A DNA stretch of 64,000 nucleotides, from the NCBI GenBank assembly GCA_031119475.1, contig JAVHXV010000007.1:124001-188000 (forward strand), in the 5' to 3' direction. Source of the DNA: Pedobacter sp. (GTDB taxonomy: Bacteria; Bacteroidota; Bacteroidia; Sphingobacteriales; Sphingobacteriaceae). The notes under the pieces are model-generated. The model searched no databases. It saw only the letters and a list, made by a program, of their open reading frames with translations, and was not told the origin of the DNA. Positions 1 to 64,000 of this stretch are shown here, in pieces (positions within the stretch are counted from its first letter, which is position 1; each line of letters starts with the position of its first letter). Made by a program: the position numbers and the translations under genes.

Positions 1-266
1 CTGCGGAGAACCTTAAAATTGTAGATCTCTCCATTGTAGGTAATCACGAGCTGGTCGTTATCGGTATGCATGGGCTGGTGGCCCGCACTGCTCAGGTCTA
101 GGATGGATAGCCTTCTACTGCCAAAGCAAAGTTTGGCTTTTTCATCAATTTCATAGCCGAAATCGTCAGGACCGCCATGCTGCATACTGTCGCACATTCG
201 GGTAATGTGATGTTGGAGTTGATCGGAAGAAAATTCTTTAGCAAAAATGCCAGCAATACGACACAT
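1..266 (-). CDS. asnB: Asparagine synthase-like glutamine amidotransferase (3' part beyond window)
   Basis: Only the first 88 codons are in the window. The protein starts MCRIAGIF, so after Met removal Cys2 becomes the N-terminal nucleophile of a class II (Ntn) glutamine amidotransferase; the following GGPDD and the YNGEIYNF segment are typical of the glutaminase domain of AsnB. The synthetase domain is not visible. It lies last in the leftward polysaccharide operon, 129 nt after the antiterminator gene. AsnB-type amidotransferases are common in exopolysaccharide loci, including exosortase-linked ones, where they are thought to amidate sugars or another acceptor, so a role other than free asparagine synthesis is quite possible (inference). 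Confidence 0.88.
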   Translation of the reverse strand, partial: MCRIAGIFAKEFSSDQLQHHITRMCDSMQHGGPDDFGYEIDEKAKLCFGSRRLSILDLSSAGHQPMHTDNDQLVITYNGEIYNFKVLR

Positions 267-353
267 CTAATGGTTAATTTGGGTTAATACTTCTAACATT
301 TTATACATCAATCAACAGTAATTATTTACCTGATGAACACAGCTTCGCCTTCT

Positions 354-393
354 CAATTACAGGTGATTTTCTGTAATTGCTTAATAATTAAGC
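354..393 (-). promoter_or_regulatory. Tandem hairpins between upxY-like gene and asnB
   Basis: Read on the transcribed minus strand, a 15-nt perfect palindrome (GCTTAATTATTAAGC) lies just after the antiterminator stop codon. It is followed directly by a hairpin with a perfect 9-bp stem (CAATTACAG / CTGTAATTG) and an 8-nt loop. There is no U-tract after the stem, so it is not a classical intrinsic terminator. It could be an mRNA-processing or stability element, or a site for antiterminator action (inference). Confidence 0.45.
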
Positions 394-395
394 TT

Positions 396-902
396 TTACT
401 TCATGGGTTCTATGTAGGCCATTGAAGTGTTGATATGGATGGCATAGCCAAGGTTCTGTAACCGTAAAACTAAACTTTTTTTACTCTTTAAAGATACTAA
501 TTCTGCCATAATTCCTTTGAAAGGCCCGGCCTTGATGTGCACTTTTTCTCCTGGAGAAAGTTCATGGTCGATCAGCTCTAGATCACCTGGATTGGCCAGC
601 AGGAGCTTCAGGTCTTCAAGCTGCCTGTTGGGTATGGTTGCGATCTTTCCAGAAAAATAGATAAACCGGCTCACGCCATGGGTCATCAAGACCTGTGCAT
701 ATTCCTTAGCCGAGATGTAGACAAAAAGGTAGGATTTTAACAGTGGCTCCTCGACGATTTTTTTTCTGTCGGCCCATTGTTTCTCTTCCTTTCTTAAAGG
801 GAGATAAGCAATAATGTCCTTTTTTTTCAGCTCTAATTCCGTTTTCTTTTCCGCGCGAGAACGGGTATATATGGGATACCACTTATATGTATGATCAATC
901 AT
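396..902 (-). CDS. UpxY-type NusG-like transcription antiterminator
   Basis: 168 aa. The N-terminal half is an NGN domain (WYPIYTRSRAEKK, then the LPLRKEEKQW and YLFVY segments). The C-terminal part is a KOW domain (GEKVHIKAGPFKG around residues 118-130). This is the architecture and length of the specialised NusG paralogues (UpxY, LoaP, RfaH) that let RNA polymerase read through long polysaccharide operons. It is encoded in such an operon, after the wza-like and wzc-like genes and before asnB, whereas Bacteroides UpxY genes are usually first in their operons. The start is an ATG; no good ribosome binding site is visible, as usual in this phylum. Confidence 0.88.
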   Translation of the reverse strand: MIDHTYKWYPIYTRSRAEKKTELELKKKDIIAYLPLRKEEKQWADRKKIVEEPLLKSYLFVYISAKEYAQVLMTHGVSRFIYFSGKIATIPNRQLEDLKLLLANPGDLELIDHELSPGEKVHIKAGPFKGIMAELVSLKSKKSLVLRLQNLGYAIHINTSMAYIEPMK

Positions 903-1002
903 ATATCACTTCTGCTTTTGTCGCGGATTTCAGATCTGCGAAAATGGGAAAAAATAAATGAGCAGTTAATGGATGGCAATTTTACCTGGTTTCAAAGTCC
1001 CG

Positions 1003-3402
1003 TTATTTTTTCTTCCAAAACTCCCACCATTTTTTAGGATCCTCATCATAATAGCCTGATCCGGCATAGCCTGAGTAATCAGAATAATAATAGGTGCTAT
1101 TTCCACCGCCCCTTGAGTAATCCGTGGTATAGTAATTCGAATGTAGCGCATCGTCGCCAAATGCATTGAGTACGATGGCCAGATTGCTCAGCCCATATTC
1201 TCTAGAAAGTCGCTCCGGAATGGCGGCAGCACGGAATTGTGATTTGCCAGACCTGATTACAAAGAGGTTTACATCTGATTGGCGGATCAATGGTATCGCA
1301 TCAGATACAAGCCCTACAGGAGCTGTATCCACCAATACATAGTCATATCTAGGCGCCAATAGGTTCAACAGTTCCTTCATGTTTTCGGTGTGCAGCAACT
1401 CTGAAGGATTTGGTGGGACTGGGCCCGATGGGATAAAGTCTATATTGTGTATACTATCGTGAATCATGACTTCTTCCAATGTTTTTTGTCCCGATAGATA
1501 GGAGCTTAGGCCAATTTTGTTATCGCTTCCAAAAACCTTATGCAATTTTGATCGCCTTAAATCGGCAGCGATGAGGATTACCTTTTTGTCGATCAATGCC
1601 AATGTACCGGCCAGGTTAACGGTAACGAAAGATTTTCCTTCTCCCGAAACTTCGGAAGTGACACAAATGGTCTTGCTTTTTTTGTTTGCCGCCAAAAAGC
1701 TAAGGTTGGTCCTTACTGAACGCACTGATTCAGCGAATACCGATTTGGGCTTGGCCAAAGATAGGGCCTGCCTGCTATCCTTATCAATGTAATCCGGAAA
1801 CTTGCGGATCACCCCGATAATTGGCGTGTTGGTCAATCCTTCCACAGTTTCCTTATCATAAATATACGGGTTGAGGAAACGCACCAATAAGATCAATCCG
1901 ATACCGCAGCTGAGGCCGATCATGGCGGCGAACGAATAAATTTTGCTCGGTCCGGCAGAAATCTCATTGTGGTTAGGATAGGCCAGGTTTACAATAGACG
2001 CACCTGGAACAACCGCAGCGGCATTCATTTCGGCCTCTAACTTTTTCTGTCTCAATAGTTTGAGCACTTCATTGTTGACCGCAGTATTTGATTCGTATTG
2101 AACGTATTTTTTTTCTTTTGAAGGCAATTGGTTCAATGTCTGTTGCGCCTGGCCAAGTTGGGAATTGATCAATCCGATTGATTTCAACTGACGCTCCTTC
2201 AGGGCCCTGATGTTATTTCTGATGGCAGCCTTAGCCTCGTTGATCTGTCTGTTCAGTTCTAGGATAGGCTCTGAATTTGGATTGAATTGGGTCAATTTGC
2301 TTTCCCGTGAAAGGATCAGGCTGTTCAGCTGCGCGATTAGGCTGGCCAAAAGTCCAGATACATCACCTTCCAGTGAACTATTGATCTCGATTCGGTTCCG
2401 GCTGTTCCTTACTTGGTCTTCCAATTGGTTAATCCCGATAAGTTGCAGGTTGAGTGCAGATTTTTGGGATTCCAGACTGGCAATCTGTGTCGAGGTCATC
2501 TGGGCACTGCTCGAAAGGTCGGTAATGTTGTTCTTTTGTTTGAATTCTGCCAATTGTGTGCCTGCAGTATCTGCTTTTTGCAGCACCAGGTTCATTTGGC
2601 TTTCAATAAATTCGATTGTCTGACGGGCTGAACGCCTTTTTTGTTCCAGATCATACTTGATGTATTCCTTCATGATCTGATTGAGCACATCAGCGGCGAA
2701 TACCGGATTGGGATCGGTAATGCTGATGTTCATCACATTCGTATATTTAGCGGCCTCACCCACATCAATACGACCAGCTCTACCTATAAAATCTTCTTTC
2801 GTGTTAAATTTAAAGCTGTATTCGCCCTTGTCGGGAACCCGGCTCGTCACCTTAAAGGCCATTTTGCCCAAATTGATCACCTCGTTGTAGTGGTATTCTT
2901 TCTTCGGACCATTTTCTGAAGTGCGGATAGAAAAAGTACGGGCATTAACAGGAGTGATCTGATAAATATCGCGAGAAAAATCAACTGAATCCTGCTTGAG
3001 GATGACGATGGAGAAAGGTTTATTAGGATAGGATTCGCTGGTCTTGATCCTTCCTTTTAGATAATAGGAGATTTTGTAATCCAAATTGCCAATGGCATTC
3101 AATAAAACATCATTGCTCCTGATCACGAAGCCTTCATTCTGGATCCGGTCAGTGTAGGTGTACATCTGCGCACTCAGGTTATTTGAAGAACTGATGGCAG
3201 GATTGGCATCTTCTAGTTTTAGCGATCCGTAAGTCTGATAGATGGGCAGCGTATACAGTACATTAATTTTGGCAATGACCATGGCGATGATGACACATCC
3301 GGCAATCCAATACCATCGGCTTAAAAAAACCTTGAATATCTTGTAGAAATCTATATCCTGTCTAACAGATTTTAAATCTGGTGGGCTATCTGGCGTACTC
3401 AT
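1003..3402 (-). CDS. wzc: Polysaccharide co-polymerase / BY-type tyrosine kinase (Wzc-like)
   Basis: 799 aa inner-membrane protein controlling length and export of an extracellular polysaccharide. Wzz domain with a first membrane helix around residues 30-50, a long periplasmic coiled-coil region (about 230-450), a second helix near 485-510, then a cytoplasmic kinase. The kinase has Walker A SGEGKS near 590 and Walker B YVLVDTAP near 689. The C-terminus is a tyrosine cluster (NYYTTDY, TYYYSDYSGY, GYYDED), the usual autophosphorylation tail. Oddity: the Walker A' motif reads ILIAADLRR, with Ala where the first Asp of DxD is expected. Its ATG overlaps the stop of the upstream wza-like gene (TAATG), so the two are probably translationally coupled. 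Confidence 0.93.
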   Translation of the reverse strand: MSTPDSPPDLKSVRQDIDFYKIFKVFLSRWYWIAGCVIIAMVIAKINVLYTLPIYQTYGSLKLEDANPAISSSNNLSAQMYTYTDRIQNEGFVIRSNDVLLNAIGNLDYKISYYLKGRIKTSESYPNKPFSIVILKQDSVDFSRDIYQITPVNARTFSIRTSENGPKKEYHYNEVINLGKMAFKVTSRVPDKGEYSFKFNTKEDFIGRAGRIDVGEAAKYTNVMNISITDPNPVFAADVLNQIMKEYIKYDLEQKRRSARQTIEFIESQMNLVLQKADTAGTQLAEFKQKNNITDLSSSAQMTSTQIASLESQKSALNLQLIGINQLEDQVRNSRNRIEINSSLEGDVSGLLASLIAQLNSLILSRESKLTQFNPNSEPILELNRQINEAKAAIRNNIRALKERQLKSIGLINSQLGQAQQTLNQLPSKEKKYVQYESNTAVNNEVLKLLRQKKLEAEMNAAAVVPGASIVNLAYPNHNEISAGPSKIYSFAAMIGLSCGIGLILLVRFLNPYIYDKETVEGLTNTPIIGVIRKFPDYIDKDSRQALSLAKPKSVFAESVRSVRTNLSFLAANKKSKTICVTSEVSGEGKSFVTVNLAGTLALIDKKVILIAADLRRSKLHKVFGSDNKIGLSSYLSGQKTLEEVMIHDSIHNIDFIPSGPVPPNPSELLHTENMKELLNLLAPRYDYVLVDTAPVGLVSDAIPLIRQSDVNLFVIRSGKSQFRAAAIPERLSREYGLSNLAIVLNAFGDDALHSNYYTTDYSRGGGNSTYYYSDYSGYAGSGYYDEDPKKWWEFWKKK

Positions 3403-4220
3403 TAACGTGTTAGGGTAAAGATTAAAGCGGCTAAGTTAATTACGACAAGGAGAGGTTGTAAGATATTGTTCGAACTCTGCAATTTTTCGCCCAAGGCACT
3501 GCTTTTGGTCTGCTGTAGAACGATGATGTCATTGTTCTGCAAAATCAGTTTTTTACTGGCCAAGCTATTTACATCATTTAGGTTAACATAGATCAGTTCT
3601 GGCTTGCTCCTGTCTCCACGTATGATCTTTAATGTTTTTGGATCGGCGTTTTTGGTAATCCCTCCAGCTTCGCCAATGATATCGATGAGGTTGGTGTTGT
3701 CCCGTTCCAGTAAGAAATTGCCCTGACGGTTAAATTCTCCCAAAAGCGTAACCTTTACGTTAACAATGGTGACTTCGATGATCGGGTTTTTTAATAGTTT
3801 TTCGCCATAAACGAACTGGAGTTTAGCCGTAGCTTCTTTTCTGGTCAATCCGCCTACAGCAACCCTTCCTACTGCCGGCAAGTTAACCACGCCATCGGCA
3901 TCTACCTGATAGGTGATGGTATTAGAGCTGGTTACTGCCCCAGAATTCTGGCTGTTGGCCATAGTGGTGGTAGTTGCACCAAATTCCTGGTTCTGAAGGT
4001 TCCTGACTGCAATAAGGTCGTTTGGCTTGATCTTATAATAAAGATCGCCCAATCCTTGGTCATTTACCACATATACCTGTTTAATGGTATCGGTAACGAT
4101 ATCTGTAGAAGCATTAAAAAGTGATTTTTCGCGCCTGGCCACTTTAGAGGAACAAGCTGCACACAAGAGGGCAATGGTAAAAAGAAAAAATAATTTGTTG
4201 AGGGTCGTTATTTTTTGCAT
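3402..4220 (-). CDS. wza: Polysaccharide export lipoprotein (Wza-like, SLBB domain)
   Basis: 272 aa. Signal peptide with lipobox LLCAAC, so an outer-membrane lipoprotein is expected. A polysaccharide-export domain follows (YYKIKPNDLIAVRN), with an SLBB-type segment around residues 150-220 (VTLLGEFNRQGNF, IIGEAGGITKNADP). A hydrophobic C-terminal helix (ILQPLLVVINLAALIFTL) may cross the outer membrane as in Wza. It is the first gene of the leftward operon and is coupled to the kinase gene. A Thr/Ser/Asn-rich stretch near residue 85 is an insertion in the export domain. Confidence 0.9.
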   Translation of the reverse strand: MQKITTLNKLFFLFTIALLCAACSSKVARREKSLFNASTDIVTDTIKQVYVVNDQGLGDLYYKIKPNDLIAVRNLQNQEFGATTTTMANSQNSGAVTSSNTITYQVDADGVVNLPAVGRVAVGGLTRKEATAKLQFVYGEKLLKNPIIEVTIVNVKVTLLGEFNRQGNFLLERDNTNLIDIIGEAGGITKNADPKTLKIIRGDRSKPELIYVNLNDVNSLASKKLILQNNDIIVLQQTKSSALGEKLQSSNNILQPLLVVINLAALIFTLTR

Positions 4221-4237
4221 GATCAGGTTGGGTAGGA

Positions 4238-4250
4238 GCTTAATAATTAA
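4238..4250 (-). promoter_or_regulatory. 13-nt leader motif shared with the upxY-asnB gap
   Basis: TTAATTATTAAGC on the transcribed strand, 18 nt before the wza-like ATG. The same 13-mer occurs at 379-391 inside the 15-nt palindrome after the antiterminator gene. A repeated A+T-rich 13-mer in 64 kb can be chance. The placement in the leader and in a gap of the same operon is the only reason to list it. Confidence 0.3.
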
Positions 4251-4569
4251 TTTTTTGCGTAATGCCAGTGCGGTATTTTTTATAAAATAATCAAATGATG
4301 AACCAACATTTCGTAAAAAGTAAAAGTTTTTAGTTTAATTCTTATATGCCATCATAATGCCAAATATAAGCGCTCATCATAAAGGTATGGTCAATCTCAC
4401 TAAATCCATAACATTTCCAATATACGAGATATTTTTAAATTACGATTTTCTCTGTTCAATTAAGCTTTTTTGTTTAAATGAATAAAGATATAACACACAA
4501 AAATAATCAAATCCTTTAAATATGGATAATGGCTAACCATGTAATGGTACTATAATTTATAGGTGCCTG

Positions 4570-4597
4570 TTCATTTTGTTCGTTTTTGCAAAATGAA
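4570..4597. promoter_or_regulatory. Inverted repeat upstream of the small secreted protein genes
   Basis: TTCATTTTG, a 10-nt spacer, then CAAAATGAA: perfect 9-bp arms about 90 nt upstream of the first rightward ATG. It could be an operator or a leader hairpin; nothing identifies a regulator. Confidence 0.35.
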
Positions 4598-4686
4598 AAA
4601 CAGAATCGTTGGTATGCTTATTGAATTAATGGTCCACGTTGATTTTTCTAGCAAAATAGTTTTTATTGTTTATTAAATCCTTACCA

Positions 4687-5073
4687 ATGAAATACCTACA
4701 ATTGATCCCCATATTGTTATTGATGCTTACCACTTTGGGCACACAGGCCAATACCGGCTGTCGCTCAAGTAGCACCACTTATACTTATATCAATCCTGAA
4801 GGCAGGCTTCGCAATGGGGTGCCATCTTATTATCATCGTTACGAGTCTGATCGCCTATTGAGTACCAGCACTTATTGCGTTGTAGATACCGATTCGCCAT
4901 GTTACATTTATGCAACACGTAGTGGGTATAGTAGCAGCCCAGGAGAACTCGTTGAGTACAATCCAGTTAATAATTGTGATATTGACAGTTACGTTGCAGT
5001 AATGGTTGTAATCTGTAGTGGCATGGGCTTTATGATGTTAAAAAGAAAAAGCCATATTTTTAGTATAGATTAA
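4687..5073 (+). CDS. Small secreted protein with exosortase-type C-terminal tag (A)
   Basis: 128 aa. The ORF track starts at a TTG at 4666; I prefer the ATG at 4687, which gives a clean signal peptide (MKYLQLIPILLLMLTTLGTQA). The mature part is Ser/Thr/Tyr-rich with several cysteines. The C-terminus has the three parts of an exosortase sorting signal: a short polar motif (CDIDSY), a hydrophobic helix (about 18 residues) and a basic end (LKRKS). It resembles the following gene in its MKYL start, N-terminal GCR and tail, so the two look like paralogues. No function is recognised; the setting suggests a surface protein linked to the polysaccharide. Confidence 0.65.
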   Translation: MKYLQLIPILLLMLTTLGTQANTGCRSSSTTYTYINPEGRLRNGVPSYYHRYESDRLLSTSTYCVVDTDSPCYIYATRSGYSSSPGELVEYNPVNNCDIDSYVAVMVVICSGMGFMMLKRKSHIFSID

Positions 5074-5298
5074 TTATTAAAGCAATCTATCCACTTAAGT
5101 GTAGAATTGGGTAGTTTTTTCCCCATAAATCATCACGTACGTGTAATCTCCTTGACATAAACTGGGAAGGATTAAATTTTTTAATTAATTTGCAATGCGT
5201 TATTCTTTTTAAGAATAAGATTTTAACTAGGATTGCATCATTTATGTATTTTTTGGCAATCAAATTGTTTAGATAAGTGTTGTAACAAATATTTAATC

Positions 5299-5808
5299 GT
5301 GAAATACCTCAAATTAACCTTCTTATTGCTGCTCACCGTAACCAGCTGCTTTGCTGATACGAGTGGGTCTGGCTGTAGGATAGACGATAAGGTGTATACA
5401 GAATATTTGGGCATGGGCTATCCTTACGGAACTTCCCAGCCTCAAAAAAGGTACTATAAGAATACAGCCTACGTACCTATCTATTATGGATATGGCTACA
5501 ATCAGCATCAGGGTTATAAATGTGGGTTCATCAACATCTATCCTGCGAGCAGCTATTGGAATGGCAGCGAGAACGTGCCGATCCCTGCCGAAAATGAAAT
5601 CAATTCTACTTCTTTCGGCGGCTGTGTCATTTCGACCACCTTGGGAGGATCACCCATCCGCGAAGGGGATTATGTGACTTTTACCTATAATCGTACCGGG
5701 GCATGCGCCTCAAGTCTCCCCTTAGATGATTATATCTGGCTGTTATTCGTGCTCGTAGGAGCTGGAGGGATATACTACATCAGGAAAAGTTTCCGTTTTT
5801 CTAGCTAG
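5299..5808 (+). CDS. Small secreted protein with exosortase-type C-terminal tag (B)
   Basis: 169 aa from a GTG at 5299; the ORF track extends to 5233 but the residues before VKYLKLTFLLLL do not fit a signal peptide. The mature region is Tyr/Gly-rich (VYTEYLGMGYPYG, PIYYGYGYNQ) with five cysteines. The C-terminus reads LPLDDY, then a hydrophobic helix, then IRKSFRFSS, which is close to the tripartite PID-CTERM type of sorting tag described for Bacteroidota exosortase substrates. It lies 225 bp after its likely paralogue and 71 bp before a glycosyltransferase. Function unknown. Confidence 0.62.
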   Translation: MKYLKLTFLLLLTVTSCFADTSGSGCRIDDKVYTEYLGMGYPYGTSQPQKRYYKNTAYVPIYYGYGYNQHQGYKCGFINIYPASSYWNGSENVPIPAENEINSTSFGGCVISTTLGGSPIREGDYVTFTYNRTGACASSLPLDDYIWLLFVLVGAGGIYYIRKSFRFSS

Positions 5809-5879
5809 GCCTAGCCTCCAATTTTAAAATTTGCATCCTTTCTCTATCTTAGCTTCCATTGAGGCTAATCTGATCGATC

Positions 5880-6626
5880 ATGAAAATAAGTGTAATCACA
5901 GTGGTATATAATGCCGAAAATTATATCAAGGATTGTATAGAATCTGTGGTGGCACAAACTTATCCGGCAATCGAATACATTGTGGTCGATGGTGGTTCTA
6001 CTGATCGCACCATATCCATCATTGGGAATTATGTGCAAAACATTGCCCATTTTGTTTCAGAAAAGGACCAGGGCATGTACGATGCGTTGAATAAGGGAAT
6101 GGCACTGGCAACTGGCGATGTGATCGGAATCCTCAATGCCGATGATATGCTTGCTGCGCCCAACGTTATCGAAAAAATCGCCCAGGCCTTTAGTCGTACC
6201 CAGGCCGATGCCATTTATGGAAACCTCAATTATGTAAATGTCGATCCTCCGTACAAAATCATCAGAAAATGGGTCTCTACCCCGTATACACCCCGAGGAA
6301 TCGTTATGGGCTGGATGCCGGCACATCCGACGCTATATGTAAAAAGCGAAATCTTTAAAAAATTTGGAAATTATTCGCTGTTATACGGCACCGCTGCAGA
6401 CTATGAGCTAATACTGAGATTCTTGTTTAAACACAGGATTAGAGCAATGTATCTAAATGAACTGATAGTTAATATGAGGGTTGGTGGAATGAGCAACGCG
6501 AACTATAAACAGCGCTATCGTGCGTTTTTAAATGATCTTAAAGCAATCAAAACCAATGGCATACCATTTGCGTATGTAACGGTAATTTTGAAAAAGTTGA
6601 GGAAACTTCCCCAATTTTTTGCGTAG
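5880..6626 (+). CDS. Family 2 glycosyltransferase
   Basis: 248 aa cytoplasmic or membrane-associated GT-A fold enzyme. The N-terminal nucleotide-sugar site is clear: SVITVVYNAE, VVDGGSTDRT (residues 36-45) and the metal-binding NADD motif near residue 76. WMPAHPTLYVKSEIF and a tail of basic residues follow. The length and the Gln-Gly (KDQGMYDALNKG) motif match the WcaE/WcaA-like transferases of colanic-acid-type loci. It probably adds one sugar to a lipid-linked repeat unit. The donor cannot be told from sequence. Confidence 0.9.
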   Translation: MKISVITVVYNAENYIKDCIESVVAQTYPAIEYIVVDGGSTDRTISIIGNYVQNIAHFVSEKDQGMYDALNKGMALATGDVIGILNADDMLAAPNVIEKIAQAFSRTQADAIYGNLNYVNVDPPYKIIRKWVSTPYTPRGIVMGWMPAHPTLYVKSEIFKKFGNYSLLYGTAADYELILRFLFKHRIRAMYLNELIVNMRVGGMSNANYKQRYRAFLNDLKAIKTNGIPFAYVTVILKKLRKLPQFFA

Positions 6627-6655
6627 TTTCACCTTATGTAATTTTTATATTACTT

Positions 6656-7816
6656 TTGAGTATAATTTCAGTTGTGGATTTTTTTCAAGGACATTTAATT
6701 TATTATATCGCTATAGTAGGGCTGGCATTTTTATTATCGATTGCTGGCATCCCTTCGATTATTTTCACTGCTGTTAAGTATCGATTGTTCGATAACCTGG
6801 ATGGATATCGGAAGGCCCATCGGATCCACATTTCGAGGTTGGGCGGTATTGCCATTTTCTGCAGTTTTACCATTACGACCCTGCTGTTCGCCACCATGGT
6901 AGATTATAAGCAGGCAAATTTTCTGATTACTTCTTCGATTATCCTTTTTGCTTTAGGGTTGAAAGATGATCTATATGGTGTAAATCCAAGCACTAAATTT
7001 TTGCTCCAGCTCGTCGTATCCATCATCTTGGTTGTAGCGGGCGGATTTAGGCTGACCAGTTTATACGGTGTATTTTATCTCTGGGAAGTAAATGTGCTAT
7101 GGGGAAGTGTCTTTTCGATCATCGTGATCATCTTTGTCAACAATGCCTTTAACCTCATCGATGGCGTTGATGGGCTTGCCGGTACATTGGGCGCATTGGC
7201 AATGCTCAGTTTCGGGGTGTTCTTCGCCATTGCTGATTCCTATTCCTATGCCTTTATTGCATTTGCGATGTTTGGGGCAATTGCCGGATTTTTGGTCTTT
7301 AACTATGCGCCAGCAAAAATCTTTATGGGCGATACGGGCTCGCTGATCATTGGGCTCGTTTGCGTGATTTTGGCCATCAAATTCATCGAACTCAACAAGG
7401 TAGGGTCGCTACCAAAACCCAAATTCTATTCGGCACCATCTATCGCCGTTGCCGTGCTGCTGGTACCGATTTTCGACTCGCTCAGGATTTTCATTGTCAG
7501 GATTATACATCGTAAACCGCCATTTAAAGGCGATAGAAACCATATCCATCATAGGCTGCAAAAAATTGGGCTCAATTCCAATCAGATTGTAGTCAGCCTC
7601 AGCCTATTTACTGTTTCCATGGTTTTTCTTTCCGTTAGACTGCAGCATTTGGGGAATTTTGTGCTGATTTCGCTGTTGATTGCGATCTGCATCATCATGA
7701 ACATCACCGTTACCTATGCCATAGGCAGAAAGTTTACGGCAGACTATCGATTGGTTGATGTGTTCAAAAGTAACCGGATGAATACCGTCGGCGAAAAAAA
7801 ATCACCTTCACGTTAA
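6656..7816 (+). CDS. WecA/MraY-family undecaprenyl-phosphate sugar-1-phosphate transferase
   Basis: 386 aa polytopic membrane enzyme that transfers a HexNAc-1-phosphate from UDP-sugar to undecaprenyl phosphate. Family motifs: HRIHISRLGG, the Asp pair [28 protein letters not shown] and the C-terminal RNHIHHRL, which is WecA-like rather than MraY-like. No in-frame ATG exists before the conserved region; the candidates are TTG 6656 (used here) or GTG 6674. A TACTTTTG box resembling the -7 element overlaps the TTG, so transcription from it would favour the GTG. It probably starts the lipid-linked repeat unit of the local polysaccharide. Confidence 0.88.
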   Translation: MSIISVVDFFQGHLIYYIAIVGLAFLLSIAGIPSIIFTAVKYRLFDNLDGYRKAHRIHISRLGGIAIFCSFTITTLLFATMVDYKQANFLITSSIILFALGLKDDLYGVNPSTKFLLQLVVSIILVVAGGFRLTSLYGVFYLWEVNVLWGSVFSIIVIIFVNNAFNLIDGVDGLAGTLGALAMLSFGVFFAIADSYSYAFIAFAMFGAIAGFLVFNYAPAKIFMGDTGSLIIGLVCVILAIKFIELNKVGSLPKPKFYSAPSIAVAVLLVPIFDSLRIFIVRIIHRKPPFKGDRNHIHHRLQKIGLNSNQIVVSLSLFTVSMVFLSVRLQHLGNFVLISLLIAICIIMNITVTYAIGRKFTADYRLVDVFKSNRMNTVGEKKSPSR

Positions 7817-7860
7817 TCGCCTGGTCTTCGTACGCGTGCTTAAATAAACGCAAAAATGAC

Positions 7861-7890
7861 TTCGCCTTTAAAAGAATATAGGTAATTTTG
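7861..7890 (+). promoter_or_regulatory. Promoter of gapA (TAATTTTG -7 box)
   Basis: TAATTTTG at 7883-7890 matches the Bacteroidota -7 consensus TAnnTTTG exactly. A weak -33 candidate (TTCG, 7861-7864) lies 18 nt upstream. The box ends only 3 nt before the gapA ATG, which would place the start site at or next to the ATG. Confidence 0.5.
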
Positions 7891-7893
7891 GGC

Positions 7894-8889
7894 ATGAAAT
7901 TAGCGATCAATGGTTTTGGAAGAATTGGACGGACTTTTTTGCGTACAGCGATCCAGCGAAAACTGCAGGTTGTAGCCATTAATGATCTGACTACGCCCGC
8001 CACCTTGGCCCATCTCTTCAAATATGACTCAGTTCACGGCGTATATGATGGGGAGGTTGCTGCCGGTAAAAATTCCTTGACCATTGATGGACAGACCATC
8101 CTGATCTATTCTCATACAGATCCTGAAAACTTGCCGTGGAACGAATTGCAGATCGACCTGGTCATCGAATCGACAGGAAAGTTTACCAAAAGCGAAACCG
8201 CCTCCAAACACCTAAGGGCCGGCGCAAAGCAGGTCCTGATTTCGGCTCCTGCCAGTGATCCCGAAATCCCGATGGTCGTAATTGGCGTAAACGATCAGCA
8301 GATCGACCTGCGATCGCCCATTCTTTCCAATGCATCCTGCACAACCAATAATGTTGCGCCAATGGTAAAAATCTTAGACGACCATTGGGGTGTCGAAGAA
8401 GGCTACATCACCACTGTCCATTCCATGACTGGAGATCAGAACCTGCATGATTCACCACACCATGATTGGCGAAGGGCAAGGGCGGCATCAACTTCCATTA
8501 TCCCTACAAGTACTGGTGCGGCGAAGGCCATTACCCATATTTTCCCTCATCTGGATGGAAAACTTGGAGGAGCTGGCATCCGTGTCCCAGTGTTGAACGG
8601 CTCTTTAACAGATTTTACCTGCATCCTGAAAAACAAGACATCGATCAGCGAAATCAATGAGGCGTTTAAAGCTGCTTCAAAGGGTAGCATGGCCAATATT
8701 TTACAGTATACAACAGACCCGATCGTTTCGGTAGATATTATAAATAATGCCCATTCCTGTATTTTTGATGCCCTGCTGACTTCTATTGTAGGTGACTTGG
8801 TCAAGGTGGTGGGCTGGTATGACAATGAATCGGGCTATTCCAATCGATTGGTAGACCTGATTGAAAAAATTGAAAAGGCAAATGGTTAA
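7894..8889 (+). CDS. gapA: Glyceraldehyde-3-phosphate dehydrogenase, type I
   Basis: 331 aa, full length. It oxidises glyceraldehyde 3-phosphate to 1,3-bisphosphoglycerate with NAD(P) in glycolysis/gluconeogenesis. Rossmann start MKLAINGFGRIGR; catalytic motif SNASCTTN with the nucleophile at Cys149, the canonical number; STGAAKAI and the C-terminal WYDNESGYSNR are present. The ATG at 7894 is preferred over the TTG at 7888. It overlaps the following acetyltransferase gene by 8 nt, and pgk, the next glycolytic enzyme, follows. Confidence 0.96.
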   Translation: MKLAINGFGRIGRTFLRTAIQRKLQVVAINDLTTPATLAHLFKYDSVHGVYDGEVAAGKNSLTIDGQTILIYSHTDPENLPWNELQIDLVIESTGKFTKSETASKHLRAGAKQVLISAPASDPEIPMVVIGVNDQQIDLRSPILSNASCTTNNVAPMVKILDDHWGVEEGYITTVHSMTGDQNLHDSPHHDWRRARAASTSIIPTSTGAAKAITHIFPHLDGKLGGAGIRVPVLNGSLTDFTCILKNKTSISEINEAFKAASKGSMANILQYTTDPIVSVDIINNAHSCIFDALLTSIVGDLVKVVGWYDNESGYSNRLVDLIEKIEKANG

Positions 8890-9313
8890 ATTTATTCCTT
8901 ATGAGCTAACCTTGGGATTGAGAAGCAAGATCTTAAGAAATAATCTGCCGCTTGAGGACTGCGTTTTCCCAACAGACCAGGTGGAAGGGGCTTTCCATTT
9001 GGCGTTTTATGCAGGTGATGAAATTGCCACGATTGCCTCGTTCTTTCCAAAAAATTACGAAGGAAGAAAAAATCTTGGCTATCAATTAAGGGGGATGGCT
9101 ACAGATACCTGTTTCAATGGTAAGGGCTATGGTACGGAAATCGTTAAGTTTGCCATAGACTATATTAAAAACACGCAGGCGCAATACCTTTGGTGTAATG
9201 CGAGGACATCAGCGGTAGCATTTTACCATAAACTTGGATTTGATAAAGTATCTGATGAATTCGAAATCGCAGGCGTTGGCCCACATTATGAAATGATTTT
9301 GGAATTATACTGA
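8882..9313 (+). CDS. GNAT family N-acetyltransferase
   Basis: 143 aa. The acetyl-CoA binding motif is visible (RGMATDTCFNGKGYGTEIV, around residues 72-90), followed by YLWCNARTSAVAFYHKLGF, the usual motif B of GNAT enzymes. The start is taken as the ATG at 8882, which overlaps the end of gapA (ATGGTTAA); the ORF track begins earlier at a TTG inside gapA. The substrate is not evident. Tight overlap with gapA means co-transcription. Confidence 0.85.
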   Translation: MVKFIPYELTLGLRSKILRNNLPLEDCVFPTDQVEGAFHLAFYAGDEIATIASFFPKNYEGRKNLGYQLRGMATDTCFNGKGYGTEIVKFAIDYIKNTQAQYLWCNARTSAVAFYHKLGFDKVSDEFEIAGVGPHYEMILELY

Positions 9314-9385
9314 TCGGCAACAGCAATTTTTGCTTTGTGTATATAATACACTAACTTGCGCACCTCAATAACTGAACTTTAAGAT

Positions 9386-10576
9386 ATGAACACAATCGAC
9401 CAAATTAATTTTAAGGACAAAAAAGCATTGATCCGAGTAGATTTCAATGTTCCTTTAGATAAAGATTTTAATATTACAGACGATAAACGGATGCGTGCAG
9501 CCTTGCCTACCATCCAAAAGATTTTAAGGGATGGAGGTGCGGTGATCCTCATGTCGCACTTGGGTCGTCCAAAAGGTGGTCCAGACGACAAATATTCATT
9601 GAAGCACATCCTGTCAAGCCTGTCAGCCTTATTAGGGGTTGAAGTAAAGTTTGCTGAGGATTGTGTGGGGGAAGCTACAGAAAAGCTGGCGGCCTCATTA
9701 TTGCCTGGAGAGGTGCTATTGCTCGAAAATCTTCGCTTCCATGCGGAAGAGGAAAAAGGCGACCAAGATTTTGCACGCCAGTTATCAAAATTGGGCGATG
9801 TATATGTAAACGATGCTTTTGGGACAGCACATCGCGCCCATGCTTCCACTACCATTGTAGCACAATTTTTTCCGGATGCGAAATATTTCGGGTACCTGAT
9901 GGCCGAAGAGCTTAAAAATGCCGAAAAAGTAGATCATGGCGCAGACAAACCTTTCACGGCCATCATGGGCGGAGCCAAGGTTTCCGACAAAATATTGCTG
10001 ATCGAAAGCCTGCTCGATAAAGTAGACAATCTCATTATTGGGGGCGGAATGGCCTATACTTTTGCCAAGGCACAAGGTGGCGAAATCGGCACTTCGCTTT
10101 TGGAAGCAGACCGGATGCAGCTTTGCCTAGAGCTGTTGGAAAAGGCCAAGACAAAGGGTGTTAACCTGATGCTTCCCATCGATACGGTCATTGCAGATCA
10201 GTTTGCCAACGATGCGCAAAAAAGCGAGGTGGATTCTGGGAAGATCCCTAACGAATGGATGGGACTTGATATTGGTCCGAAGACCGTTGCCTTATTTAGC
10301 AAAACCATTAAAAAATCTAAAACCGTTCTGTGGAATGGGCCTATGGGCGTATTTGAAATGGCCAATTTTGAGCAGGGCACAAGGGCGATTGCAGAAGCCG
10401 TTGTCGTTGCCACCAAGAATGGCGCGTTCTCACTGATTGGAGGAGGTGACTCTGCGGCCGCCATTGCCAAGTTTGGACTGGAAAATGAAGTGAGCTACGT
10501 TTCTACTGGTGGCGGTGCCCTATTAGAGTACATGGAAGGAAAAGAACTGCCAGGAGTGAAGGCCATTACAGGATAA
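9386..10576 (+). CDS. pgk: Phosphoglycerate kinase
   Basis: 396 aa, normal length. It transfers phosphate from 1,3-bisphosphoglycerate to ADP. Landmarks: RVDFNVPLD near residue 17, [16 protein letters not shown], the [11 protein letters not shown] segment, the ATP-side [18 protein letters not shown] and the final [13 protein letters not shown] / STGGGALLE. It lies 72 bp after the acetyltransferase gene. A possible promoter is TTTG (9329-9332) with a 19-nt spacer and a poor -7 (TAACTTGC). A terminator follows. Confidence 0.97.
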
Positions 10577-10658
10577 TTTGGGGAAATCCTCCCACTAAAG
10601 CTCCCTAATCTCCCACTTTTGGAATAGGTTGCTATAAAAACTTGCTTATTCACCGATT

Positions 10659-10702
10659 AAAGGCGAATTGTCGATAAATTTCGATCATTCGCCTTTTTTA
10701 TT
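10659..10702 (+). terminator. Intrinsic terminator after pgk
   Basis: AAAGGCGAAT and ATTCGCCTTT form a perfect 10-bp stem with an 18-nt loop, followed by a T-rich run. It separates the glycolytic genes from the dcw cluster. Confidence 0.85.
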
Positions 10703-10774
10703 TTCTATAGTTTTGGATTATCCTAACTGGCTCAAAAAGCAATAATTTAAAATGTTGAAAACTTTTTGTGTCAC

Positions 10775-10794
10775 AAAGTGGGGAATTGTGGTAG
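10775..10794 (+). promoter_or_regulatory. MraZ-box-like direct repeats
   Basis: Two 10-nt units, AAAGTGGGGA and ATTGTGGTAG, with the core GTGG recurring exactly 10 nt apart, about 45 nt upstream of mraZ. MraZ proteins bind short direct repeats with this spacing upstream of their own gene in other bacteria. The repeats overlap where the -33 element should be, which fits repression. Confidence 0.6.
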
Positions 10795-10801
10795 AAGTAT
10801 T

Positions 10802-10809
10802 TATTTTTA
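10802..10809 (+). promoter_or_regulatory. Probable -7 element of the dcw operon
   Basis: TATTTTTA differs from TAnnTTTG only in the last base and lies 27 nt before the mraZ ATG, just after the MraZ-box-like repeats. No good -33 is seen. Confidence 0.4.
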
Positions 10810-10836
10810 CACTACATAAAATGTGTACGTGGTAAA

Positions 10837-11307
10837 ATGATTCAACTATTAGGAGAATTTGTTTGTAAAATTGATGCCAAAGGCCGCCTCATGGTGCCTG
10901 CTGGCCTCAAAAAGCAATTGCCTAATGTTGAGGGAGAGGGACTGATCATTAACCGTGGCTTTGAAAAATGCCTAACCATTTATCCAAAGCAGGTCTGGAA
11001 CGGAATTGCGGCAGAGGTCAGCAAGCTTAATCAATTTGAAGAAAAAACTAGGGAATTCAACCGTTTTTTCCTGCGTGGCGTATCAGAGCTGACCTTGGAT
11101 GCTTCTGGACGGGTACTGTTGCCGAAAACCTTGTTAGATTGGGCAAGTATCGATTCGGATGTGGTGCTGGTGTGCCAATTCGACAAGATCGAATTGTGGT
11201 CTAAAAAAGCATACGACCAATTGCTTGACAACGAACCTGAAAATTTTGCGAAGCTGGCAGAGGAGGTCATGGGCAATAAGAATAGGAGGGATGGAGATGG
11301 AAAATAA
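10837..11307 (+). CDS. mraZ: Transcriptional regulator MraZ
   Basis: 156 aa with two SpoVT-AbrB-like halves: GEFVCKIDAKGRLMVPAGLKK at the N-terminus and SELTLDASGRVLLPKTL around residues 87-103, each with the conserved D-x-x-G-R. MraZ forms a ring that binds repeats upstream of the dcw operon and represses it. It is first in the cluster, and its stop overlaps the start of rsmH by 11 nt. Confidence 0.95.
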   Translation: MIQLLGEFVCKIDAKGRLMVPAGLKKQLPNVEGEGLIINRGFEKCLTIYPKQVWNGIAAEVSKLNQFEEKTREFNRFFLRGVSELTLDASGRVLLPKTLLDWASIDSDVVLVCQFDKIELWSKKAYDQLLDNEPENFAKLAEEVMGNKNRRDGDGK

Positions 11308-12202
11308 TTACCATGTTCCGGTTCTGCTTCAGGAGTGCATCGAAGGTTTGAATATCAAGCCAGGCGGTGTTTATGTAGATGTAACTTTTGGTGGAGGTGG
11401 CCATTCCCGTGAAATCCTTAAGAAGTTAGATAAGGATGGCGTGCTCATCGCCTTTGACCAAGATCCCGATGCGCAACGCAACGTATTGGACGATCCCCGT
11501 TTCAAGTTTGTGGACCAGAATTTTGGTTTTCTCCGCAATAACCTCCGTTTGCTTGGGTATCAGCAAGTGGATGGTATCTTGGCAGATCTTGGGGTTTCCT
11601 CACATCAGTTCAATGAACCTGGCCGTGGCTTTTCTACCCGTTTCGATGCTCATCTCGATATGCGGATGGACCAGCAACGTGAACTTACTGCTGCGGGAGT
11701 GCTGAATACCTATCCTGAAGATCAGCTGCATAAGATTTTTGGAATCTATGGCGAGGTCAAAAATGCCAAATCTCTTGCCCGGACCATTGTGACTGCCCGT
11801 TTGGAAAACCCAATCGCAACACTGGCTGAATTCAAGCATGTTATTGCCTCGCATATTCCTAAAGGCAAGGAAAATAAATATATGGCTCAGGTTTTTCAGG
11901 CGCTGCGCATGGAAGTCAATGCAGAGATAGCGGTGCTAGAGAGTTTTTTGGAACAATCGGCCATGGTATTGAATCAAGGAGGTAGACTGGTAGTGATTTC
12001 CTATCACTCCCTGGAAGATCGCCCTGTGAAAAATTTTATAGCAAAAGGAAGATTCCGTGGGGAAGTAGAGAAAGATTTTTTCGGAAACGAGCAGAAGCCA
12101 TTGCGAGCGATTACCCGAAAAGCGATTGTGGCAAGTGATCTGGAGTTAAAGGCAAACAGCAGGGCCAGAAGTGCGAAATTAAGGATTGCTGAAAAAATAT
12201 GA
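11297..12202 (+). CDS. rsmH: 16S rRNA (cytosine1402-N4)-methyltransferase
   Basis: 301 aa. It methylates N4 of C1402 in the ribosomal P site using S-adenosylmethionine. Motifs: HVPVLLQECIEGL at the start, the SAM loop VDVTFGGGGHS, ADLGVSSHQ, GRGFSTRFDAHLDMRM and VISYHSLEDRPVKNF. The ORF track begins inside mraZ. Of the two close ATGs (11291, 11297), the second sits 6 nt after AGGAGG, an unusually good Shine-Dalgarno for this phylum, and decides the start. Confidence 0.95.
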   Translation: MENNYHVPVLLQECIEGLNIKPGGVYVDVTFGGGGHSREILKKLDKDGVLIAFDQDPDAQRNVLDDPRFKFVDQNFGFLRNNLRLLGYQQVDGILADLGVSSHQFNEPGRGFSTRFDAHLDMRMDQQRELTAAGVLNTYPEDQLHKIFGIYGEVKNAKSLARTIVTARLENPIATLAEFKHVIASHIPKGKENKYMAQVFQALRMEVNAEIAVLESFLEQSAMVLNQGGRLVVISYHSLEDRPVKNFIAKGRFRGEVEKDFFGNEQKPLRAITRKAIVASDLELKANSRARSAKLRIAEKI

Positions 12203-12621
12203 ATAACCAGTTCAAGCGACCGATAACAGAGGAGGCAGAAGAGGAGCCGCCCGTTCCGGAGGAACAGGTAGAAACGCGCGTTCCAGCAAAGCAGGGAAGT
12301 GCGACCGTCTTTTTTAGGAAGTTATTTGTAGAAGGGGTGGTCAGTAAGGAAGCGGCGACAGATATGTTGCCTTATCTCATTTTTCTATGCGTACTGGGGA
12401 TGATCTACATTGCGAATAGCCACATGGCCATGAAAAACATACGCAATATTGACCAGTTGAATAAAGAGGTAAAAGAATTGAGCTGGGAATATAAGTCGCT
12501 GAAATCAGATCTCATGTTTAAGAGCAAGATGACCGAAGTAGCGAAGAAAGTTGATACGTTGGGAATTAAGGAATTAATTGAACCGCCAAAAAAAATAGTC
12601 GTAAACAACAATGAACATTAG
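12199..12621 (+). CDS. ftsL: FtsL-like division protein
   Basis: 140 aa bitopic protein. A charged Pro/Glu-rich cytoplasmic N-terminus (about 65 residues), one membrane helix (MLPYLIFLCVLGMIYIAN), then a short coiled coil (IRNIDQLNKEVKELSWEYKSLKSDL). Sequence identity to known FtsL is too weak to see, but position between rsmH and ftsI, size and topology are those of FtsL, which bridges FtsQ/FtsB and FtsWI. It overlaps rsmH (ATGA) and ftsI (11 nt). Confidence 0.8.
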   Translation: MNNQFKRPITEEAEEEPPVPEEQVETRVPAKQGSATVFFRKLFVEGVVSKEAATDMLPYLIFLCVLGMIYIANSHMAMKNIRNIDQLNKEVKELSWEYKSLKSDLMFKSKMTEVAKKVDTLGIKELIEPPKKIVVNNNEH

Positions 12622-14710
12622 AGCAAACATCTTATTGCGCGTATATCTGGCCTTTGGCCTGATTGTGCTTTTTGCCATTGCTGTGCTGTTGAGGTTGGGC
12701 GATGTACAATTTATCCAGGGCGCAAAATGGCGCGCAAAAGCAGATAGCTTGTCGACCAAGGAATTCGAGATCGACGCGGCACGTGGAAATATCTATTCCA
12801 ATGATGGAAGTTTGTTGGCTACTTCAGTGCCGGAATATGAATTGAGGATGGACATGATTGCGGGTGGCATTGCGAAAGATGATTTGTTCGATTCGAAGGT
12901 CGATTCGCTCGCCATGAAATTGTCTGCCTTTTTTGGCAATAAAAGTGCGAAAGATTATGGGCGCTACCTGCGCAAGGCAAGGGAACAAAAATCCCGGAGC
13001 TTATTGATCAAAAAGAACGTGACCTATCAGGATTTAAAGGTCATCAAGACATTTCCGCTTTTTAATTTGGGCAAGCATGGCGGATTGATCGCTACGCAGA
13101 AGAACAAAAGGATTTTGCCGTTTAAAGATCTTGCGGCCAGAACGATCGGTTATGCCAACGAAAACGTGAAAAATGTGGTCGGATTGGAAGGTGCATATGG
13201 CAACTACATCAATGGCGAAAAAGGAAGGCAGCTGATGCAGCGTGTTAGTGGAGGTTTTTGGGTGCCGGTAAACAGCGATGCGGAAATTGCGCCGAAGGAT
13301 GGGGCAGATATCATTTCAACGATTGATATCAATATGCAGGACCTGGCACAAAATGCACTAAGAAAAGGCTTGGAAAGAAGTAAGGCCCATCATGGTGCAG
13401 TGATTATCATGGAGGTTGCTACGGGCGAAGTAAGGGCGGTTGCCAATTATACCCGTGTGGAAGAAGGAATATATAAGGAAAACTTTAATTATGCCATAGC
13501 GGGCAATCAGGATCCCGGGTCCACGTTTAAGCTGGCCTCATACATGGCTTTGCTCGAAGATAAGCTCGTTGATACCAATACTATGGTCAATACGGGCGAA
13601 TACCCGATCCCAGGGCATACCATTAAAGATTCGCATGGGAGTATTGGCAGGGTTACGGTAAAAAAGGCATTTGAGCAATCATCCAATGCAGCCATTGCCT
13701 ACCTCGTAAACACCAATTATCGCGACCGCCAGTCTAAATTTACCGACCACCTGTACGAGTGGAAACTCAATGAACTGATGGGCCTGCAGATTCCCGGGGA
13801 GGCTAGGCCTGTGATCAAAAACCCAGAGACGTTTAAGAGCTGGAACAAGAACATGACCTTGCCGCAAATGGCTTATGGATATGAAATGCAGCTTACGCCT
13901 TTAAAGATGCTTTCTTTTTACAACGCAGTGGCCAATAACGGGAAATATATCGCACCAATATTTGTGAAGGAAATCAGGAGATTGGGCAATCCGATCGAAC
14001 AGTTTAAAGCTAAGGTGATCAATGAGAAAATCTGCTCAGATGTAACCTTGAGTAAGGTAAGGGCCATGTTGGAGGGGGTGGTGACCGAGGGTAGCGGTAG
14101 GCAGATCGTTTATAATCCATTATATAAGATAGCAGGCAAGACGGGTACTGCACAAGTAGCAGATGCCAATTTGGGTTATAAGGCGAAAAAGCAATACCAG
14201 GCTTCCTTTGTCGGCTATTTTCCGGCCGAACGTCCAAAATATTCCATGATCGTGGTGATCAATGACCCAATTGGAGAGTATTATGGAGCACTTGTATCTG
14301 GTCCGGTATTCAGGGAGATCGCCGACCGGATCTACGCCAGCGATGTACAGATGTACACTGCGGTAAAGCAGAACATGGTGGGCAACACTATCGCTCCGGA
14401 AGCAAAGGCTGGACAAAGCAAAGCGACAAAAATGGTCTATAATGCATTTGGGATCAAAGCCTTGTACGCGGCAAAATCACCATACTTTAATGCATTGGAT
14501 ACGGTCAACGGCATTGCTTACCAGGAAAGCACGCCGACAAAAGGTGTAATGCCAAATGTGGGTGGCATGGGACTTAAAGATGCGATGTACCTGATCGGTA
14601 ATGCCGGATTAAAGGCGAAGGTAAGGGGCAAAGGCAAGGTAACCAGCCAATCTATCCAGCCCGGAAGCAGGATAGGCAAAGGATTGATGGTAGAGATTGA
14701 ATTAAATTGA
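12611..14710 (+). CDS. ftsI: Division transpeptidase (penicillin-binding protein, PASTA domain)
   Basis: 699 aa class B PBP that cross-links septal peptidoglycan. Membrane anchor near residues 8-28, dimerisation domain (AARGNIYSNDGSLLATS), then the transpeptidase with nucleophile Ser304 in GSTFK, SSN near 358 and KTGT near 510. The last 60 residues form a PASTA domain (MPNVGGMGLKDAMYLIGNAG), normal in Bacteroidota FtsI but absent from E. coli FtsI. The ATG overlaps the end of ftsL. Confidence 0.94.
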   Translation: MNIRANILLRVYLAFGLIVLFAIAVLLRLGDVQFIQGAKWRAKADSLSTKEFEIDAARGNIYSNDGSLLATSVPEYELRMDMIAGGIAKDDLFDSKVDSLAMKLSAFFGNKSAKDYGRYLRKAREQKSRSLLIKKNVTYQDLKVIKTFPLFNLGKHGGLIATQKNKRILPFKDLAARTIGYANENVKNVVGLEGAYGNYINGEKGRQLMQRVSGGFWVPVNSDAEIAPKDGADIISTIDINMQDLAQNALRKGLERSKAHHGAVIIMEVATGEVRAVANYTRVEEGIYKENFNYAIAGNQDPGSTFKLASYMALLEDKLVDTNTMVNTGEYPIPGHTIKDSHGSIGRVTVKKAFEQSSNAAIAYLVNTNYRDRQSKFTDHLYEWKLNELMGLQIPGEARPVIKNPETFKSWNKNMTLPQMAYGYEMQLTPLKMLSFYNAVANNGKYIAPIFVKEIRRLGNPIEQFKAKVINEKICSDVTLSKVRAMLEGVVTEGSGRQIVYNPLYKIAGKTGTAQVADANLGYKAKKQYQASFVGYFPAERPKYSMIVVINDPIGEYYGALVSGPVFREIADRIYASDVQMYTAVKQNMVGNTIAPEAKAGQSKATKMVYNAFGIKALYAAKSPYFNALDTVNGIAYQESTPTKGVMPNVGGMGLKDAMYLIGNAGLKAKVRGKGKVTSQSIQPGSRIGKGLMVEIELN

Positions 14711-14731
14711 GAAAGTTATAAGTCACGATAG

Positions 14732-16189
14732 ATGCAGTTGCAGGATCTTTTATATGGTGTTTCTATTCAAAGTCTGGTAGGCAAACCAGATCAGGATATT
14801 GCTGCGCTTGCCTTTGATTCCCGTAAGGTTGCTGCACATACCTTGTTTTTCGCTATTCGGGGCACTGCAACAGATGGCCATCAATATATTGATCAGACAA
14901 TCTCTGCAGGCGCAAGTGCCATCATTTGCGAAACACTTCCGGAAACGTTGGCTCCAACGGTAACTTATATTCAGGTGGCGCAGGCCGATACAGCGTTGGG
15001 CATTGTGGCCGGAAATTTTTATGGCCACCCATCACAGCGGTTAAAGCTTGTAGGCGTTACCGGTACCAATGGGAAAACGACGATAGCTACCTTATTGTTT
15101 CAGTTGTTCAGAGGCTTAGGTCATCAGGTCGGATTGATTTCTACCGTGCAGAACCAGATTAATGAAGGTGTCATTCCCGCTACACATACCACGCCAAATC
15201 CGATTGCATTGAATGAACTGCTCCTGGCCATGGTGAACGCTGGTTGTAGCCATTGTTTTATGGAGGTAAGCTCACATTCGGTGGTACAGCAGCGCATTGC
15301 CGGACTAACGTTCGCTGGAGGGATCTTCTCAAACATTACCCACGACCACCTAGATTTTCATCAGACCTTTAGTAATTACTTAAAGGCCAAAAAAGGTTTT
15401 TTTGATGAACTGCCTAAAACAGCTTTCGCATTGACCAACCTAGACGATAAAAATGGAATGGTCATGCTTCAGAATACGAGGGCGACCAAAAAAACATATG
15501 CTTTAAAGCAAATGGCTGATTTCAAGGCCAAGATAGTCGAAAATAAGTTCAGCGGTCTTTTCTTGGCCATTGATCACATGGATATCTACTTTAAGATGGT
15601 CGGGTCTTTCAATGCCTATAATCTGTTGGCCGCTTACGGAACAGCCATGTTGCTAGGCGAGGATAAACTCCAGGTGCTGACGGTCCTGAGCAGTTTATCG
15701 GGTGCCGAAGGCCGGTTTGACTATATGGTATCCAATGAGGGTATTATTGCGATTGTTGATTATGCGCACACGCCAGATGCAGTCCAAAATGTGCTCAACA
15801 CAATTTCAGATATCAGAAAGGGAACCGAACAAGTGATTACCGTAATTGGCTGCGGTGGCGATCGCGATCGGACAAAAAGACCGGTTATGGCACAGGTGGC
15901 CTGCGATTGGAGCGATAAGGTGATCCTTACCTCAGATAATCCCCGTACGGAAGATCCACAAGCGATTGTTGATGAGATGGAAAAGGGAGTGTCTCCAAGC
16001 AACCAACGCAAAGTAGTGAGCATACTCGATCGAAAAGCGGCTATACGGACAGCCTGCCACATGGCCAAATCAGGAGATATTATTCTGGTGGCCGGAAAAG
16101 GCCATGAAAAATATCAGGAAATCAATGGTGTAAGACATCATTTTGATGATAAAGAAGTACTTAACGAACAGCTAAACCCAATTCAATAG
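14732..16189 (+). CDS. murE: UDP-MurNAc-L-Ala-D-Glu:meso-diaminopimelate ligase
   Basis: 485 aa Mur ligase adding the third residue of the stem peptide in the cytoplasm. ATP loop GTNGKTT near residue 110, HTTPN, the carbamylated-Lys region and the C-terminal DNPRTEDP motif near residue 403. DNPR marks meso-diaminopimelate rather than lysine specificity, fitting a Gram-negative wall and the dapA gene further on. It lies 21 bp after ftsI and abuts mraY. Confidence 0.96.
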   Translation: MQLQDLLYGVSIQSLVGKPDQDIAALAFDSRKVAAHTLFFAIRGTATDGHQYIDQTISAGASAIICETLPETLAPTVTYIQVAQADTALGIVAGNFYGHPSQRLKLVGVTGTNGKTTIATLLFQLFRGLGHQVGLISTVQNQINEGVIPATHTTPNPIALNELLLAMVNAGCSHCFMEVSSHSVVQQRIAGLTFAGGIFSNITHDHLDFHQTFSNYLKAKKGFFDELPKTAFALTNLDDKNGMVMLQNTRATKKTYALKQMADFKAKIVENKFSGLFLAIDHMDIYFKMVGSFNAYNLLAAYGTAMLLGEDKLQVLTVLSSLSGAEGRFDYMVSNEGIIAIVDYAHTPDAVQNVLNTISDIRKGTEQVITVIGCGGDRDRTKRPVMAQVACDWSDKVILTSDNPRTEDPQAIVDEMEKGVSPSNQRKVVSILDRKAAIRTACHMAKSGDIILVAGKGHEKYQEINGVRHHFDDKEVLNEQLNPIQ

Positions 16190-17437
16190 ATGTTATATTT
16201 ATTATTCGAATATCTGCATAAGCATTATGATTTTCCTGGGTTAAGGTTGTTCCAGTACCTCACCTTCAGGGCCTCGCTTTCCATTATCCTATCCCTGTTC
16301 ATTACGACGGTCTATGGACGTAGGATTATCGATTTCCTCCACAGAAAACAGGTCGGCGAGACCGTGCGCAACCTCGGCTTAGAAGGCCAGATGCAAAAAC
16401 AAGGTACACCGACCATGGGCGGAATCATGATTTTGCTGGGGATCCTGATCCCAACCTTGCTGTTTGCCAACATTACCAATGTGTATGTAATCCTGATGGT
16501 AATTACCACAATCTGGATGGGCGTGATCGGTTTCGTAGATGACTATATCAAAGTCTTTAAGAAAAATAAGGAAGGCCTTGCAGGAAGGTTTAAGATAGTT
16601 GGGCAGGTTGGACTGGCTATTATCGTCGGACTGACCATGTTTTACCATCCTAATATCGTGGTCAGGCAAACAGTAGATGATACTGCCGTAACGGTCAATG
16701 CCGCACCGATGATCCTTAGGCAAAAAGGCGAAAACTTTTACTATACACAAGATATCAAATCGACCAAGACCAATGTTCCCTTTTACAAGAACAATGAATT
16801 TGACTATGCCAAGGTGCTTAAGTTTTTGGGTACTGGCTATGAGAAGTATGCGGTTATCGTCTTTTTGGCATTTGTAATTATCATCGTTACCGCAGTATCC
16901 AACGGTGCAAACCTGACCGATGGGATAGATGGGCTGGCGACGGGAACATCAGCAATCATCGGCATAACCCTGGGTATTTTGGCCTATGTTTCAGGTAATA
17001 CCGTAATAGCCGACTATCTGAACATCATGTACATTCCCAACTCCGGGGAACTCATCATCTTTGCTGGTGCTTTTGTAGGAGCATGTGTGGGCTTCCTTTG
17101 GTACAATTCTTACCCGGCCCAGATTTTTATGGGCGATACCGGAAGTTTGACCATTGGAGGGATTATTGCCGTTTTCGCCATTATGATCCGCAAGGAATTG
17201 CTGATCCCTATTTTATGTGGCGTGTTTTTGATCGAAGTGCTATCGGTGACTTTACAGGTAAGCTATTTCAAATACACCAAAAAGCGATTTGGAGAAGGTA
17301 GGAGGATATTCCTGATGTCGCCATTGCATCACCATTACCAGAAAAAAGGATACCATGAAGCAAAAATCGTAACACGCTTCTGGATTATCGGAATTATGTT
17401 GGCCATTATCACATTCGTAACCTTAAAGCTGCGCTAA
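16190..17437 (+). CDS. mraY: Phospho-MurNAc-pentapeptide translocase
   Basis: 415 aa polytopic enzyme making lipid I. Motifs: [14 protein letters not shown] (Asp pair), [18 protein letters not shown] and the C-terminal [12 protein letters not shown], which separates it from WecA. It is about 50 residues longer than E. coli MraY because of an extra periplasmic loop around residues 160-210 ([17 protein letters not shown]), a feature of Bacteroidota MraY. It directly abuts murE and murD with no gap. Confidence 0.96.
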
Positions 17438-18778
17438 ATGAAGAAAAGAATTGTAGTTCTTGGTGCGGGAGAAAGTGGAGTTGGTGCGGCCAAATTGGCG
17501 CAAAAGCATGGATTCGATGTTTTTGTGTCTGATTTTGGTGCAATTGCCGATCACTACAAAGCAACACTGAAAGAACTTGAAATTCCTTTTGAAGAAAAAC
17601 AGCATAGCGAAGGGCTGATCTTGGACGCGGTCGAAGTGATCAAAAGTCCAGGTATTCCATCAACAGTGCCTATAGTATCGGCGTTGAAAGGAAAAAACAT
17701 ACCGGTAATCTCTGAAATCGAGTTTGCCAAAAGATATACAAACGCGAAAACAATCTGTATCACGGGGTCTAACGGTAAATCTACAACGACCATGCTTACC
17801 TACCACATCCTAAAAAATGCGGGCTTAAATGTAGGATTGGGCGGGAACATTGGGCAAAGTTTTGCTGCTCAGGTCTGCGAACAGGACCATGAATGGTATG
17901 TACTTGAGATATCCAGTTTTATGCTCGACGATATGTTCGATTTTAAGGCTGATATCGCTGTACTGCTCAACATTACGCCAGATCATCTTGATCGCTATGA
18001 CTATCAATTGGACAAATATGCTGCGTCTAAGATGCGGATCATACAAAATCAGACTGCAACCGATGTATTCATTTATTGCGCCGATGATCCCGAAACCAGC
18101 AAGATTTTGTCAGCAAGCACTGTTCAGGCCAAAACCTACCCCTTTTCTATCCAAAAGACCGTAAAAGAAGGGGCCTTTTTAGAAAACGAAAGCATTAACA
18201 TCTGCATAAACCTAAACGAACCATTTATCATGTCAATTTCTGAGTTAGCCTTACAAGGTAAGCACAACATCTACAACTCTATGGCCTCGGGCATAGTGGC
18301 AAAAGTCCTCGAGCTACGCAATGAGACGATCCGCGAAAGCATGGGCAACTTTAAGAACATTGAACATCGGTTGGAGTTCGTGGCCAAAATTTCTGACGTA
18401 ACCTATATCAACGATTCGAAGGCGACCAATGTGAATTCTACCTGGTACGCATTGGAAAGTGTGGGAACAGATGTAGTCCTGATCATGGGCGGCGTAGATA
18501 AAGGCAATGATTATGCGATGTTAAAAGACCTGGTGCGCAGCAAAGTGAGGGCGATCGTTTGCCTTGGCAAAGACAATAAGCGCATCCATGAAGCCTTTGA
18601 AGATGATGTAGAAATCATCGTCAATACATTTTCCGCGAATGAAGCTGTTCAGGTAGCCTACCACCTGGCCAAGAAAGGCAATACCGTATTGTTATCACCA
18701 GCTTGTGCAAGCTTCGATTTATTTAAGAATTACGAAGACAGGGGAAACCAGTTTAAAGAAGCTGTAAAAGAATTATAA
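17438..18778 (+). CDS. murD: UDP-MurNAc-L-alanine:D-glutamate ligase
   Basis: 446 aa. It adds D-Glu to UDP-MurNAc-Ala. N-terminal Rossmann-like VVLGAGESGVGAAKL, ATP loop ITGSNGKSTTT near residue 110, LNITPDHLDRY, and the C-terminal YINDSKATNVNSTWYALES and GGVDKGNDY motifs. Abuts mraY; the stop is 3 nt before ftsW. Confidence 0.96.
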   Translation: MKKRIVVLGAGESGVGAAKLAQKHGFDVFVSDFGAIADHYKATLKELEIPFEEKQHSEGLILDAVEVIKSPGIPSTVPIVSALKGKNIPVISEIEFAKRYTNAKTICITGSNGKSTTTMLTYHILKNAGLNVGLGGNIGQSFAAQVCEQDHEWYVLEISSFMLDDMFDFKADIAVLLNITPDHLDRYDYQLDKYAASKMRIIQNQTATDVFIYCADDPETSKILSASTVQAKTYPFSIQKTVKEGAFLENESINICINLNEPFIMSISELALQGKHNIYNSMASGIVAKVLELRNETIRESMGNFKNIEHRLEFVAKISDVTYINDSKATNVNSTWYALESVGTDVVLIMGGVDKGNDYAMLKDLVRSKVRAIVCLGKDNKRIHEAFEDDVEIIVNTFSANEAVQVAYHLAKKGNTVLLSPACASFDLFKNYEDRGNQFKEAVKEL

Positions 18779-18781
18779 GAT

Positions 18782-19954
18782 ATGTTTAACATCAATGCAC
18801 TTCTGGAAAAAACGAAAGGCGACCGATGGATCTGGCTGATCATCATCATGCTGTCGCTGATTTCGATCATGGCGGTGTATAGTTCGACCGCCGGGATTGC
18901 CTATCGCAAAGGAATGAGCGTGGAGCGTTATCTGCTTTTTAAACACGTCATTTTCGTCTTGTTGGGCATCGGGATGATCTATATTTCCCACCTGCTCGAT
19001 TATAAGTATTATGCCGGAATTTCCAAGATACTGATGATCATTACCCTTCCATTGCTGGTTTATACCCTGGTGTTTGGAAGTAGCATCAATGATGCTTCGC
19101 GCTGGGTGAAGATCCCGGTCATCAACCTTACTTTTCAGACGTCAGATTTGGCAAAATTGGCGCTTATCACTTTTTTGGCCAGGATGTTGACCAAGAAGCA
19201 GGAAAATATCAAAGATGTAAAAAACGCCTTCGTCCCGATTATGGGATCCGTATGCGTTGTATTTGTATTGATTGCATTGGCCAATTTATCGACCGCACTC
19301 ATGTTGTTCGGCGTGAGTATTTTGCTGTTGATCATCGGCCGGATCAGTATCAAGCAGATTGCATTGGTCTGTGGGGGTGGAATCTTGCTCCTGATGTTCG
19401 TAGTGTTTTTGGGCCCAAGGAGGGAAACTTATAACTCAAGGATCAACACTTTTATGCATCCCGAATTGCAATCATCTGATAAGACTTACCAAGCCGATCA
19501 CGCTAAGATTGCTCTGGCCTCAGGCGGATTGTTTGGTAAAGGACCAGGGAACAGCACCGAACGAAACTTCTTACCGCACCCCTATTCTGATTTTATTTTT
19601 GCCATTATAATTGAAGAATATGGTACGGTTGGCGGTCTATCGATCATGGTACTCTACCTGGTCCTGCTTTATCGATGCGTAAGGATTGTAACCCGAAGTC
19701 CCAAAGCCTTTGGGGCCTTATTAGCAGCCGGACTGAGCTTTAGCCTAACCATCCAGGCCTTTGCCAATATGGCGGTTGCGGTGGGATTGGGTCCTGTAAC
19801 GGGGGTGCCGCTGCCTTTGGTAAGTATGGGCGGAACGTCAATGATCTTTACCAGTATCGCATTTGGCATTATATTGAGCGTAAGCCGTGATGTGGAAGAA
19901 AACAGTACCAAGCAGGAAAAAATAATCGTTGGAGAAATACCCGCGATGGCATAG
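18782..19954 (+). CDS. ftsW: Septal peptidoglycan glycosyltransferase FtsW (SEDS)
   Basis: 390 aa membrane protein with about ten helices, polymerising lipid II together with FtsI. SEDS motifs: MAVYSSTAG near the start, ARMLTKKQ, NLSTALMLFGVSILLLI, and the conserved GFGKGPGNS-like LFGKGPGNSTERNFLPHPYSDFIFAIIIEE and the GVPLPLVSMGG region. It is followed by a 180-bp non-coding gap before murG, the first large gap in the cluster. Confidence 0.95.
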   Translation: MFNINALLEKTKGDRWIWLIIIMLSLISIMAVYSSTAGIAYRKGMSVERYLLFKHVIFVLLGIGMIYISHLLDYKYYAGISKILMIITLPLLVYTLVFGSSINDASRWVKIPVINLTFQTSDLAKLALITFLARMLTKKQENIKDVKNAFVPIMGSVCVVFVLIALANLSTALMLFGVSILLLIIGRISIKQIALVCGGGILLLMFVVFLGPRRETYNSRINTFMHPELQSSDKTYQADHAKIALASGGLFGKGPGNSTERNFLPHPYSDFIFAIIIEEYGTVGGLSIMVLYLVLLYRCVRIVTRSPKAFGALLAAGLSFSLTIQAFANMAVAVGLGPVTGVPLPLVSMGGTSMIFTSIAFGIILSVSRDVEENSTKQEKIIVGEIPAMA

Positions 19955-20031
19955 GTAAGTTAAAAGTAAAGGTTAAAAGTAGTAAGTATCAAGTAACAGA
20001 CAACAAGTGAGAAGAAAATCAAGATTTATAT

Positions 20032-20064
20032 AATCAGTGTAATCAATTAAATCTGTGTAATCAT
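20032..20064. repeat. Twin GTGTAATCA repeat before murG
   Basis: Two copies of AATCnGTGTAATCA with an 18-nt period in the ftsW-murG gap. A matching pair occurs after murG at 21295-21327. The gap also holds low-complexity AAGTA-type sequence. Confidence 0.6.
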
Positions 20065-20136
20065 TAACAACAAATAAATACCCTGTCTCATCATCCTCCC
20101 CATTGGGGAGGTGCCATGGGGCCAAAAAAAATTAAA

Positions 20137-21240
20137 ATGAATAATTTTCCCAAAATTATCATATCTGGAGGTGGCACAGGCGGGCATATTTTTCCCGCCG
20201 TGGCCATTGCCAATGCACTAAAGCGCATTTCGCCAAATTGCGAAATTCTTTTTGTGGGTGCCTTGGGCAGAATGGAAATGGAAAAAGTTCCGGCGGCAGG
20301 ATATAAAATTGTTGGATTAAAGATCAGTGGGATTCAAAGGGGCTCGATACTGAAAAATCTAAGCCTCCCTTTCAAAGTGATCGGAAGCATCCGTAAGGCC
20401 ATGCAGATCCTGACAGAATTTAAGCCAGATGCGGTAGTTGGGGTGGGGGGCTATGCTTCAGGTCCGTTATTGTATGCAGCATCACTAAAAGGCATTCCTT
20501 ACCTTATTCAGGAACAAAACTCATACGCGGGCATGACCAACAAGTTTTTGGGAAAGAATGCGGTAAAGGTTTGTGTAGCTTTTGATGGGATGGAACAGTT
20601 TTTTCCTGCCCATAAATTGCTAAAAACTGGCAACCCCGTTAGAAAAAATGTAATCGATATCAAAGATAAGCGTTCAGTTGGTGCAACAACCTTGAATTTG
20701 GATCCAGTAAAACGGACAATTTTGGTTACAGGAGGAAGCCTGGGCGCAGGGACCTTGAATAAAAGCATTGAAAAACATTTGCCAGACCTGTTGGAACGAG
20801 ATGTGCAGGTAGTCTGGCAAACTGGTAAATATTATTATCAGGGCATTATCGAAAGATTAGGTGTAGACCATCATCCGAACATTAAGATCCTAGAGTTTCT
20901 TAATCATATGGATCTGGCCTATGCGGCGGCTGATTTGATTATTTCCAGGGCAGGAGCAGGTACGATAGCCGAACTTTGCTTCATTGAAAAGCCGGTGATC
21001 CTGGTGCCATCGCCAAACGTAGCTGAAGATCACCAGACCCAAAATGCATTGGCCCTGGTTAAAAATGATGCAGCCATAATAATCAAGGATTCATCGGCAG
21101 TTGATACGCTCGTCGCTGAAGCCTTGAAGTTGCTCGACAACCCCGAGCGATGCGAGAAATTAAGCCACAATATCGGTCAAATGGCCATGGAGGATGCAGA
21201 TATGGTGATTGCAGAAGAAGTGTTGAAGCTGATAGGCTAG
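20137..21240 (+). CDS. murG: UDP-GlcNAc:MurNAc-pentapeptide-undecaprenyl GlcNAc transferase
   Basis: 367 aa GT28 enzyme making lipid II at the inner membrane face. GGGTGGHIFPA loop at the N-terminus, GVGGYASGP, EQNSYAGMTNK, and the UDP-GlcNAc site ISRAGAGTIAEL / PVILVPSPNVAEDHQTQNA. The ATG at 20137 (MNNFPKIIISGGG) gives the usual length; the ORF track uses an ATG at 20116 that is preceded by GGAGGT but has only a 3-nt spacing, so 20116 remains an alternative. Confidence 0.94.
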   Translation: MNNFPKIIISGGGTGGHIFPAVAIANALKRISPNCEILFVGALGRMEMEKVPAAGYKIVGLKISGIQRGSILKNLSLPFKVIGSIRKAMQILTEFKPDAVVGVGGYASGPLLYAASLKGIPYLIQEQNSYAGMTNKFLGKNAVKVCVAFDGMEQFFPAHKLLKTGNPVRKNVIDIKDKRSVGATTLNLDPVKRTILVTGGSLGAGTLNKSIEKHLPDLLERDVQVVWQTGKYYYQGIIERLGVDHHPNIKILEFLNHMDLAYAAADLIISRAGAGTIAELCFIEKPVILVPSPNVAEDHQTQNALALVKNDAAIIIKDSSAVDTLVAEALKLLDNPERCEKLSHNIGQMAMEDADMVIAEEVLKLIG

Positions 21241-21294
21241 AGCATAGGAATAAAGAGCAAGAAATAAAGAGAAGTTTAAAGATAGAAAAACAAT

Positions 21295-21327
21295 ATCGGT
21301 GTAATCAAATAAAATCGGTGTAATCAT
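21295..21327. repeat. Twin GTGTAATCA repeat after murG
   Basis: ATCGGTGTAATCA occurs twice with a 19-nt period in the murG-murC gap, matching the pair before murG. The second copy ends 4 nt before the murC ATG. Confidence 0.6.
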
Positions 21328-21331
21328 CAGT

Positions 21332-22684
21332 ATGGAATTAAGTAAAATAAACAGAGTGTATTTCGTTGGGATCGGAGGGATCGGAATGAGCGCGCTTGCA
21401 CGTTATTTTGCGAAACGTGGGGTGGTGGTGTGTGGCTATGATAAAACGCGGACCAACCTCACCATTGCTCTGGAAAGAGAAGGGATCTTGATTACTTACT
21501 TGGATGAAGAATCGGCAATTTCAGTTTGTTTTCATGAGAACCACGACGATACATTAGTGGTTTATACACCTGCCATTCCAAAGGATTCAAAAATTCTTCA
21601 GCACTTCAAAAATAAAGGTTTTAGCCTTAAAAAACGATCCGAGGTGCTTGGGATTATCAGTGAAGGCATGTATTGCATCGCGGTAGCGGGCACGCATGGT
21701 AAAACAACAACTTCTTCGATGATCGCACATCTGCTCACTGATACCGGCTTTGGTTGTACCGCCTTTTTGGGAGGAATTACCACCAATTATGACAGCAATG
21801 TGCTATTCGGCAAAAATAATGTCGTGGTGGTAGAAGCTGATGAATATGACCGTTCCTTTCTTACCCTGCATCCAGATGTGGCCGTGATCACCGCTATGGA
21901 TGCAGATCACCTGGACATTTATGGCGATGAAAGCCAGCTACACGAATCTTTCCAGCTATTTGCTGAACAATTGAAGACCGAAGGAAAGATCTTTGTAAAA
22001 GATGGCCTTCCCATCCATGGCATCAGTTATAGTGCCAACGCAGGCTCGGCCATACGGGCCACAGCGATAAGGGTGGAAAACGGAAATTTTGTTTTCGATT
22101 TTGAAGATGGAAGAAATGTGATCAAAGGACTTTGCCTTTGCATGCCGGGCAGGCACAATGTCGAAAATGCAGTTGCGGCCATCGGCGTAGCGTTGAGCTT
22201 GGGAATCCATCAGAAAAGCATTAAAGCCGCATTGGCCACCTTTAAGGGTGTAAAACGGAGATTTGAAACACAGGTTAAAACGCCATCGCATATTTATATT
22301 GACGATTATGCGCATCACCCTGAAGAATTGAGGGCATGTTTTGATGCGGTGCGACAACTTTATCCAGAACGTAAGCTGACTGTTGCCTTCCAGCCACACC
22401 TCTTTACAAGGACCCGTGATTTTGCAAAAGAATTTGCAGCTGTTTTAAGCACAGCTGATGAAGTACTGCTGCTGGACATCTATCCGGCAAGGGAACTGCC
22501 AATCGAGGGCGTAGATTCGCAAATGCTGCTAGACCTAATCAGCATAAAGGAGAAAAAACGCTGCAGACTGGACACACTTGCAGATCTTATTAAGCAAAAT
22601 AAACCTGAACTGCTATTAACAGTAGGGGCAGGAGACATTGATACCATGGTTGAACCTTTAAAAAATATATTGGCACATGCTTAA
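21332..22684 (+). CDS. murC: UDP-MurNAc:L-alanine ligase
   Basis: 450 aa. It adds the first amino acid of the stem peptide. N-terminal VYFVGIGGIGMSALARY, ATP loop AGTHGKTTTSSM near residue 115, ADEYDRSF, DADHLDIYGD and IDDYAHHPEEL. Its end overlaps the ftsQ start by 8 nt. murB, murF and ddl are not in the window, as in many Bacteroidota clusters. Confidence 0.96.
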   Translation: MELSKINRVYFVGIGGIGMSALARYFAKRGVVVCGYDKTRTNLTIALEREGILITYLDEESAISVCFHENHDDTLVVYTPAIPKDSKILQHFKNKGFSLKKRSEVLGIISEGMYCIAVAGTHGKTTTSSMIAHLLTDTGFGCTAFLGGITTNYDSNVLFGKNNVVVVEADEYDRSFLTLHPDVAVITAMDADHLDIYGDESQLHESFQLFAEQLKTEGKIFVKDGLPIHGISYSANAGSAIRATAIRVENGNFVFDFEDGRNVIKGLCLCMPGRHNVENAVAAIGVALSLGIHQKSIKAALATFKGVKRRFETQVKTPSHIYIDDYAHHPEELRACFDAVRQLYPERKLTVAFQPHLFTRTRDFAKEFAAVLSTADEVLLLDIYPARELPIEGVDSQMLLDLISIKEKKRCRLDTLADLIKQNKPELLLTVGAGDIDTMVEPLKNILAHA

Positions 22685-23804
22685 AAGGATCAATTGGAAA
22701 GCAATTTTGAAGGGACTGGCCTGGTTGACATGCCTCGCTGGTGTGGTGGTGCTCATGAGTTTCATTACCCTTAAAAAGCATGAGGTGAAGTGTGCAAATG
22801 TCAGGATCATGATCCCTGGTGCCGATAATTTTATTGAGCGTGAAGAAATTGATGCCATCCTGAAACAAGGCCATGGTGAGCTGATCGGAAGAACCTTGGA
22901 CCAGATCAATATCCACGCAATTGAAGCTTCGCTAAAAGCAAATCCTTATATCGCTTTTGCAAAGGTCTACGCCGACATGGATGGGATCATCAACATCGAA
23001 ATCAAACAAAGGCAGCCCGTATTGCGCATATTGAATGCTGGAGGTCAAGATTATTATATCGATAGCAAAGGATTGAAAATGCCAATGTCGCCGAATTTTA
23101 CAGCCGACGTACTGGTGGCCAATGGCAACATTTTGGAGGGGTTTGGAGGGAAAGTCGATACCCTGCTGACCCCACTAGCGGCAGATCTATATAAGACGGC
23201 ACTGTTCCTCAAAAAAGATACCTTGTGGGATGCGCAGATTGAGCAGATTTTTGTGACTGATAACCTGGATATCGAACTGATCCCTCGTGTTGGAAACCAG
23301 CGCATCATTTTGGGAAATGCAGATTCGCTCGACACAAAAATGAACAACCTATTGGCATTTTACAAACAGGCCATGCCGCTTGTCGGATGGTCTGCTTATA
23401 AGACCATCAATTTAAAATATATCAACCAGATTGTCTGTGAAAAGTATGACTCACTGGCAGTGGCCAAAGCGATCGTGAGCAAGATGCCTGATAGCACTAC
23501 GACAGCCAAATCAGTTGATTCTGTAGTTAAGGCTACCATACAGGAGGAAATTAAAAAGGCAATTGCGAATGGCGGCGACGACAAACCGAAACCGGCATCA
23601 ACACCTGCAAAAGGAGTAGTAAAGGAAAAAACGACACCCAAAGCAGTACCTGTTGCCAAACAACCAGCTATGCCGGTTAAATCTGGCACAGCCAATACAG
23701 CAGCAGCTAAGGGAAAATCAACAACACAGCAAACAGATACCAAAGTTTCTCCGCCGAAGGCAGGGAAGCCAGTGAAAAACAATAATAAAACTCAACAAAA
23801 TTAG
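22677..23804 (+). CDS. ftsQ: Division protein FtsQ with long low-complexity tail
   Basis: 375 aa bitopic protein. Short cytoplasmic start (MLKRINWK), one membrane helix (LAWLTCLAGVVVLMSFIT), a POTRA-like segment (CANVRIMIPGADNFIEREEIDAIL) and the FtsQ beta domain (YYIDSKGLKMPMSPNF; YKTINLKYINQIVCEK). The last ~100 residues are a Lys/Pro/Ala/Thr-rich tail with no fold visible, lying in the periplasm, which E. coli FtsQ lacks. It overlaps murC and is followed 6 bp later by ftsA. Confidence 0.9.
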   Translation: MLKRINWKAILKGLAWLTCLAGVVVLMSFITLKKHEVKCANVRIMIPGADNFIEREEIDAILKQGHGELIGRTLDQINIHAIEASLKANPYIAFAKVYADMDGIINIEIKQRQPVLRILNAGGQDYYIDSKGLKMPMSPNFTADVLVANGNILEGFGGKVDTLLTPLAADLYKTALFLKKDTLWDAQIEQIFVTDNLDIELIPRVGNQRIILGNADSLDTKMNNLLAFYKQAMPLVGWSAYKTINLKYINQIVCEKYDSLAVAKAIVSKMPDSTTTAKSVDSVVKATIQEEIKKAIANGGDDKPKPASTPAKGVVKEKTTPKAVPVAKQPAMPVKSGTANTAAAKGKSTTQQTDTKVSPPKAGKPVKNNNKTQQN

Positions 23805-23810
23805 ATCGTT

Positions 23811-25166
23811 ATGGGCAAAGAACAAACTAACCACCAATCGCCAATCGTAGTAGGATTGGATATCGGTACAACCAAAATCTGCGTAATCGTAGGGCGCAGG
23901 ACACAGCACGATAAGATAGAGGTCTTAGGAATTGGAAAAGCCGAATCGGCGGGCGTAACGCGCGGTGTGGTTTCCAATATCCAAAAAACGGTTCAGGGCA
24001 TTTCAGCAGCTGTGGAGCTGGCAAGCAGCCAATCTAATGTCGAAATCCGTGTTGTCAATGTAGGCATTGCCGGCCAACACATCAAAAGCCTGCAACACCG
24101 TGGCATTTTGACGCGTAGGGACATGAACAATGAAATCAGTAAAAAAGACATCGATAAATTGATCGATGACATGTTTAAGCTGGTCATGCCCCCAGGTGAA
24201 GAAATTATCCATGTGCTCCCTCAGGAGTTTACCATAGATAATGAGCCTGGCATCAAAGATCCGATCGGTATGGCCGGGGTGCGCCTGGAAGCTAATTTCC
24301 ATATCATATCCGGACAGGTTACCGCTGTGAAGAACATCATGCGCTGCGTGACCAACGCCGGTCTGCAAACGCAGGAATTGATCTTAGAGCCATTGGCTTC
24401 CTCTGAATCGGTGTTGAGCGATGAAGAAAAAGAAGCTGGTGTATGCCTGGTCGATATTGGGGGAGGTACCACAGATATTGCCATTTTCCATGAAGGGATC
24501 ATTCGCCATACAGCAGTTATTCCATTTGGAGGAAATAGTGTGACCGAAGACATCAGAGAAGGCTGCTCTGTGATGAGAAACCAGGCAGAACTGTTAAAAA
24601 CACGCTTTGGTTCCGCATTGGCAGAAGAAAACAAAGAAAACGAGATCATCTGCGTACCAGGTCTCCGTGGCCGTGAGCCAAAAGAAATTTCAGTTAAAAA
24701 CCTTGCTTACGTTATCCAGGCCCGTATGGAAGAAATCGTTGAGCACGTTTATTACGAAATCAAGTCTTCAGGCTATGAGAAAAAACTCATTGGAGGCGTT
24801 GTCATTACCGGTGGTGGGGCCTTGCTCAAACACCTCAACCAACTTGTTGAATACGTAACTGGATTGGATTGCCGTGTAGGTTATCCAAATGAGCACCTTT
24901 CCAAATATGAGGAAATGCCTAAAACCATCTACGACGATCTTAAGAGCCCAATGTATGCCACCAGTGTTGGTCTATTGATCAAAGGGATCCAAAAGGCTGA
25001 AGAACTGTTGGAGGAAATGAAGCAGCCAGGTGTATTTGTTGAAAAACCTACTGTCGCCAAAGAAAAGGTGAAACGTGCAGGCCTATTTGATAAGTTGTTG
25101 AAAAAAACAAGCGAGTTTATCAAAGACGACATGAACGTAAGCGATGAAGATTATATAAAACCGTAA
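23811..25166 (+). CDS. ftsA: Division protein FtsA
   Basis: 451 aa actin-like ATPase that tethers FtsZ to the membrane. VVGLDIGTTKICVIVG phosphate-1 loop, the FtsA-specific 1C domain after about residue 85, VCLVDIGGGTTDIAIFHEG phosphate-2 and VVITGGGALLKH adenosine motifs. The C-terminus has a charged/hydrophobic stretch (LFDKLLKKTSEFIKDD) that may be the amphipathic membrane helix, followed by an acidic extension. Confidence 0.95.
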   Translation: MGKEQTNHQSPIVVGLDIGTTKICVIVGRRTQHDKIEVLGIGKAESAGVTRGVVSNIQKTVQGISAAVELASSQSNVEIRVVNVGIAGQHIKSLQHRGILTRRDMNNEISKKDIDKLIDDMFKLVMPPGEEIIHVLPQEFTIDNEPGIKDPIGMAGVRLEANFHIISGQVTAVKNIMRCVTNAGLQTQELILEPLASSESVLSDEEKEAGVCLVDIGGGTTDIAIFHEGIIRHTAVIPFGGNSVTEDIREGCSVMRNQAELLKTRFGSALAEENKENEIICVPGLRGREPKEISVKNLAYVIQARMEEIVEHVYYEIKSSGYEKKLIGGVVITGGGALLKHLNQLVEYVTGLDCRVGYPNEHLSKYEEMPKTIYDDLKSPMYATSVGLLIKGIQKAEELLEEMKQPGVFVEKPTVAKEKVKRAGLFDKLLKKTSEFIKDDMNVSDEDYIKP

Positions 25167-25169
25167 TAT

Positions 25170-25224
25170 TTTTCCACAAAACAGGAATTTTCCACATTAT
25201 TAACAGTTGTGGAAAACCCCTGTT
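25170..25224. promoter_or_regulatory. ftsA-ftsZ dyad with DnaA-box-like 9-mers
   Basis: TTTTCCACA occurs at 25170-25178 and 25188-25196, and its complement TGTGGAAAA at 25208-25216; all fit the DnaA-box pattern TTWTNCACA. The second and third are the core of a larger inverted repeat, AACAGGNNTTTTCCACA (25180-25196) against 25208-25224, 15 of 17 positions paired around an 11-nt loop. No T-run follows, so it is not a terminator. It lies 72 nt before the ftsZ ATG. Confidence 0.6.
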
Positions 25225-25295
25225 AAAAAAGTGTTAATATTACAAAAGAGATGAACAGCAATTTTTAGATTTTTAAACAACTGATTCATAACGAT

Positions 25296-26954
25296 ATGAA
25301 GTTCGAAATGTTAAAGGATAAGTCATCGATCATCAAAGTAATTGGTGTAGGCGGTGGCGGAGGTAATGCGGTAAACCACATGTACCGTCAGGGAATCACA
25401 GGCGTTGATTTTATCATCTGTAATACCGATGCGCAGGCATTGGAATTTAGCCCGATCCCGAACAAGGTACAGTTGGGTTCGAGCTTGACCGAGGGGATGG
25501 GAGCTGGATCAATTCCCGAAGTGGGCAAAAACTCGGCAATAGAAAATATAGACGACATTAAAGCAATGTTGGGTAGCACAACGAAAATGCTCTTTATCAC
25601 GGCCGGAATGGGTGGTGGTACAGGAACAGGCGCCAGCCCGATCATTGCCCAGGCCGCTAAAGAACTTGATATTTTAACTGTGGCCATTATCACCACGCCA
25701 TTTGCTTTTGAAGGCAAGCGTAGAAAAATGCAGGCAGATGATGGTCTGGACGAGCTCAAAAAATACGTAGATTCCTATCTGGTGATCTCAAACGATCGCT
25801 TGCGAGAAATTTTTGGAAACCTGACCTTGGGATCGGCCTTTGCCCAAGCAGATGATATTTTGACCACCGCTGCCAAAGGCATTGCTGAAATCATCACCGT
25901 TCCAGGATACATCAACGTTGATTTTAAAGATGTGCGTACGGTCATGAAGGATAGTGGGGTTTCGATCATGGGCAGCTATGCCGCATCTGGCGAAAACCGT
26001 GCACTGGCTGCTGTAGAGGGCGCATTGGCCTCGCCATTGTTAAAGGATAATGAAATCGAAGGCGCAAGATATATCTTGTTGAACATCAGTTCAGGTGTGC
26101 GCGAAGTAACGATGGACGAAGTAACCATCATCACCGATTACATCCAGGATAAAGCGGGCCTGTCTGCAGACCTGATCTGGGGTAACTGCATCGATGAAAG
26201 TTTGGAAGACAAATTATCGGTAACGATTATTGCAACAGGCTTCCAGACCACAGAACAGCGTGCAAAAGACAAGCAGAACATCAAAAAAATCTCTCTGCTC
26301 ACTCCAGAAGAAGCACCATTGGTGAAACCGGTTGAACCGATCAACTCTTTCATCCAGGCAAAACCTGAAGAAATTAGCGAAGAGCCGACCCTGAAAGTGC
26401 AGGAAGAGCCAAAGCAGTCTGATCTTTTTGGTGACCTTTTCAACATCAATAGAACAACAACACCAGAGGCGCAGGCTGAAACACCAGTGGTGCACCACTT
26501 GGTAGAAGAAACCCCTATACAGGAAACCCCTCAGGAAGCAAACTTCGAATTTGAGGTAAAGGTTGCCGAAACAGAATTTGTATTCGAAACACCAATTGCT
26601 CAGTTTGAAGTAGAAGAAATCACTGAAGAAGTAGTGGAAGAAGTTGCTGCACCTGTAGTACAAATGACAGAAATTGGCCTTGATGACGATAAAAATGACG
26701 AGTCGATCGAAGATCAATTGAGGAAATCAAAAGAACGCATCTTAAGGCTGAAAGACTTGAGCATGAAATTGCGTACCACTAACGGCCTGCAAGAACTCGA
26801 AAACGAACCTGCCTATAAACGCAAACAGATGCAATTGCAACAGGTTCAGCATTCTTCAGAGTCACAGGTTTCCAGGTTTACCCTGAGCAACGACGAAGAT
26901 GGCACGACAGAAATCAGGCCTAACAATTCGTTCCTGCACGACAATGTAGATTAA
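25296..26954 (+). CDS. ftsZ: Division protein FtsZ
   Basis: 552 aa tubulin-like GTPase forming the Z ring. GTP-site residues: IKVIGVGGGGGNAVNHM, GMGGGTGTGASP near residue 105, and the NVDFKDVRTVM region. The core ends near residue 335. It is followed by a long acidic Glu/Pro/Val-rich linker (about 150 residues) and the C-terminal SRFTLSN / PNNSFLHDNVD, the Bacteroidota-type tail that binds FtsA and others. Separated from ftsA by 129 bp with its own likely regulatory dyad. Confidence 0.97.
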   Translation: MKFEMLKDKSSIIKVIGVGGGGGNAVNHMYRQGITGVDFIICNTDAQALEFSPIPNKVQLGSSLTEGMGAGSIPEVGKNSAIENIDDIKAMLGSTTKMLFITAGMGGGTGTGASPIIAQAAKELDILTVAIITTPFAFEGKRRKMQADDGLDELKKYVDSYLVISNDRLREIFGNLTLGSAFAQADDILTTAAKGIAEIITVPGYINVDFKDVRTVMKDSGVSIMGSYAASGENRALAAVEGALASPLLKDNEIEGARYILLNISSGVREVTMDEVTIITDYIQDKAGLSADLIWGNCIDESLEDKLSVTIIATGFQTTEQRAKDKQNIKKISLLTPEEAPLVKPVEPINSFIQAKPEEISEEPTLKVQEEPKQSDLFGDLFNINRTTTPEAQAETPVVHHLVEETPIQETPQEANFEFEVKVAETEFVFETPIAQFEVEEITEEVVEEVAAPVVQMTEIGLDDDKNDESIEDQLRKSKERILRLKDLSMKLRTTNGLQELENEPAYKRKQMQLQQVQHSSESQVSRFTLSNDEDGTTEIRPNNSFLHDNVD

Positions 26955-27000
26955 ACGTTTAAAGCGATTAGCGAGACTGCTGACAATATGACCACTGAAG

Positions 27001-27033
27001 AAACCTCGATGATTTAATTTGTCGAGGTTTTTT
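27001..27033 (+). terminator. Terminator after ftsZ
   Basis: AAACCTCGA and TCGAGGTTT form a 9-bp stem with a 12-nt loop and a T-run. It ends the dcw transcription unit 50 nt after ftsZ. Confidence 0.8.
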
Positions 27034-27073
27034 AATTTCGAATGTGCCAGACGCCCCACGCCAAACGCAACGC

Positions 27074-27104
27074 TTGTTTAATACCTATTTTAACATTAAA
27101 TTTG
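27074..27104 (+). promoter_or_regulatory. Promoter of the alpha-oxoamine synthase gene
   Basis: TTG (27074-27076), 20-nt spacer, TAAATTTG (27097-27104): a complete Bacteroidota-type -33/-7 pair, 35 nt before the start codon. Confidence 0.7.
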
Positions 27105-27138
27105 CAAAATTATAATTACATCACTAAAATAATAGACA

Positions 27139-28383
27139 TTGGATATTTTCGATAAAGTTGCGAAGCGGATGGGCCCATTGGGGCAGCACCAAAAATGGTC
27201 TCATGGTTATTTTTCTTTTCCGAGGTTAGAAGGAGAGATTGCACCGCACATGAAATTTAGGGGCAAGGAATTATTGGTGTGGAGCCTGAACAATTATCTT
27301 GGGCTGGCCAACCATCCAGAGGTACGCAAGGCGGATGAACAAGGTGCTGCAGACTTTGGAATGGCCTATCCAATGGGTGCCCGTATGATGTCTGGCAATT
27401 CTACATACCATGAACAATTGGAGCAGGAATTAGCGGCCTTTGTAGGCAAGGAAGATTCATTTGTACTCAATTACGGCTACCAGGGAATGGTTTCTATTAT
27501 CGATGCCTTACTGGACCGTAATGATGTTGTAGTGTATGATGGCGAATCCCATGCCTGTATTGTGGACGGCCTAAGACTGCACATGGGCAAAAGATTTGTG
27601 TACAAGCACAACAATATCGATGATTGTAAAAAACAATTGGAGCGTGCCACCAAACTTGTAGAACAGACAGGCGGAGGTATTTTGGTCATTACTGAGGGTG
27701 TTTTCGGCATGTCTGGCGCCCAGGGCAAACTGAAAGAAATCATCGACCTTAAAAGCGAATATAAGTTTAGGTTGCTCATCGACGATGCACATGGTTTTGG
27801 CACGATGGGCCCGACAGGAGCTGGTACCCACGAAGCGCAAAATTGTATCGATGGTGTAGACGTATATTTTGGGACATTTGCCAAATCAATGGCAGGTATT
27901 GGTGGTTTTGTAGCTTCGACCACAGAATTGACCAATTATTTCAGGTATAACCTGCGTTCACAGACTTTTGCCAAAGCATTGCCTATGCCAATGGTCATTG
28001 GTTTGTTGAAACGTTTAGAACTGCTTAAAAATAATCCAGAACTCAGGGAAAAACTATGGAAGGTAGCGACCACCTTGCAAAAGGGCCTGCGTGAGCGTGG
28101 TTTTGATCTTGGTGTAACAGATACTGTAGTTACCCCTGTATTTTTGAAAGGAGAGCTATTGGAAGCGACTGCATTGACGATGGACCTGCGCGAAAATTAT
28201 GGTATCTTCTGTTCAATCGTGGTTTATCCAGTGATCCCCAAAGGAATGATCGAACTAAGACTGATCCCAACAGCCGTGCATACCATGGAAGACGTACAAC
28301 GAACGTTGGACGCATTTAGCGAAGTGGCTGAAAAACTCCAGAACGGCCACTATAAGGAAGCTAAAATTCCAGTAACCCAATAA
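27139..28383 (+). CDS. PLP-dependent alpha-oxoamine synthase family enzyme (KBL/SPT-like)
   Basis: 414 aa from a TTG start (no in-frame ATG fits). These enzymes condense an amino acid with an acyl thioester. NNYLGLANHP, the His-containing GESHACIVDGLRL that stacks on PLP, DDAHGFGTMG, and the PLP lysine Lys249 in GTFAKSMAGIGGF. KBL makes 2-amino-3-ketobutyrate from glycine and acetyl-CoA; serine palmitoyltransferase and cysteate acyltransferases start sphingolipid and sulfonolipid synthesis. The sequence differs from classical KBL around the YPMGARMMSG and NYGYQGM segments, so I do not assign one specificity. Own promoter and terminator, so it is monocistronic. Confidence 0.85.
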   Translation: MDIFDKVAKRMGPLGQHQKWSHGYFSFPRLEGEIAPHMKFRGKELLVWSLNNYLGLANHPEVRKADEQGAADFGMAYPMGARMMSGNSTYHEQLEQELAAFVGKEDSFVLNYGYQGMVSIIDALLDRNDVVVYDGESHACIVDGLRLHMGKRFVYKHNNIDDCKKQLERATKLVEQTGGGILVITEGVFGMSGAQGKLKEIIDLKSEYKFRLLIDDAHGFGTMGPTGAGTHEAQNCIDGVDVYFGTFAKSMAGIGGFVASTTELTNYFRYNLRSQTFAKALPMPMVIGLLKRLELLKNNPELREKLWKVATTLQKGLRERGFDLGVTDTVVTPVFLKGELLEATALTMDLRENYGIFCSIVVYPVIPKGMIELRLIPTAVHTMEDVQRTLDAFSEVAEKLQNGHYKEAKIPVTQ

Positions 28384-28393
28384 AATAGAAAAG

Positions 28394-28425
28394 ATGCCCT
28401 TACAATACTGTTAAGGGCATTTTTA
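28394..28425 (+). terminator. Terminator after the alpha-oxoamine synthase gene
   Basis: ATGCCCTTA and TAAGGGCAT form a 9-bp stem with a 9-nt loop and a T-run, 11 nt after the stop codon. Confidence 0.85.
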
Positions 28426-28637
28426 TTTAGTTAAATATTTAATTATCTGTTAATCAGAGAGATAAGTAAATCTACCTAATGATCAGGTGTGTATAACCCA
28501 TTAAAATGTGGAAAAATACCGCTATATGACCCTTTTTTTATTGTTGCAAAAATTTTTTTATTTAAATAAACATCTTACTTTAGTATCTGAGTATTAATCA
28601 AAACCTTAAAAAAACTAAAAAAAGGAGTATTTAAAAA

Positions 28638-28814
28638 ATGAAAAAATTTAGCGACGTAAAAGCACTTGTGGCTTCTTTAGAGGCTGATGCAGACAAATTT
28701 TACAACAAAGCAAACAGTGCAGCTGGTACACGTGTACGTAAAGGCATGCAAGATCTTAAAAACCTAGCTCAAGCTATCCGTTTAGAGATCCAAGACACTA
28801 AAAACAAAAAATAG
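28638..28814 (+). CDS. Histone H1-like small basic protein
   Basis: 58 aa, below the cut-off of the ORF track. MKKFSDVKALVASLEADADKF..., then GTRVRKGMQDLKNLAQAIRLEIQDTKNKK: a short helical, Lys-rich protein matching the Hc1-type histone H1-like family found throughout Bacteroidota. GGAG lies 14 nt before the ATG. A strong terminator follows. It probably binds DNA and may shape the nucleoid (inference from family). Codon use looks like that of a well-expressed gene. Confidence 0.85.
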   Translation: MKKFSDVKALVASLEADADKFYNKANSAAGTRVRKGMQDLKNLAQAIRLEIQDTKNKK

Positions 28815-28831
28815 TCGGAATTGACTGTAAG

Positions 28832-28863
28832 AAAAAAGCGCCACTAACCGAGGCGCTTTTTTT
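28832..28863. terminator. Bidirectional terminator, histone-like gene / dapA
   Basis: AAAAAAGCGCC, a 9-nt loop and GGCGCTTTTTT. The A-run and T-run flank a G+C-rich core, so it can serve both the rightward histone-like gene and the leftward dapA, whose stop codon is at 28880. Confidence 0.85.
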
Positions 28864-28879
28864 ATGGAATGAATTTACC

Positions 28880-29758
28880 TTAGCCCAGTTTTTTAAGCTC
28901 TGCCGCTAAGCTTTCGTTCAGCCCGGTTGATGCCTTTACCAAAGGCAGCCTGACAACATCTTCGCAAATTCCCAATTGTTTCAACGTCGCTTTTACACCT
29001 GCGGGATTTCCTTCGGCAAACATCAATCTTGTAATCTCAAGCAAGCTTAAATGGCCCGGTAATGCAGCTGCAAAATCGCCTTGCAGACAAAGGTTGATCA
29101 CAGTTGACAGTTGCTTTGGCAGGGCATTTCCGATCACTGAAATTACGCCTACCGCCCCAATGGCAATCATGGGAAGCGCAATCGGGTCATCCCCAGAAAT
29201 CAATAAAAAATCTGATGGCTTATCTCTCATGATCTGATTGAACTGATCAAAGCTACCAGAGGCCTCTTTGGTGGCAATGATGTTCTTGAAATCATGTGCG
29301 AGCCTGCAGGTCGTTTCCGCACTCATGCTGCTGCCTGTCCGTCCCGGAACATTGTAGAGCATGATCGGTAAGGCACTCAACTCGCTCAAATATTTATAGT
29401 GCTGATAAATCCCCTCTTGTGTAGGCTTGCTGTAATAAGGGCTTACCGACAATACCGCACTGTAATGGTTGCTTTCAAATGTTTTGATCTCCTCTCCAAT
29501 CACACGGGTATCATTTCCGCCAATGCCTGCCATCAAGGGCAAGCGCCCGTTGTTAATTTCAGCGGTCAATTCCCACACCTTCTTCTTTTCCTCCTTGCTC
29601 AATGTGGCGGTTTCACCTGTGGTACCCAAAGATACCAGGTAATCTATTCCTCCATCTACCAAGTGATTGATCAATTTTTCCAATCCTTGATGATCTACTG
29701 TTCCGTCTGTTTTGAATGGTGTAACCAGGGCCACACCTGTGCCGTGAAATTTGTTCAT
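28880..29758 (-). CDS. dapA: 4-hydroxy-tetrahydrodipicolinate synthase
   Basis: 292 aa. It condenses pyruvate with aspartate semialdehyde on the way to lysine and meso-diaminopimelate, the residue used by the murE product in this window. GTGVALVTPF at the start, LGTTGE, Tyr135 in MLYNVPGRTG and the Schiff-base Lys164 in IIATKEASG. Monocistronic, with a bidirectional terminator at its 3' end. Confidence 0.95.
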   Translation of the reverse strand: MNKFHGTGVALVTPFKTDGTVDHQGLEKLINHLVDGGIDYLVSLGTTGETATLSKEEKKKVWELTAEINNGRLPLMAGIGGNDTRVIGEEIKTFESNHYSAVLSVSPYYSKPTQEGIYQHYKYLSELSALPIMLYNVPGRTGSSMSAETTCRLAHDFKNIIATKEASGSFDQFNQIMRDKPSDFLLISGDDPIALPMIAIGAVGVISVIGNALPKQLSTVINLCLQGDFAAALPGHLSLLEITRLMFAEGNPAGVKATLKQLGICEDVVRLPLVKASTGLNESLAAELKKLG

Positions 29759-30092
29759 AATTAAGTATCAAGTAGCGGGTATCAAGTCTAGACAAGATGC
29801 TTATTGGATGAAAAATCTAGCTTTAACGATTTTAAATGCAGTTTAGTCCAGTTAACCTGATTTACAAATGTAATGATTTGGCCAGTAGAAAAGTAAAATG
29901 GCAAATTAAAAAGTAAAAAAAAGCACCCACAGGCATCCTTTTTGGAAAAGCATAAAGCTCGAAGCATAAGTTCCAAGCGAAAAGCATCACGCTCAAAGTA
30001 AACAGGGAAAAACGCTTAATTGCCTATGCTACATATCTCGATATGCCAAAAGGCATCCCTGCGGGGCCTGATACACGATACCATTACCCAAA
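29759..30092. other. Non-coding gap between ligA and dapA
   Basis: 334 bp that carries the dapA upstream region (minus strand) and the 3' end of ligA. It contains short AAGTATCAAGT-type simple sequence, AAGCATAA-like repeated words, and a repeat copy at 30046-30069. The ORF at 29788-29976 in the track has no gene-like composition. Confidence 0.6.
30046..30069 (-). repeat. Repeat copy downstream of ligA
   Basis: CCAAAAGGCATCCCTGCGGG and the next four bases are nearly the reverse complement of 32139-32162, so ligA is bracketed by inverted copies. The core CCCTGCGGGG is itself palindromic. Confidence 0.6.
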
Positions 30093-32114
<2,022 letters not shown>

Positions 32115-32138
32115 TTACTGGAAAAAATGAGAGATAAA

Positions 32139-32162
32139 AGGCCCCGCAGGGGTGCCTTTGGC
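32139..32162 (+). repeat. Repeat copy upstream of ligA
   Basis: AGGCCCCGCAGGGGTGCCTT and four more bases, in inverted orientation to the copy at 30046-30069, 43 nt upstream of the ligA start. Confidence 0.6.
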
Positions 32163-32294
32163 AGAAAAGGGAAAAAAGGAACAATGGAAGGTGAAGAATT
32201 GCCCAGGTGGTTGCTTTATAGAAAATAAGTAAATTGCATCAAAATATAAGAATAAGTATAGTTATTTTAATTTGGTTTGGGAATGGTCAGCTGA

Positions 32295-32975
32295 TCAGTT
32301 AGACTTTAGGTTTAAGGCCATCTCTCTGAAAATATTTAAATAGTTTTTCTCGAGGGTTAATTTATAGCTGCTGAGCTGATGGGTGAGCTGGCCGATCGAA
32401 TCTTCACTAAAGGGATGGGTCCAGAGCCGCATACAGATCCGTTGCAGGGCATAACTGATATTCTCTATTTTTTGATAGCTCAAGAGGTACCTGCTCGATT
32501 TAAAGCTCTCCAAAAATCTAAAAAAATGTGCTGAGTCTTCAGCACCTGCTTTTTGAAGAAAAGTATGCAGGATCTGGTCATTAACACGGGCTAACTGATC
32601 GTAAAAAGAAGTAATGTTGATCAGGTTCTGCTCCACCAATAAATGGTCTAGCATCAGTTCGAGCCCAATGTGTGCCAAAAATGATGGTCGTACAGGGCTA
32701 TCTTCAAGAATAGGGACGACCAATTTTTTCAGCTGCGCGGTTTCTTCCAGAAAAAATGTAGAAGAATGAAAAAAACGATCTACTTCCAAATGCTTTTTCC
32801 ATCCAATCAACAGCGAATTCAAGAAGGGATCATCTTCGAAAAGCGCTTCTTTTTTTTGAGGGTAGAAGTTCCAGTCCTTTGCTGCATTCTTGATCAGATC
32901 GGGCAGTACGGTGCCCATCACCTGATAAGGATCCGGATTATCTTTTTCAAAATAAAAATGGGAAAGGAAATTCAT
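32295..32975 (-). CDS. AcpH-like protein (acyl carrier protein phosphodiesterase family)
   Basis: 226 aa from the ATG at 32975 (MNFLSHFYF); the ORF track adds 19 unlikely residues. The start MNFLSHFYF and the GTVLPDLIK segment line up with MNFLAHLHL and GNLLADF of E. coli AcpH, where the Asp is catalytic. The rest is helical and Leu-rich (HIGLELMLDHLLVE). AcpH removes phosphopantetheine from ACP; the similarity is distant, so the activity is unproven. Divergent from tyrS. Confidence 0.62.
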   Translation of the reverse strand: MNFLSHFYFEKDNPDPYQVMGTVLPDLIKNAAKDWNFYPQKKEALFEDDPFLNSLLIGWKKHLEVDRFFHSSTFFLEETAQLKKLVVPILEDSPVRPSFLAHIGLELMLDHLLVEQNLINITSFYDQLARVNDQILHTFLQKAGAEDSAHFFRFLESFKSSRYLLSYQKIENISYALQRICMRLWTHPFSEDSIGQLTHQLSSYKLTLEKNYLNIFREMALNLKSN

Positions 32976-33093
32976 AGCGTAAAGATAATAGAAAGTCCGA
33001 AAGTCGAAAGTTGAGGAATGCAGGCAACACAAGTCGAATAAATTGAATAGCTTCTCCGCCTACGCTTTTCACTTTCCACCCTACGCGCTACGC

Positions 33094-33124
33094 TTGATGC
33101 TTTCCCCTCCAAAAACTATCTTTG
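33094..33124 (+). promoter_or_regulatory. Promoter of tyrS
   Basis: TTG (33094-33096), 20-nt spacer, TATCTTTG (33117-33124), matching TAnnTTTG; the ATG is 18 nt downstream. Confidence 0.7.
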
Positions 33125-33142
33125 CCCTACAAAAATTAGAAT

Positions 33143-34429
33143 ATGGCAAATTTTGTTGAGGAATTACGTTGGCGTGGAATGTTGCATGATATCATGCCCA
33201 ATACGGAAGAAAAACTAAATGAAGGAATGACAGCTGGTTACATTGGTTTCGATCCGACAGCTGATTCGCTCCATATTGGCCATCTGACGCAGATCATGAC
33301 GTTAATTCATTTTCAAAACGCCGGTCATAAGCCGTTTGCCCTTGTGGGCGGTGCTACTGGAATGGTGGGCGATCCTTCAGGGAAATCAGACGAACGCAAC
33401 CTGCAGACCGAAGAAATGGTTGCCCATAACCTGGAAGGGATGAAACGCCAGCTTTCCAAGTTCCTCACTTTCGAAGATTCGGGCAATGGGGCCGTGATGG
33501 TCAATAATGCCGATTGGTTTAAGAACATGAACTTTCTGGCCTTTATCCGCGATGTGGGCAAGCACATTACCGTGAATTACATGATGGCGAAGGATAGCGT
33601 GAAAAAGCGTTTGGAAGGCGAAACAGGCATGTCGTTCACCGAATTTAGCTATCAGTTGGTACAGGGCTATGATTTTTATTACCTCTGGAAGCATTACAAC
33701 TGTGCGCTTCAGATGGGTGGATCAGACCAATGGGGAAATATTGTGACGGGAACAGAGCTGATCAGGAGGAAGGATTCGGGTACAGCTTATGCAATCACCA
33801 CCCAACTGATCAAAAAAGCAGACGGTACAAAATTTGGCAAAACAGAAAGCGGAGCGGTGTGGCTGGATCCCGAGAAGACCTCGCCCTATAAATTCTATCA
33901 ATTTTGGTTGAATGCTGCCGATGATGATGTGAAAAAATGGATCCGCATCTTCACGCTCAAAACACAGCCAGAAATTGAAAAATTGGAAGAAGAGCATCAG
34001 GCGGCACCTCATCTGCGGATTTTGCAAAAAGCTTTGGCAGAAGATATTACAATCAGGACCCATTCTGAAGCCGCTTTGGAAACTGCGCTAAAAACCTCTG
34101 AATTCCTTTTCGGTAACGGTACGCTTGAATTCCTCAAAACTTTGGATTCAAAGCGTGTATTGGAAATTTTTGAAGGTGTGCCGCAATATACGATCAGTAA
34201 GTCCGATTTGGCTGGTGGCATTGATGTAGCCACACTTTTGGCAGAAAAAACCAGTGTATTCCCATCAAAAGGAGAGGTTAAGAAAACTATTCAAGGTGGC
34301 GGATTGAGCATCAATAAAAATAAAGTGGCCGAAATGTTGGCCAATTACACGACTGCAGATCTCATCAGCGACCAGTTTATCGTGGTACAGAAGGGAAAGA
34401 AAAACTATTTCTTGTTGGTAGCTGGTTAG
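33143..34429 (+). CDS. tyrS: Tyrosyl-tRNA synthetase
   Basis: 428 aa class I synthetase. HIGH signature at residues 44-47 (SLHIGHL), tyrosine pocket and QMGGSDQWGNI motif, KMSKS equivalent as KFGKTESG near residue 232, and a C-terminal S4-like RNA-binding domain (IQGGGLSINKNKV). Length is typical of the TyrS group. It has its own promoter. Confidence 0.96.
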   Translation: MANFVEELRWRGMLHDIMPNTEEKLNEGMTAGYIGFDPTADSLHIGHLTQIMTLIHFQNAGHKPFALVGGATGMVGDPSGKSDERNLQTEEMVAHNLEGMKRQLSKFLTFEDSGNGAVMVNNADWFKNMNFLAFIRDVGKHITVNYMMAKDSVKKRLEGETGMSFTEFSYQLVQGYDFYYLWKHYNCALQMGGSDQWGNIVTGTELIRRKDSGTAYAITTQLIKKADGTKFGKTESGAVWLDPEKTSPYKFYQFWLNAADDDVKKWIRIFTLKTQPEIEKLEEEHQAAPHLRILQKALAEDITIRTHSEAALETALKTSEFLFGNGTLEFLKTLDSKRVLEIFEGVPQYTISKSDLAGGIDVATLLAEKTSVFPSKGEVKKTIQGGGLSINKNKVAEMLANYTTADLISDQFIVVQKGKKNYFLLVAG

Positions 34430-34520
34430 GATAAGGTGGTGAGATGATGAGGTGATGAGTTGTCATATATCCCCCCTTTATTTGTCCTATTTACACAGTT
34501 CATCGTGAACTTAAGGTGTT

Positions 34521-34528
34521 TAATTTTG
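34521..34528 (+). promoter_or_regulatory. -7 element before the VOC gene
   Basis: TAATTTTG, an exact TAnnTTTG, 25 nt before the ATG; no clear -33. Confidence 0.5.
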
Positions 34529-34553
34529 TTTTACAAGTTAAACATAACCGAAG

Positions 34554-35027
34554 ATGAAAAAAATCAGACCTTGCTTATGGCTCGACCATAATGTTGAAGA
34601 GGCCATTGCCTTTTACACCCAGGTATTTAAAAATACCAAAGTGCTCGGTATGAGCCATTATCCTCAGGAAGCACCGAACTTTGGTGGGGAAATTCTGGCG
34701 GCTACCTTAGAAATTGAAAATCAGGAGTTTATTCTGTTGAACGGAGGACCAACATTTAAGTTTAACGAATCGGTCTCGTTTTCGGTAGATGCCAATACGC
34801 AGGAAGAAATCGATTATTATTGGGAGAAGCTAGTTGCCGGAGGCGGTCAACATTCGCAATGTGGATGGTTGAAAGATCGATTTGGCCTTTCATGGCAGGT
34901 ATCGCCCGCCATCTTGGAAGATCTGCTGCAGGATCCGGACTCTGAGAAAGCAGCGCGTGTAATGAATGCCATGATGAAGATGCATAAAATTATCCTCAAG
35001 GATATTGAAGCAGCTGCTGCTGGGTAA
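34554..35027 (+). CDS. VOC superfamily protein (PhnB-like)
   Basis: 157 aa. A single glyoxalase-fold domain: MKKIRPCLWLDHNVEEAIAFYTQVF, then FILLNGGPTFKF and WLKDRFGLSWQVSP, as in the PhnB / '3-demethylubiquinone methyltransferase-like' group. Members often bind a metal, but substrates are mostly unknown. Followed by a short Ala-rich tail and then the tandem-repeat block. Confidence 0.82.
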   Translation: MKKIRPCLWLDHNVEEAIAFYTQVFKNTKVLGMSHYPQEAPNFGGEILAATLEIENQEFILLNGGPTFKFNESVSFSVDANTQEEIDYYWEKLVAGGGQHSQCGWLKDRFGLSWQVSPAILEDLLQDPDSEKAARVMNAMMKMHKIILKDIEAAAAG

Positions 35028-35040
35028 AATTTTTTCTTAT

Positions 35041-35295
35041 AAAGCCACAGCTATCACAGATGGACACAGATTGATTTTGTGCCCTTTGTGTCTTTGTGGT
35101 AAAGGGACCACAGCTATCACAGATGGACACAGATTGATTTGTGTCCTTTGAGTTTCTTTGTGGTTAAATGGATCACAGCTATCACAGATGGGCACAGATT
35201 GATTTTGTGCCCTTTGTGTCTTTTTGGTTAAATGGATCACAGCTATCACTGATGGACACAGATTGATTTTGTGCCTTTTGTGTCTTTGTGGTTAA
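35041..35295. repeat. Four tandem copies of a ~64-bp repeat
   Basis: CACAGCTATCACAGATGGAC recurs with starts at 35046, 35109, 35174 and 35238 (the fourth with one change), each followed by a TTTGTGTCTTTGTGGT-like half. Periods are 63, 65 and 64 bp. The ORFs crossing it (for example 35037-35249) are only translations of the repeat. The remaining gap up to 35409 holds a hairpin repeat and a promoter. Confidence 0.9.
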
Positions 35296-35329
35296 AACTT
35301 TATAGGAGAGGCTGTCCCAAAGGGAACTC

Positions 35330-35360
35330 CTGCGGAGCGTTGTCGCTGCGCTCCTCGCAG
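35330..35360. repeat. G+C-rich hairpin repeat
   Basis: CTGCGGAGCG and CGCTCCTCGCAG pair with a two-base bulge around a 9-nt loop. The sequence is far more G+C-rich than its surroundings and looks like a dispersed intergenic element. Confidence 0.5.
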
Positions 35361-35373
35361 CTACGGTTTGGGG

Positions 35374-35405
35374 TTTGTGCCTTTGTGGTGAAATCTGTAT
35401 TTTTG
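35374..35405 (+). promoter_or_regulatory. Promoter of the LuxE-like gene
   Basis: TTTG (35374-35377), 20-nt spacer, TATTTTTG (35398-35405). The -33 lies in a partial copy of the TTTGTGCCTTTGTGGT end of the upstream tandem repeat. Confidence 0.65.
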
Positions 35406-35409
35406 CGCT

Positions 35410-36393
35410 GTGGGCATCCATTCTGATCAGATTTTTTCAATTTCCGATGATTCGGCATTTACCGAAATGGCCTTACAAATTTTTAGGCTTCAGGCACAAC
35501 ATTGCCAGGTTTACCGCGACTACATTTTTCACCTTGGCGTCGATCCAGCTATAATTACAGATTACCATCAGATCCCATTTCTGCCGATCAGTTTTTTCAA
35601 GAGCCATACCGTGGTGAGCAGTGCTGCTCCTGCAGCCATTACCTTTAGCAGTTCGGGAACTACCGGACAGTCGACCAGCAAGCACGTGGTTACAGACCTT
35701 TACATGTACGAGAAAAGTTTCAATGCTGCTTTCGCAGAGTTTTATGGCCAAGCTGAAGATTATTGCATCCTGGCTTTGCTTCCTTCTTATTTGGAGCGGG
35801 AAGGTTCTTCCCTCATTTACATGGTTGATGCCCTATTGCAGCAAAGCAAGCACTCGAGCAGTGGGTATTTTCTCCATGATCTGGATCGGCTTTTTGATAC
35901 ACTCCAACAATTAAAAAAAACGCGTCAAAGAACCCTATTGATCGGAGTGACTTATGCCTTATTGGATTTTGTGGAACAGTTTCAGCCTGATTTTGCAGAG
36001 CTGATCGTGATGGAAACCGGCGGCATGAAAGGTAAACGAAAAGAGATGGTGCGCGAGGAACTCCATGAAATATTGACAAAAGGCTTTGGCGTCGAAAAAA
36101 TCCATAGCGAATATGGGATGACCGAACTTTTATCTCAGGGATATTCAGCTGGAAATGGCATTTTCAATTGTCCGCCATGGATGAAAATCCTGCTCCGCGA
36201 TACCGCTGATCCCTTAAGTTTGGTGCAGCACAAAAGCAGTGGCGGTATCAACGTAATCGACCTGGCGAACATCAACTCTTGTGCTTTTATCGCCACGCAA
36301 GACCTTGGAAAAACTCATGCCAACGGAAGCTTTGAAGTCCTGGGCAGATTTGACCACTCCGATATCAGGGGATGTAATTTGTTGGTGCAGTAG
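35410..36393 (+). CDS. LuxE-like acyl-activating (acyl-protein synthetase) family protein
   Basis: 327 aa, GTG start. The ATP/AMP-binding signature FSSSGTTGQSTSKH (near residues 78-91) and the later EYGMTELLSQGY and DLGKTHANGSFEVLGR segments are those of the adenylate-forming LuxE / phenylacetate-CoA-ligase-like group. LuxE transfers activated fatty acid in bioluminescence, but no other lux gene is present, so another acyl acceptor is expected. It stands alone behind its own promoter, only 5 nt from the -7 box to the GTG, implying a very short or absent leader. Confidence 0.78.
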   Translation: MGIHSDQIFSISDDSAFTEMALQIFRLQAQHCQVYRDYIFHLGVDPAIITDYHQIPFLPISFFKSHTVVSSAAPAAITFSSSGTTGQSTSKHVVTDLYMYEKSFNAAFAEFYGQAEDYCILALLPSYLEREGSSLIYMVDALLQQSKHSSSGYFLHDLDRLFDTLQQLKKTRQRTLLIGVTYALLDFVEQFQPDFAELIVMETGGMKGKRKEMVREELHEILTKGFGVEKIHSEYGMTELLSQGYSAGNGIFNCPPWMKILLRDTADPLSLVQHKSSGGINVIDLANINSCAFIATQDLGKTHANGSFEVLGRFDHSDIRGCNLLVQ

Positions 36394-36394
36394 G

Positions 36395-36425
36395 AAGTAA
36401 AAAGTAAAAAGTAAAAAGTATAAAG
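36395..36425. repeat. 7-bp simple tandem repeat
   Basis: GTAAAAA repeated about four times directly after the LuxE-like stop codon. The rest of the 250-bp gap is T/C-rich low-complexity sequence (CTTTGATCTTT, CAACCTT) without a gene. Confidence 0.7.
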
Positions 36426-36644
36426 ATAGGGTGTCTAGGCATACACTTCAGAACTTTTAAACACAGACCACCTTTTAGACTATAGCCATTACCTTTCATC
36501 CACTGTATTTGATCTCTAATCTTTGGCCTTTGATCAATTTTCTCTAATCTATTGTCTTTAATCTTTTTTCTTTCGTCTTTGATCTTTACTCTCATATCTC
36601 AACCTTCAACCTTCAACTTTGAACCTTTAACTAAACCTTCAACT

Positions 36645-36992
36645 TCACTTGCCTTTTTTAACAATCATGGCTTTTCTGAAGTGATAGCCACAAAAACCAC
36701 TGATCCCTGCAGCAAGGCCACCTAAAAGCATGGTAATGGCCAATACCAATGGCCAAATTTTGACCTTGAGCATTTCTGCTATCCGCATGGCCAGAACATG
36801 GTGGTTAGGGACGCTCTTAAATAAGGCCATTCCCATCCATAACAGGGCAATGGCCAGAAAAGGTTGCCAAAAAGAAATTTTTCCGGTCTTGCCGATCAGT
36901 CCACAGGTGGCAAAACTAACAACAACAATTACCCACCATGGCAGGAATAACTGGAGCAGAAAAGAAACGATGAGGATCACTAAAAATACCAT
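36645..36992 (-). CDS. Small membrane protein, unknown
   Basis: 115 aa with about four hydrophobic segments (MVFLVILIVSFLLQLFLPWW; WVIVVVSFATCGLI; PFLAIALLWMGMALF; PLVLAITMLLGGLAAG) and a basic C-terminus. No family recognised. It starts 3 nt after the stop of the acylase-family gene, so it is the second gene of that operon. Confidence 0.7.
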   Translation of the reverse strand: MVFLVILIVSFLLQLFLPWWVIVVVSFATCGLIGKTGKISFWQPFLAIALLWMGMALFKSVPNHHVLAMRIAEMLKVKIWPLVLAITMLLGGLAAGISGFCGYHFRKAMIVKKGK

Positions 36993-36995
36993 TTC

Positions 36996-39428
36996 CTATT
37001 TTTTTGAAATTTTATAACGCGCAATAATTTTTTGGGTTTCATCAAGGGGCGATTGCATGAAATACAGGTCGTTCAATTGGCCTTTGGCCCAGGTATCGAT
37101 CATGTTGTCATAAAAGGGACTGCCGGGATTGCCCGATTGTCCACCAGGATAAACGCCATGTCCTTTGGGCATTTTTCCCAATTCGATTACCATTCGCCAT
37201 GAAGGGCCATTGCTTTCGCTCAGTGCATTAACTGTACTTTTGGCACCACCTATCATTAAGATTTTTGAGCCCATTCCAGGAATTTTGGCGAGATGGGGAA
37301 TGTTGGTGTTCTTCACTTTTGCCCAATTCCAGTTTTTTATGCCTATGGTGCCGAACTTCCTTTCGAGGCTATCGCAGGTAAACTTAAAGGATTCATTGAC
37401 CAGGTCGGCCAAGGTCTCTTTATTTGGAGTTTTCACATTATCGAACCATTTGGAGTTTGGCTCCTTTTGGATCAGCTGAATGGTACGGTCGCGGTTTGGA
37501 TGACGCATAGTGTTATCTTCAATGTTAAACTCATCATCCCAGATGTCATTTTCCAGACGTTTGCTCCAGAGGTCGAATATGCTTGCACCAACTTCCTTGG
37601 CCTCAAAAAACCTGTTCCATTTTGAGATGATGTTGAAAGCTTCTTTCTGCGTAGCATTTAATCGGCTTAGGTCAACTAATGATAAAATGTGCGGCAATAG
37701 ATTTTCCGCAACAATACTATAGGAGTCGCTTTGTAATCGGCGCATGCTGTCCAAGTTGATCTTGTCCATCGCTGTCAATCTATCGTTGATGCGCTGTCCG
37801 CGTTCATAGGGCGAAAACTCCCAGTTGATGTAGTAAGGATAGGTCTGATCTGTAGAGGATTGATTGGCCGAGCTTACAAAGTTCCTCGGCGGATTTTTTA
37901 CCGTTGGGTTTTGTGCCGCAGGAATCCATCCATGCCAATCATTGCCAGGATCTGAACCATCTAAAATAAACTTGCCCTGATCTTTCCATTTCAGAGGAAA
38001 CTTGCCATTGGGCGTAATGGCGATATCATTATCCGCACTTGCGAAAACAAAATTCTGTGCTGGTGCGGTATAAAAAGTCAATGCTTTGCGGTAATCTGCA
38101 TAATTTTTGCCCCTATTCAGATAATAAAAGGTCATGAGCTCATTGGAACGGTCGTGTGCAATCCACCTTAAGGCATTTCCTAAGGGTACATTGTTGGCAT
38201 TGCTGTATTTAGGCCGCTGAAAATAGACTACTGGTCCATGATGGGTATAAAAAACAGTATCGGTTTCATCTTTAGCACCACGGATCTTGATTTTTTCGTA
38301 GCGTTTGGTCGTATTTTTCCAAGCGTTATTGTACCAATATTGCTGATGGGACTGGTCCTTGAACTTGATCTGGTAAAAGTCGAGCACATCGGCCGCCACA
38401 TTGGTTACGCCCCAGGCAATGTGGTTATTAAATCCGATCACAATTCCAGGTGCGCCCGGAAGCGAAACCCCATAACTATTTAGTCCAGGTGCATGCAGTT
38501 GGATCTGATACCAAATAGACGGTAGGGTAAGGTTCAGGTGAGGGTCATTGGCCAAGATTGGATAGCCAGAAGCAGTTTTGGCTCCAGACACCGCCCAATT
38601 GTTGCTGCCAATGCCTTCTTCTTTCTGTTCCGTGCGCACGCTTCCAGTCATCATTTCGGTATATCCTTTTGGTGTTGGAGGGATGGGCAGTGGTGTGAAA
38701 TCCCATTTCGTACCCACAGGAATGATCGGGCTTTCCTTGAATGGATAATCAGGAAACAAGTCTTTTGTTACTTCAGGACCAAATTTTTTAAGGATATTCG
38801 TCATGTAGAATTCATCTGAGCCCATGGCCAATACCGCCGACATCTGTTTGAGCAACAGGGCACATTTTACCGGGGTCCAATCCTCAGGTTTAAAATCCAA
38901 TAGTTTGTATTCCATGGGCAGTTGCGCAGGCGACAAGGAATGGATATAATCGTTGATGCCCTGTGTATAGGCCAAAATCATTGCTTTTGATTTGGGGTCT
39001 TCCATCATGCCCTGCAAGGAATTCTCGGCGCCATACAGCATGCCCATCCTCCTCTGGTAGCGATCTACCTCGATTGCTTTTGGGCCAACTACCTCACAAA
39101 GCCTTCCCGCGGCGAACCGTGTCTGGAAATCCATTTGCCACAGGCGATGCATGGCCGTTACATAGCCCTGTGCATAATATACATCGTGGTCATTTTGTGC
39201 AAATACATGTGGGATCATCCGCTCATCGAACAGGATGTTGATTTCTGCTTCAGCATTTTTGAACACCATTTTTTTATCGGATACGAGCGAGTTTTCCGCA
39301 TTCTGCCAAAATCCGGTAAATGGATTGAGGAACTTTAACAGGGGTGGAGTGTCTCCAAATTTCGTATTTAGGACATAAGCCAAGGCTATGGGTACCAAAA
39401 TACAGAGGAGGGCTTTAACTCTTTTCAT
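36996..39428 (-). CDS. Penicillin-acylase family Ntn-hydrolase
   Basis: 810 aa exported hydrolase: N-terminal hydrophobic segment (ALLCILVPIALAYVL), alpha chain, then autoprocessing before Ser275 in GIGSNNWAVSG, which becomes the N-terminal nucleophile of the beta chain. Further family motifs: ILANDPHLNLTLPSIWYQ, PGIVIGFNNHIAWGVTN and NFVSSANQSS. Relatives cleave beta-lactam side chains, acyl-homoserine lactones or other amides; the natural substrate is not evident. Not a penicillin-binding protein. Transcribed leftward with the small membrane protein. Confidence 0.92.
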   Translation of the reverse strand: MKRVKALLCILVPIALAYVLNTKFGDTPPLLKFLNPFTGFWQNAENSLVSDKKMVFKNAEAEINILFDERMIPHVFAQNDHDVYYAQGYVTAMHRLWQMDFQTRFAAGRLCEVVGPKAIEVDRYQRRMGMLYGAENSLQGMMEDPKSKAMILAYTQGINDYIHSLSPAQLPMEYKLLDFKPEDWTPVKCALLLKQMSAVLAMGSDEFYMTNILKKFGPEVTKDLFPDYPFKESPIIPVGTKWDFTPLPIPPTPKGYTEMMTGSVRTEQKEEGIGSNNWAVSGAKTASGYPILANDPHLNLTLPSIWYQIQLHAPGLNSYGVSLPGAPGIVIGFNNHIAWGVTNVAADVLDFYQIKFKDQSHQQYWYNNAWKNTTKRYEKIKIRGAKDETDTVFYTHHGPVVYFQRPKYSNANNVPLGNALRWIAHDRSNELMTFYYLNRGKNYADYRKALTFYTAPAQNFVFASADNDIAITPNGKFPLKWKDQGKFILDGSDPGNDWHGWIPAAQNPTVKNPPRNFVSSANQSSTDQTYPYYINWEFSPYERGQRINDRLTAMDKINLDSMRRLQSDSYSIVAENLLPHILSLVDLSRLNATQKEAFNIISKWNRFFEAKEVGASIFDLWSKRLENDIWDDEFNIEDNTMRHPNRDRTIQLIQKEPNSKWFDNVKTPNKETLADLVNESFKFTCDSLERKFGTIGIKNWNWAKVKNTNIPHLAKIPGMGSKILMIGGAKSTVNALSESNGPSWRMVIELGKMPKGHGVYPGGQSGNPGSPFYDNMIDTWAKGQLNDLYFMQSPLDETQKIIARYKISKK

Positions 39429-39560
39429 ACTTGAAAATAAGATTTATCTGGTCGTTTATGTGTTTCAAAATCAGAAACATATTGCTGCAAATTACTATAA
39501 AAATGAATGTAATTACAATCAAAATCGATTTTGAAGAGTAAAAAATTTAAATAGATAGAA

Positions 39561-39591
39561 TTTGTAAGTATCAAAATTAGTGGTAAGTTTA
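39561..39591 (+). promoter_or_regulatory. Promoter of the TonB-dependent receptor
   Basis: TTTG (39561-39564), 19-nt spacer, TAAGTTTA (39584-39591; last base differs from TAnnTTTG), 30 nt before the ATG. Confidence 0.55.
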
Positions 39592-39621
39592 TGTTAAATA
39601 AACAATATAAACTACTTAAGT

Positions 39622-42519
39622 ATGAACAAAATCTTTACTAAAGTCATGATTATGTTTTGTATGTTGATGGTAACTGCGGTTGCTGTTCACGCACAAAATA
39701 TTATTGTTAGCGGTAGGGTCACCGACAAGCTGACGAAAGAGCCGATCCCGGGCGTAAACGTGTCCATAAAGGGAAAAACGATAGGCTCTTCTACTGATGC
39801 CAATGGACAGTTTTCTTTCAGCACTTCAGAACGTCCTCCTTTCACATTGGTCATTTCCTACATCGGCTTTACTTCGATCGAAAGAGAAATCTCCACAGGT
39901 ACGACCGGACTTTCTTTTGAACTCGAGAGCGGTGCTATTTTAGGACAGGAAGTTGTAGTTTCTGCTTCAAGAACACCTGAGCGGATCTTGGAATCGCCAG
40001 TTTCTGTAGAACGGATCAGTTCATCAGCCATTAAAGAGCTTCCTGCCGCGTCATTTTACGATGCCATCAACAACCTCAAAGGTGTAGAAATGAGCACGCA
40101 GAGTATGACCTTTAAATCAATCAATACCAGGGGTTTCAATGCCAATGGAAACGTCCGTTTCAATCAATATATTGATGGAATGGACAACCAGGCACCAGGT
40201 CTGAATTTTGCTGTTGGAAATATCGTAGGCCTTTCTGAACTGGATGTCGATAACGTAGAGTTATTGCCAGGTGCTGCGTCTGCCCTGTATGGTGCAGGTG
40301 GTATCAATGGTACCCTGTTGATGACGTCTAAAAATCCTTATCAATATCAAGGTGCAAGCTTCCAATATAAAACAGGCATCAACCACGTAAATGATGATGC
40401 TAGCGGACAAGGCCTTCAGGAATTTAAGCAATTGGATGTACGTTTGGCCAAGGCATGGGATAGATTCGGATTTAAGACTTCCTTCTCTTTCCTACAGGCC
40501 AAAGACTGGACGGCCACCGACAACCGTAACTTTGACCGCACCGCACGTCAATTGAAAGATGGCGACAGGAGCAGTGATCCTAATTATGATGGGATCAATA
40601 TTTATGGCGATGAGATCAATGCCAACTTGCGTACAACCGCCCAATCATTTGAACAGGGCGTTCGTGCCGCATTGTTAGCTGGTTCTGGAGGCGCTTTTGA
40701 TGCCAGGGCGGTATTGGGCTTGGTGCCTGCCGGATCAAGTTATCCGACTTATGTAGCCTTTATCAATGCCAATGTTCCGGCTCCACTGCGTGCAGCTACG
40801 ATCAGCCAATATCTGCCATTCTATTTCGGCCTAAATTCTCCTGGTGTGCTGCCAAATCAATTTGTGTCGAGGACCGGTTATGCAGAAACTGACCTGGTTG
40901 ATTATGATACCAAATCTTTAAAGACATCAACTGCCCTGCACTACAAATTTACCAATACCATCCAGGCCATTGCACAGGCAAACTGGGGTACAGGTACTTC
41001 GGTTTATACAGGGACCGACCGTTATTCTCTGAGGAATTTCAAGATCGGACAATATAAACTGGAACTGAAAGGGGAAGACTTCTTTTTAAGGGGATATACC
41101 ACCCAAGAGCGTTCAGGTGAAGCCTACAATGCCACCATTTTAGGAACGTTCATCAATGAGGCCTGGAAGCCTTCTGCAGGCCAGACCGGATGGTTTGCCC
41201 AGTACCTTAATACGTATTTGGGATCGAGGATTGCCGGACAAAGCGATGCGATTGCACATTCATCGGCAAGGGCAACTGCCGATCAGGGCCGTTTGCTTCC
41301 GGGTACGCCTGGCTTTGAAACTGCCAAGAACACCATCGCATCAAAAACCATTGGCCCGGCTAATGGCGCTAAATTCAATGACAAAACCAATATGTACCAC
41401 TATGAGGGTATGTACAATTTCTCGAACGCCTTGAATAATGTGGTAGACCTTCAGGTAGGAGCTTCTTATCGTGATTATTTCTTGCACTCAGATGGAACCA
41501 TCTTTGACGATGCCACCCGTGATATCGTGATCAATGAATACGGCGCATTTGTACAATTGGGTAAGAAATTCGGCGAAAAGTTCAAGATGACCGTAGCTGG
41601 ACGTTATGACAAGAGCGAAAATTTCGAAGGAAGGATTACCCCTCGTATCACTGGTGTATGGACAGTGGCCAAAAACAATAACATCAGGGCTTCTTTCCAG
41701 ACCGGTTACCGTAACCCGACTACGCAAGACCAATATATTGACCTGGCTGTAGGTGGAGGTTCAACCCGTTTGATCGGTGGTTTGCCAGAGTTTATCAATA
41801 AATATCAACTGAATACCAATAAAGGAGTTACAGCCGCCAGTTATAGGGCTTACCTCGCATCAGGAGCTGCAACAGGAACTTCTAATCCAGCTTTGCTTCA
41901 GGCCTATACCTTTGATGCCGAAGGCCTTCGTCCTGAAAGCGTGAAATCTTTTGAGTTGGGCTATAAAGGATTGGCTACAACTAGCTTGTTGATCGATGCC
42001 TATGCTTATTATAACATCTACAAAGATTTTATTGGTGGAATTGATCTATTCCAAAATCCAACCACTACCGCAGTGAAATTTAGTGTTCCCGTTAATCTAG
42101 ACGGAGAGGTTAAATCTTATGGTGGTGCAATAGGATTAGATTACCAAGTTGGTAAATTTAACTTGAATGGTAATACTTCATACAATAAGTTAAGCGATAC
42201 CCCAGCTGGTTTCGATAATAACTTTAATACCCCTGAATGGAGATTTAACGCAGGTATCGGAAGTAGGGAGATCGTGAAAAACTTTGGATTTAACGTACAG
42301 TACCGTTGGCAGGATTCGTTCTACTGGAGCTCAACATTTGCAACAGGAACTGTTCCGGCCTACTCAACTGTAGATGCCCAGGTTAACCTTAAAGTGCCTT
42401 CAGTTAAATCTGTGATCAAATTAGGTGGTGCAAATATCTTTAATAAATATTATACCACTTCGTTTGGTAACCCAGAAGTTGGAGCACTCTACTATCTGTC
42501 ATTCACATTTAACCCTTAA
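39622..42519 (+). CDS. TonB-dependent receptor with carboxypeptidase-like N-domain
   Basis: 965 aa outer-membrane transporter. Signal peptide ending VHAQ, a carboxypeptidase-regulatory-like domain (IIVSGRVTDKLTKEPIPGVNVSIKG, residues ~28-105), a plug (VVVSASRTPERILESPVSVERIS; LPGAASALYGAGGINGTL) and a 22-strand barrel ending YYLSFTFNP with terminal aromatic residues. No susD-like gene follows, so it is not a SusC/SusD pair. The substrate is unknown; the GH31 gene downstream has its own unit after a strong terminator. Confidence 0.93.
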   Translation: MNKIFTKVMIMFCMLMVTAVAVHAQNIIVSGRVTDKLTKEPIPGVNVSIKGKTIGSSTDANGQFSFSTSERPPFTLVISYIGFTSIEREISTGTTGLSFELESGAILGQEVVVSASRTPERILESPVSVERISSSAIKELPAASFYDAINNLKGVEMSTQSMTFKSINTRGFNANGNVRFNQYIDGMDNQAPGLNFAVGNIVGLSELDVDNVELLPGAASALYGAGGINGTLLMTSKNPYQYQGASFQYKTGINHVNDDASGQGLQEFKQLDVRLAKAWDRFGFKTSFSFLQAKDWTATDNRNFDRTARQLKDGDRSSDPNYDGINIYGDEINANLRTTAQSFEQGVRAALLAGSGGAFDARAVLGLVPAGSSYPTYVAFINANVPAPLRAATISQYLPFYFGLNSPGVLPNQFVSRTGYAETDLVDYDTKSLKTSTALHYKFTNTIQAIAQANWGTGTSVYTGTDRYSLRNFKIGQYKLELKGEDFFLRGYTTQERSGEAYNATILGTFINEAWKPSAGQTGWFAQYLNTYLGSRIAGQSDAIAHSSARATADQGRLLPGTPGFETAKNTIASKTIGPANGAKFNDKTNMYHYEGMYNFSNALNNVVDLQVGASYRDYFLHSDGTIFDDATRDIVINEYGAFVQLGKKFGEKFKMTVAGRYDKSENFEGRITPRITGVWTVAKNNNIRASFQTGYRNPTTQDQYIDLAVGGGSTRLIGGLPEFINKYQLNTNKGVTAASYRAYLASGAATGTSNPALLQAYTFDAEGLRPESVKSFELGYKGLATTSLLIDAYAYYNIYKDFIGGIDLFQNPTTTAVKFSVPVNLDGEVKSYGGAIGLDYQVGKFNLNGNTSYNKLSDTPAGFDNNFNTPEWRFNAGIGSREIVKNFGFNVQYRWQDSFYWSSTFATGTVPAYSTVDAQVNLKVPSVKSVIKLGGANIFNKYYTTSFGNPEVGALYYLSFTFNP

Positions 42520-42540
42520 CGGAAAACGACAAGTTAAAAC

Positions 42541-42578
42541 GCCCTGTAGCAAGAAGATATTGCTACAGGGCTTTTTTT
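42541..42578 (+). terminator. Terminator after the TonB-dependent receptor gene
   Basis: GCCCTGTAGCAA / TTGCTACAGGGC, a perfect 12-bp stem with a 7-nt loop and seven T residues. Confidence 0.93.
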
Positions 42579-42699
42579 ATGGACAGGTTTCAGGAAAAAA
42601 GACCAGAAAAAAATGGAGATTTCTGGGATTTTTAATAAGTTTATCCCTACTCCAATAGACAATTAAAGATGCAGGGAGTAACGAAGAAAGCAGTTTAAT

Positions 42700-45165
42700 A
42701 TGGAAGACGAAAATAACAAAGCCCCTGAAGAAAAAATTATAGCCGATACCAATGCAGAAGAACTTATTCAGCACCTGAATAATCCTGTAACTGCTTTAAA
42801 ACCAATTGTTAAAGAATACCTCAGTTCTGTAGCTGGCGTAAAGAAGGAAGGTAACAAGTTCTACTTTTCTGATGGGAATGCCAAAGTAGAGGTCAGGGTA
42901 GTGAGCGATGAAATCATTAGGGTAAGATTAGCGCCACAAGGTGTTTTTTTAGCAGATTTCTCTTATGCCGTACCTGTGGTAGACCAAAAAGTGACAACTT
43001 TTAATCTGGAAGAGCACGACGATTTTTATGCCATTTCGACCAATACCATTACTTGTAGGGTAAGCAAGGCCGACTTTTTGATTTCATTTGTCGACAATTT
43101 CTCTGGCAAAGTCATGAGCAGTGACAGCACGCCCATGCATTGGGAAGAAAATGTGGAGTTTGGTGGCTATTACGTTTACGCAACCAAAAAAAATAATGCC
43201 GAAGAAAATTTCTTTGGACTGGGCGATAAATCAGGCAACATGAATTTGCGCGGCAGGAAATTCCAGAACTGGAACACTGATGCCTACTCTTTCGGTTGGG
43301 AACAGGATCCGCTCTATCGCACCATTCCGTTTTATGTTGGGATCCATAATAATGACGGCTATGGCATATTCTTCGACAATACTTTCCGCTCATATTTTGA
43401 TTTCGGGCGTGAAGACGACCAGAAGACAAGTTTTTGGGCCGATGGTGGAGAAATGCAATACTATTATATCCACGGACCGCACATGATGGATGTGGTGAAG
43501 CGTTATCAAACATTGACTGGTACCCATCAGCTGCCTCCAAAATGGGCAATCGGTTATCATCAATGCCGTTGGAGCTATTATCCTGAACAGAAAGTACGTG
43601 AAATTGCGGAGGGATTTAGGTCCAGGAATATTCCCTGCGATGCCATCTATCTGGATATCGACTACATGGACGGCTACCGTTGCTTTACCTGGAACAAAAA
43701 GTATTTTCCAGATCCTAAGAAAATGATCAAGGACCTGTCGAACATCGGGATGAAAACTGTAGTGATGATCGATCCTGGAATCAAGGTAGATGATAATTAC
43801 TGGGTATTCAAAGAAGGAAAGGAAAACAATTTTTTCTGCCGAAGAAGCGATGACTACTTTATGGAAGGCCATGTATGGCCCGGCAGGTGTCAATTCCCTG
43901 ATTTTACCAATCCAAAAGTACGCGAATGGTGGGGAGGACTTTATAAAGAATTGGTAGACCTTGGCGTAGCCGGATTTTGGAACGACATGAATGAACCGGC
44001 TGTTTTTGGCTCCGGAACTTTCCCGAATGATGTAAGGCACCACTTCGATGGGCATCGAGGCTCACACCGTAAGGCACACAACATCTACGGTATGCAGATG
44101 GTGCGTTCAACTTACGACGGACTAAAAAAATTACAGCGAAATAAAAGACCATTCACCATTACCAGGGCTGGCTATTCGGGAATGCAGCGCTATGCCTGTG
44201 TATGGACAGGGGACAATGTGGCCACTTGGGAGCACTTGAAACTGGGCAATATTCAATGCCAAAGAATGTCTGTATCTGGTGTGCCATTCGTAGGAACAGA
44301 TATTGGTGGCTTTAGTGGAGAGCCCGATGGCGAACTTTTTACGCGATGGATCCAGCTCGGTACATTTTCACCTTTCATGCGCGCCCACTCAGCCGGAGAT
44401 ACGGCAGAACGTGAGCCTTGGAGCTTTGGCGAGCCTTTTACAAGCATCAACCGGAAATTTATTGAACTGCGGTATCGGCTGATGCCCTATATCTATTCAG
44501 TTTTTTGGGAACATCACCGTTACGGTTTCCCTATCCTAAGACCATTGGTCATGCTGGAACAGGAAAAAGTAAGCAATCATTACCGACAGGATGAATTTGC
44601 TTTTGGCGATAAGCTCCTGGTCTGCCCGGTATTGGAAAAAGGTGCAACTTCCAGGATCGTGTATCTGCCCAAAGGACAATGGTATAACTTCTGGACCAAT
44701 GAAGTGCTGATTGGGGAGAATGAATATGGAATCGATGCACCACTCGAAAGTATGCCCTTGTTTGTGAGGGCAGGCGCAGTGATCCCAGAATATCCGGTGA
44801 TGCAATATGTTGGCGAGAAACCCATTGATGAAGTACTGCTCAATATCTATTATGCAGATCATGAGGTAAATTCCTTTTTGTTTGAGGACCACGGGGATAC
44901 CTTTGCCTATGAGCAGGACATTTACCTGGAAAAGAAATTCAGCGTGAAAGGGGATGGCAAAAGTTTGCTGATCGAACAGAGCGTGGAAGGTTTATACACG
45001 CCCAACTATGAATATTACGATTATCAGGTGATCGGCTTACCTTTCAGCATCGGCAAAATTTTCGTTGATGATCTGGAAATCACTGATTTCAGTTTCGATG
45101 CGCATCAATCTTTGAAATTTAGATCAAATAAAAATTTTATGCACATTAAAATAATTGGTAGCTAG
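42700..45165 (+). CDS. Glycoside hydrolase family 31 alpha-glucosidase
   Basis: 821 aa with no signal peptide, so probably cytoplasmic. N-terminal beta domain, then the (beta/alpha)8 barrel with the nucleophile Asp429 in GFWNDMNEPAVF, the WTGDN substrate-site motif, GTDIGGFSGEPDGELFTRW and C-terminal beta domains (RAGAVIPEYPVMQ). Members cleave terminal alpha-glucosidic bonds. Its neighbour glgB makes alpha-1,6 branches, so a role in alpha-glucan turnover fits. First gene of a unit running into the membrane/ABC pair 4 nt later. Confidence 0.93.
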   Translation: MEDENNKAPEEKIIADTNAEELIQHLNNPVTALKPIVKEYLSSVAGVKKEGNKFYFSDGNAKVEVRVVSDEIIRVRLAPQGVFLADFSYAVPVVDQKVTTFNLEEHDDFYAISTNTITCRVSKADFLISFVDNFSGKVMSSDSTPMHWEENVEFGGYYVYATKKNNAEENFFGLGDKSGNMNLRGRKFQNWNTDAYSFGWEQDPLYRTIPFYVGIHNNDGYGIFFDNTFRSYFDFGREDDQKTSFWADGGEMQYYYIHGPHMMDVVKRYQTLTGTHQLPPKWAIGYHQCRWSYYPEQKVREIAEGFRSRNIPCDAIYLDIDYMDGYRCFTWNKKYFPDPKKMIKDLSNIGMKTVVMIDPGIKVDDNYWVFKEGKENNFFCRRSDDYFMEGHVWPGRCQFPDFTNPKVREWWGGLYKELVDLGVAGFWNDMNEPAVFGSGTFPNDVRHHFDGHRGSHRKAHNIYGMQMVRSTYDGLKKLQRNKRPFTITRAGYSGMQRYACVWTGDNVATWEHLKLGNIQCQRMSVSGVPFVGTDIGGFSGEPDGELFTRWIQLGTFSPFMRAHSAGDTAEREPWSFGEPFTSINRKFIELRYRLMPYIYSVFWEHHRYGFPILRPLVMLEQEKVSNHYRQDEFAFGDKLLVCPVLEKGATSRIVYLPKGQWYNFWTNEVLIGENEYGIDAPLESMPLFVRAGAVIPEYPVMQYVGEKPIDEVLLNIYYADHEVNSFLFEDHGDTFAYEQDIYLEKKFSVKGDGKSLLIEQSVEGLYTPNYEYYDYQVIGLPFSIGKIFVDDLEITDFSFDAHQSLKFRSNKNFMHIKIIGS

Positions 45166-45169
45166 GTCC

Positions 45170-45493
45170 ATGATCAAGAAACTAAGGTTCATTTATATCC
45201 ATCATTTCAAGTTGATGGCCTGCTTGAACCTTAGTCTCAGTATTTACCTCACGTATCTATTTACGTTTAAAGGATTCAATCACATTGATCTTTACGAAAT
45301 CGTGATTGCTTTTAAACTCATCGGACATGGCCTTACCTTATTGATCGAGAAACTGTTTTTCTCTGGAAGATCCTTTTATTATCGGAACCTAGGCTTAAGC
45401 TACACAAGGATTTTTACGGTCTTCTATGGGCTGGACGGGATTGTTTTCTGTCTGCTTTTCTATCTGAATTACCTATGCAGGAGCTTTATATAG
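45170..45493 (+). CDS. Small membrane protein paired with ABC ATPase
   Basis: 107 aa from the ATG at 45170 (the track adds five residues). Three likely membrane helices: LMACLNLSLSIYLTYLF, IDLYEIVIAFKLIGHGLTLLI and TRIFTVFYGLDGIVFCLLFYL. No family recognised. It starts 4 nt after the GH31 stop and overlaps the ABC ATPase gene by 19 nt, so it is probably that ATPase's partner, although far smaller than a normal ABC permease. Confidence 0.72.
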   Translation: MIKKLRFIYIHHFKLMACLNLSLSIYLTYLFTFKGFNHIDLYEIVIAFKLIGHGLTLLIEKLFFSGRSFYYRNLGLSYTRIFTVFYGLDGIVFCLLFYLNYLCRSFI

Positions 45494-46125
45494 ATAGTGT
45501 CCATCACCGATTTGGAGATCGGGAAGTGCTGAGCAGTGTATTCCTCAACTGCAAGGTTGGCGAAATTGTGGGCGTACTGGGAAGGAATGGCTCAGGAAAA
45601 TCGACCTTGCTTAAAATTATCTTTGGAGAATTACGGCCTAGGTTTATGCATTTAAAAGTTGATGGGACAGTTGTTAACAAAGGTTATCTCACCCGTGAGG
45701 TTGCCTATCTGCCCCAGGCCTATTTCATCCCCTATTACCTAAAGATTGATCAGCTGATTGCCCTATTTTCAAATCGATATCGAGAACAATTGTTGGAGAT
45801 AAATGTTGTAAGGTCTAACTTAACAGAAAAATTAGGGAATTTGTCTGGTGGAAGCAGAAGATTCGTGGAAGCCTTGCTGATAATCTATAGCGATGCAAAA
45901 TATGTACTGTTGGATGAGCCTTTTTCGCAAATGGCACCCATGATGGTCGATGATCTGAAAGCCCATATCCGCAAGTTTAGCGTTGAAAAGGGATTTGTCA
46001 TCACAGATCATTATTATCGGGAAATATTGGACATATCATCGCGCATAGTGCTCATCCATAATGGATGTAACTATGCCATCAACCACAATGATGACCTGAT
46101 CGTACATGGATATTTGCCCGACTAG
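45475..46125 (+). CDS. ABC transporter ATP-binding protein
   Basis: 216 aa. Walker A GRNGSGKST near residues 36-44, Q-loop LPQAYFIPYY, signature LSGGSRR, Walker B YVLLDEPF and the switch His in FVITDHYY. It is shorter than most transport ATPases and the helical region is compact. No normal-size permease is nearby; only the overlapping 107-aa membrane protein. The substrate cannot be told. Confidence 0.87.
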   Translation: MQELYIDSVHHRFGDREVLSSVFLNCKVGEIVGVLGRNGSGKSTLLKIIFGELRPRFMHLKVDGTVVNKGYLTREVAYLPQAYFIPYYLKIDQLIALFSNRYREQLLEINVVRSNLTEKLGNLSGGSRRFVEALLIIYSDAKYVLLDEPFSQMAPMMVDDLKAHIRKFSVEKGFVITDHYYREILDISSRIVLIHNGCNYAINHNDDLIVHGYLPD

Positions 46126-46162
46126 ATTAATAAAACAATCAAATAACTATCTTTAAAAGCAA

Positions 46163-48166
46163 ATGGCCACTACCAAAAAGAAAGAGACAAAAGTTGAAGT
46201 AATGGCAAAAAAGGATAATCCGTTTGACGCCTATCAAAAAAGTGTATGGGCCCATACTCTATTCACAGACTTCGACGTTGCACTTTTTATTTCGGGAAAA
46301 CACTTCCGTCTATACGAAAAAATGGGGGCGCACCTGTTGGAGGTAAATCAGACAAAAGGTGTCTATTTTGCGGTCTGGGCGCCAAATGCACAGCGCGTAT
46401 CGGTGATAGGCGATTTTAACGCGTGGAGCAGGGAAAGCCATCAATTGTTCAAACGGCTTGACGAATCTGGCATTTGGGAAGGTTTTATACCCCATGTTGG
46501 CAAAGGGGAACTGTACAAATATTCGATCAAAGGTTTTGATGGGGAGGAGCGGGAAAAAGGCGATCCTTTTGCGCTACGTTGGGAGCATCCGCCGCAAAAA
46601 GCTTCCATTGTTTGGGATACCGAACATTCTTGGAAAGATAAAAATTGGCTACGTAAAAGGCCCAAATCAAATGCGCTTGACAAGCCGATTTCTGTTTATG
46701 AACTTCATTTGGGTTCATGGCAACGAGATCCAAGTCATCCAGAACGGATTTTAAGCTATGGGGAAATTGCAAATAGTCTGATCCCTTACATCAAGGAAAT
46801 GGGCTTTACGCATGTAGAATTTTTGCCCATCATGGAATATCCCTATTACCCGTCGTGGGGCTATCAGATTACCGGATACTTTGCGGCAAGCTCGAGGCAC
46901 GGCAGTCCACAAGATTTGATGGAGCTGATCGATCGTTTGCACCAGCAAGATATTGCAGTGATTTTGGATTGGGTGCCTTCACATTTCCCTGGAGATGCAA
47001 ATGGACTATTTAATTTTGATGGAACGCATCTATATGAGCACGCAGATATGCGCAAAGGTTTCCATCCCGATTGGAAGTCGTACATTTTTAATTATGACAG
47101 GAATGAAGTGCGCTCCTTTCTGGTCAGCAATGCTATGTTCTGGCTGGATAAATATCATGCCGATGGAATTAGGGTAGATGCCGTGGCTTCCATGCTATAT
47201 TTTGATTTTTCGAGAACGCCCGATCAGGCCGGTACCAACGAATATGGTGGAAGCGAAAATTTAGGGGCCATCCAGTTTCTCAAGGACATGAACGAAGCTG
47301 TTTATGGGAATTTTAGTGGCGTGCAGACCATTGCCGAAGAAAGCAGTACATTTGATGGCGTTACCCGGCCAGTGTATGCGGGCGGATTGGGCTTCGGCAT
47401 GAAATGGATGATGGGCTGGATGAACGATACGCTCAAATATTTCAAGCATGATCCCATCAATAGAAAACACCACCATCATCAATTGACGTTTAGCCTGTCT
47501 TATGCCTTTACAGAGAATTTCATGCTGCCGTTTTCACATGATGAAGTTGTTCATGGCAAATCATCAATGATCTATAAGATGCCCGGCGATGAGTGGCAGA
47601 AATTTGCCAATCTGAGGACATTGTATGCCTACATGTTTACGCATCCGGGAACTAAATTGTTGTTTATGGGGAATGAATTTGCCCAGACCAATGAGTGGAA
47701 TTTTGACGAGTCGCTCAATTGGGACCTGCTCCAACATGCACCACATCTTGGGATTCAGCAATTGGTAAAATTACTCAATCGATTATATACCACCGAACCA
47801 GCACTGTACAAAGACCAGTTTAGCTACGACAGTTTTGAGTGGATCGATGCCGACGATATCGACAACTCGGTTTATATCTACAGCAGAAAATCTTCAAACC
47901 CAAAAGATACCTTGGTCATCGTACTTAACCTTACGCCAGTATACAGGCCCGATTTTAGGGTTGGCCTTCCAAAAGGAAAATGGGAAGAAATATTGAATAC
48001 CGACTCGACAGCATTTTATGGATCGGGAAAGCTGAATGAGGGCGTATATACTACAGAAAACATTCCATCACACTACCAACAGCAGTCTATTATGATCCAA
48101 GTGCCACCGTTGGCCGTAACTGTGTTTAAAAAGGTTAAACTAAAAAATGGTCGACAGAAGATTTAA
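46163..48166 (+). CDS. glgB: 1,4-alpha-glucan branching enzyme
   Basis: 667 aa, GH13. It cuts an alpha-1,4 chain and re-attaches it as an alpha-1,6 branch in glycogen. N-terminal CBM48-like domain (YFAVWAPNAQRVSVIGDFNAWS), YELHLGSWQR, DWVPSHFP, nucleophile Asp339 in GIRVDAVASML, the acid/base region AEESSTFDGV (Glu392/393), and SHDEVVHGK. A Lys-rich leader of about 20 residues precedes the enzyme. No other glg gene is in the window. Confidence 0.95.
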   Translation: MATTKKKETKVEVMAKKDNPFDAYQKSVWAHTLFTDFDVALFISGKHFRLYEKMGAHLLEVNQTKGVYFAVWAPNAQRVSVIGDFNAWSRESHQLFKRLDESGIWEGFIPHVGKGELYKYSIKGFDGEEREKGDPFALRWEHPPQKASIVWDTEHSWKDKNWLRKRPKSNALDKPISVYELHLGSWQRDPSHPERILSYGEIANSLIPYIKEMGFTHVEFLPIMEYPYYPSWGYQITGYFAASSRHGSPQDLMELIDRLHQQDIAVILDWVPSHFPGDANGLFNFDGTHLYEHADMRKGFHPDWKSYIFNYDRNEVRSFLVSNAMFWLDKYHADGIRVDAVASMLYFDFSRTPDQAGTNEYGGSENLGAIQFLKDMNEAVYGNFSGVQTIAEESSTFDGVTRPVYAGGLGFGMKWMMGWMNDTLKYFKHDPINRKHHHHQLTFSLSYAFTENFMLPFSHDEVVHGKSSMIYKMPGDEWQKFANLRTLYAYMFTHPGTKLLFMGNEFAQTNEWNFDESLNWDLLQHAPHLGIQQLVKLLNRLYTTEPALYKDQFSYDSFEWIDADDIDNSVYIYSRKSSNPKDTLVIVLNLTPVYRPDFRVGLPKGKWEEILNTDSTAFYGSGKLNEGVYTTENIPSHYQQQSIMIQVPPLAVTVFKKVKLKNGRQKI

Positions 48167-48497
48167 GTTCCATAAAAACAACCAAAGCGAATGGTACCTT
48201 GAACTGCCCGAGTGGTCTGGTGATCCAGCCGACCTCCAGATGGTTGAAGGCGCTGATCAATGGCTCGATTTGTTGGCCCAAAATAAGAATCAAGTCGTGG
48301 TGAGGCTTTCAGACCATCATTTTGAAGGGGCAGAAATTTTGACACTCATTCGCCTTAGAGATGCAAATTTAGGCGGTGGAGGTTATTACTATCTTGAAAA
48401 CTACCGGGATAGTCTGGTTGGCATCAAGCTTTGGCTGTGTGAGGTTACGCGATTTGTGTTCGATCAAATCCCTCAAAAGATTTATTTTCTGGTATAG
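48147..48497 (+). CDS. Conserved-looking small protein, unknown
   Basis: 116 aa, soluble: FKFHKNNQSEWYLELPEWSGDPADLQMVEGADQWLDLLA, then a beta-rich C-half (GGGGYYYLENY...DSLVGIKLWLCEVTRFVFDQIPQKIYFLV). It overlaps glgB by 20 nt, indicating co-translation, and overlaps the convergent CHAT gene by 16 nt at the 3' end. No function is recognised. Confidence 0.75.
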   Translation: MVDRRFKFHKNNQSEWYLELPEWSGDPADLQMVEGADQWLDLLAQNKNQVVVRLSDHHFEGAEILTLIRLRDANLGGGGYYYLENYRDSLVGIKLWLCEVTRFVFDQIPQKIYFLV

Positions 48498-51160
48498 CCC
48501 ATACGATTGCGGAATGTTAAATAGAGCAAGACTGCCACTAAAAGCGTTGCGACAATAATTGCATATATCGGCCATCCATTCCGGGCAGGGGCAAGCTCAA
48601 TTTCCTGATCGGCACCCATGTAGATCAGGCTGTCCCAATAGTATGGAAGATTGTAAAAATCATTCGCTTTTTTGCTTTGGGCAAGCCAATCGAGTTTAGC
48701 TTGGTGAAGCGCTTCTCCAGCTTTGTTCTTTTTGGTCAAATGCCGATAGAAATTGGCACTGAGCTGTGCAGCTGCCAAATCATTGACATTCCAAAGTCCT
48801 GCAATCGTAGCAGGAGTGCCTATGGCGGCAAATCCCCTTGAAAGACTAATAATGCCTTCACCATTGGTCAATAGGCCATCTGCTGTTCTACAGGCACTCA
48901 GTACAACAAGTGAGGGCGTTCCCTTTTTGGCCAATAGTTCAAAAAGAAAAAGTTTTTCCTTATCGAAGTCGACGGTGGGCTCTTGGCTTTTACCAAATAA
49001 ATAGGCATGTGTGCCAATGTGTAGCACCTTACTTGTTTCGTAAGCACGATTAAAGCTTTTGATGTCGACTGCTCCATTAAACAAAAATGTGCCACTTATA
49101 TTTTTCTGAATAGCCGAAGCTTCTTCCTCTACTGCTGGAAGGGGAACATTTTTATTCTTAAGATGGGTGATAAAAAGCCCGGTAAACTGCTTTGAATTCT
49201 GATTTGGACGATTGGCCGTTAGCGTAGCCAATGAAAATGCATAAGTTATCGCTTGTTTTTTGATCAGGAAAGGCCAGGCCGATATGGGCAGGTGCTCATG
49301 AAACTGGTCCGAAGTAATCAGCCCGTCGAATGAGAGATAGCCTATCGCACCATCTGGAATGATAATAAGCGGAGATTGAGGCAGTAGCTTTAGCCCAGCA
49401 AAAACAGTCTGATAGATTTTGTAAGAAGACCTAAAGAATGATTTTGGGGCGTTCAGCATCGCCGTTGGCCCCTGTTGAAAATAGGTGTTGGTAAACGATC
49501 GCAGCATTTGGTCTATCTGCTTGGCTCCGCTGATTTTTACAACCTGCACGATTTCCTGATGCTGGATTAAGATCAGGTACAGGGCATCAGCGCCCATAAA
49601 ATATTCGATAACCTGCGCTTTTGGCAATTGGCTAATGATGTTGTTGTGGCTAGATTGGACTTCAGATAAGTCAAGTTTCTTATATCTTAAATTGAGCTGT
49701 TTTTCTACCAATGAAAGGGTATATTTTAATTTGCCCAATTGTTTTGAACCACTTGTTGCACCGCTGTTTTCAATGGCCTGTTTTTCTTCATACACAATGG
49801 CCTGTACCAGGCTTTTCCTTTTGACCAGCAGTGGATCTTTTTGGTTGTTGGCCATCAATTGCTGGTTTTTCTTCGTTTGGTCCAACAATGTCCTGCTTTT
49901 GCTCTGTTCGGCCAACAGGAGTATTTCCTTTAACAGGGCGCGGTTTTTGGCGCGTGTATATTGGAAGTAACAGGTTTCTATCGCCTTTTCCGCAATCCGT
50001 TTCAGGTCTCCCTGCAGGCGTTCCTTAGTCTTATCGTCGGCATAGGTATCGCGGATCTGATCAGCCGTAAACAACACTAATTTTAAAGATTTTAAGGCTT
50101 CTTCGGGCTTTCCCAACTGGAGGTATGCATTGCCCATCTGTTCAAAAACATCCATTAATTTATTATCGGCATATAAGCGTGATAACATCATCCTATTTTG
50201 GGCATCATTAATGTGGAGCGTCTGTAAGGTTTCGTTAAAAAATTGAAGCGCAGCAGTCGGCTCTTTTTGAAGAAGCTTGATCTTTCCCCTTTGAGTTAAA
50301 ATATTTGCCTTTTCTCTAAATCTAGCCGTTTTGAAATAACGTTTTCCAAATGTTAAGGCAATCTTGAATGACTCATCGGCTTCTTTCAAATGGTTCAATT
50401 TTAAGTAGTTGTTGCCCATGGTCGTATAGGCGCTCATGTACCAGTTGGCATTCCCGGCATAAGGTGCTTGCTGTTTATGGATGGTAGTCTTAAGTAGGTG
50501 ATTGGAGGCGGCATATTCCTTTTTATCAAATAAGATATCGGCCATGATGTTGTAGAGCAGCAATTGGGTCTGAGAATTTGACGCGACTAATCGAAGGCCT
50601 TTTTTAACACAGTTTTCTGCTTCGGGGATGTTCGACATCGAACGGTAGGAAATAGCCAGATTGCTATAGGCACCAGCAATGTGTTCGGGCAGGTCATTGG
50701 TCCTGATCAGGAAATTGAGTGAAAGCTGTTGTAGATACAGCGCCCGCTCATAATCTCCCAATCGGGTATAATTGTTGCTCAATGGCTTTAAGGTATATTC
50801 AACAATTTCGTAATTGGAAATTTTATATTTCAGATAATAGCTATAGGCCGATTCGTAGGAGTCTATTGAACCTAAAATATCGCTGTTCAATAAAAGATAA
50901 TAACCTTGGCTATTGAGCAGGTTGATCATGGCTTCATGCTCACCATACGTTTTTGCCCTTCGCCAAAGCAGTTGTTGCGTTTGCATGAGGTAAGGGACGC
51001 GCTGGGCAGGATTTTGGGCCACATGATCTAAGCGGGCATAGATCCAATCGCTTAATTGATCGTTTTGTTGGAGTCTGGATAATTTCTGCTCGTCTTCATT
51101 TTGTGCAAAAAGGGCCGAAGCGAAATATAACAGAAAAAGTAATGCAAAAATAGCGCGCAT
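48482..51160 (-). CDS. Exported TPR-CHAT protein (caspase-like peptidase fold), membrane anchored
   Basis: 892 aa. Signal peptide (MRAIFALLFLLYFASALFAQ), TPR repeats over roughly residues 60-400, a helical linker, then a CHAT domain. The catalytic pair is visible: His718 in LHIGTHAY and Cys757 in VVLSACRTADG, followed by GEGIISLSRGFAAIGTPATIAGLWNVND and a C-terminal membrane helix (YAIIVATLLVAVLLYL) with a basic end. So the protease-like domain should be periplasmic and tethered to the inner membrane. CHAT proteases include separase relatives and gasdermin-activating or Craspase-type effectors, but those are cytoplasmic. It is last in a three-gene leftward set facing an ECF sigma factor. Confidence 0.88.
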   Translation of the reverse strand: MRAIFALLFLLYFASALFAQNEDEQKLSRLQQNDQLSDWIYARLDHVAQNPAQRVPYLMQTQQLLWRRAKTYGEHEAMINLLNSQGYYLLLNSDILGSIDSYESAYSYYLKYKISNYEIVEYTLKPLSNNYTRLGDYERALYLQQLSLNFLIRTNDLPEHIAGAYSNLAISYRSMSNIPEAENCVKKGLRLVASNSQTQLLLYNIMADILFDKKEYAASNHLLKTTIHKQQAPYAGNANWYMSAYTTMGNNYLKLNHLKEADESFKIALTFGKRYFKTARFREKANILTQRGKIKLLQKEPTAALQFFNETLQTLHINDAQNRMMLSRLYADNKLMDVFEQMGNAYLQLGKPEEALKSLKLVLFTADQIRDTYADDKTKERLQGDLKRIAEKAIETCYFQYTRAKNRALLKEILLLAEQSKSRTLLDQTKKNQQLMANNQKDPLLVKRKSLVQAIVYEEKQAIENSGATSGSKQLGKLKYTLSLVEKQLNLRYKKLDLSEVQSSHNNIISQLPKAQVIEYFMGADALYLILIQHQEIVQVVKISGAKQIDQMLRSFTNTYFQQGPTAMLNAPKSFFRSSYKIYQTVFAGLKLLPQSPLIIIPDGAIGYLSFDGLITSDQFHEHLPISAWPFLIKKQAITYAFSLATLTANRPNQNSKQFTGLFITHLKNKNVPLPAVEEEASAIQKNISGTFLFNGAVDIKSFNRAYETSKVLHIGTHAYLFGKSQEPTVDFDKEKLFLFELLAKKGTPSLVVLSACRTADGLLTNGEGIISLSRGFAAIGTPATIAGLWNVNDLAAAQLSANFYRHLTKKNKAGEALHQAKLDWLAQSKKANDFYNLPYYWDSLIYMGADQEIELAPARNGWPIYAIIVATLLVAVLLYLTFRNRMGYTRK

Positions 51161-51223
51161 CTCAGATTGCTTTCCGCTAAGCTAAGCAAAAACCAGCAGC
51201 AAATTGACTATCCTGTAATTCGC

Positions 51224-53203
51224 CTAAAATTTCCAGGTTACGTAACTCGCCATCCTGTTGGTACTTGTTTTTGGGTCATAAATATACCGAAGGCCCAAAG
51301 CAGGACCGACCCTCACCAAACCAATCTGGATATCGGCGAAAAAGGAAGTCCTGATGTTCGTATAACGATCAATATTTTCGTTTGCGACCACATCAAGGCT
51401 TGTTGCCGCACCATTTTGTGGGGAGATCAGGCGATAATTGATTTCATCAATCGATTTGTGGTAAACATCTACTGCCACCAATGCCCCTGCGCCAGCACCA
51501 AAATATTTACTGATGTTGTACCTGAATTGCATCGGTACGGCATTGATGGTCATGATTTTATTGGTCCTGTAATAGGTCTTACGGTCAACCCTGTAACTGG
51601 TCCGATTTACAGTAGTATCTTTTAGTCCACCGGAAACAACATTAACTAAAAATGTATTTTCCTTAAAGGAGTTAAGATAAATTTCGGCCTGCCAATAGGA
51701 GCGATGTGGTGCATAAGGCGCTAGGCTTCCACCGATCACAAAATTTTTGTTGTTGAGGTAATTCCTATTGTCTGTTTCGAACGGAAAACCATAGCCAATA
51801 ATCAATGCGGGTGATAGGCCCATCTTAAAACGACCAACTGCCCGATTGGTATAAATGGGTTCATTTTTATCAAATACAATTGCCGCGCCGCTCTTAATGG
51901 GCAATTTTTTTGGCTTTTCCTTAAACCTGATCTTATATTCAACAAAGCCCATGGTCGAATCGGCATCTTTTACTCCCGCTTGTTGCAAACCTGGCAGATA
52001 GATGTTGTTGAATACAAAATGCACACTATCGGCACCTCGAATGGTTTTGAGACAGCTTTGTCCGGCATATGCCGAATCGCAATTGACTACTTCAGGTTTC
52101 GTGTTGGTTACGCGCAAGGTAATCGGTGCAAAAACCGCTGGAATATTTACAGCAACATCGATTTTTTTGGCCGGACCCTTTCCGGTATTCTGAAAACGGA
52201 TCTTGTAGGTCAGCTCCCTGTGCTTGCCCGTAAACCGAAAGTTCATCCTGCTTTTTCTGAGCACCATTTTATTGGGATCATGGGAGGCTACAATCTGTAG
52301 TTCCATATTAAAGAATTCGGTTTCCAATAGTGGATTATCGGGGATAAAGGCAGCAGAAATGCGGACCACCGCATTGGTATCCTTGACCATTTCTGGGGTT
52401 GTTTTGAAATGCATGAATACAAAACGTTCTTCATTCGACTTGAGGTCCGTAAACTTCCAGCTTCGGGCATCTTTAAAATCATTCAATTTGTCTTTGAGCA
52501 GTATTTTTTCGTTATATGGATCAGCGAGTTCATGATTCGTTGATGCGTAATAAACCGGATTGTTTTTCTTTTCCCTCACATAAGCCGAATTCAGTAAGGG
52601 CTTGAGTTCGGTCTGCTTTTCCTGATGATAGGTACGCGTTTCTGCCAGCACAAAATTGTTGTTGTTAAACTCCTTGTCGTTGAACAAGATTGCCAATGTT
52701 CCACTAACGTTTTGCTGTCCGCTCTCCAGTTTGTTCCGGTAGCCAAAAACGAGCATCATGTCATCGCCTGGCTTCGGCATGCAATTGCTTTTCATTTCGA
52801 TGCTACCGCCCATCTTAAAAAAACTTGGGTTTTCACTATTGTTAGATGCAATCATGGGTTTGGTCGCAGCAGGCTTGATCGGTTTTGGCTTAGTCGGTGG
52901 ACGTTTGCCATCATCGTAATTATTGGTTGCGTATAACCTTACTTTTACCGAATCTGTGGTCTTGTAATAATGGATGGGCTCTTTCTCAAAACTGAAGCCA
53001 CCATCGCCAAATTCCCAAAAATAGGTATAGAAAGGGGCAGGCGCACCGGCAATGGGCCGAAGGGGCCGAAGTTCTGAAGTAAATTTGGTTGCGCCATTTT
53101 CAGTTGTGGCAATAACTTTTGCTGCTGCGGTATCTACAGGCAATTGTTGTGCCCTCGCTACGCCTATGTAACAGCAGAACAAGAAGATAAGCAGCTTTCT
53201 CAT
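51224..53203 (-). CDS. PKD-domain outer-membrane beta-barrel protein
   Basis: 659 aa from the ATG at 53203 (MRKLLIFLFCCYIGVARAQ is a clean signal peptide; the track adds 18 residues). A PKD domain (YTYFWEFGDGGFSFEKEPIHYY) near residues 60-85, a DUF11-like middle (YKIRFQNTGKGPAKKIDVAVNIP), then about 200 residues of alternating beta-barrel pattern ending in MASYVTWKF with terminal Phe, as in outer-membrane proteins. Function unknown; it sits between the CHAT gene (63 bp) and a lipoprotein gene. Confidence 0.75.
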   Translation of the reverse strand: MRKLLIFLFCCYIGVARAQQLPVDTAAAKVIATTENGATKFTSELRPLRPIAGAPAPFYTYFWEFGDGGFSFEKEPIHYYKTTDSVKVRLYATNNYDDGKRPPTKPKPIKPAATKPMIASNNSENPSFFKMGGSIEMKSNCMPKPGDDMMLVFGYRNKLESGQQNVSGTLAILFNDKEFNNNNFVLAETRTYHQEKQTELKPLLNSAYVREKKNNPVYYASTNHELADPYNEKILLKDKLNDFKDARSWKFTDLKSNEERFVFMHFKTTPEMVKDTNAVVRISAAFIPDNPLLETEFFNMELQIVASHDPNKMVLRKSRMNFRFTGKHRELTYKIRFQNTGKGPAKKIDVAVNIPAVFAPITLRVTNTKPEVVNCDSAYAGQSCLKTIRGADSVHFVFNNIYLPGLQQAGVKDADSTMGFVEYKIRFKEKPKKLPIKSGAAIVFDKNEPIYTNRAVGRFKMGLSPALIIGYGFPFETDNRNYLNNKNFVIGGSLAPYAPHRSYWQAEIYLNSFKENTFLVNVVSGGLKDTTVNRTSYRVDRKTYYRTNKIMTINAVPMQFRYNISKYFGAGAGALVAVDVYHKSIDEINYRLISPQNGAATSLDVVANENIDRYTNIRTSFFADIQIGLVRVGPALGLRYIYDPKTSTNRMASYVTWKF

Positions 53204-53262
53204 CAGTATAAATATAGAAAAAATTGTATAGCTATAATTGAATAGTAGTATCATCATCTAAC

Positions 53263-53287
53263 CACCCAAACACCCAAACACCCAAAT
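53263..53287. repeat. 8-bp simple tandem repeat
   Basis: CACCCAAA repeated three times between the lipoprotein and PKD-protein genes. Confidence 0.65.
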
Positions 53288-53349
53288 ATCAACAAAGATG
53301 GAGCCCATTACAGGCCCCACCTTTACGTTAAAATTGGGAATTATAAATC

Positions 53350-54309
53350 TTAATAGCTGTTTAGGCTGTTAATGGCTGCCTGCACCTGGCTTTCAGTTGT
53401 TTCTGCAAGCGTTAGGGTAATGTTCTGGTTGGCAACAATGGTAGTTTCGAGTTCCGCATAATAGAATTTACCATCTTTAATGCTGAATGAAATATATTTC
53501 CCCTGTACTCCAACCGGCATCATGTTGTCATAACTTTTCACCTTGTTTGGTCCATCAGGTGTATATAGCTGTGCAGCTACATTGCTTCCTTTTGCACAGA
53601 AAAAGACAAATGTTTCGCCACTAAAGGCCCTGAAAGATGCCATTGTACCTGGATTGTTGACCAAAGAAACCGTAGTTGTAGTTTTTGGGTTGGTATAGCT
53701 GTAGAACACATCGCAATTGATCCATCCCAAATTGCCCATATCGAAGGTAAAGTTGCCACCAATGGCATCAACATCTCTTTTTATGCCACCGCCATTTGGA
53801 TTTTGTGCTGGTGCCTGCCAGGCCATCTGGTTATCGTTGCCAACTTTTTCTACACCTTCCCAAATTTGCGTCATTCCTGTTCTTTTGGCCGGGATGGAAA
53901 TCTGTAGGTTTATGGCCAATGCCTTATCCACTTTAACGCCGTTTACACTGGCATTCAGGTAAATAAAACCATCAGAGGCCAGTGGGGCTCCACTGATGTG
54001 GTTGGTATTGGTACCGCTGAACAGTACATCGCTTCTTTTTAATACTTCAATGGCTTCGTAGGTTACATCGCCTACTACAGCCTGCCCGTTCAATCTGATG
54101 GCGCCTGCCGGAATAATGATTTTTGTGCCATTTTTAAGCAATAAGGTCTGTTCAACGGTATTGTTTTTCTTGAACACCTGAACTTCGGGGCCGTTTTGTT
54201 CAACAAAATCCTTTGTTGATTTTCCACCAAAATTCCGATCTTTTTTACAGGCTGCCGACAATAAAATAAGGAGCGTAAGGATCACATAGGTTAGGTTTAA
54301 CTTTTTCAT
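53350..54309 (-). CDS. Lipoprotein, unknown, CHAT-module partner
   Basis: 319 aa. Signal peptide with lipobox LLSAACKK. The mature protein is beta-rich: NNTVEQTLLLKNGTKIIIPAGAIRLNG resembles ZU5/carboxypeptidase-like surface domains (weak), and GWINCDVFYSY and a long C-terminal beta region follow. No catalytic motif seen. It is the first gene of the leftward set and faces the sigma factor gene across 199 bp, so it is the most likely direct target of that sigma factor (inference). Confidence 0.75.
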   Translation of the reverse strand: MKKLNLTYVILTLLILLSAACKKDRNFGGKSTKDFVEQNGPEVQVFKKNNTVEQTLLLKNGTKIIIPAGAIRLNGQAVVGDVTYEAIEVLKRSDVLFSGTNTNHISGAPLASDGFIYLNASVNGVKVDKALAINLQISIPAKRTGMTQIWEGVEKVGNDNQMAWQAPAQNPNGGGIKRDVDAIGGNFTFDMGNLGWINCDVFYSYTNPKTTTTVSLVNNPGTMASFRAFSGETFVFFCAKGSNVAAQLYTPDGPNKVKSYDNMMPVGVQGKYISFSIKDGKFYYAELETTIVANQNITLTLAETTESQVQAAINSLNSY

Positions 54310-54508
54310 GGTTTAGGGTTTTGTGGGAAGAATTTCATCTGCCCAGATTTAGCTTACTCGTTAAAGGCTTTTCAGCATCCGCCATTTCATAGGTTTTGCT
54401 GATAGATAAAGCCTGTTCAAAAAATGTTACCCCATTATTTTTAATTTTTTTTTCGCAGTGCGGAAGAAAGTTTAAATTCGTCGGTAAATCCCTCTAAATC
54501 AATAGCCG

Positions 54509-55084
54509 ATGTCAAAAGCTGTACATGCTGATCAACGTTACCTAAAGGCTTTGATAAACAATGATGCGACGCTCATTAAAGAAATCTACCAGAAAACTGC
54601 TGGCAAGATCAGGTCATTTGTGCTGTCCAATAATGGCAATGCAGACGATGCGCAGGATATCTTTCAGGAAGCCCTGGTCGATATCTATAGGCAGGCGAAA
54701 TACAAGGACCTCCAGCTCACCTGTCCGTTTGAACCGTTCCTGTTGTTGGTCTGTAAGCGCAAATGGCTGAACGAAATCAAAAAAAGATCGATTTTACAGG
54801 TAACAAATGGCGATGACAATTTATTACATGTTGGCGAGGATACATTTGAACAGGCGGAACAATTGTTGGCACAGCAGGAACAATCGCGCATATTTTTAGC
54901 AGCGCTATCCAAATTGGGCGGTCGCTGCCAAGAGATTATCAAGTGGAGCATGCGGGGCGATGCGCAGGAAAAAGTAGCGGAAGCACTTGGTGTAAGCTAT
55001 GGCTATCTGCGCAAGAAGAAATCGGAATGTATGGCAAGCCTCATAAAAATGGTAACTAAAGACAAATATGATGGAAGAAGATAA
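54509..55084 (+). CDS. ECF RNA polymerase sigma factor
   Basis: 191 aa. Sigma-2 region over residues 20-95 (KIRSFVLSNNGNADDAQDIFQEALVDIYRQA ... PFEPFLLLVCKRKWLNEIKKR), a linker, and sigma-4 near 130-180 (LGGRCQEIIKWSMRGDAQEKVAEALGVSYGYLRKKKSECMASL) with a helix-turn-helix. No sigma-3. The stop overlaps the following gene by 17 nt, the typical arrangement of ECF sigma and anti-sigma genes. Confidence 0.9.
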   Translation: MSKAVHADQRYLKALINNDATLIKEIYQKTAGKIRSFVLSNNGNADDAQDIFQEALVDIYRQAKYKDLQLTCPFEPFLLLVCKRKWLNEIKKRSILQVTNGDDNLLHVGEDTFEQAEQLLAQQEQSRIFLAALSKLGGRCQEIIKWSMRGDAQEKVAEALGVSYGYLRKKKSECMASLIKMVTKDKYDGRR

Positions 55085-55802
55085 AGTTTTATGGGTAGCA
55101 CGATATGAAGAAGACGACTTGTCGGCAACTGAAAGGGCTGAGTTTGAGCAACAGTTGCCACAAGATCGGCAACTTCAGCAACACCTGTCCGATTATCGGG
55201 AAATCCATCGGAGCCTGCAAATGGAACTCGGAGAAAATGCCGATGATCAGCAATTCAAATCTACACTTTCGGAATTTGGCAGGCAATATTTTAAGGATGG
55301 CCCTAAAGCAATAAAGTTCAGTCTGCTGCTAAGGTGGATGACCAGCGCGGCGGCTATTTTAGTTATTGGATTGTGGATCTGGTCGCCTTGGAACAAAAGT
55401 CCAGAAGATGCCTTTATGGAACAGAACGTGATGATGGTTACCGATCGGGGTCTAACGGGAGATACTAAACTGGATGAGGCAGCGGCAGATTTTAATCACC
55501 AGAGATATCAGGAAGCTAAGGTTTCGCTGAAGCAATTGGCGGCCAAAGCACCCGACAATGCAATGGTCAATTATTTCTACGGATTGACCTTGTTGAAAGT
55601 AAATGAATTTGCAGAAGCGGTTAAGGTATTGGATGTGATCTACAATGGCGAGTCGGCATTTAAATATGATGCGGCCTATGCTATTGCACTGGCCTATTGG
55701 AAACAGCACAATCAGTCGGAAGCCGAAAATTGGCTAAAGAAAATCCCTCCTGGCACCAAAAATGAAGAACTGATCGAAAAATTGAGAGAGGAATTGAAAT
55801 AA
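55068..55802 (+). CDS. Membrane protein with anti-sigma-like N-terminus and periplasmic TPRs
   Basis: 244 aa (ATG at 55068 or 55071). The first ~80 residues are cytoplasmic and helical (WVARYEEDDLSATERAEFEQQLP resembles the N-termini of zinc-less anti-sigma factors). One membrane helix (RWMTSAAAILVIGLWIW) follows, then periplasmic TPR repeats (AAADFNHQRYQEAKVSLKQLA; AMVNYFYGLTLLKVNEFAEA). It overlaps the sigma gene by 17 nt. It probably holds the sigma factor and senses a periplasmic TPR ligand (inference). Confidence 0.82.
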   Translation: MMEEDKVLWVARYEEDDLSATERAEFEQQLPQDRQLQQHLSDYREIHRSLQMELGENADDQQFKSTLSEFGRQYFKDGPKAIKFSLLLRWMTSAAAILVIGLWIWSPWNKSPEDAFMEQNVMMVTDRGLTGDTKLDEAAADFNHQRYQEAKVSLKQLAAKAPDNAMVNYFYGLTLLKVNEFAEAVKVLDVIYNGESAFKYDAAYAIALAYWKQHNQSEAENWLKKIPPGTKNEELIEKLREELK

Positions 55803-55809
55803 GATGGAC

Positions 55810-55841
55810 AACCTCGCAGGTTCTTGAGAACCTGCGAGGTT
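55810..55841. repeat. 32-bp palindrome, copy 1
   Basis: AACCTCGCAGGTTCT on one arm and its complement on the other, with the centre TTGAGAA carrying one break in symmetry. It overlaps the last two bases of the stop codon of the lipoprotein gene at 55840 and lies just after the convergent TPR gene; it could terminate both. Confidence 0.85.
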
Positions 55842-56607
55842 ATGAATGGAAGTTAATTTTCTTACTTTCTTTTTTATACCTTTCAAATAGCAATATGAAC
55901 TCCTTTTCATGAATAGTGTTTGCTTTTTTAAGCTCAATTGTCATCTCCTCTTTTGGGATAATGATTCCATTTTTTAAAGTTGGCTTTTTTATAAATGTAA
56001 GTCTGATTAATTTACTATTTTTTTCTTTATCTAAATTTGGTGCTATTGATAAAGGAACACTCTTCATTCGTGAATTATATAGCCTAAATACGAAATCAAA
56101 ATCTCTTTCTGGTTTAGAAAACTTAAGTTTTTCAATTAATAAATTGTTCGAATTACCTATTTTAGTTAATTGTAATAATTCTCCTTTGTTTTCATTAAAC
56201 TCCAGGTTTTTATCGCTTAGATTTATTTTTTGCATTAGAGAATCGTACCTGAAAGATTTACTTTTTAAGTCCGTAAACGAGGTATAATTTAAGCCAAGCT
56301 TAAATCCTTTTTTAATTACATAATAAGATAAAATGGTATTTCTAGTTTGAGATTTTAAGATGGGCTTCCCATTATCAGAGAATGAGTATTTTGAATCAAT
56401 AACTATATCTTTTAAAATATACATGAACATATCTTGATATTCCAAAATCATAATTTTTCTTATGTCCTTATAATTAGGTTGACTTATTGATGTATTAAAA
56501 TCATAAGTAAACCTTAATTCGAATAAATTCAATTTATTTTTTTCGGCCCTATTACATGTTAATAAAGCGATAATTAATAAGAAATATATTTTTTTGAAGG
56601 GCATCAT
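55840..56607 (-). CDS. A+T-rich lipoprotein, paralogue A
   Basis: 255 aa. Signal peptide with lipobox LLTC. Mature protein Lys/Asn/Ile-rich. It shares a conserved order of motifs with the next gene: SYYVIKKG, a DSL motif, LYNSRMKSVPLSIAP before KLIRLTFIKKP, and a C-terminal E-M-T ... LFERYKKESK, so they are paralogues. No known family. Base composition is visibly more A+T-rich than the core genes, hinting at transfer. The flanking palindromes lie on both sides. Confidence 0.72.
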   Translation of the reverse strand: MMPFKKIYFLLIIALLTCNRAEKNKLNLFELRFTYDFNTSISQPNYKDIRKIMILEYQDMFMYILKDIVIDSKYSFSDNGKPILKSQTRNTILSYYVIKKGFKLGLNYTSFTDLKSKSFRYDSLMQKINLSDKNLEFNENKGELLQLTKIGNSNNLLIEKLKFSKPERDFDFVFRLYNSRMKSVPLSIAPNLDKEKNSKLIRLTFIKKPTLKNGIIIPKEEMTIELKKANTIHEKEFILLFERYKKESKKINFHS

Positions 56608-56630
56608 TTTTTATCTACACTTCTATACTC

Positions 56631-56672
56631 TAGACAACCTCGCAGGTTCTTAAGAACCTGCGAGGTTGTCTA
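56631..56672. repeat. 42-bp perfect palindrome, copy 2
   Basis: TAGACAACCTCGCAGGTTCT and its complement back to back. The inner 32 bp match the palindrome at 55810-55841 apart from the centre. Between the two paralogous lipoprotein genes. Confidence 0.88.
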
Positions 56673-56709
56673 AACTTTCTGTTAGAATGTGTTAATTTAG
56701 GTAAGTGCA

Positions 56710-57468
56710 TTATTTTGAATCAGCTTCAAATCGATTAAATAGATTTCGATACTTTTCTTCATTAGTAGTTTTTATTAATGTTATAGAAGTAATCATTTCA
56801 GTTCTAGGCTTGATAATTTCCTTTCCATCTGAGCCTTTTTCCTTTCGAGGTAAATGGATAAAATCAGTTCTAACCAATTTGCTCTTATGTTTTCTGTCTA
56901 AAGAGTCTGAGAATGAAAAATCAATATGTGCTAATCGATCATCATAATATCGATAAATTGAATCTGAGTTCTTTCCTCCACCATTGTAATAATATTCTAC
57001 CCAAATTTTTGGGTCATTAGGATTTCTTATGACCTTTTCTGGTTTTCCTAAATCTAAATTGAAGATTGCTAAATTTTCTTTGTCAATTACTAATGTTTTT
57101 ATTAGAGAATCTCGGTCAAAAGGCTTTGGGCTTAATACTGATATTGAGTCATATTTTAACCCATTATTTTTTTCTTTTTCCAAAATGAAATAACTATTGA
57201 TTGTATCAGTTGAAGGATACATTTCATTGATTTCTTCTCCATTGACAACTTTTGTTTTTACATTATACCTTATACTTGACAACTCGTACATAACATATTT
57301 TTTAAAATATATAATCTTATAAGTTCCGTTATCTTCTTCAATTTGAGCATTTGGTTTAAATGTTCGAAAATTGTCGCTGAATTCAAATATTACTATATGA
57401 TCTTTATTTGAAATGGAGCAACCTAACCCACAAAAAATAATAAATAACAAAATCAATCTGATTAACAT
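56710..57468 (-). CDS. A+T-rich lipoprotein, paralogue B
   Basis: 252 aa. Lipobox LGCS. It shares with paralogue A: SYFILEK, FDRDSLIKT, YYDDRLAHIDFSFSDSLD before KLVRTDFIHLP, and the C-terminal TEMITSITLIKTTNEEKYRNLFNRFEADSK-type tail. Function unknown. The ATG overlaps the stop codon of the upstream lipoprotein gene (TAATG), so it is translationally coupled to it. Confidence 0.72.
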   Translation of the reverse strand: MLIRLILLFIIFCGLGCSISNKDHIVIFEFSDNFRTFKPNAQIEEDNGTYKIIYFKKYVMYELSSIRYNVKTKVVNGEEINEMYPSTDTINSYFILEKEKNNGLKYDSISVLSPKPFDRDSLIKTLVIDKENLAIFNLDLGKPEKVIRNPNDPKIWVEYYYNGGGKNSDSIYRYYDDRLAHIDFSFSDSLDRKHKSKLVRTDFIHLPRKEKGSDGKEIIKPRTEMITSITLIKTTNEEKYRNLFNRFEADSK

Positions 57469-58718
57469 TAATGTTCCTCCCTATCTTGCCAACCTAAACT
57501 CTCTTTTGCCCACGATTTCCATGCAGGGTAATCTTTTGAGTATCTAATTTTATGTTGACCATTATCCATATAACTACGTTTATCTTTAAATACTAAATAT
57601 ATTTTTGGGCGTTGAGTTAATCCAGTTTGATCCTCTGCATAAACTAACATTGGAGTAGAGTCCTGATCTGTTAATGTACCCTCGGGTAATATGGTATTGT
57701 GATAAACACCTTTAATCGTGTAGCCAACAGTCCAGAAACCATACCATCCTGATTTCCATCGGCTTGCTTTTATTGTTTCATAGCTTTTATATTTTAATGC
57801 GCCAGATTCAGCTGTATAACAATACCATGCAACATGTCTTGTTGTATCGTCTATAACGGTCGTTGAAATGTCTACATCAATAGCTTCTCCCCAATTGATG
57901 TATACCGCATTCTCTTCAACTGGTGGGTCCAAAGCTCCTCCAACACCATTTAAATCCGTAGGGTTTAAATATTCACTGTCTATTTCTCTACATATTTGAA
58001 ATCCCATAAATTCTTGATAAATATCTATTAGCACCCCATCTTCGTATACCCTTGTCACCATATACGCATCGTAGCAATACGTCTGCATCGTTTTCGGCAA
58101 TATATTCGTCGTTAACGTTTGCTTGCCATATATATTGGCCAAAGTATAGGGCCGCCAATCTGAACTGGGCTGGTCGTTGATCATCGTTTTGCCGCTTGCG
58201 GTATACAAAACTGCTCCATTGCTTTTCAAATGTGCATCATAGGCTTTGACCTCAGCTTCTACACCATCTTTTGAAAGATCTTCATCGGTATAGGCTGCTT
58301 TGTACAGCTGCTCCCTATTTAGCAGATCCTTCTTGTTTTTTCCATCAAAGGAACTGATTTTTAAAGTCCTGGCTTCATAGCCATTTTCTTCGTTCTTAAT
58401 GACCAGACTAAAATAAGTGTTTTCACCGTAAACGGCCTGAAGGTTGGTTTTTACATCCGCGGTAACAACAGTTCTTCCATCAATCACTTCAACATTAGCA
58501 TGCTCCCAATCAGGAACATAGGTCAGTTGCACTGTTTTGCCTTTTCTGTCTTTGAAACTGGTGGCCTGAGATTTTTGCTGGTTGGTAAACCAGGTTTTTG
58601 CCTGCTGGATCTGTTGTTCATCGGTCAGGTCATTGGATTTGTTGTCCTTTTTGCAGCCTGCAACCATGGCAAGCGCAAGCAGCCCCACTAGGATAGGGCG
58701 TAATTTAGATTTTTTCAT
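57468..58718 (-). CDS. Lipoprotein with composition break, unknown
   Basis: 416 aa from the ATG at 58718 (the track adds 14 residues). Signal peptide and lipobox MVAGCKKD. The N-terminal ~200 residues are helical and Lys/Gln-rich (TDEQQIQQAKTWFTNQQ; VTADVKTNLQAVYGENTYFSL). The C-terminal half is Tyr/Trp-rich (WKSGWYGFWTVGYTIKGVYHN). The DNA for the C-terminal half is more A+T-rich than that for the N-terminal half. Coupled to the paralogue B gene. No family recognised. Confidence 0.7.
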   Translation of the reverse strand: MKKSKLRPILVGLLALAMVAGCKKDNKSNDLTDEQQIQQAKTWFTNQQKSQATSFKDRKGKTVQLTYVPDWEHANVEVIDGRTVVTADVKTNLQAVYGENTYFSLVIKNEENGYEARTLKISSFDGKNKKDLLNREQLYKAAYTDEDLSKDGVEAEVKAYDAHLKSNGAVLYTASGKTMINDQPSSDWRPYTLANIYGKQTLTTNILPKTMQTYCYDAYMVTRVYEDGVLIDIYQEFMGFQICREIDSEYLNPTDLNGVGGALDPPVEENAVYINWGEAIDVDISTTVIDDTTRHVAWYCYTAESGALKYKSYETIKASRWKSGWYGFWTVGYTIKGVYHNTILPEGTLTDQDSTPMLVYAEDQTGLTQRPKIYLVFKDKRSYMDNGQHKIRYSKDYPAWKSWAKESLGWQDREEH

Positions 58719-58898
58719 TTTGTCGAGCTTTTCGCCAAATGTAGTCCAACGCATCCACAATTTTATCAGATGTAAAAAAACAGAACATTTTGATCGAAAA
58801 TATTTAATCTGCGTTCATCATTGAATCAAATTAGTATATTTATCTGCTCATAAGCCTACATCATCACCAAATGCTGCAACATTTTAAGTCTTTAACCC

Positions 58899-61265
58899 AT
58901 GACGGAGAAAAAGTCTAGTAGGCTATCTGACTGGTTTTTGTCCAGGCCACAAACTACCGGATTTCTTTTTTTTCTTTTCCTCCTCTGCCTCATCATGCTG
59001 ATCGTTACCCAACGCTATCAGATTTTTGAAGAAAATAGGGAACGGGAAATCACTACGGTCATCAATAATGTGGAGCAGAACATCGAACAGACCTTATCAA
59101 ACGGTTACAATGTTGCCCTAACATTGGCACTAACGGTCGATAACAATGGGGTTCCCCAAAATTTCGAAAAGGTAGCTGAACAATTGATGCGGTCTAATCC
59201 TGAGCTAAAGGCCGTGCAATTGGTGCCACATGGGGTGATCAAATATGTCTATCCGATCAAAGGGAACGAAAAAGTCATCAACCTGGACCTTTATAAAAGT
59301 CCTAAACGCACCATTTTGGAAGCTGAAAAGGCCATTCAGACCAAAAAAATGTATTATCAGGGCCCTGTAGAACTCACCCAAGGAGGGATGGGCGTTGTCG
59401 GTAGGCTACCTTTATTTATCAATAACAAGTTCTGGGGCTTTTCGGCCATTGTGATCAAACTGGAAACACTATTTAAAACTGCCGGTATTGATAACAAAAA
59501 ATACGAGAATTTCAGGTTTCAATTTTCCAAAGTCAATAAAATTACGCACAAGGAAGAATTTTTTCTTCCGCAACAGCACTCGTTTAAGAATGCACTTTCT
59601 AAATCGATTGTCTTCCCAGATGGCGATTGGAAAGTATATGTGGTGAGCACCAATCCCAACAGCACCTGGCTCACCATCCTGGCTTCCTTAATCTTCGGGT
59701 TGAGCCTGATCGGCCTATCGAGTTATTTATTGACCATCTTATTGAGTAAGCAGGGCAAATTGAAAAGGCTTGTGCACGATCAGGCTACACAGTTGATCGA
59801 TACCGAAAGCAAGTTCAAAAAGATTTTTGACCATGCCGCTATTGGCATCGCCCGCATTGATTCTAAATCTGGGGCAATTCTTGAAGTTAACCAATACCTC
59901 TGCCATTTTCTGGGCTATAGTGCGGAAGAACTGATGCAGAAAAAGATCAAGTCTGTGATCTATCCTGATGATCTCGAAGAAGACCAACTGCTTTTTAAAC
60001 GGCTTTTGGCAGGTGAAATCCGTGGTTTTGATCAAGAAAAACGCTATCTGGGCAAAGATGGCCAGGTAATTTGGGGCAATGTGATCATTACGCCTTTATG
60101 GAACGAGGGCGAGGCCCCAAGCAACCACATCGTCATTGTTGAAGACATTACCAAGCGCAAGGCCGAACAGGAAATACTCATCGCCTCCCAAAAACGGATT
60201 GAATCGTTGATCAATACCATCGATGGGATTGTATGGGAGGCCAATCCCAGCGAAAATATCTGTACTTTCATCAGCAACAAGGTGTACGATATCCTGGGCT
60301 ATACCCCAAAGCAGTGGATGGGTGTGCCCAAATTTTGGTTCAGCCATATCCATCCTGATGATCAGGAGCGGGTAAAGCAGCATACCACCAAAGCCACAGC
60401 ACAAAAAAGGCAGCACGATTTTGAGTACCGTATGATCGCCAATGATGGTTCGATCGTTTGGATCAGGGATATCGTAACCGTGATCAACGAAGTTGGCCAG
60501 CCGCTCAGGTTAAGGGGCATCATGATCGACATCACCAGCCATGTGCTGGCTACCGAAGCGTTGAACAAATCATTTAACCTGGTTACCGAACAGAATAAGC
60601 GCCTGCTCAATTTTTCCTACATCGTTTCCCATAACCTGCGTTCACATTCGGGCAACATCCAGGGCATTTCTGAACTGATCGAAAATGCGAAGACCATTGA
60701 GGAACGGGATGAAATGATCCAGCTCCTCAAAAAGGTAGCCGGTAACCTCAATGAGACCCTGCTCAACCTGAACAATATTGTCAATATCCAGACCAGCATC
60801 GACATTGTGGTCGAACCGCTCAACCTGGCGCACTATGTAAATCGGACGTTATCGACCTTAAATGCACAGATTTTATCGAGAGGTGCAACCATTACCAACA
60901 ATGTAGCACCAGAAATCGAAGTGGAGTATAACCGCGCCTACCTCGAAAGTATCCTCCTCAATTTTGTGTCAAACGCCCTACGGTACAGTCATCCTGAGCG
61001 AAAACCTGTTATTGTGCTCACCTGCTTTGAGGAAAAAGGTCAACTTGTGCTCAAGATTTCAGATAACGGCATTGGGATAGATCTTAAAAAGCACGGCGAA
61101 AACATGTTCGGGATTTACCAGACCTTCAATGGCAATGCCGATGCCCGTGGATTTGGCCTGTTCATTACCAAAAACCAAATTGAGGCGATGGGCGGAAAAG
61201 TCGATGTGGAAAGCTCGATTGGACATGGCACTACGTTTAAGATCTATTTTAAGATCGAAAAGTAG
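58899..61265 (+). CDS. CHASE-PAS-PAS sensor histidine kinase
   Basis: 788 aa membrane kinase. First helix near residues 20-40, a periplasmic CHASE-type sensor (NEREITTVINNVEQNIEQTLSNGYNVA ... VVGRLPLFINNKFWGF), second helix near 250-275, PAS1 (IFDHAAIGIARIDSKSGAILEVN), PAS2 (INTIDGIVWEANPSENIC), then the phosphoacceptor His578 in FSYIVSHNLRSH, N box NFVSNALRYS and G boxes SDNGIGIDL / GFGLFITKN. No response regulator is adjacent, so the partner lies elsewhere. Confidence 0.92.
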   Translation: MTEKKSSRLSDWFLSRPQTTGFLFFLFLLCLIMLIVTQRYQIFEENREREITTVINNVEQNIEQTLSNGYNVALTLALTVDNNGVPQNFEKVAEQLMRSNPELKAVQLVPHGVIKYVYPIKGNEKVINLDLYKSPKRTILEAEKAIQTKKMYYQGPVELTQGGMGVVGRLPLFINNKFWGFSAIVIKLETLFKTAGIDNKKYENFRFQFSKVNKITHKEEFFLPQQHSFKNALSKSIVFPDGDWKVYVVSTNPNSTWLTILASLIFGLSLIGLSSYLLTILLSKQGKLKRLVHDQATQLIDTESKFKKIFDHAAIGIARIDSKSGAILEVNQYLCHFLGYSAEELMQKKIKSVIYPDDLEEDQLLFKRLLAGEIRGFDQEKRYLGKDGQVIWGNVIITPLWNEGEAPSNHIVIVEDITKRKAEQEILIASQKRIESLINTIDGIVWEANPSENICTFISNKVYDILGYTPKQWMGVPKFWFSHIHPDDQERVKQHTTKATAQKRQHDFEYRMIANDGSIVWIRDIVTVINEVGQPLRLRGIMIDITSHVLATEALNKSFNLVTEQNKRLLNFSYIVSHNLRSHSGNIQGISELIENAKTIEERDEMIQLLKKVAGNLNETLLNLNNIVNIQTSIDIVVEPLNLAHYVNRTLSTLNAQILSRGATITNNVAPEIEVEYNRAYLESILLNFVSNALRYSHPERKPVIVLTCFEEKGQLVLKISDNGIGIDLKKHGENMFGIYQTFNGNADARGFGLFITKNQIEAMGGKVDVESSIGHGTTFKIYFKIEK

Positions 61266-61277
61266 CTCAAAGAGTCT

Positions 61278-61505
61278 CTATTCTCCTTCTTTTTCTTTCT
61301 GGATCCCTTTATCAACGTCTAAGATATATGAAGGTGTGGAAGCATCATAAGCCTGGTTGAGCAGGTCTATATCAGCCTCTTCTTCTGCCACGGGAACATG
61401 ATTGTCATCAAAGCCATTTCCATGTACATCTTTTTGGCTCTGTTGGTCATCGGCTTCCGAAGACTGAGAATCATCATAAGGTATTTTTTCTTCTGGATCA
61501 ATCAT
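61278..61505 (-). CDS. Small acidic protein, unknown
   Basis: 75 aa from the ATG at 61505 (MIDPEEKIPYDDSQSSEADD); an ATG at 61577 would give 99 aa. Strongly acidic, with SYILDVDKGIQKEKEGE at the end; likely disordered. The 61577 start would lie directly at the stop of the upstream lipoprotein gene. No family recognised. Confidence 0.5.
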   Translation of the reverse strand: MIDPEEKIPYDDSQSSEADDQQSQKDVHGNGFDDNHVPVAEEEADIDLLNQAYDASTPSYILDVDKGIQKEKEGE

Positions 61506-61577
61506 AACATATAGTTTTTGAAGGATAACAGTTGAGCAGTCAGATGGTTTTTGAAGATGCCCAGGGTTCATATTCAT

Positions 61578-62198
61578 TTAACTTAAACAATCGCGCTTGA
61601 CCTTTCTAAAATTTAACAATTGCTCAAATTTTTTAAGTAGGGGGGCAACCGGCTTGCAATCTACCCGCCGATTTACTGCGTTTGGCGTTTTTGTCTGGCC
61701 AGTTTGGACAGCATATTTCTTTTCCAGACATTGGATGGGCTTATTGTTGGCAAGATAGATCCGCTGTTCCAAATGGTCGTCTTTTGTAGCCCCATCTGAT
61801 ACGAAACTCCAGGATACGCCATGCAGAAAGGCAAAGTAGAGTTTTTCATCGCTTACAAAATATTCATCTTCCGCTGTATAATGGCTGTATTCGCTATAGC
61901 GATGTCTGATCAATCGTAAATTTCCACTTTCGGTAAAATAGGTAATGGTGCCGCTGCGTTCTCCAGCACAATCATAGGTCAATACTGTCGAATCCAATTT
62001 GCCCATACTCAACTGGTTGATGGTCGTGGCGAAAAGGGCCTTGATCTCTTGTATAGATGCTGGCACTGTATTTCGTGCTACAGAATCTGTTACATCATGA
62101 TTATGTTTTTGGGTGCTATCGGGCGCTTTTTCTGTCCGGCCACAGGCGATGACTAGCATACAACTTAACACGCAGCACCATTTTTTTACGAGTCCCAT
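61578..62198 (-). CDS. Lipoprotein, unknown
   Basis: 206 aa from the ATG at 62198. Signal peptide with lipobox MLVIACGR. A His/Asp/Ser-rich linker follows, then a beta-rich domain (GTITYFTESGNLRLIRHRYSEYSHYTAEDEYFVSDEKLYFAFL). That resembles small Bacteroidota lipoproteins annotated only as hypothetical. It ends next to the small acidic gene. Confidence 0.7.
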   Translation of the reverse strand: MGLVKKWCCVLSCMLVIACGRTEKAPDSTQKHNHDVTDSVARNTVPASIQEIKALFATTINQLSMGKLDSTVLTYDCAGERSGTITYFTESGNLRLIRHRYSEYSHYTAEDEYFVSDEKLYFAFLHGVSWSFVSDGATKDDHLEQRIYLANNKPIQCLEKKYAVQTGQTKTPNAVNRRVDCKPVAPLLKKFEQLLNFRKVKRDCLS

Positions 62199-62305
62199 TG
62201 TCAACTAACAAAAAAGAACCCACCTTGGTTCGATACTTCCGAAATTTAAAAGTATTGGTGTTTAGCCATCAGTTTAAACCATCAGCCATGAACAATGAAC
62301 CATGA

Positions 62306-62350
62306 ACTATAAACTATAAACTACCAACTACCAACTATCAACTATCAACT
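62306..62350. repeat. 7-bp simple tandem repeat
   Basis: Six units of ACTAtaa/ACTAcca/ACTAtca, period 7, running into the stop codon of the sulfatase gene (minus strand) and filling the gap to the lipoprotein gene. Confidence 0.75.
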
Positions 62351-63827
62351 ACTTTCCATACAGATAACTGGGATAATTCCAGTTCATTTTTTTGGCGACT
62401 TTCATCGTGTCGTTTTCTTGGGTGAGGCGATTTAATTTTTCAGGGAAACGAAGTGGATCATCTGTCTGAACTTGCCATCTGTTCAGTTCGGCCAGCAGGT
62501 TTTTTTTGACCTGGTCGTACTTGGCATCGGTCGATAGGTCGTGGTATTCCCATGGATCATTTTTAAGGTCGTACAATTGCACTTTCTTCGGCTGCAGCCA
62601 AAGTGCATAGATGTTTCTGACCAAAGGTGATGCATTTTCCGCTTCGTTGATTGTCGGGCTTCCAGCTACTGCTGCCCCGCGATTTACATTTGCCATGTAG
62701 CTTTGGGCAACCGGATTTTTTCGGTCTAACAGCGAGTAGATCAGTTTGTAGCGCTCATCCCTGATGGTTCTTCTCGGGTAGTACATCCCGATCTGATCGC
62801 AATTTTTTTCGGTGAACAGGTATTTCCTGAATTTCAGGGCCGGGTTTTCGAATAATGGCAACAGGCTTTTTCCGGTAACCCGTTGGTCTTCGATGGGCAG
62901 GTGCGCTGCTGATAGGATGGTGGGCAGCAGGTCTACCGTAGACACCAGCGCATCAGATTGGATGTTCTTTTTGATATGTCCGGGCCAACTGGCCAACAAA
63001 GGTATTTTTGTGCCGATTTCATAACTGTCAAATTTTCCGCGCCCCATTTCATCGCCGTGGTCGGAAAGATAAATGACCAAGGTGTTGTTGGCCTTACCTG
63101 TTTTGGTCAGTTTTTCCATCAATTCGCCCACACATTCATCCAAACGCAACAGACAATTGTAAAGTGCGGTGCTGTATTCCCTGATCAATTGATTGTCGAA
63201 CTGGAGATAGGGGAATGAGGTAACATCAGCGGGTTTCAGTACTTTTCGCGGTCTGCCTTCTACCTGATCTTGGAATGGCCAATGTGTATCTGGATAATTG
63301 ACCATCAGAAAAAAAGGTTCCTCGCCATCGTTCATGAATTTTTCTGCATATTCCGCATAGCGGATGAGGCCAAGTTTTTCGTAATTCGGACTGGTGATGG
63401 GATGGTAATCGATCGGAAAAATAGAATCGGGTTCCACATGGAGCTTGCCGATCATACCCGTACGGTAACCACCTTTTTTTAGCGTCTGATAGAGTGTCCT
63501 GATTTTGCCCACAAAATGGAAACCATGTGTGGTAAGGCCCAGATGGCCACTTTGGTGTGGATATAACCCAGTAAGGATGCTGCTCCTCGAAGGGCTGCAA
63601 ACTGATTCGGTCACATAGGCATTGTTGAATTGAATGCCGTTTTTGGCAATCTGATCTAAATTTGGTGTCTGTACAACCGTGTCGCCATAACAGGAGAGGT
63701 GCGGACCATGATCTTCCGATACAATGAGCAGGATGTTTGGCCTCTGACCAGGTCTTTTAAAAGCACTGATGGCCAAAGCTGCAACTGCTATTATGAATAC
63801 AATGCCAAAGTATGTCGATCTTCCCAT
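62349..63827 (-). CDS. Sulfatase (formylglycine type), exported
   Basis: 492 aa from the ATG at 63827 (MGRSTYFGIVFIIAVAALAISAF is a good export signal); an ATG at 63857 is an alternative, and the 543-aa track ORF is too long. NILLIVSEDHGPHLSCYG metal site, the modified Cys77 in VCSPSRSSILTGLYPHQSG (C-x-P-S-R), HWPFQDQ and YLSDHGDEMGRGKFDSYE. Cleaves sulfate esters or N-sulfates, probably from polysaccharides. The formylglycine-generating enzyme is not in the window. Confidence 0.92.
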   Translation of the reverse strand: MGRSTYFGIVFIIAVAALAISAFKRPGQRPNILLIVSEDHGPHLSCYGDTVVQTPNLDQIAKNGIQFNNAYVTESVCSPSRSSILTGLYPHQSGHLGLTTHGFHFVGKIRTLYQTLKKGGYRTGMIGKLHVEPDSIFPIDYHPITSPNYEKLGLIRYAEYAEKFMNDGEEPFFLMVNYPDTHWPFQDQVEGRPRKVLKPADVTSFPYLQFDNQLIREYSTALYNCLLRLDECVGELMEKLTKTGKANNTLVIYLSDHGDEMGRGKFDSYEIGTKIPLLASWPGHIKKNIQSDALVSTVDLLPTILSAAHLPIEDQRVTGKSLLPLFENPALKFRKYLFTEKNCDQIGMYYPRRTIRDERYKLIYSLLDRKNPVAQSYMANVNRGAAVAGSPTINEAENASPLVRNIYALWLQPKKVQLYDLKNDPWEYHDLSTDAKYDQVKKNLLAELNRWQVQTDDPLRFPEKLNRLTQENDTMKVAKKMNWNYPSYLYGK

Positions 63828-64000
63828 GATAATTGCTATGGGTATAAATCTAGTCATCGAATTTTTCAGTTTTTGATACTTTGTGATGAAAAACTGGTAC
63901 GAAATTTCAGGTTGGTCCAGCCAATAGCGCCTGGCGCTAGATGGTTGTAAAGGTATAGTGATCATGAAGCTAAAGTGCATTGAACTAAAAATGTGCCTGT

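Follow-up and report, generated by a model that had tools for sequence, protein, structure and literature searches.

Two adjacent genes in a 64,000-nucleotide stretch of Pedobacter sp. DNA (hereafter, the window) encode small exported proteins of a cysteine-containing family, which we take, with considerable confidence in the proposal as a whole, to be cargo of the exosortase XrtY encoded on the same contig. In this mechanism, Sec would export the protein and a C-terminal helix, with arginines and lysines on the cytoplasmic side, would keep it anchored to the inner membrane; XrtY, whose catalytic residues are Cys100, Arg141 and His162/163, would then cut at or beside a C-P-[LI]-D-[DN]-Y motif, free the helix and pass the new C-terminus to an acceptor, and the folded domain would be displayed in or on the outer coat of the cell. 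We infer cleavage, transpeptidation and surface fate by analogy with the wider exosortase/archaeosortase family, and any function of the mature domains would be inferred as well.

Exosortases are known chiefly from sequence, and substrates of the Bacteroidota type are hardly described. The enzymes are thought to cleave and conjugate their substrates, the attached moiety being unidentified (PMC7468200). Loss of CrtB in Nostoc alters the adhesion of cells to polysaccharide and apparently polysaccharide composition (PMC12188702), and surface colonization by Flavobacterium requires XrtF (PMC10936215), the targets behind this mutant phenotype being unknown (PMC12188702, PMC10936215). The exosortase Y system itself is known; new here are a tag, its candidate family of substrates and the way in which tag type corresponds to enzyme subclade. 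XrtY gains a concrete candidate substrate family and a tag with defined positions, many Pedobacter proteins without Pfam or NCBIfam match are now given a family, and the sorting of two tag types with two enzyme subclades in one genus amounts to a natural experiment, so that enzyme–tag specificity and the acceptor become testable, and this in soil bacteria that are harmless.

Two Tailed Proteins in a Polysaccharide Locus

The original prediction placed two adjacent signal-peptide genes with sorting-type tails at this position, and both are present with the motifs as described (Table 1). Protein 1 begins with MKYLQL and protein 2, for which an alternative in-frame TTG start exists at 5233, with (V)KYLKL; on inspection, both signal peptides combine a basic start, a hydrophobic stretch and an Ala-rich cleavage region. 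Neither protein matches any Pfam or NCBIfam model. The AlphaFold2 model of protein 2 (pLDDT 81.8, pTM 0.67) features a beta-rich domain (residues 21–130) and a C-terminal helix (146–168), for which Foldseek found no fold match in the PDB (nothing under E = 3.8), and a profile search of PDB sequences with the family returned nothing meaningful. The neighbours that had been claimed, i.e., Wza, a Wzc-like kinase, a glycosyltransferase and an asparagine-synthase-like amidotransferase, are all found in the window.

Table 1. Coordinates of the features discussed in the text. Plain positions refer to the window.
Feature	Position	Strand	Description and evidence
Tailed small secreted protein 1	4687..5073	+	128 aa; body with cysteines between a signal peptide and an exosortase-type tail; ORF list, family profile (E=1e-29, genome search)
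Tail of protein 1	4975..5070	+	NNCDIDSY-VAVMVVICSGMGFMML-KRKSHIFSID, i.e., C-D-I-D-S-Y, hydrophobic helix, KRKSHIFSID; tail profile E=3.4e-10 (own genome)
Tailed small secreted protein 2	5299..5808	+	169 aa, GTG start; ORF list, family member
Tail of protein 2, starting at the conserved Cys136	5704..5805	+	SSLPLDDY-IWLLFVLVGAGGIYYI-RKSFRFSS, i.e., C-ASSL-P-L-D-D-Y, hydrophobic helix, RKSFRFSS; tail profile E=1.6e-12 (own genome)
Wza-like outer-membrane polysaccharide export protein	3402..4220	-	Pfam Poly_export 4.3e-14; divergent from the tailed genes
Wzc-like polysaccharide co-polymerase/tyrosine kinase	1003..3402	-	TIGR01007 8.2e-46; Wzz and AAA_31 domains
UpxY-family transcription antiterminator of polysaccharide operon	396..902	-	NF033644 145.4 bits, cut-off 100
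Asparagine-synthase-like amidotransferase, N-terminal part	1..266	-	596 aa in full; runs off the left edge into L002
GT2 glycosyltransferase	5880-6626		Downstream of the tailed genes
WecA/MraY-type protein	6656-7816		Downstream of GT2
xrtY (193-aa membrane protein)	L001:14333-14914	-	NF046083 228.9 bits, E=3e-68, cut-off 160
GT2 beside XrtY	L001:14926-15795
XYAG1 (XrtY-associated glycosyltransferase, NF046085)	L001:15823-17001		581 bits, cut-off 400
XrtY-associated Wzy-like protein (NF046084)	L001:16964-18421		659.9 bits, cut-off 420
Stand-alone XrtY, second genus	G258:C8:374044-374559		L328/L329
Stand-alone XrtY, second genus	G320:C9:435851-436363		L333/L334

By sequence, both fall into a fast-diverging family that had not been described and has no Pfam or NCBIfam model; all 61 members searched against these databases lacked a meaningful match. 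What the prediction had overlooked are the further copies of this family in the genome (seven in all, on contigs C1, C5, C7, C8 and C15) and the conserved cysteines of both proteins. Members have a signal peptide and a variable body in which three cysteines are conserved, followed by the tail motif C-P-[LI]-D-[DN]-Y, a glycine-bearing helix and terminal arginines or lysines. Cys26, Cys75, Cys109 and the tail aspartate are invariant in an alignment of 24 members, as are Cys136 and D143 in one of 61, and relatives at 20–30% overall identity retain the tail.

A profile search of 80 genomes gave strong matches in nine: two copies in Hufsiella, and four to eight per genome in the present one and in seven further genomes of the genus. 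Around the XrtY loci of seven other genomes of the genus, several proteins of the same kind adjoin wza. With wza as bait, 60 loci, almost all from Pedobacter, yielded 197 members in 54 loci, arranged in arrays of one to seven genes divergent from wza, and unlinked copies exist elsewhere too. Outside the present genome, certain copies are cut short or interrupted by in-frame stops inside the matched stretch, a pattern suggestive of gene birth and death.

A Single Exosortase, XrtY, on the Left Flank

An exosortase gene had been expected just beyond the left edge of the window. Extending the search leftward did recover one on the same contig, complete with its Cys/Arg/His catalytic residues, at 25.1 kb beyond the first base of the window and about 30 kb from the tailed genes, hence not immediately adjacent; the same-strand gene run that includes the amidotransferase continues left to it. 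The enzyme is XrtY, and its residues Cys100, Arg141, His162 and His163 are invariant in 30/30 homologues. According to the general signature TIGR04178, it is the only exosortase found in the genome sequence, which is 88.9% complete. A search of this genome with Pfam EpsH (PF09721) comes back empty, as XrtY, with 24.4 bits, stays just under the cut-off of 25.7; the reading "no exosortase in the genome" that this model alone would give is wrong, as NF046083 identifies XrtY. Both named partners of the exosortase Y system (NF046083, NF046084, NF046085) lie beside it and also exceed their cut-offs here, and no model in NCBIfam or Pfam covers the present candidate substrate family. In the literature searched, no paper relevant to XrtY or PID-CTERM turned up.

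An EpsH-like enzyme had been anticipated; the one encoded is XrtY, not XrtA/EpsH. The resemblance to the PEP-CTERM/XrtA system lies in exported proteins with a motif–helix–basic tail, many substrates per enzyme and genes close to a Wza/Wzc polysaccharide locus. The differences are a P-[LI]-D motif instead of Pro-Glu-Pro, the enzyme itself, and an amidotransferase and a kinase that both fall below the XrtA-system cut-offs (the former far below, with 348 bits vs. 817).

A Portable C-Terminal Tag

Among 172 tails, with positions numbered from P, the motif is made of C at -1 (78%), P (76%), L/I (95%), D (100%, partly owing to the expression used for the search), D/N (86%) and Y/H (79%), followed by L at +8 (62%), G at +13 (55%) and +16 (69%), and R/K at +21 (86%) and +22 (77%). 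When 194 ORFs with a C-terminal hydrophobic segment from 63 loci were taken as background (family members from wza loci set aside), the motif occurred in only two, which are the window proteins, and in 0/192 of the remainder. The tail motif of the two proteins is more than chance.

Each tail could also be an ordinary membrane anchor of the single-pass type, inherited by common descent and served by no sorting enzyme, given that it consists of a simple hydrophobic stretch flanked by positive charges that face the cytoplasm. However, nothing obliges such anchors to retain C-P-[LI]-D-[DN]-Y as their bodies drop to 20–30% identity, the pattern of P-[IL]-D, L+8 and G+16 also ends unrelated mini-proteins in other XrtY genomes, and the presence of the tail tracks XrtY, all of which makes this explanation extremely improbable.

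Those mini-proteins carry the PID-CTERM tag, a tag for which the original prediction had suggested testing the two window proteins. The label does not fit them: neither matches the PID-CTERM model (NF046080), and membership was rejected on score, the best family member of the genome reaching 22.1 bits for a cut-off of 26. A Hufsiella protein is alone in the family in attaining it (26.1 bits). In XrtY genomes, PID-CTERM proteins have about 30–40 mature residues, then a PIDGG...L..AG..YG.KK tail; those from L157–L181 (e.g., L164, L170, L178) are composed of a signal peptide, a stretch often rich in D, P and C, and the tail. Both tags have the P-[IL]-D signature, a Leu at +8 and a Gly at +16 that are conserved in the same register, and a basic end, but PID-CTERM has G-G or D-G after P-[IL]-D where the present tag has D/N-Y, lacks the preceding cysteine, and begins its basic residues at +18 instead of about +21. 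Moreover, it follows a linker of about 30–40 aa and not a cysteine domain of about 85 aa, and it occurs in XrtY genomes without the present tag. Since P-[IL]-D recurs on unrelated bodies together with the residues at +8 and +16, the tail is a portable tag, and the same common positions make the present one a divergent relative of PID-CTERM, though not a member by score. Candidate tails retrieved at E about 1e-3 from XrtY genomes of other genera were discarded as mini PID-like or unrelated membrane proteins.

In 156/172 tails, a cysteine lies at most six residues before the motif, which recalls the invariant cysteine of MYXO-CTERM (PMC11980579), likewise located directly ahead of the membrane helix. 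One could thus imagine that another C-terminal sorting protease is at work, either a myxosortase of the CPBP family with a lipidated cysteine as its target, or a rhombosortase, and that XrtY co-occurs merely through the same polysaccharide system. This cysteine, however, aligns as the fourth conserved cysteine of the body and may be engaged in a disulfide; in addition, the MYXO-CTERM motif is of the GCGC type, absent from the present tails, its enzyme is a CPBP protease whereas the candidate here is an exosortase, and the tag follows the XrtY subclade even when XrtY lies outside any polysaccharide locus. We hence consider a different protease very unlikely.

Tag Type Follows the XrtY Subclade

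XrtY is encoded in 145 of 301 genomes of the order. The family occurs in 60 genomes, 57 of which have XrtY (Fisher p = 7e-18, ignoring relatedness), while XrtY or a weaker XrtY-like match is found in 33 of the 35 PID-CTERM carriers. Either tag is present in 89/145 XrtY genomes vs. 5/156 others (p = 8e-31, a statistic that likewise ignores the relatedness of the genomes and is inflated by it). Within the genus, no XrtY genome has both tags: of 78, the present tag is found in 54 and PID-CTERM in 22, and two have neither; over the order, neither tag was detected in 56/145 XrtY genomes, nearly all of them outside the genus.

In a tree of 90 XrtYs, 40 of the 41 enzymes from family carriers form one clade (SH-aLRT 100, long branch), and mapping three labels on the tree takes 8 changes vs. 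39 with shuffled labels. The exception is Hufsiella (G001), which has family members and an XrtY that groups with PID-type enzymes, and which is intermediate between tag types. Monophyly of all XrtYs of the genus is rejected (AU p = 0.028). The tag type follows the XrtY subclade, and because the tag is almost confined to genomes with one such subclade, the family is the likely cargo of XrtY.

The genomes G258 and G320, which belong to another genus, possess the family together with an XrtY that is 52–55% identical to the Pedobacter type and 34–38% to that of their own genus. Their XrtY genes stand alone among housekeeping genes, with a methionine synthase gene and an Lrp-type regulator close by; the flanks covered contain neither wza nor a matching GT2, and the family copies are linked neither to XrtY nor to polysaccharide genes of the present type. 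The strongest argument for linking enzyme and cargo independently of the polysaccharide locus comes from these genomes. A strictly vertical history of XrtY in this second genus is disfavoured, though not formally rejected (AU p = 0.076). A clear horizontal transfer from Pedobacter was considered and dropped: a constrained tree with the Pedobacter tag carriers as one clade scored better than the quick tree, and the nested position seen in the latter is not robust, so that we only claim the same subclade for the second-genus XrtYs.

Some observations count against the pairing. XrtY and the family genes are not adjacent (median distance 33 kb), and three genomes of the genus (G201, G216, G341; L315, L314, L316, L320) have one to three family copies each and no detected XrtY; some of these copies are degraded, and they are possibly relics after loss of the enzyme. 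XrtY is split or interrupted by in-frame stops despite family arrays in Pedobacter nototheniae (G139, L206; C29:155509-156025) and P. fastidiosus (G142, L209; C30:19591-20102), which could reflect decay or sequencing error. In G048 (C6:44735-45335) and G232 (C45:15120-15773), a PID-CTERM gene adjoins a second exosortase with a weak XrtY match, which we guess to be XrtX-like.

Nature of the Acceptor

The acceptor may, with about equal likelihood, be a membrane lipid or else a glycan or glycolipid produced with the help of the partner GT2. In most of the 30 XrtY loci examined, a GT2 glycosyltransferase, which is none of the three named XrtY-system models, adjoins XrtY, and in seven of them (L011, L012, L013, L016, L022, L026, L027) it is fused to the XrtY N-terminus; this suggests a glycan-linked step. 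Judging from the two stand-alone XrtYs, the enzyme would not in every case depend on a locus-specific glycan gene close at hand, and joining to polysaccharide is weakened as a step, the family too lying away from polysaccharide loci in these two genomes.

A reading that differs from the best explanation in the acceptor step only, and the confidence in which overlaps with ours, is that XrtY processes the tails and the product is lipid-anchored or simply released, the proximity to wza reflecting co-regulation or shared surface use. Besides the two genomes having XrtY and family without wza or a GT2 of the present type near XrtY, it draws on archaeosortases, whose substrates become lipid-modified (PMC7157517, PMC11980579), the same product being proposed for ArtA. 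Against it stand the GT2 beside or fused to XrtY and the family genes adjoining wza in 54/60 wza loci; we deem it a serious possibility, somewhat short of probable.

In its most specific form, processing by XrtY would join hypervariable, probably disulfide-stabilised small domains to a glycan intermediate of the partner GT2, yielding a protein-decorated capsule that would change fast through birth and death in gene arrays, subclade and tag (PID-CTERM vs. C-P-L-D-D-Y) having been switched together. We advance this version tentatively and regard it as rather doubtful. Just past xrtY (L001:10897-12377) lie a HAD phosphatase and a gene resembling a UbiA-type decaprenyl-phosphate phosphoribosyltransferase, which scores 209 bits for a model cut-off of 234.
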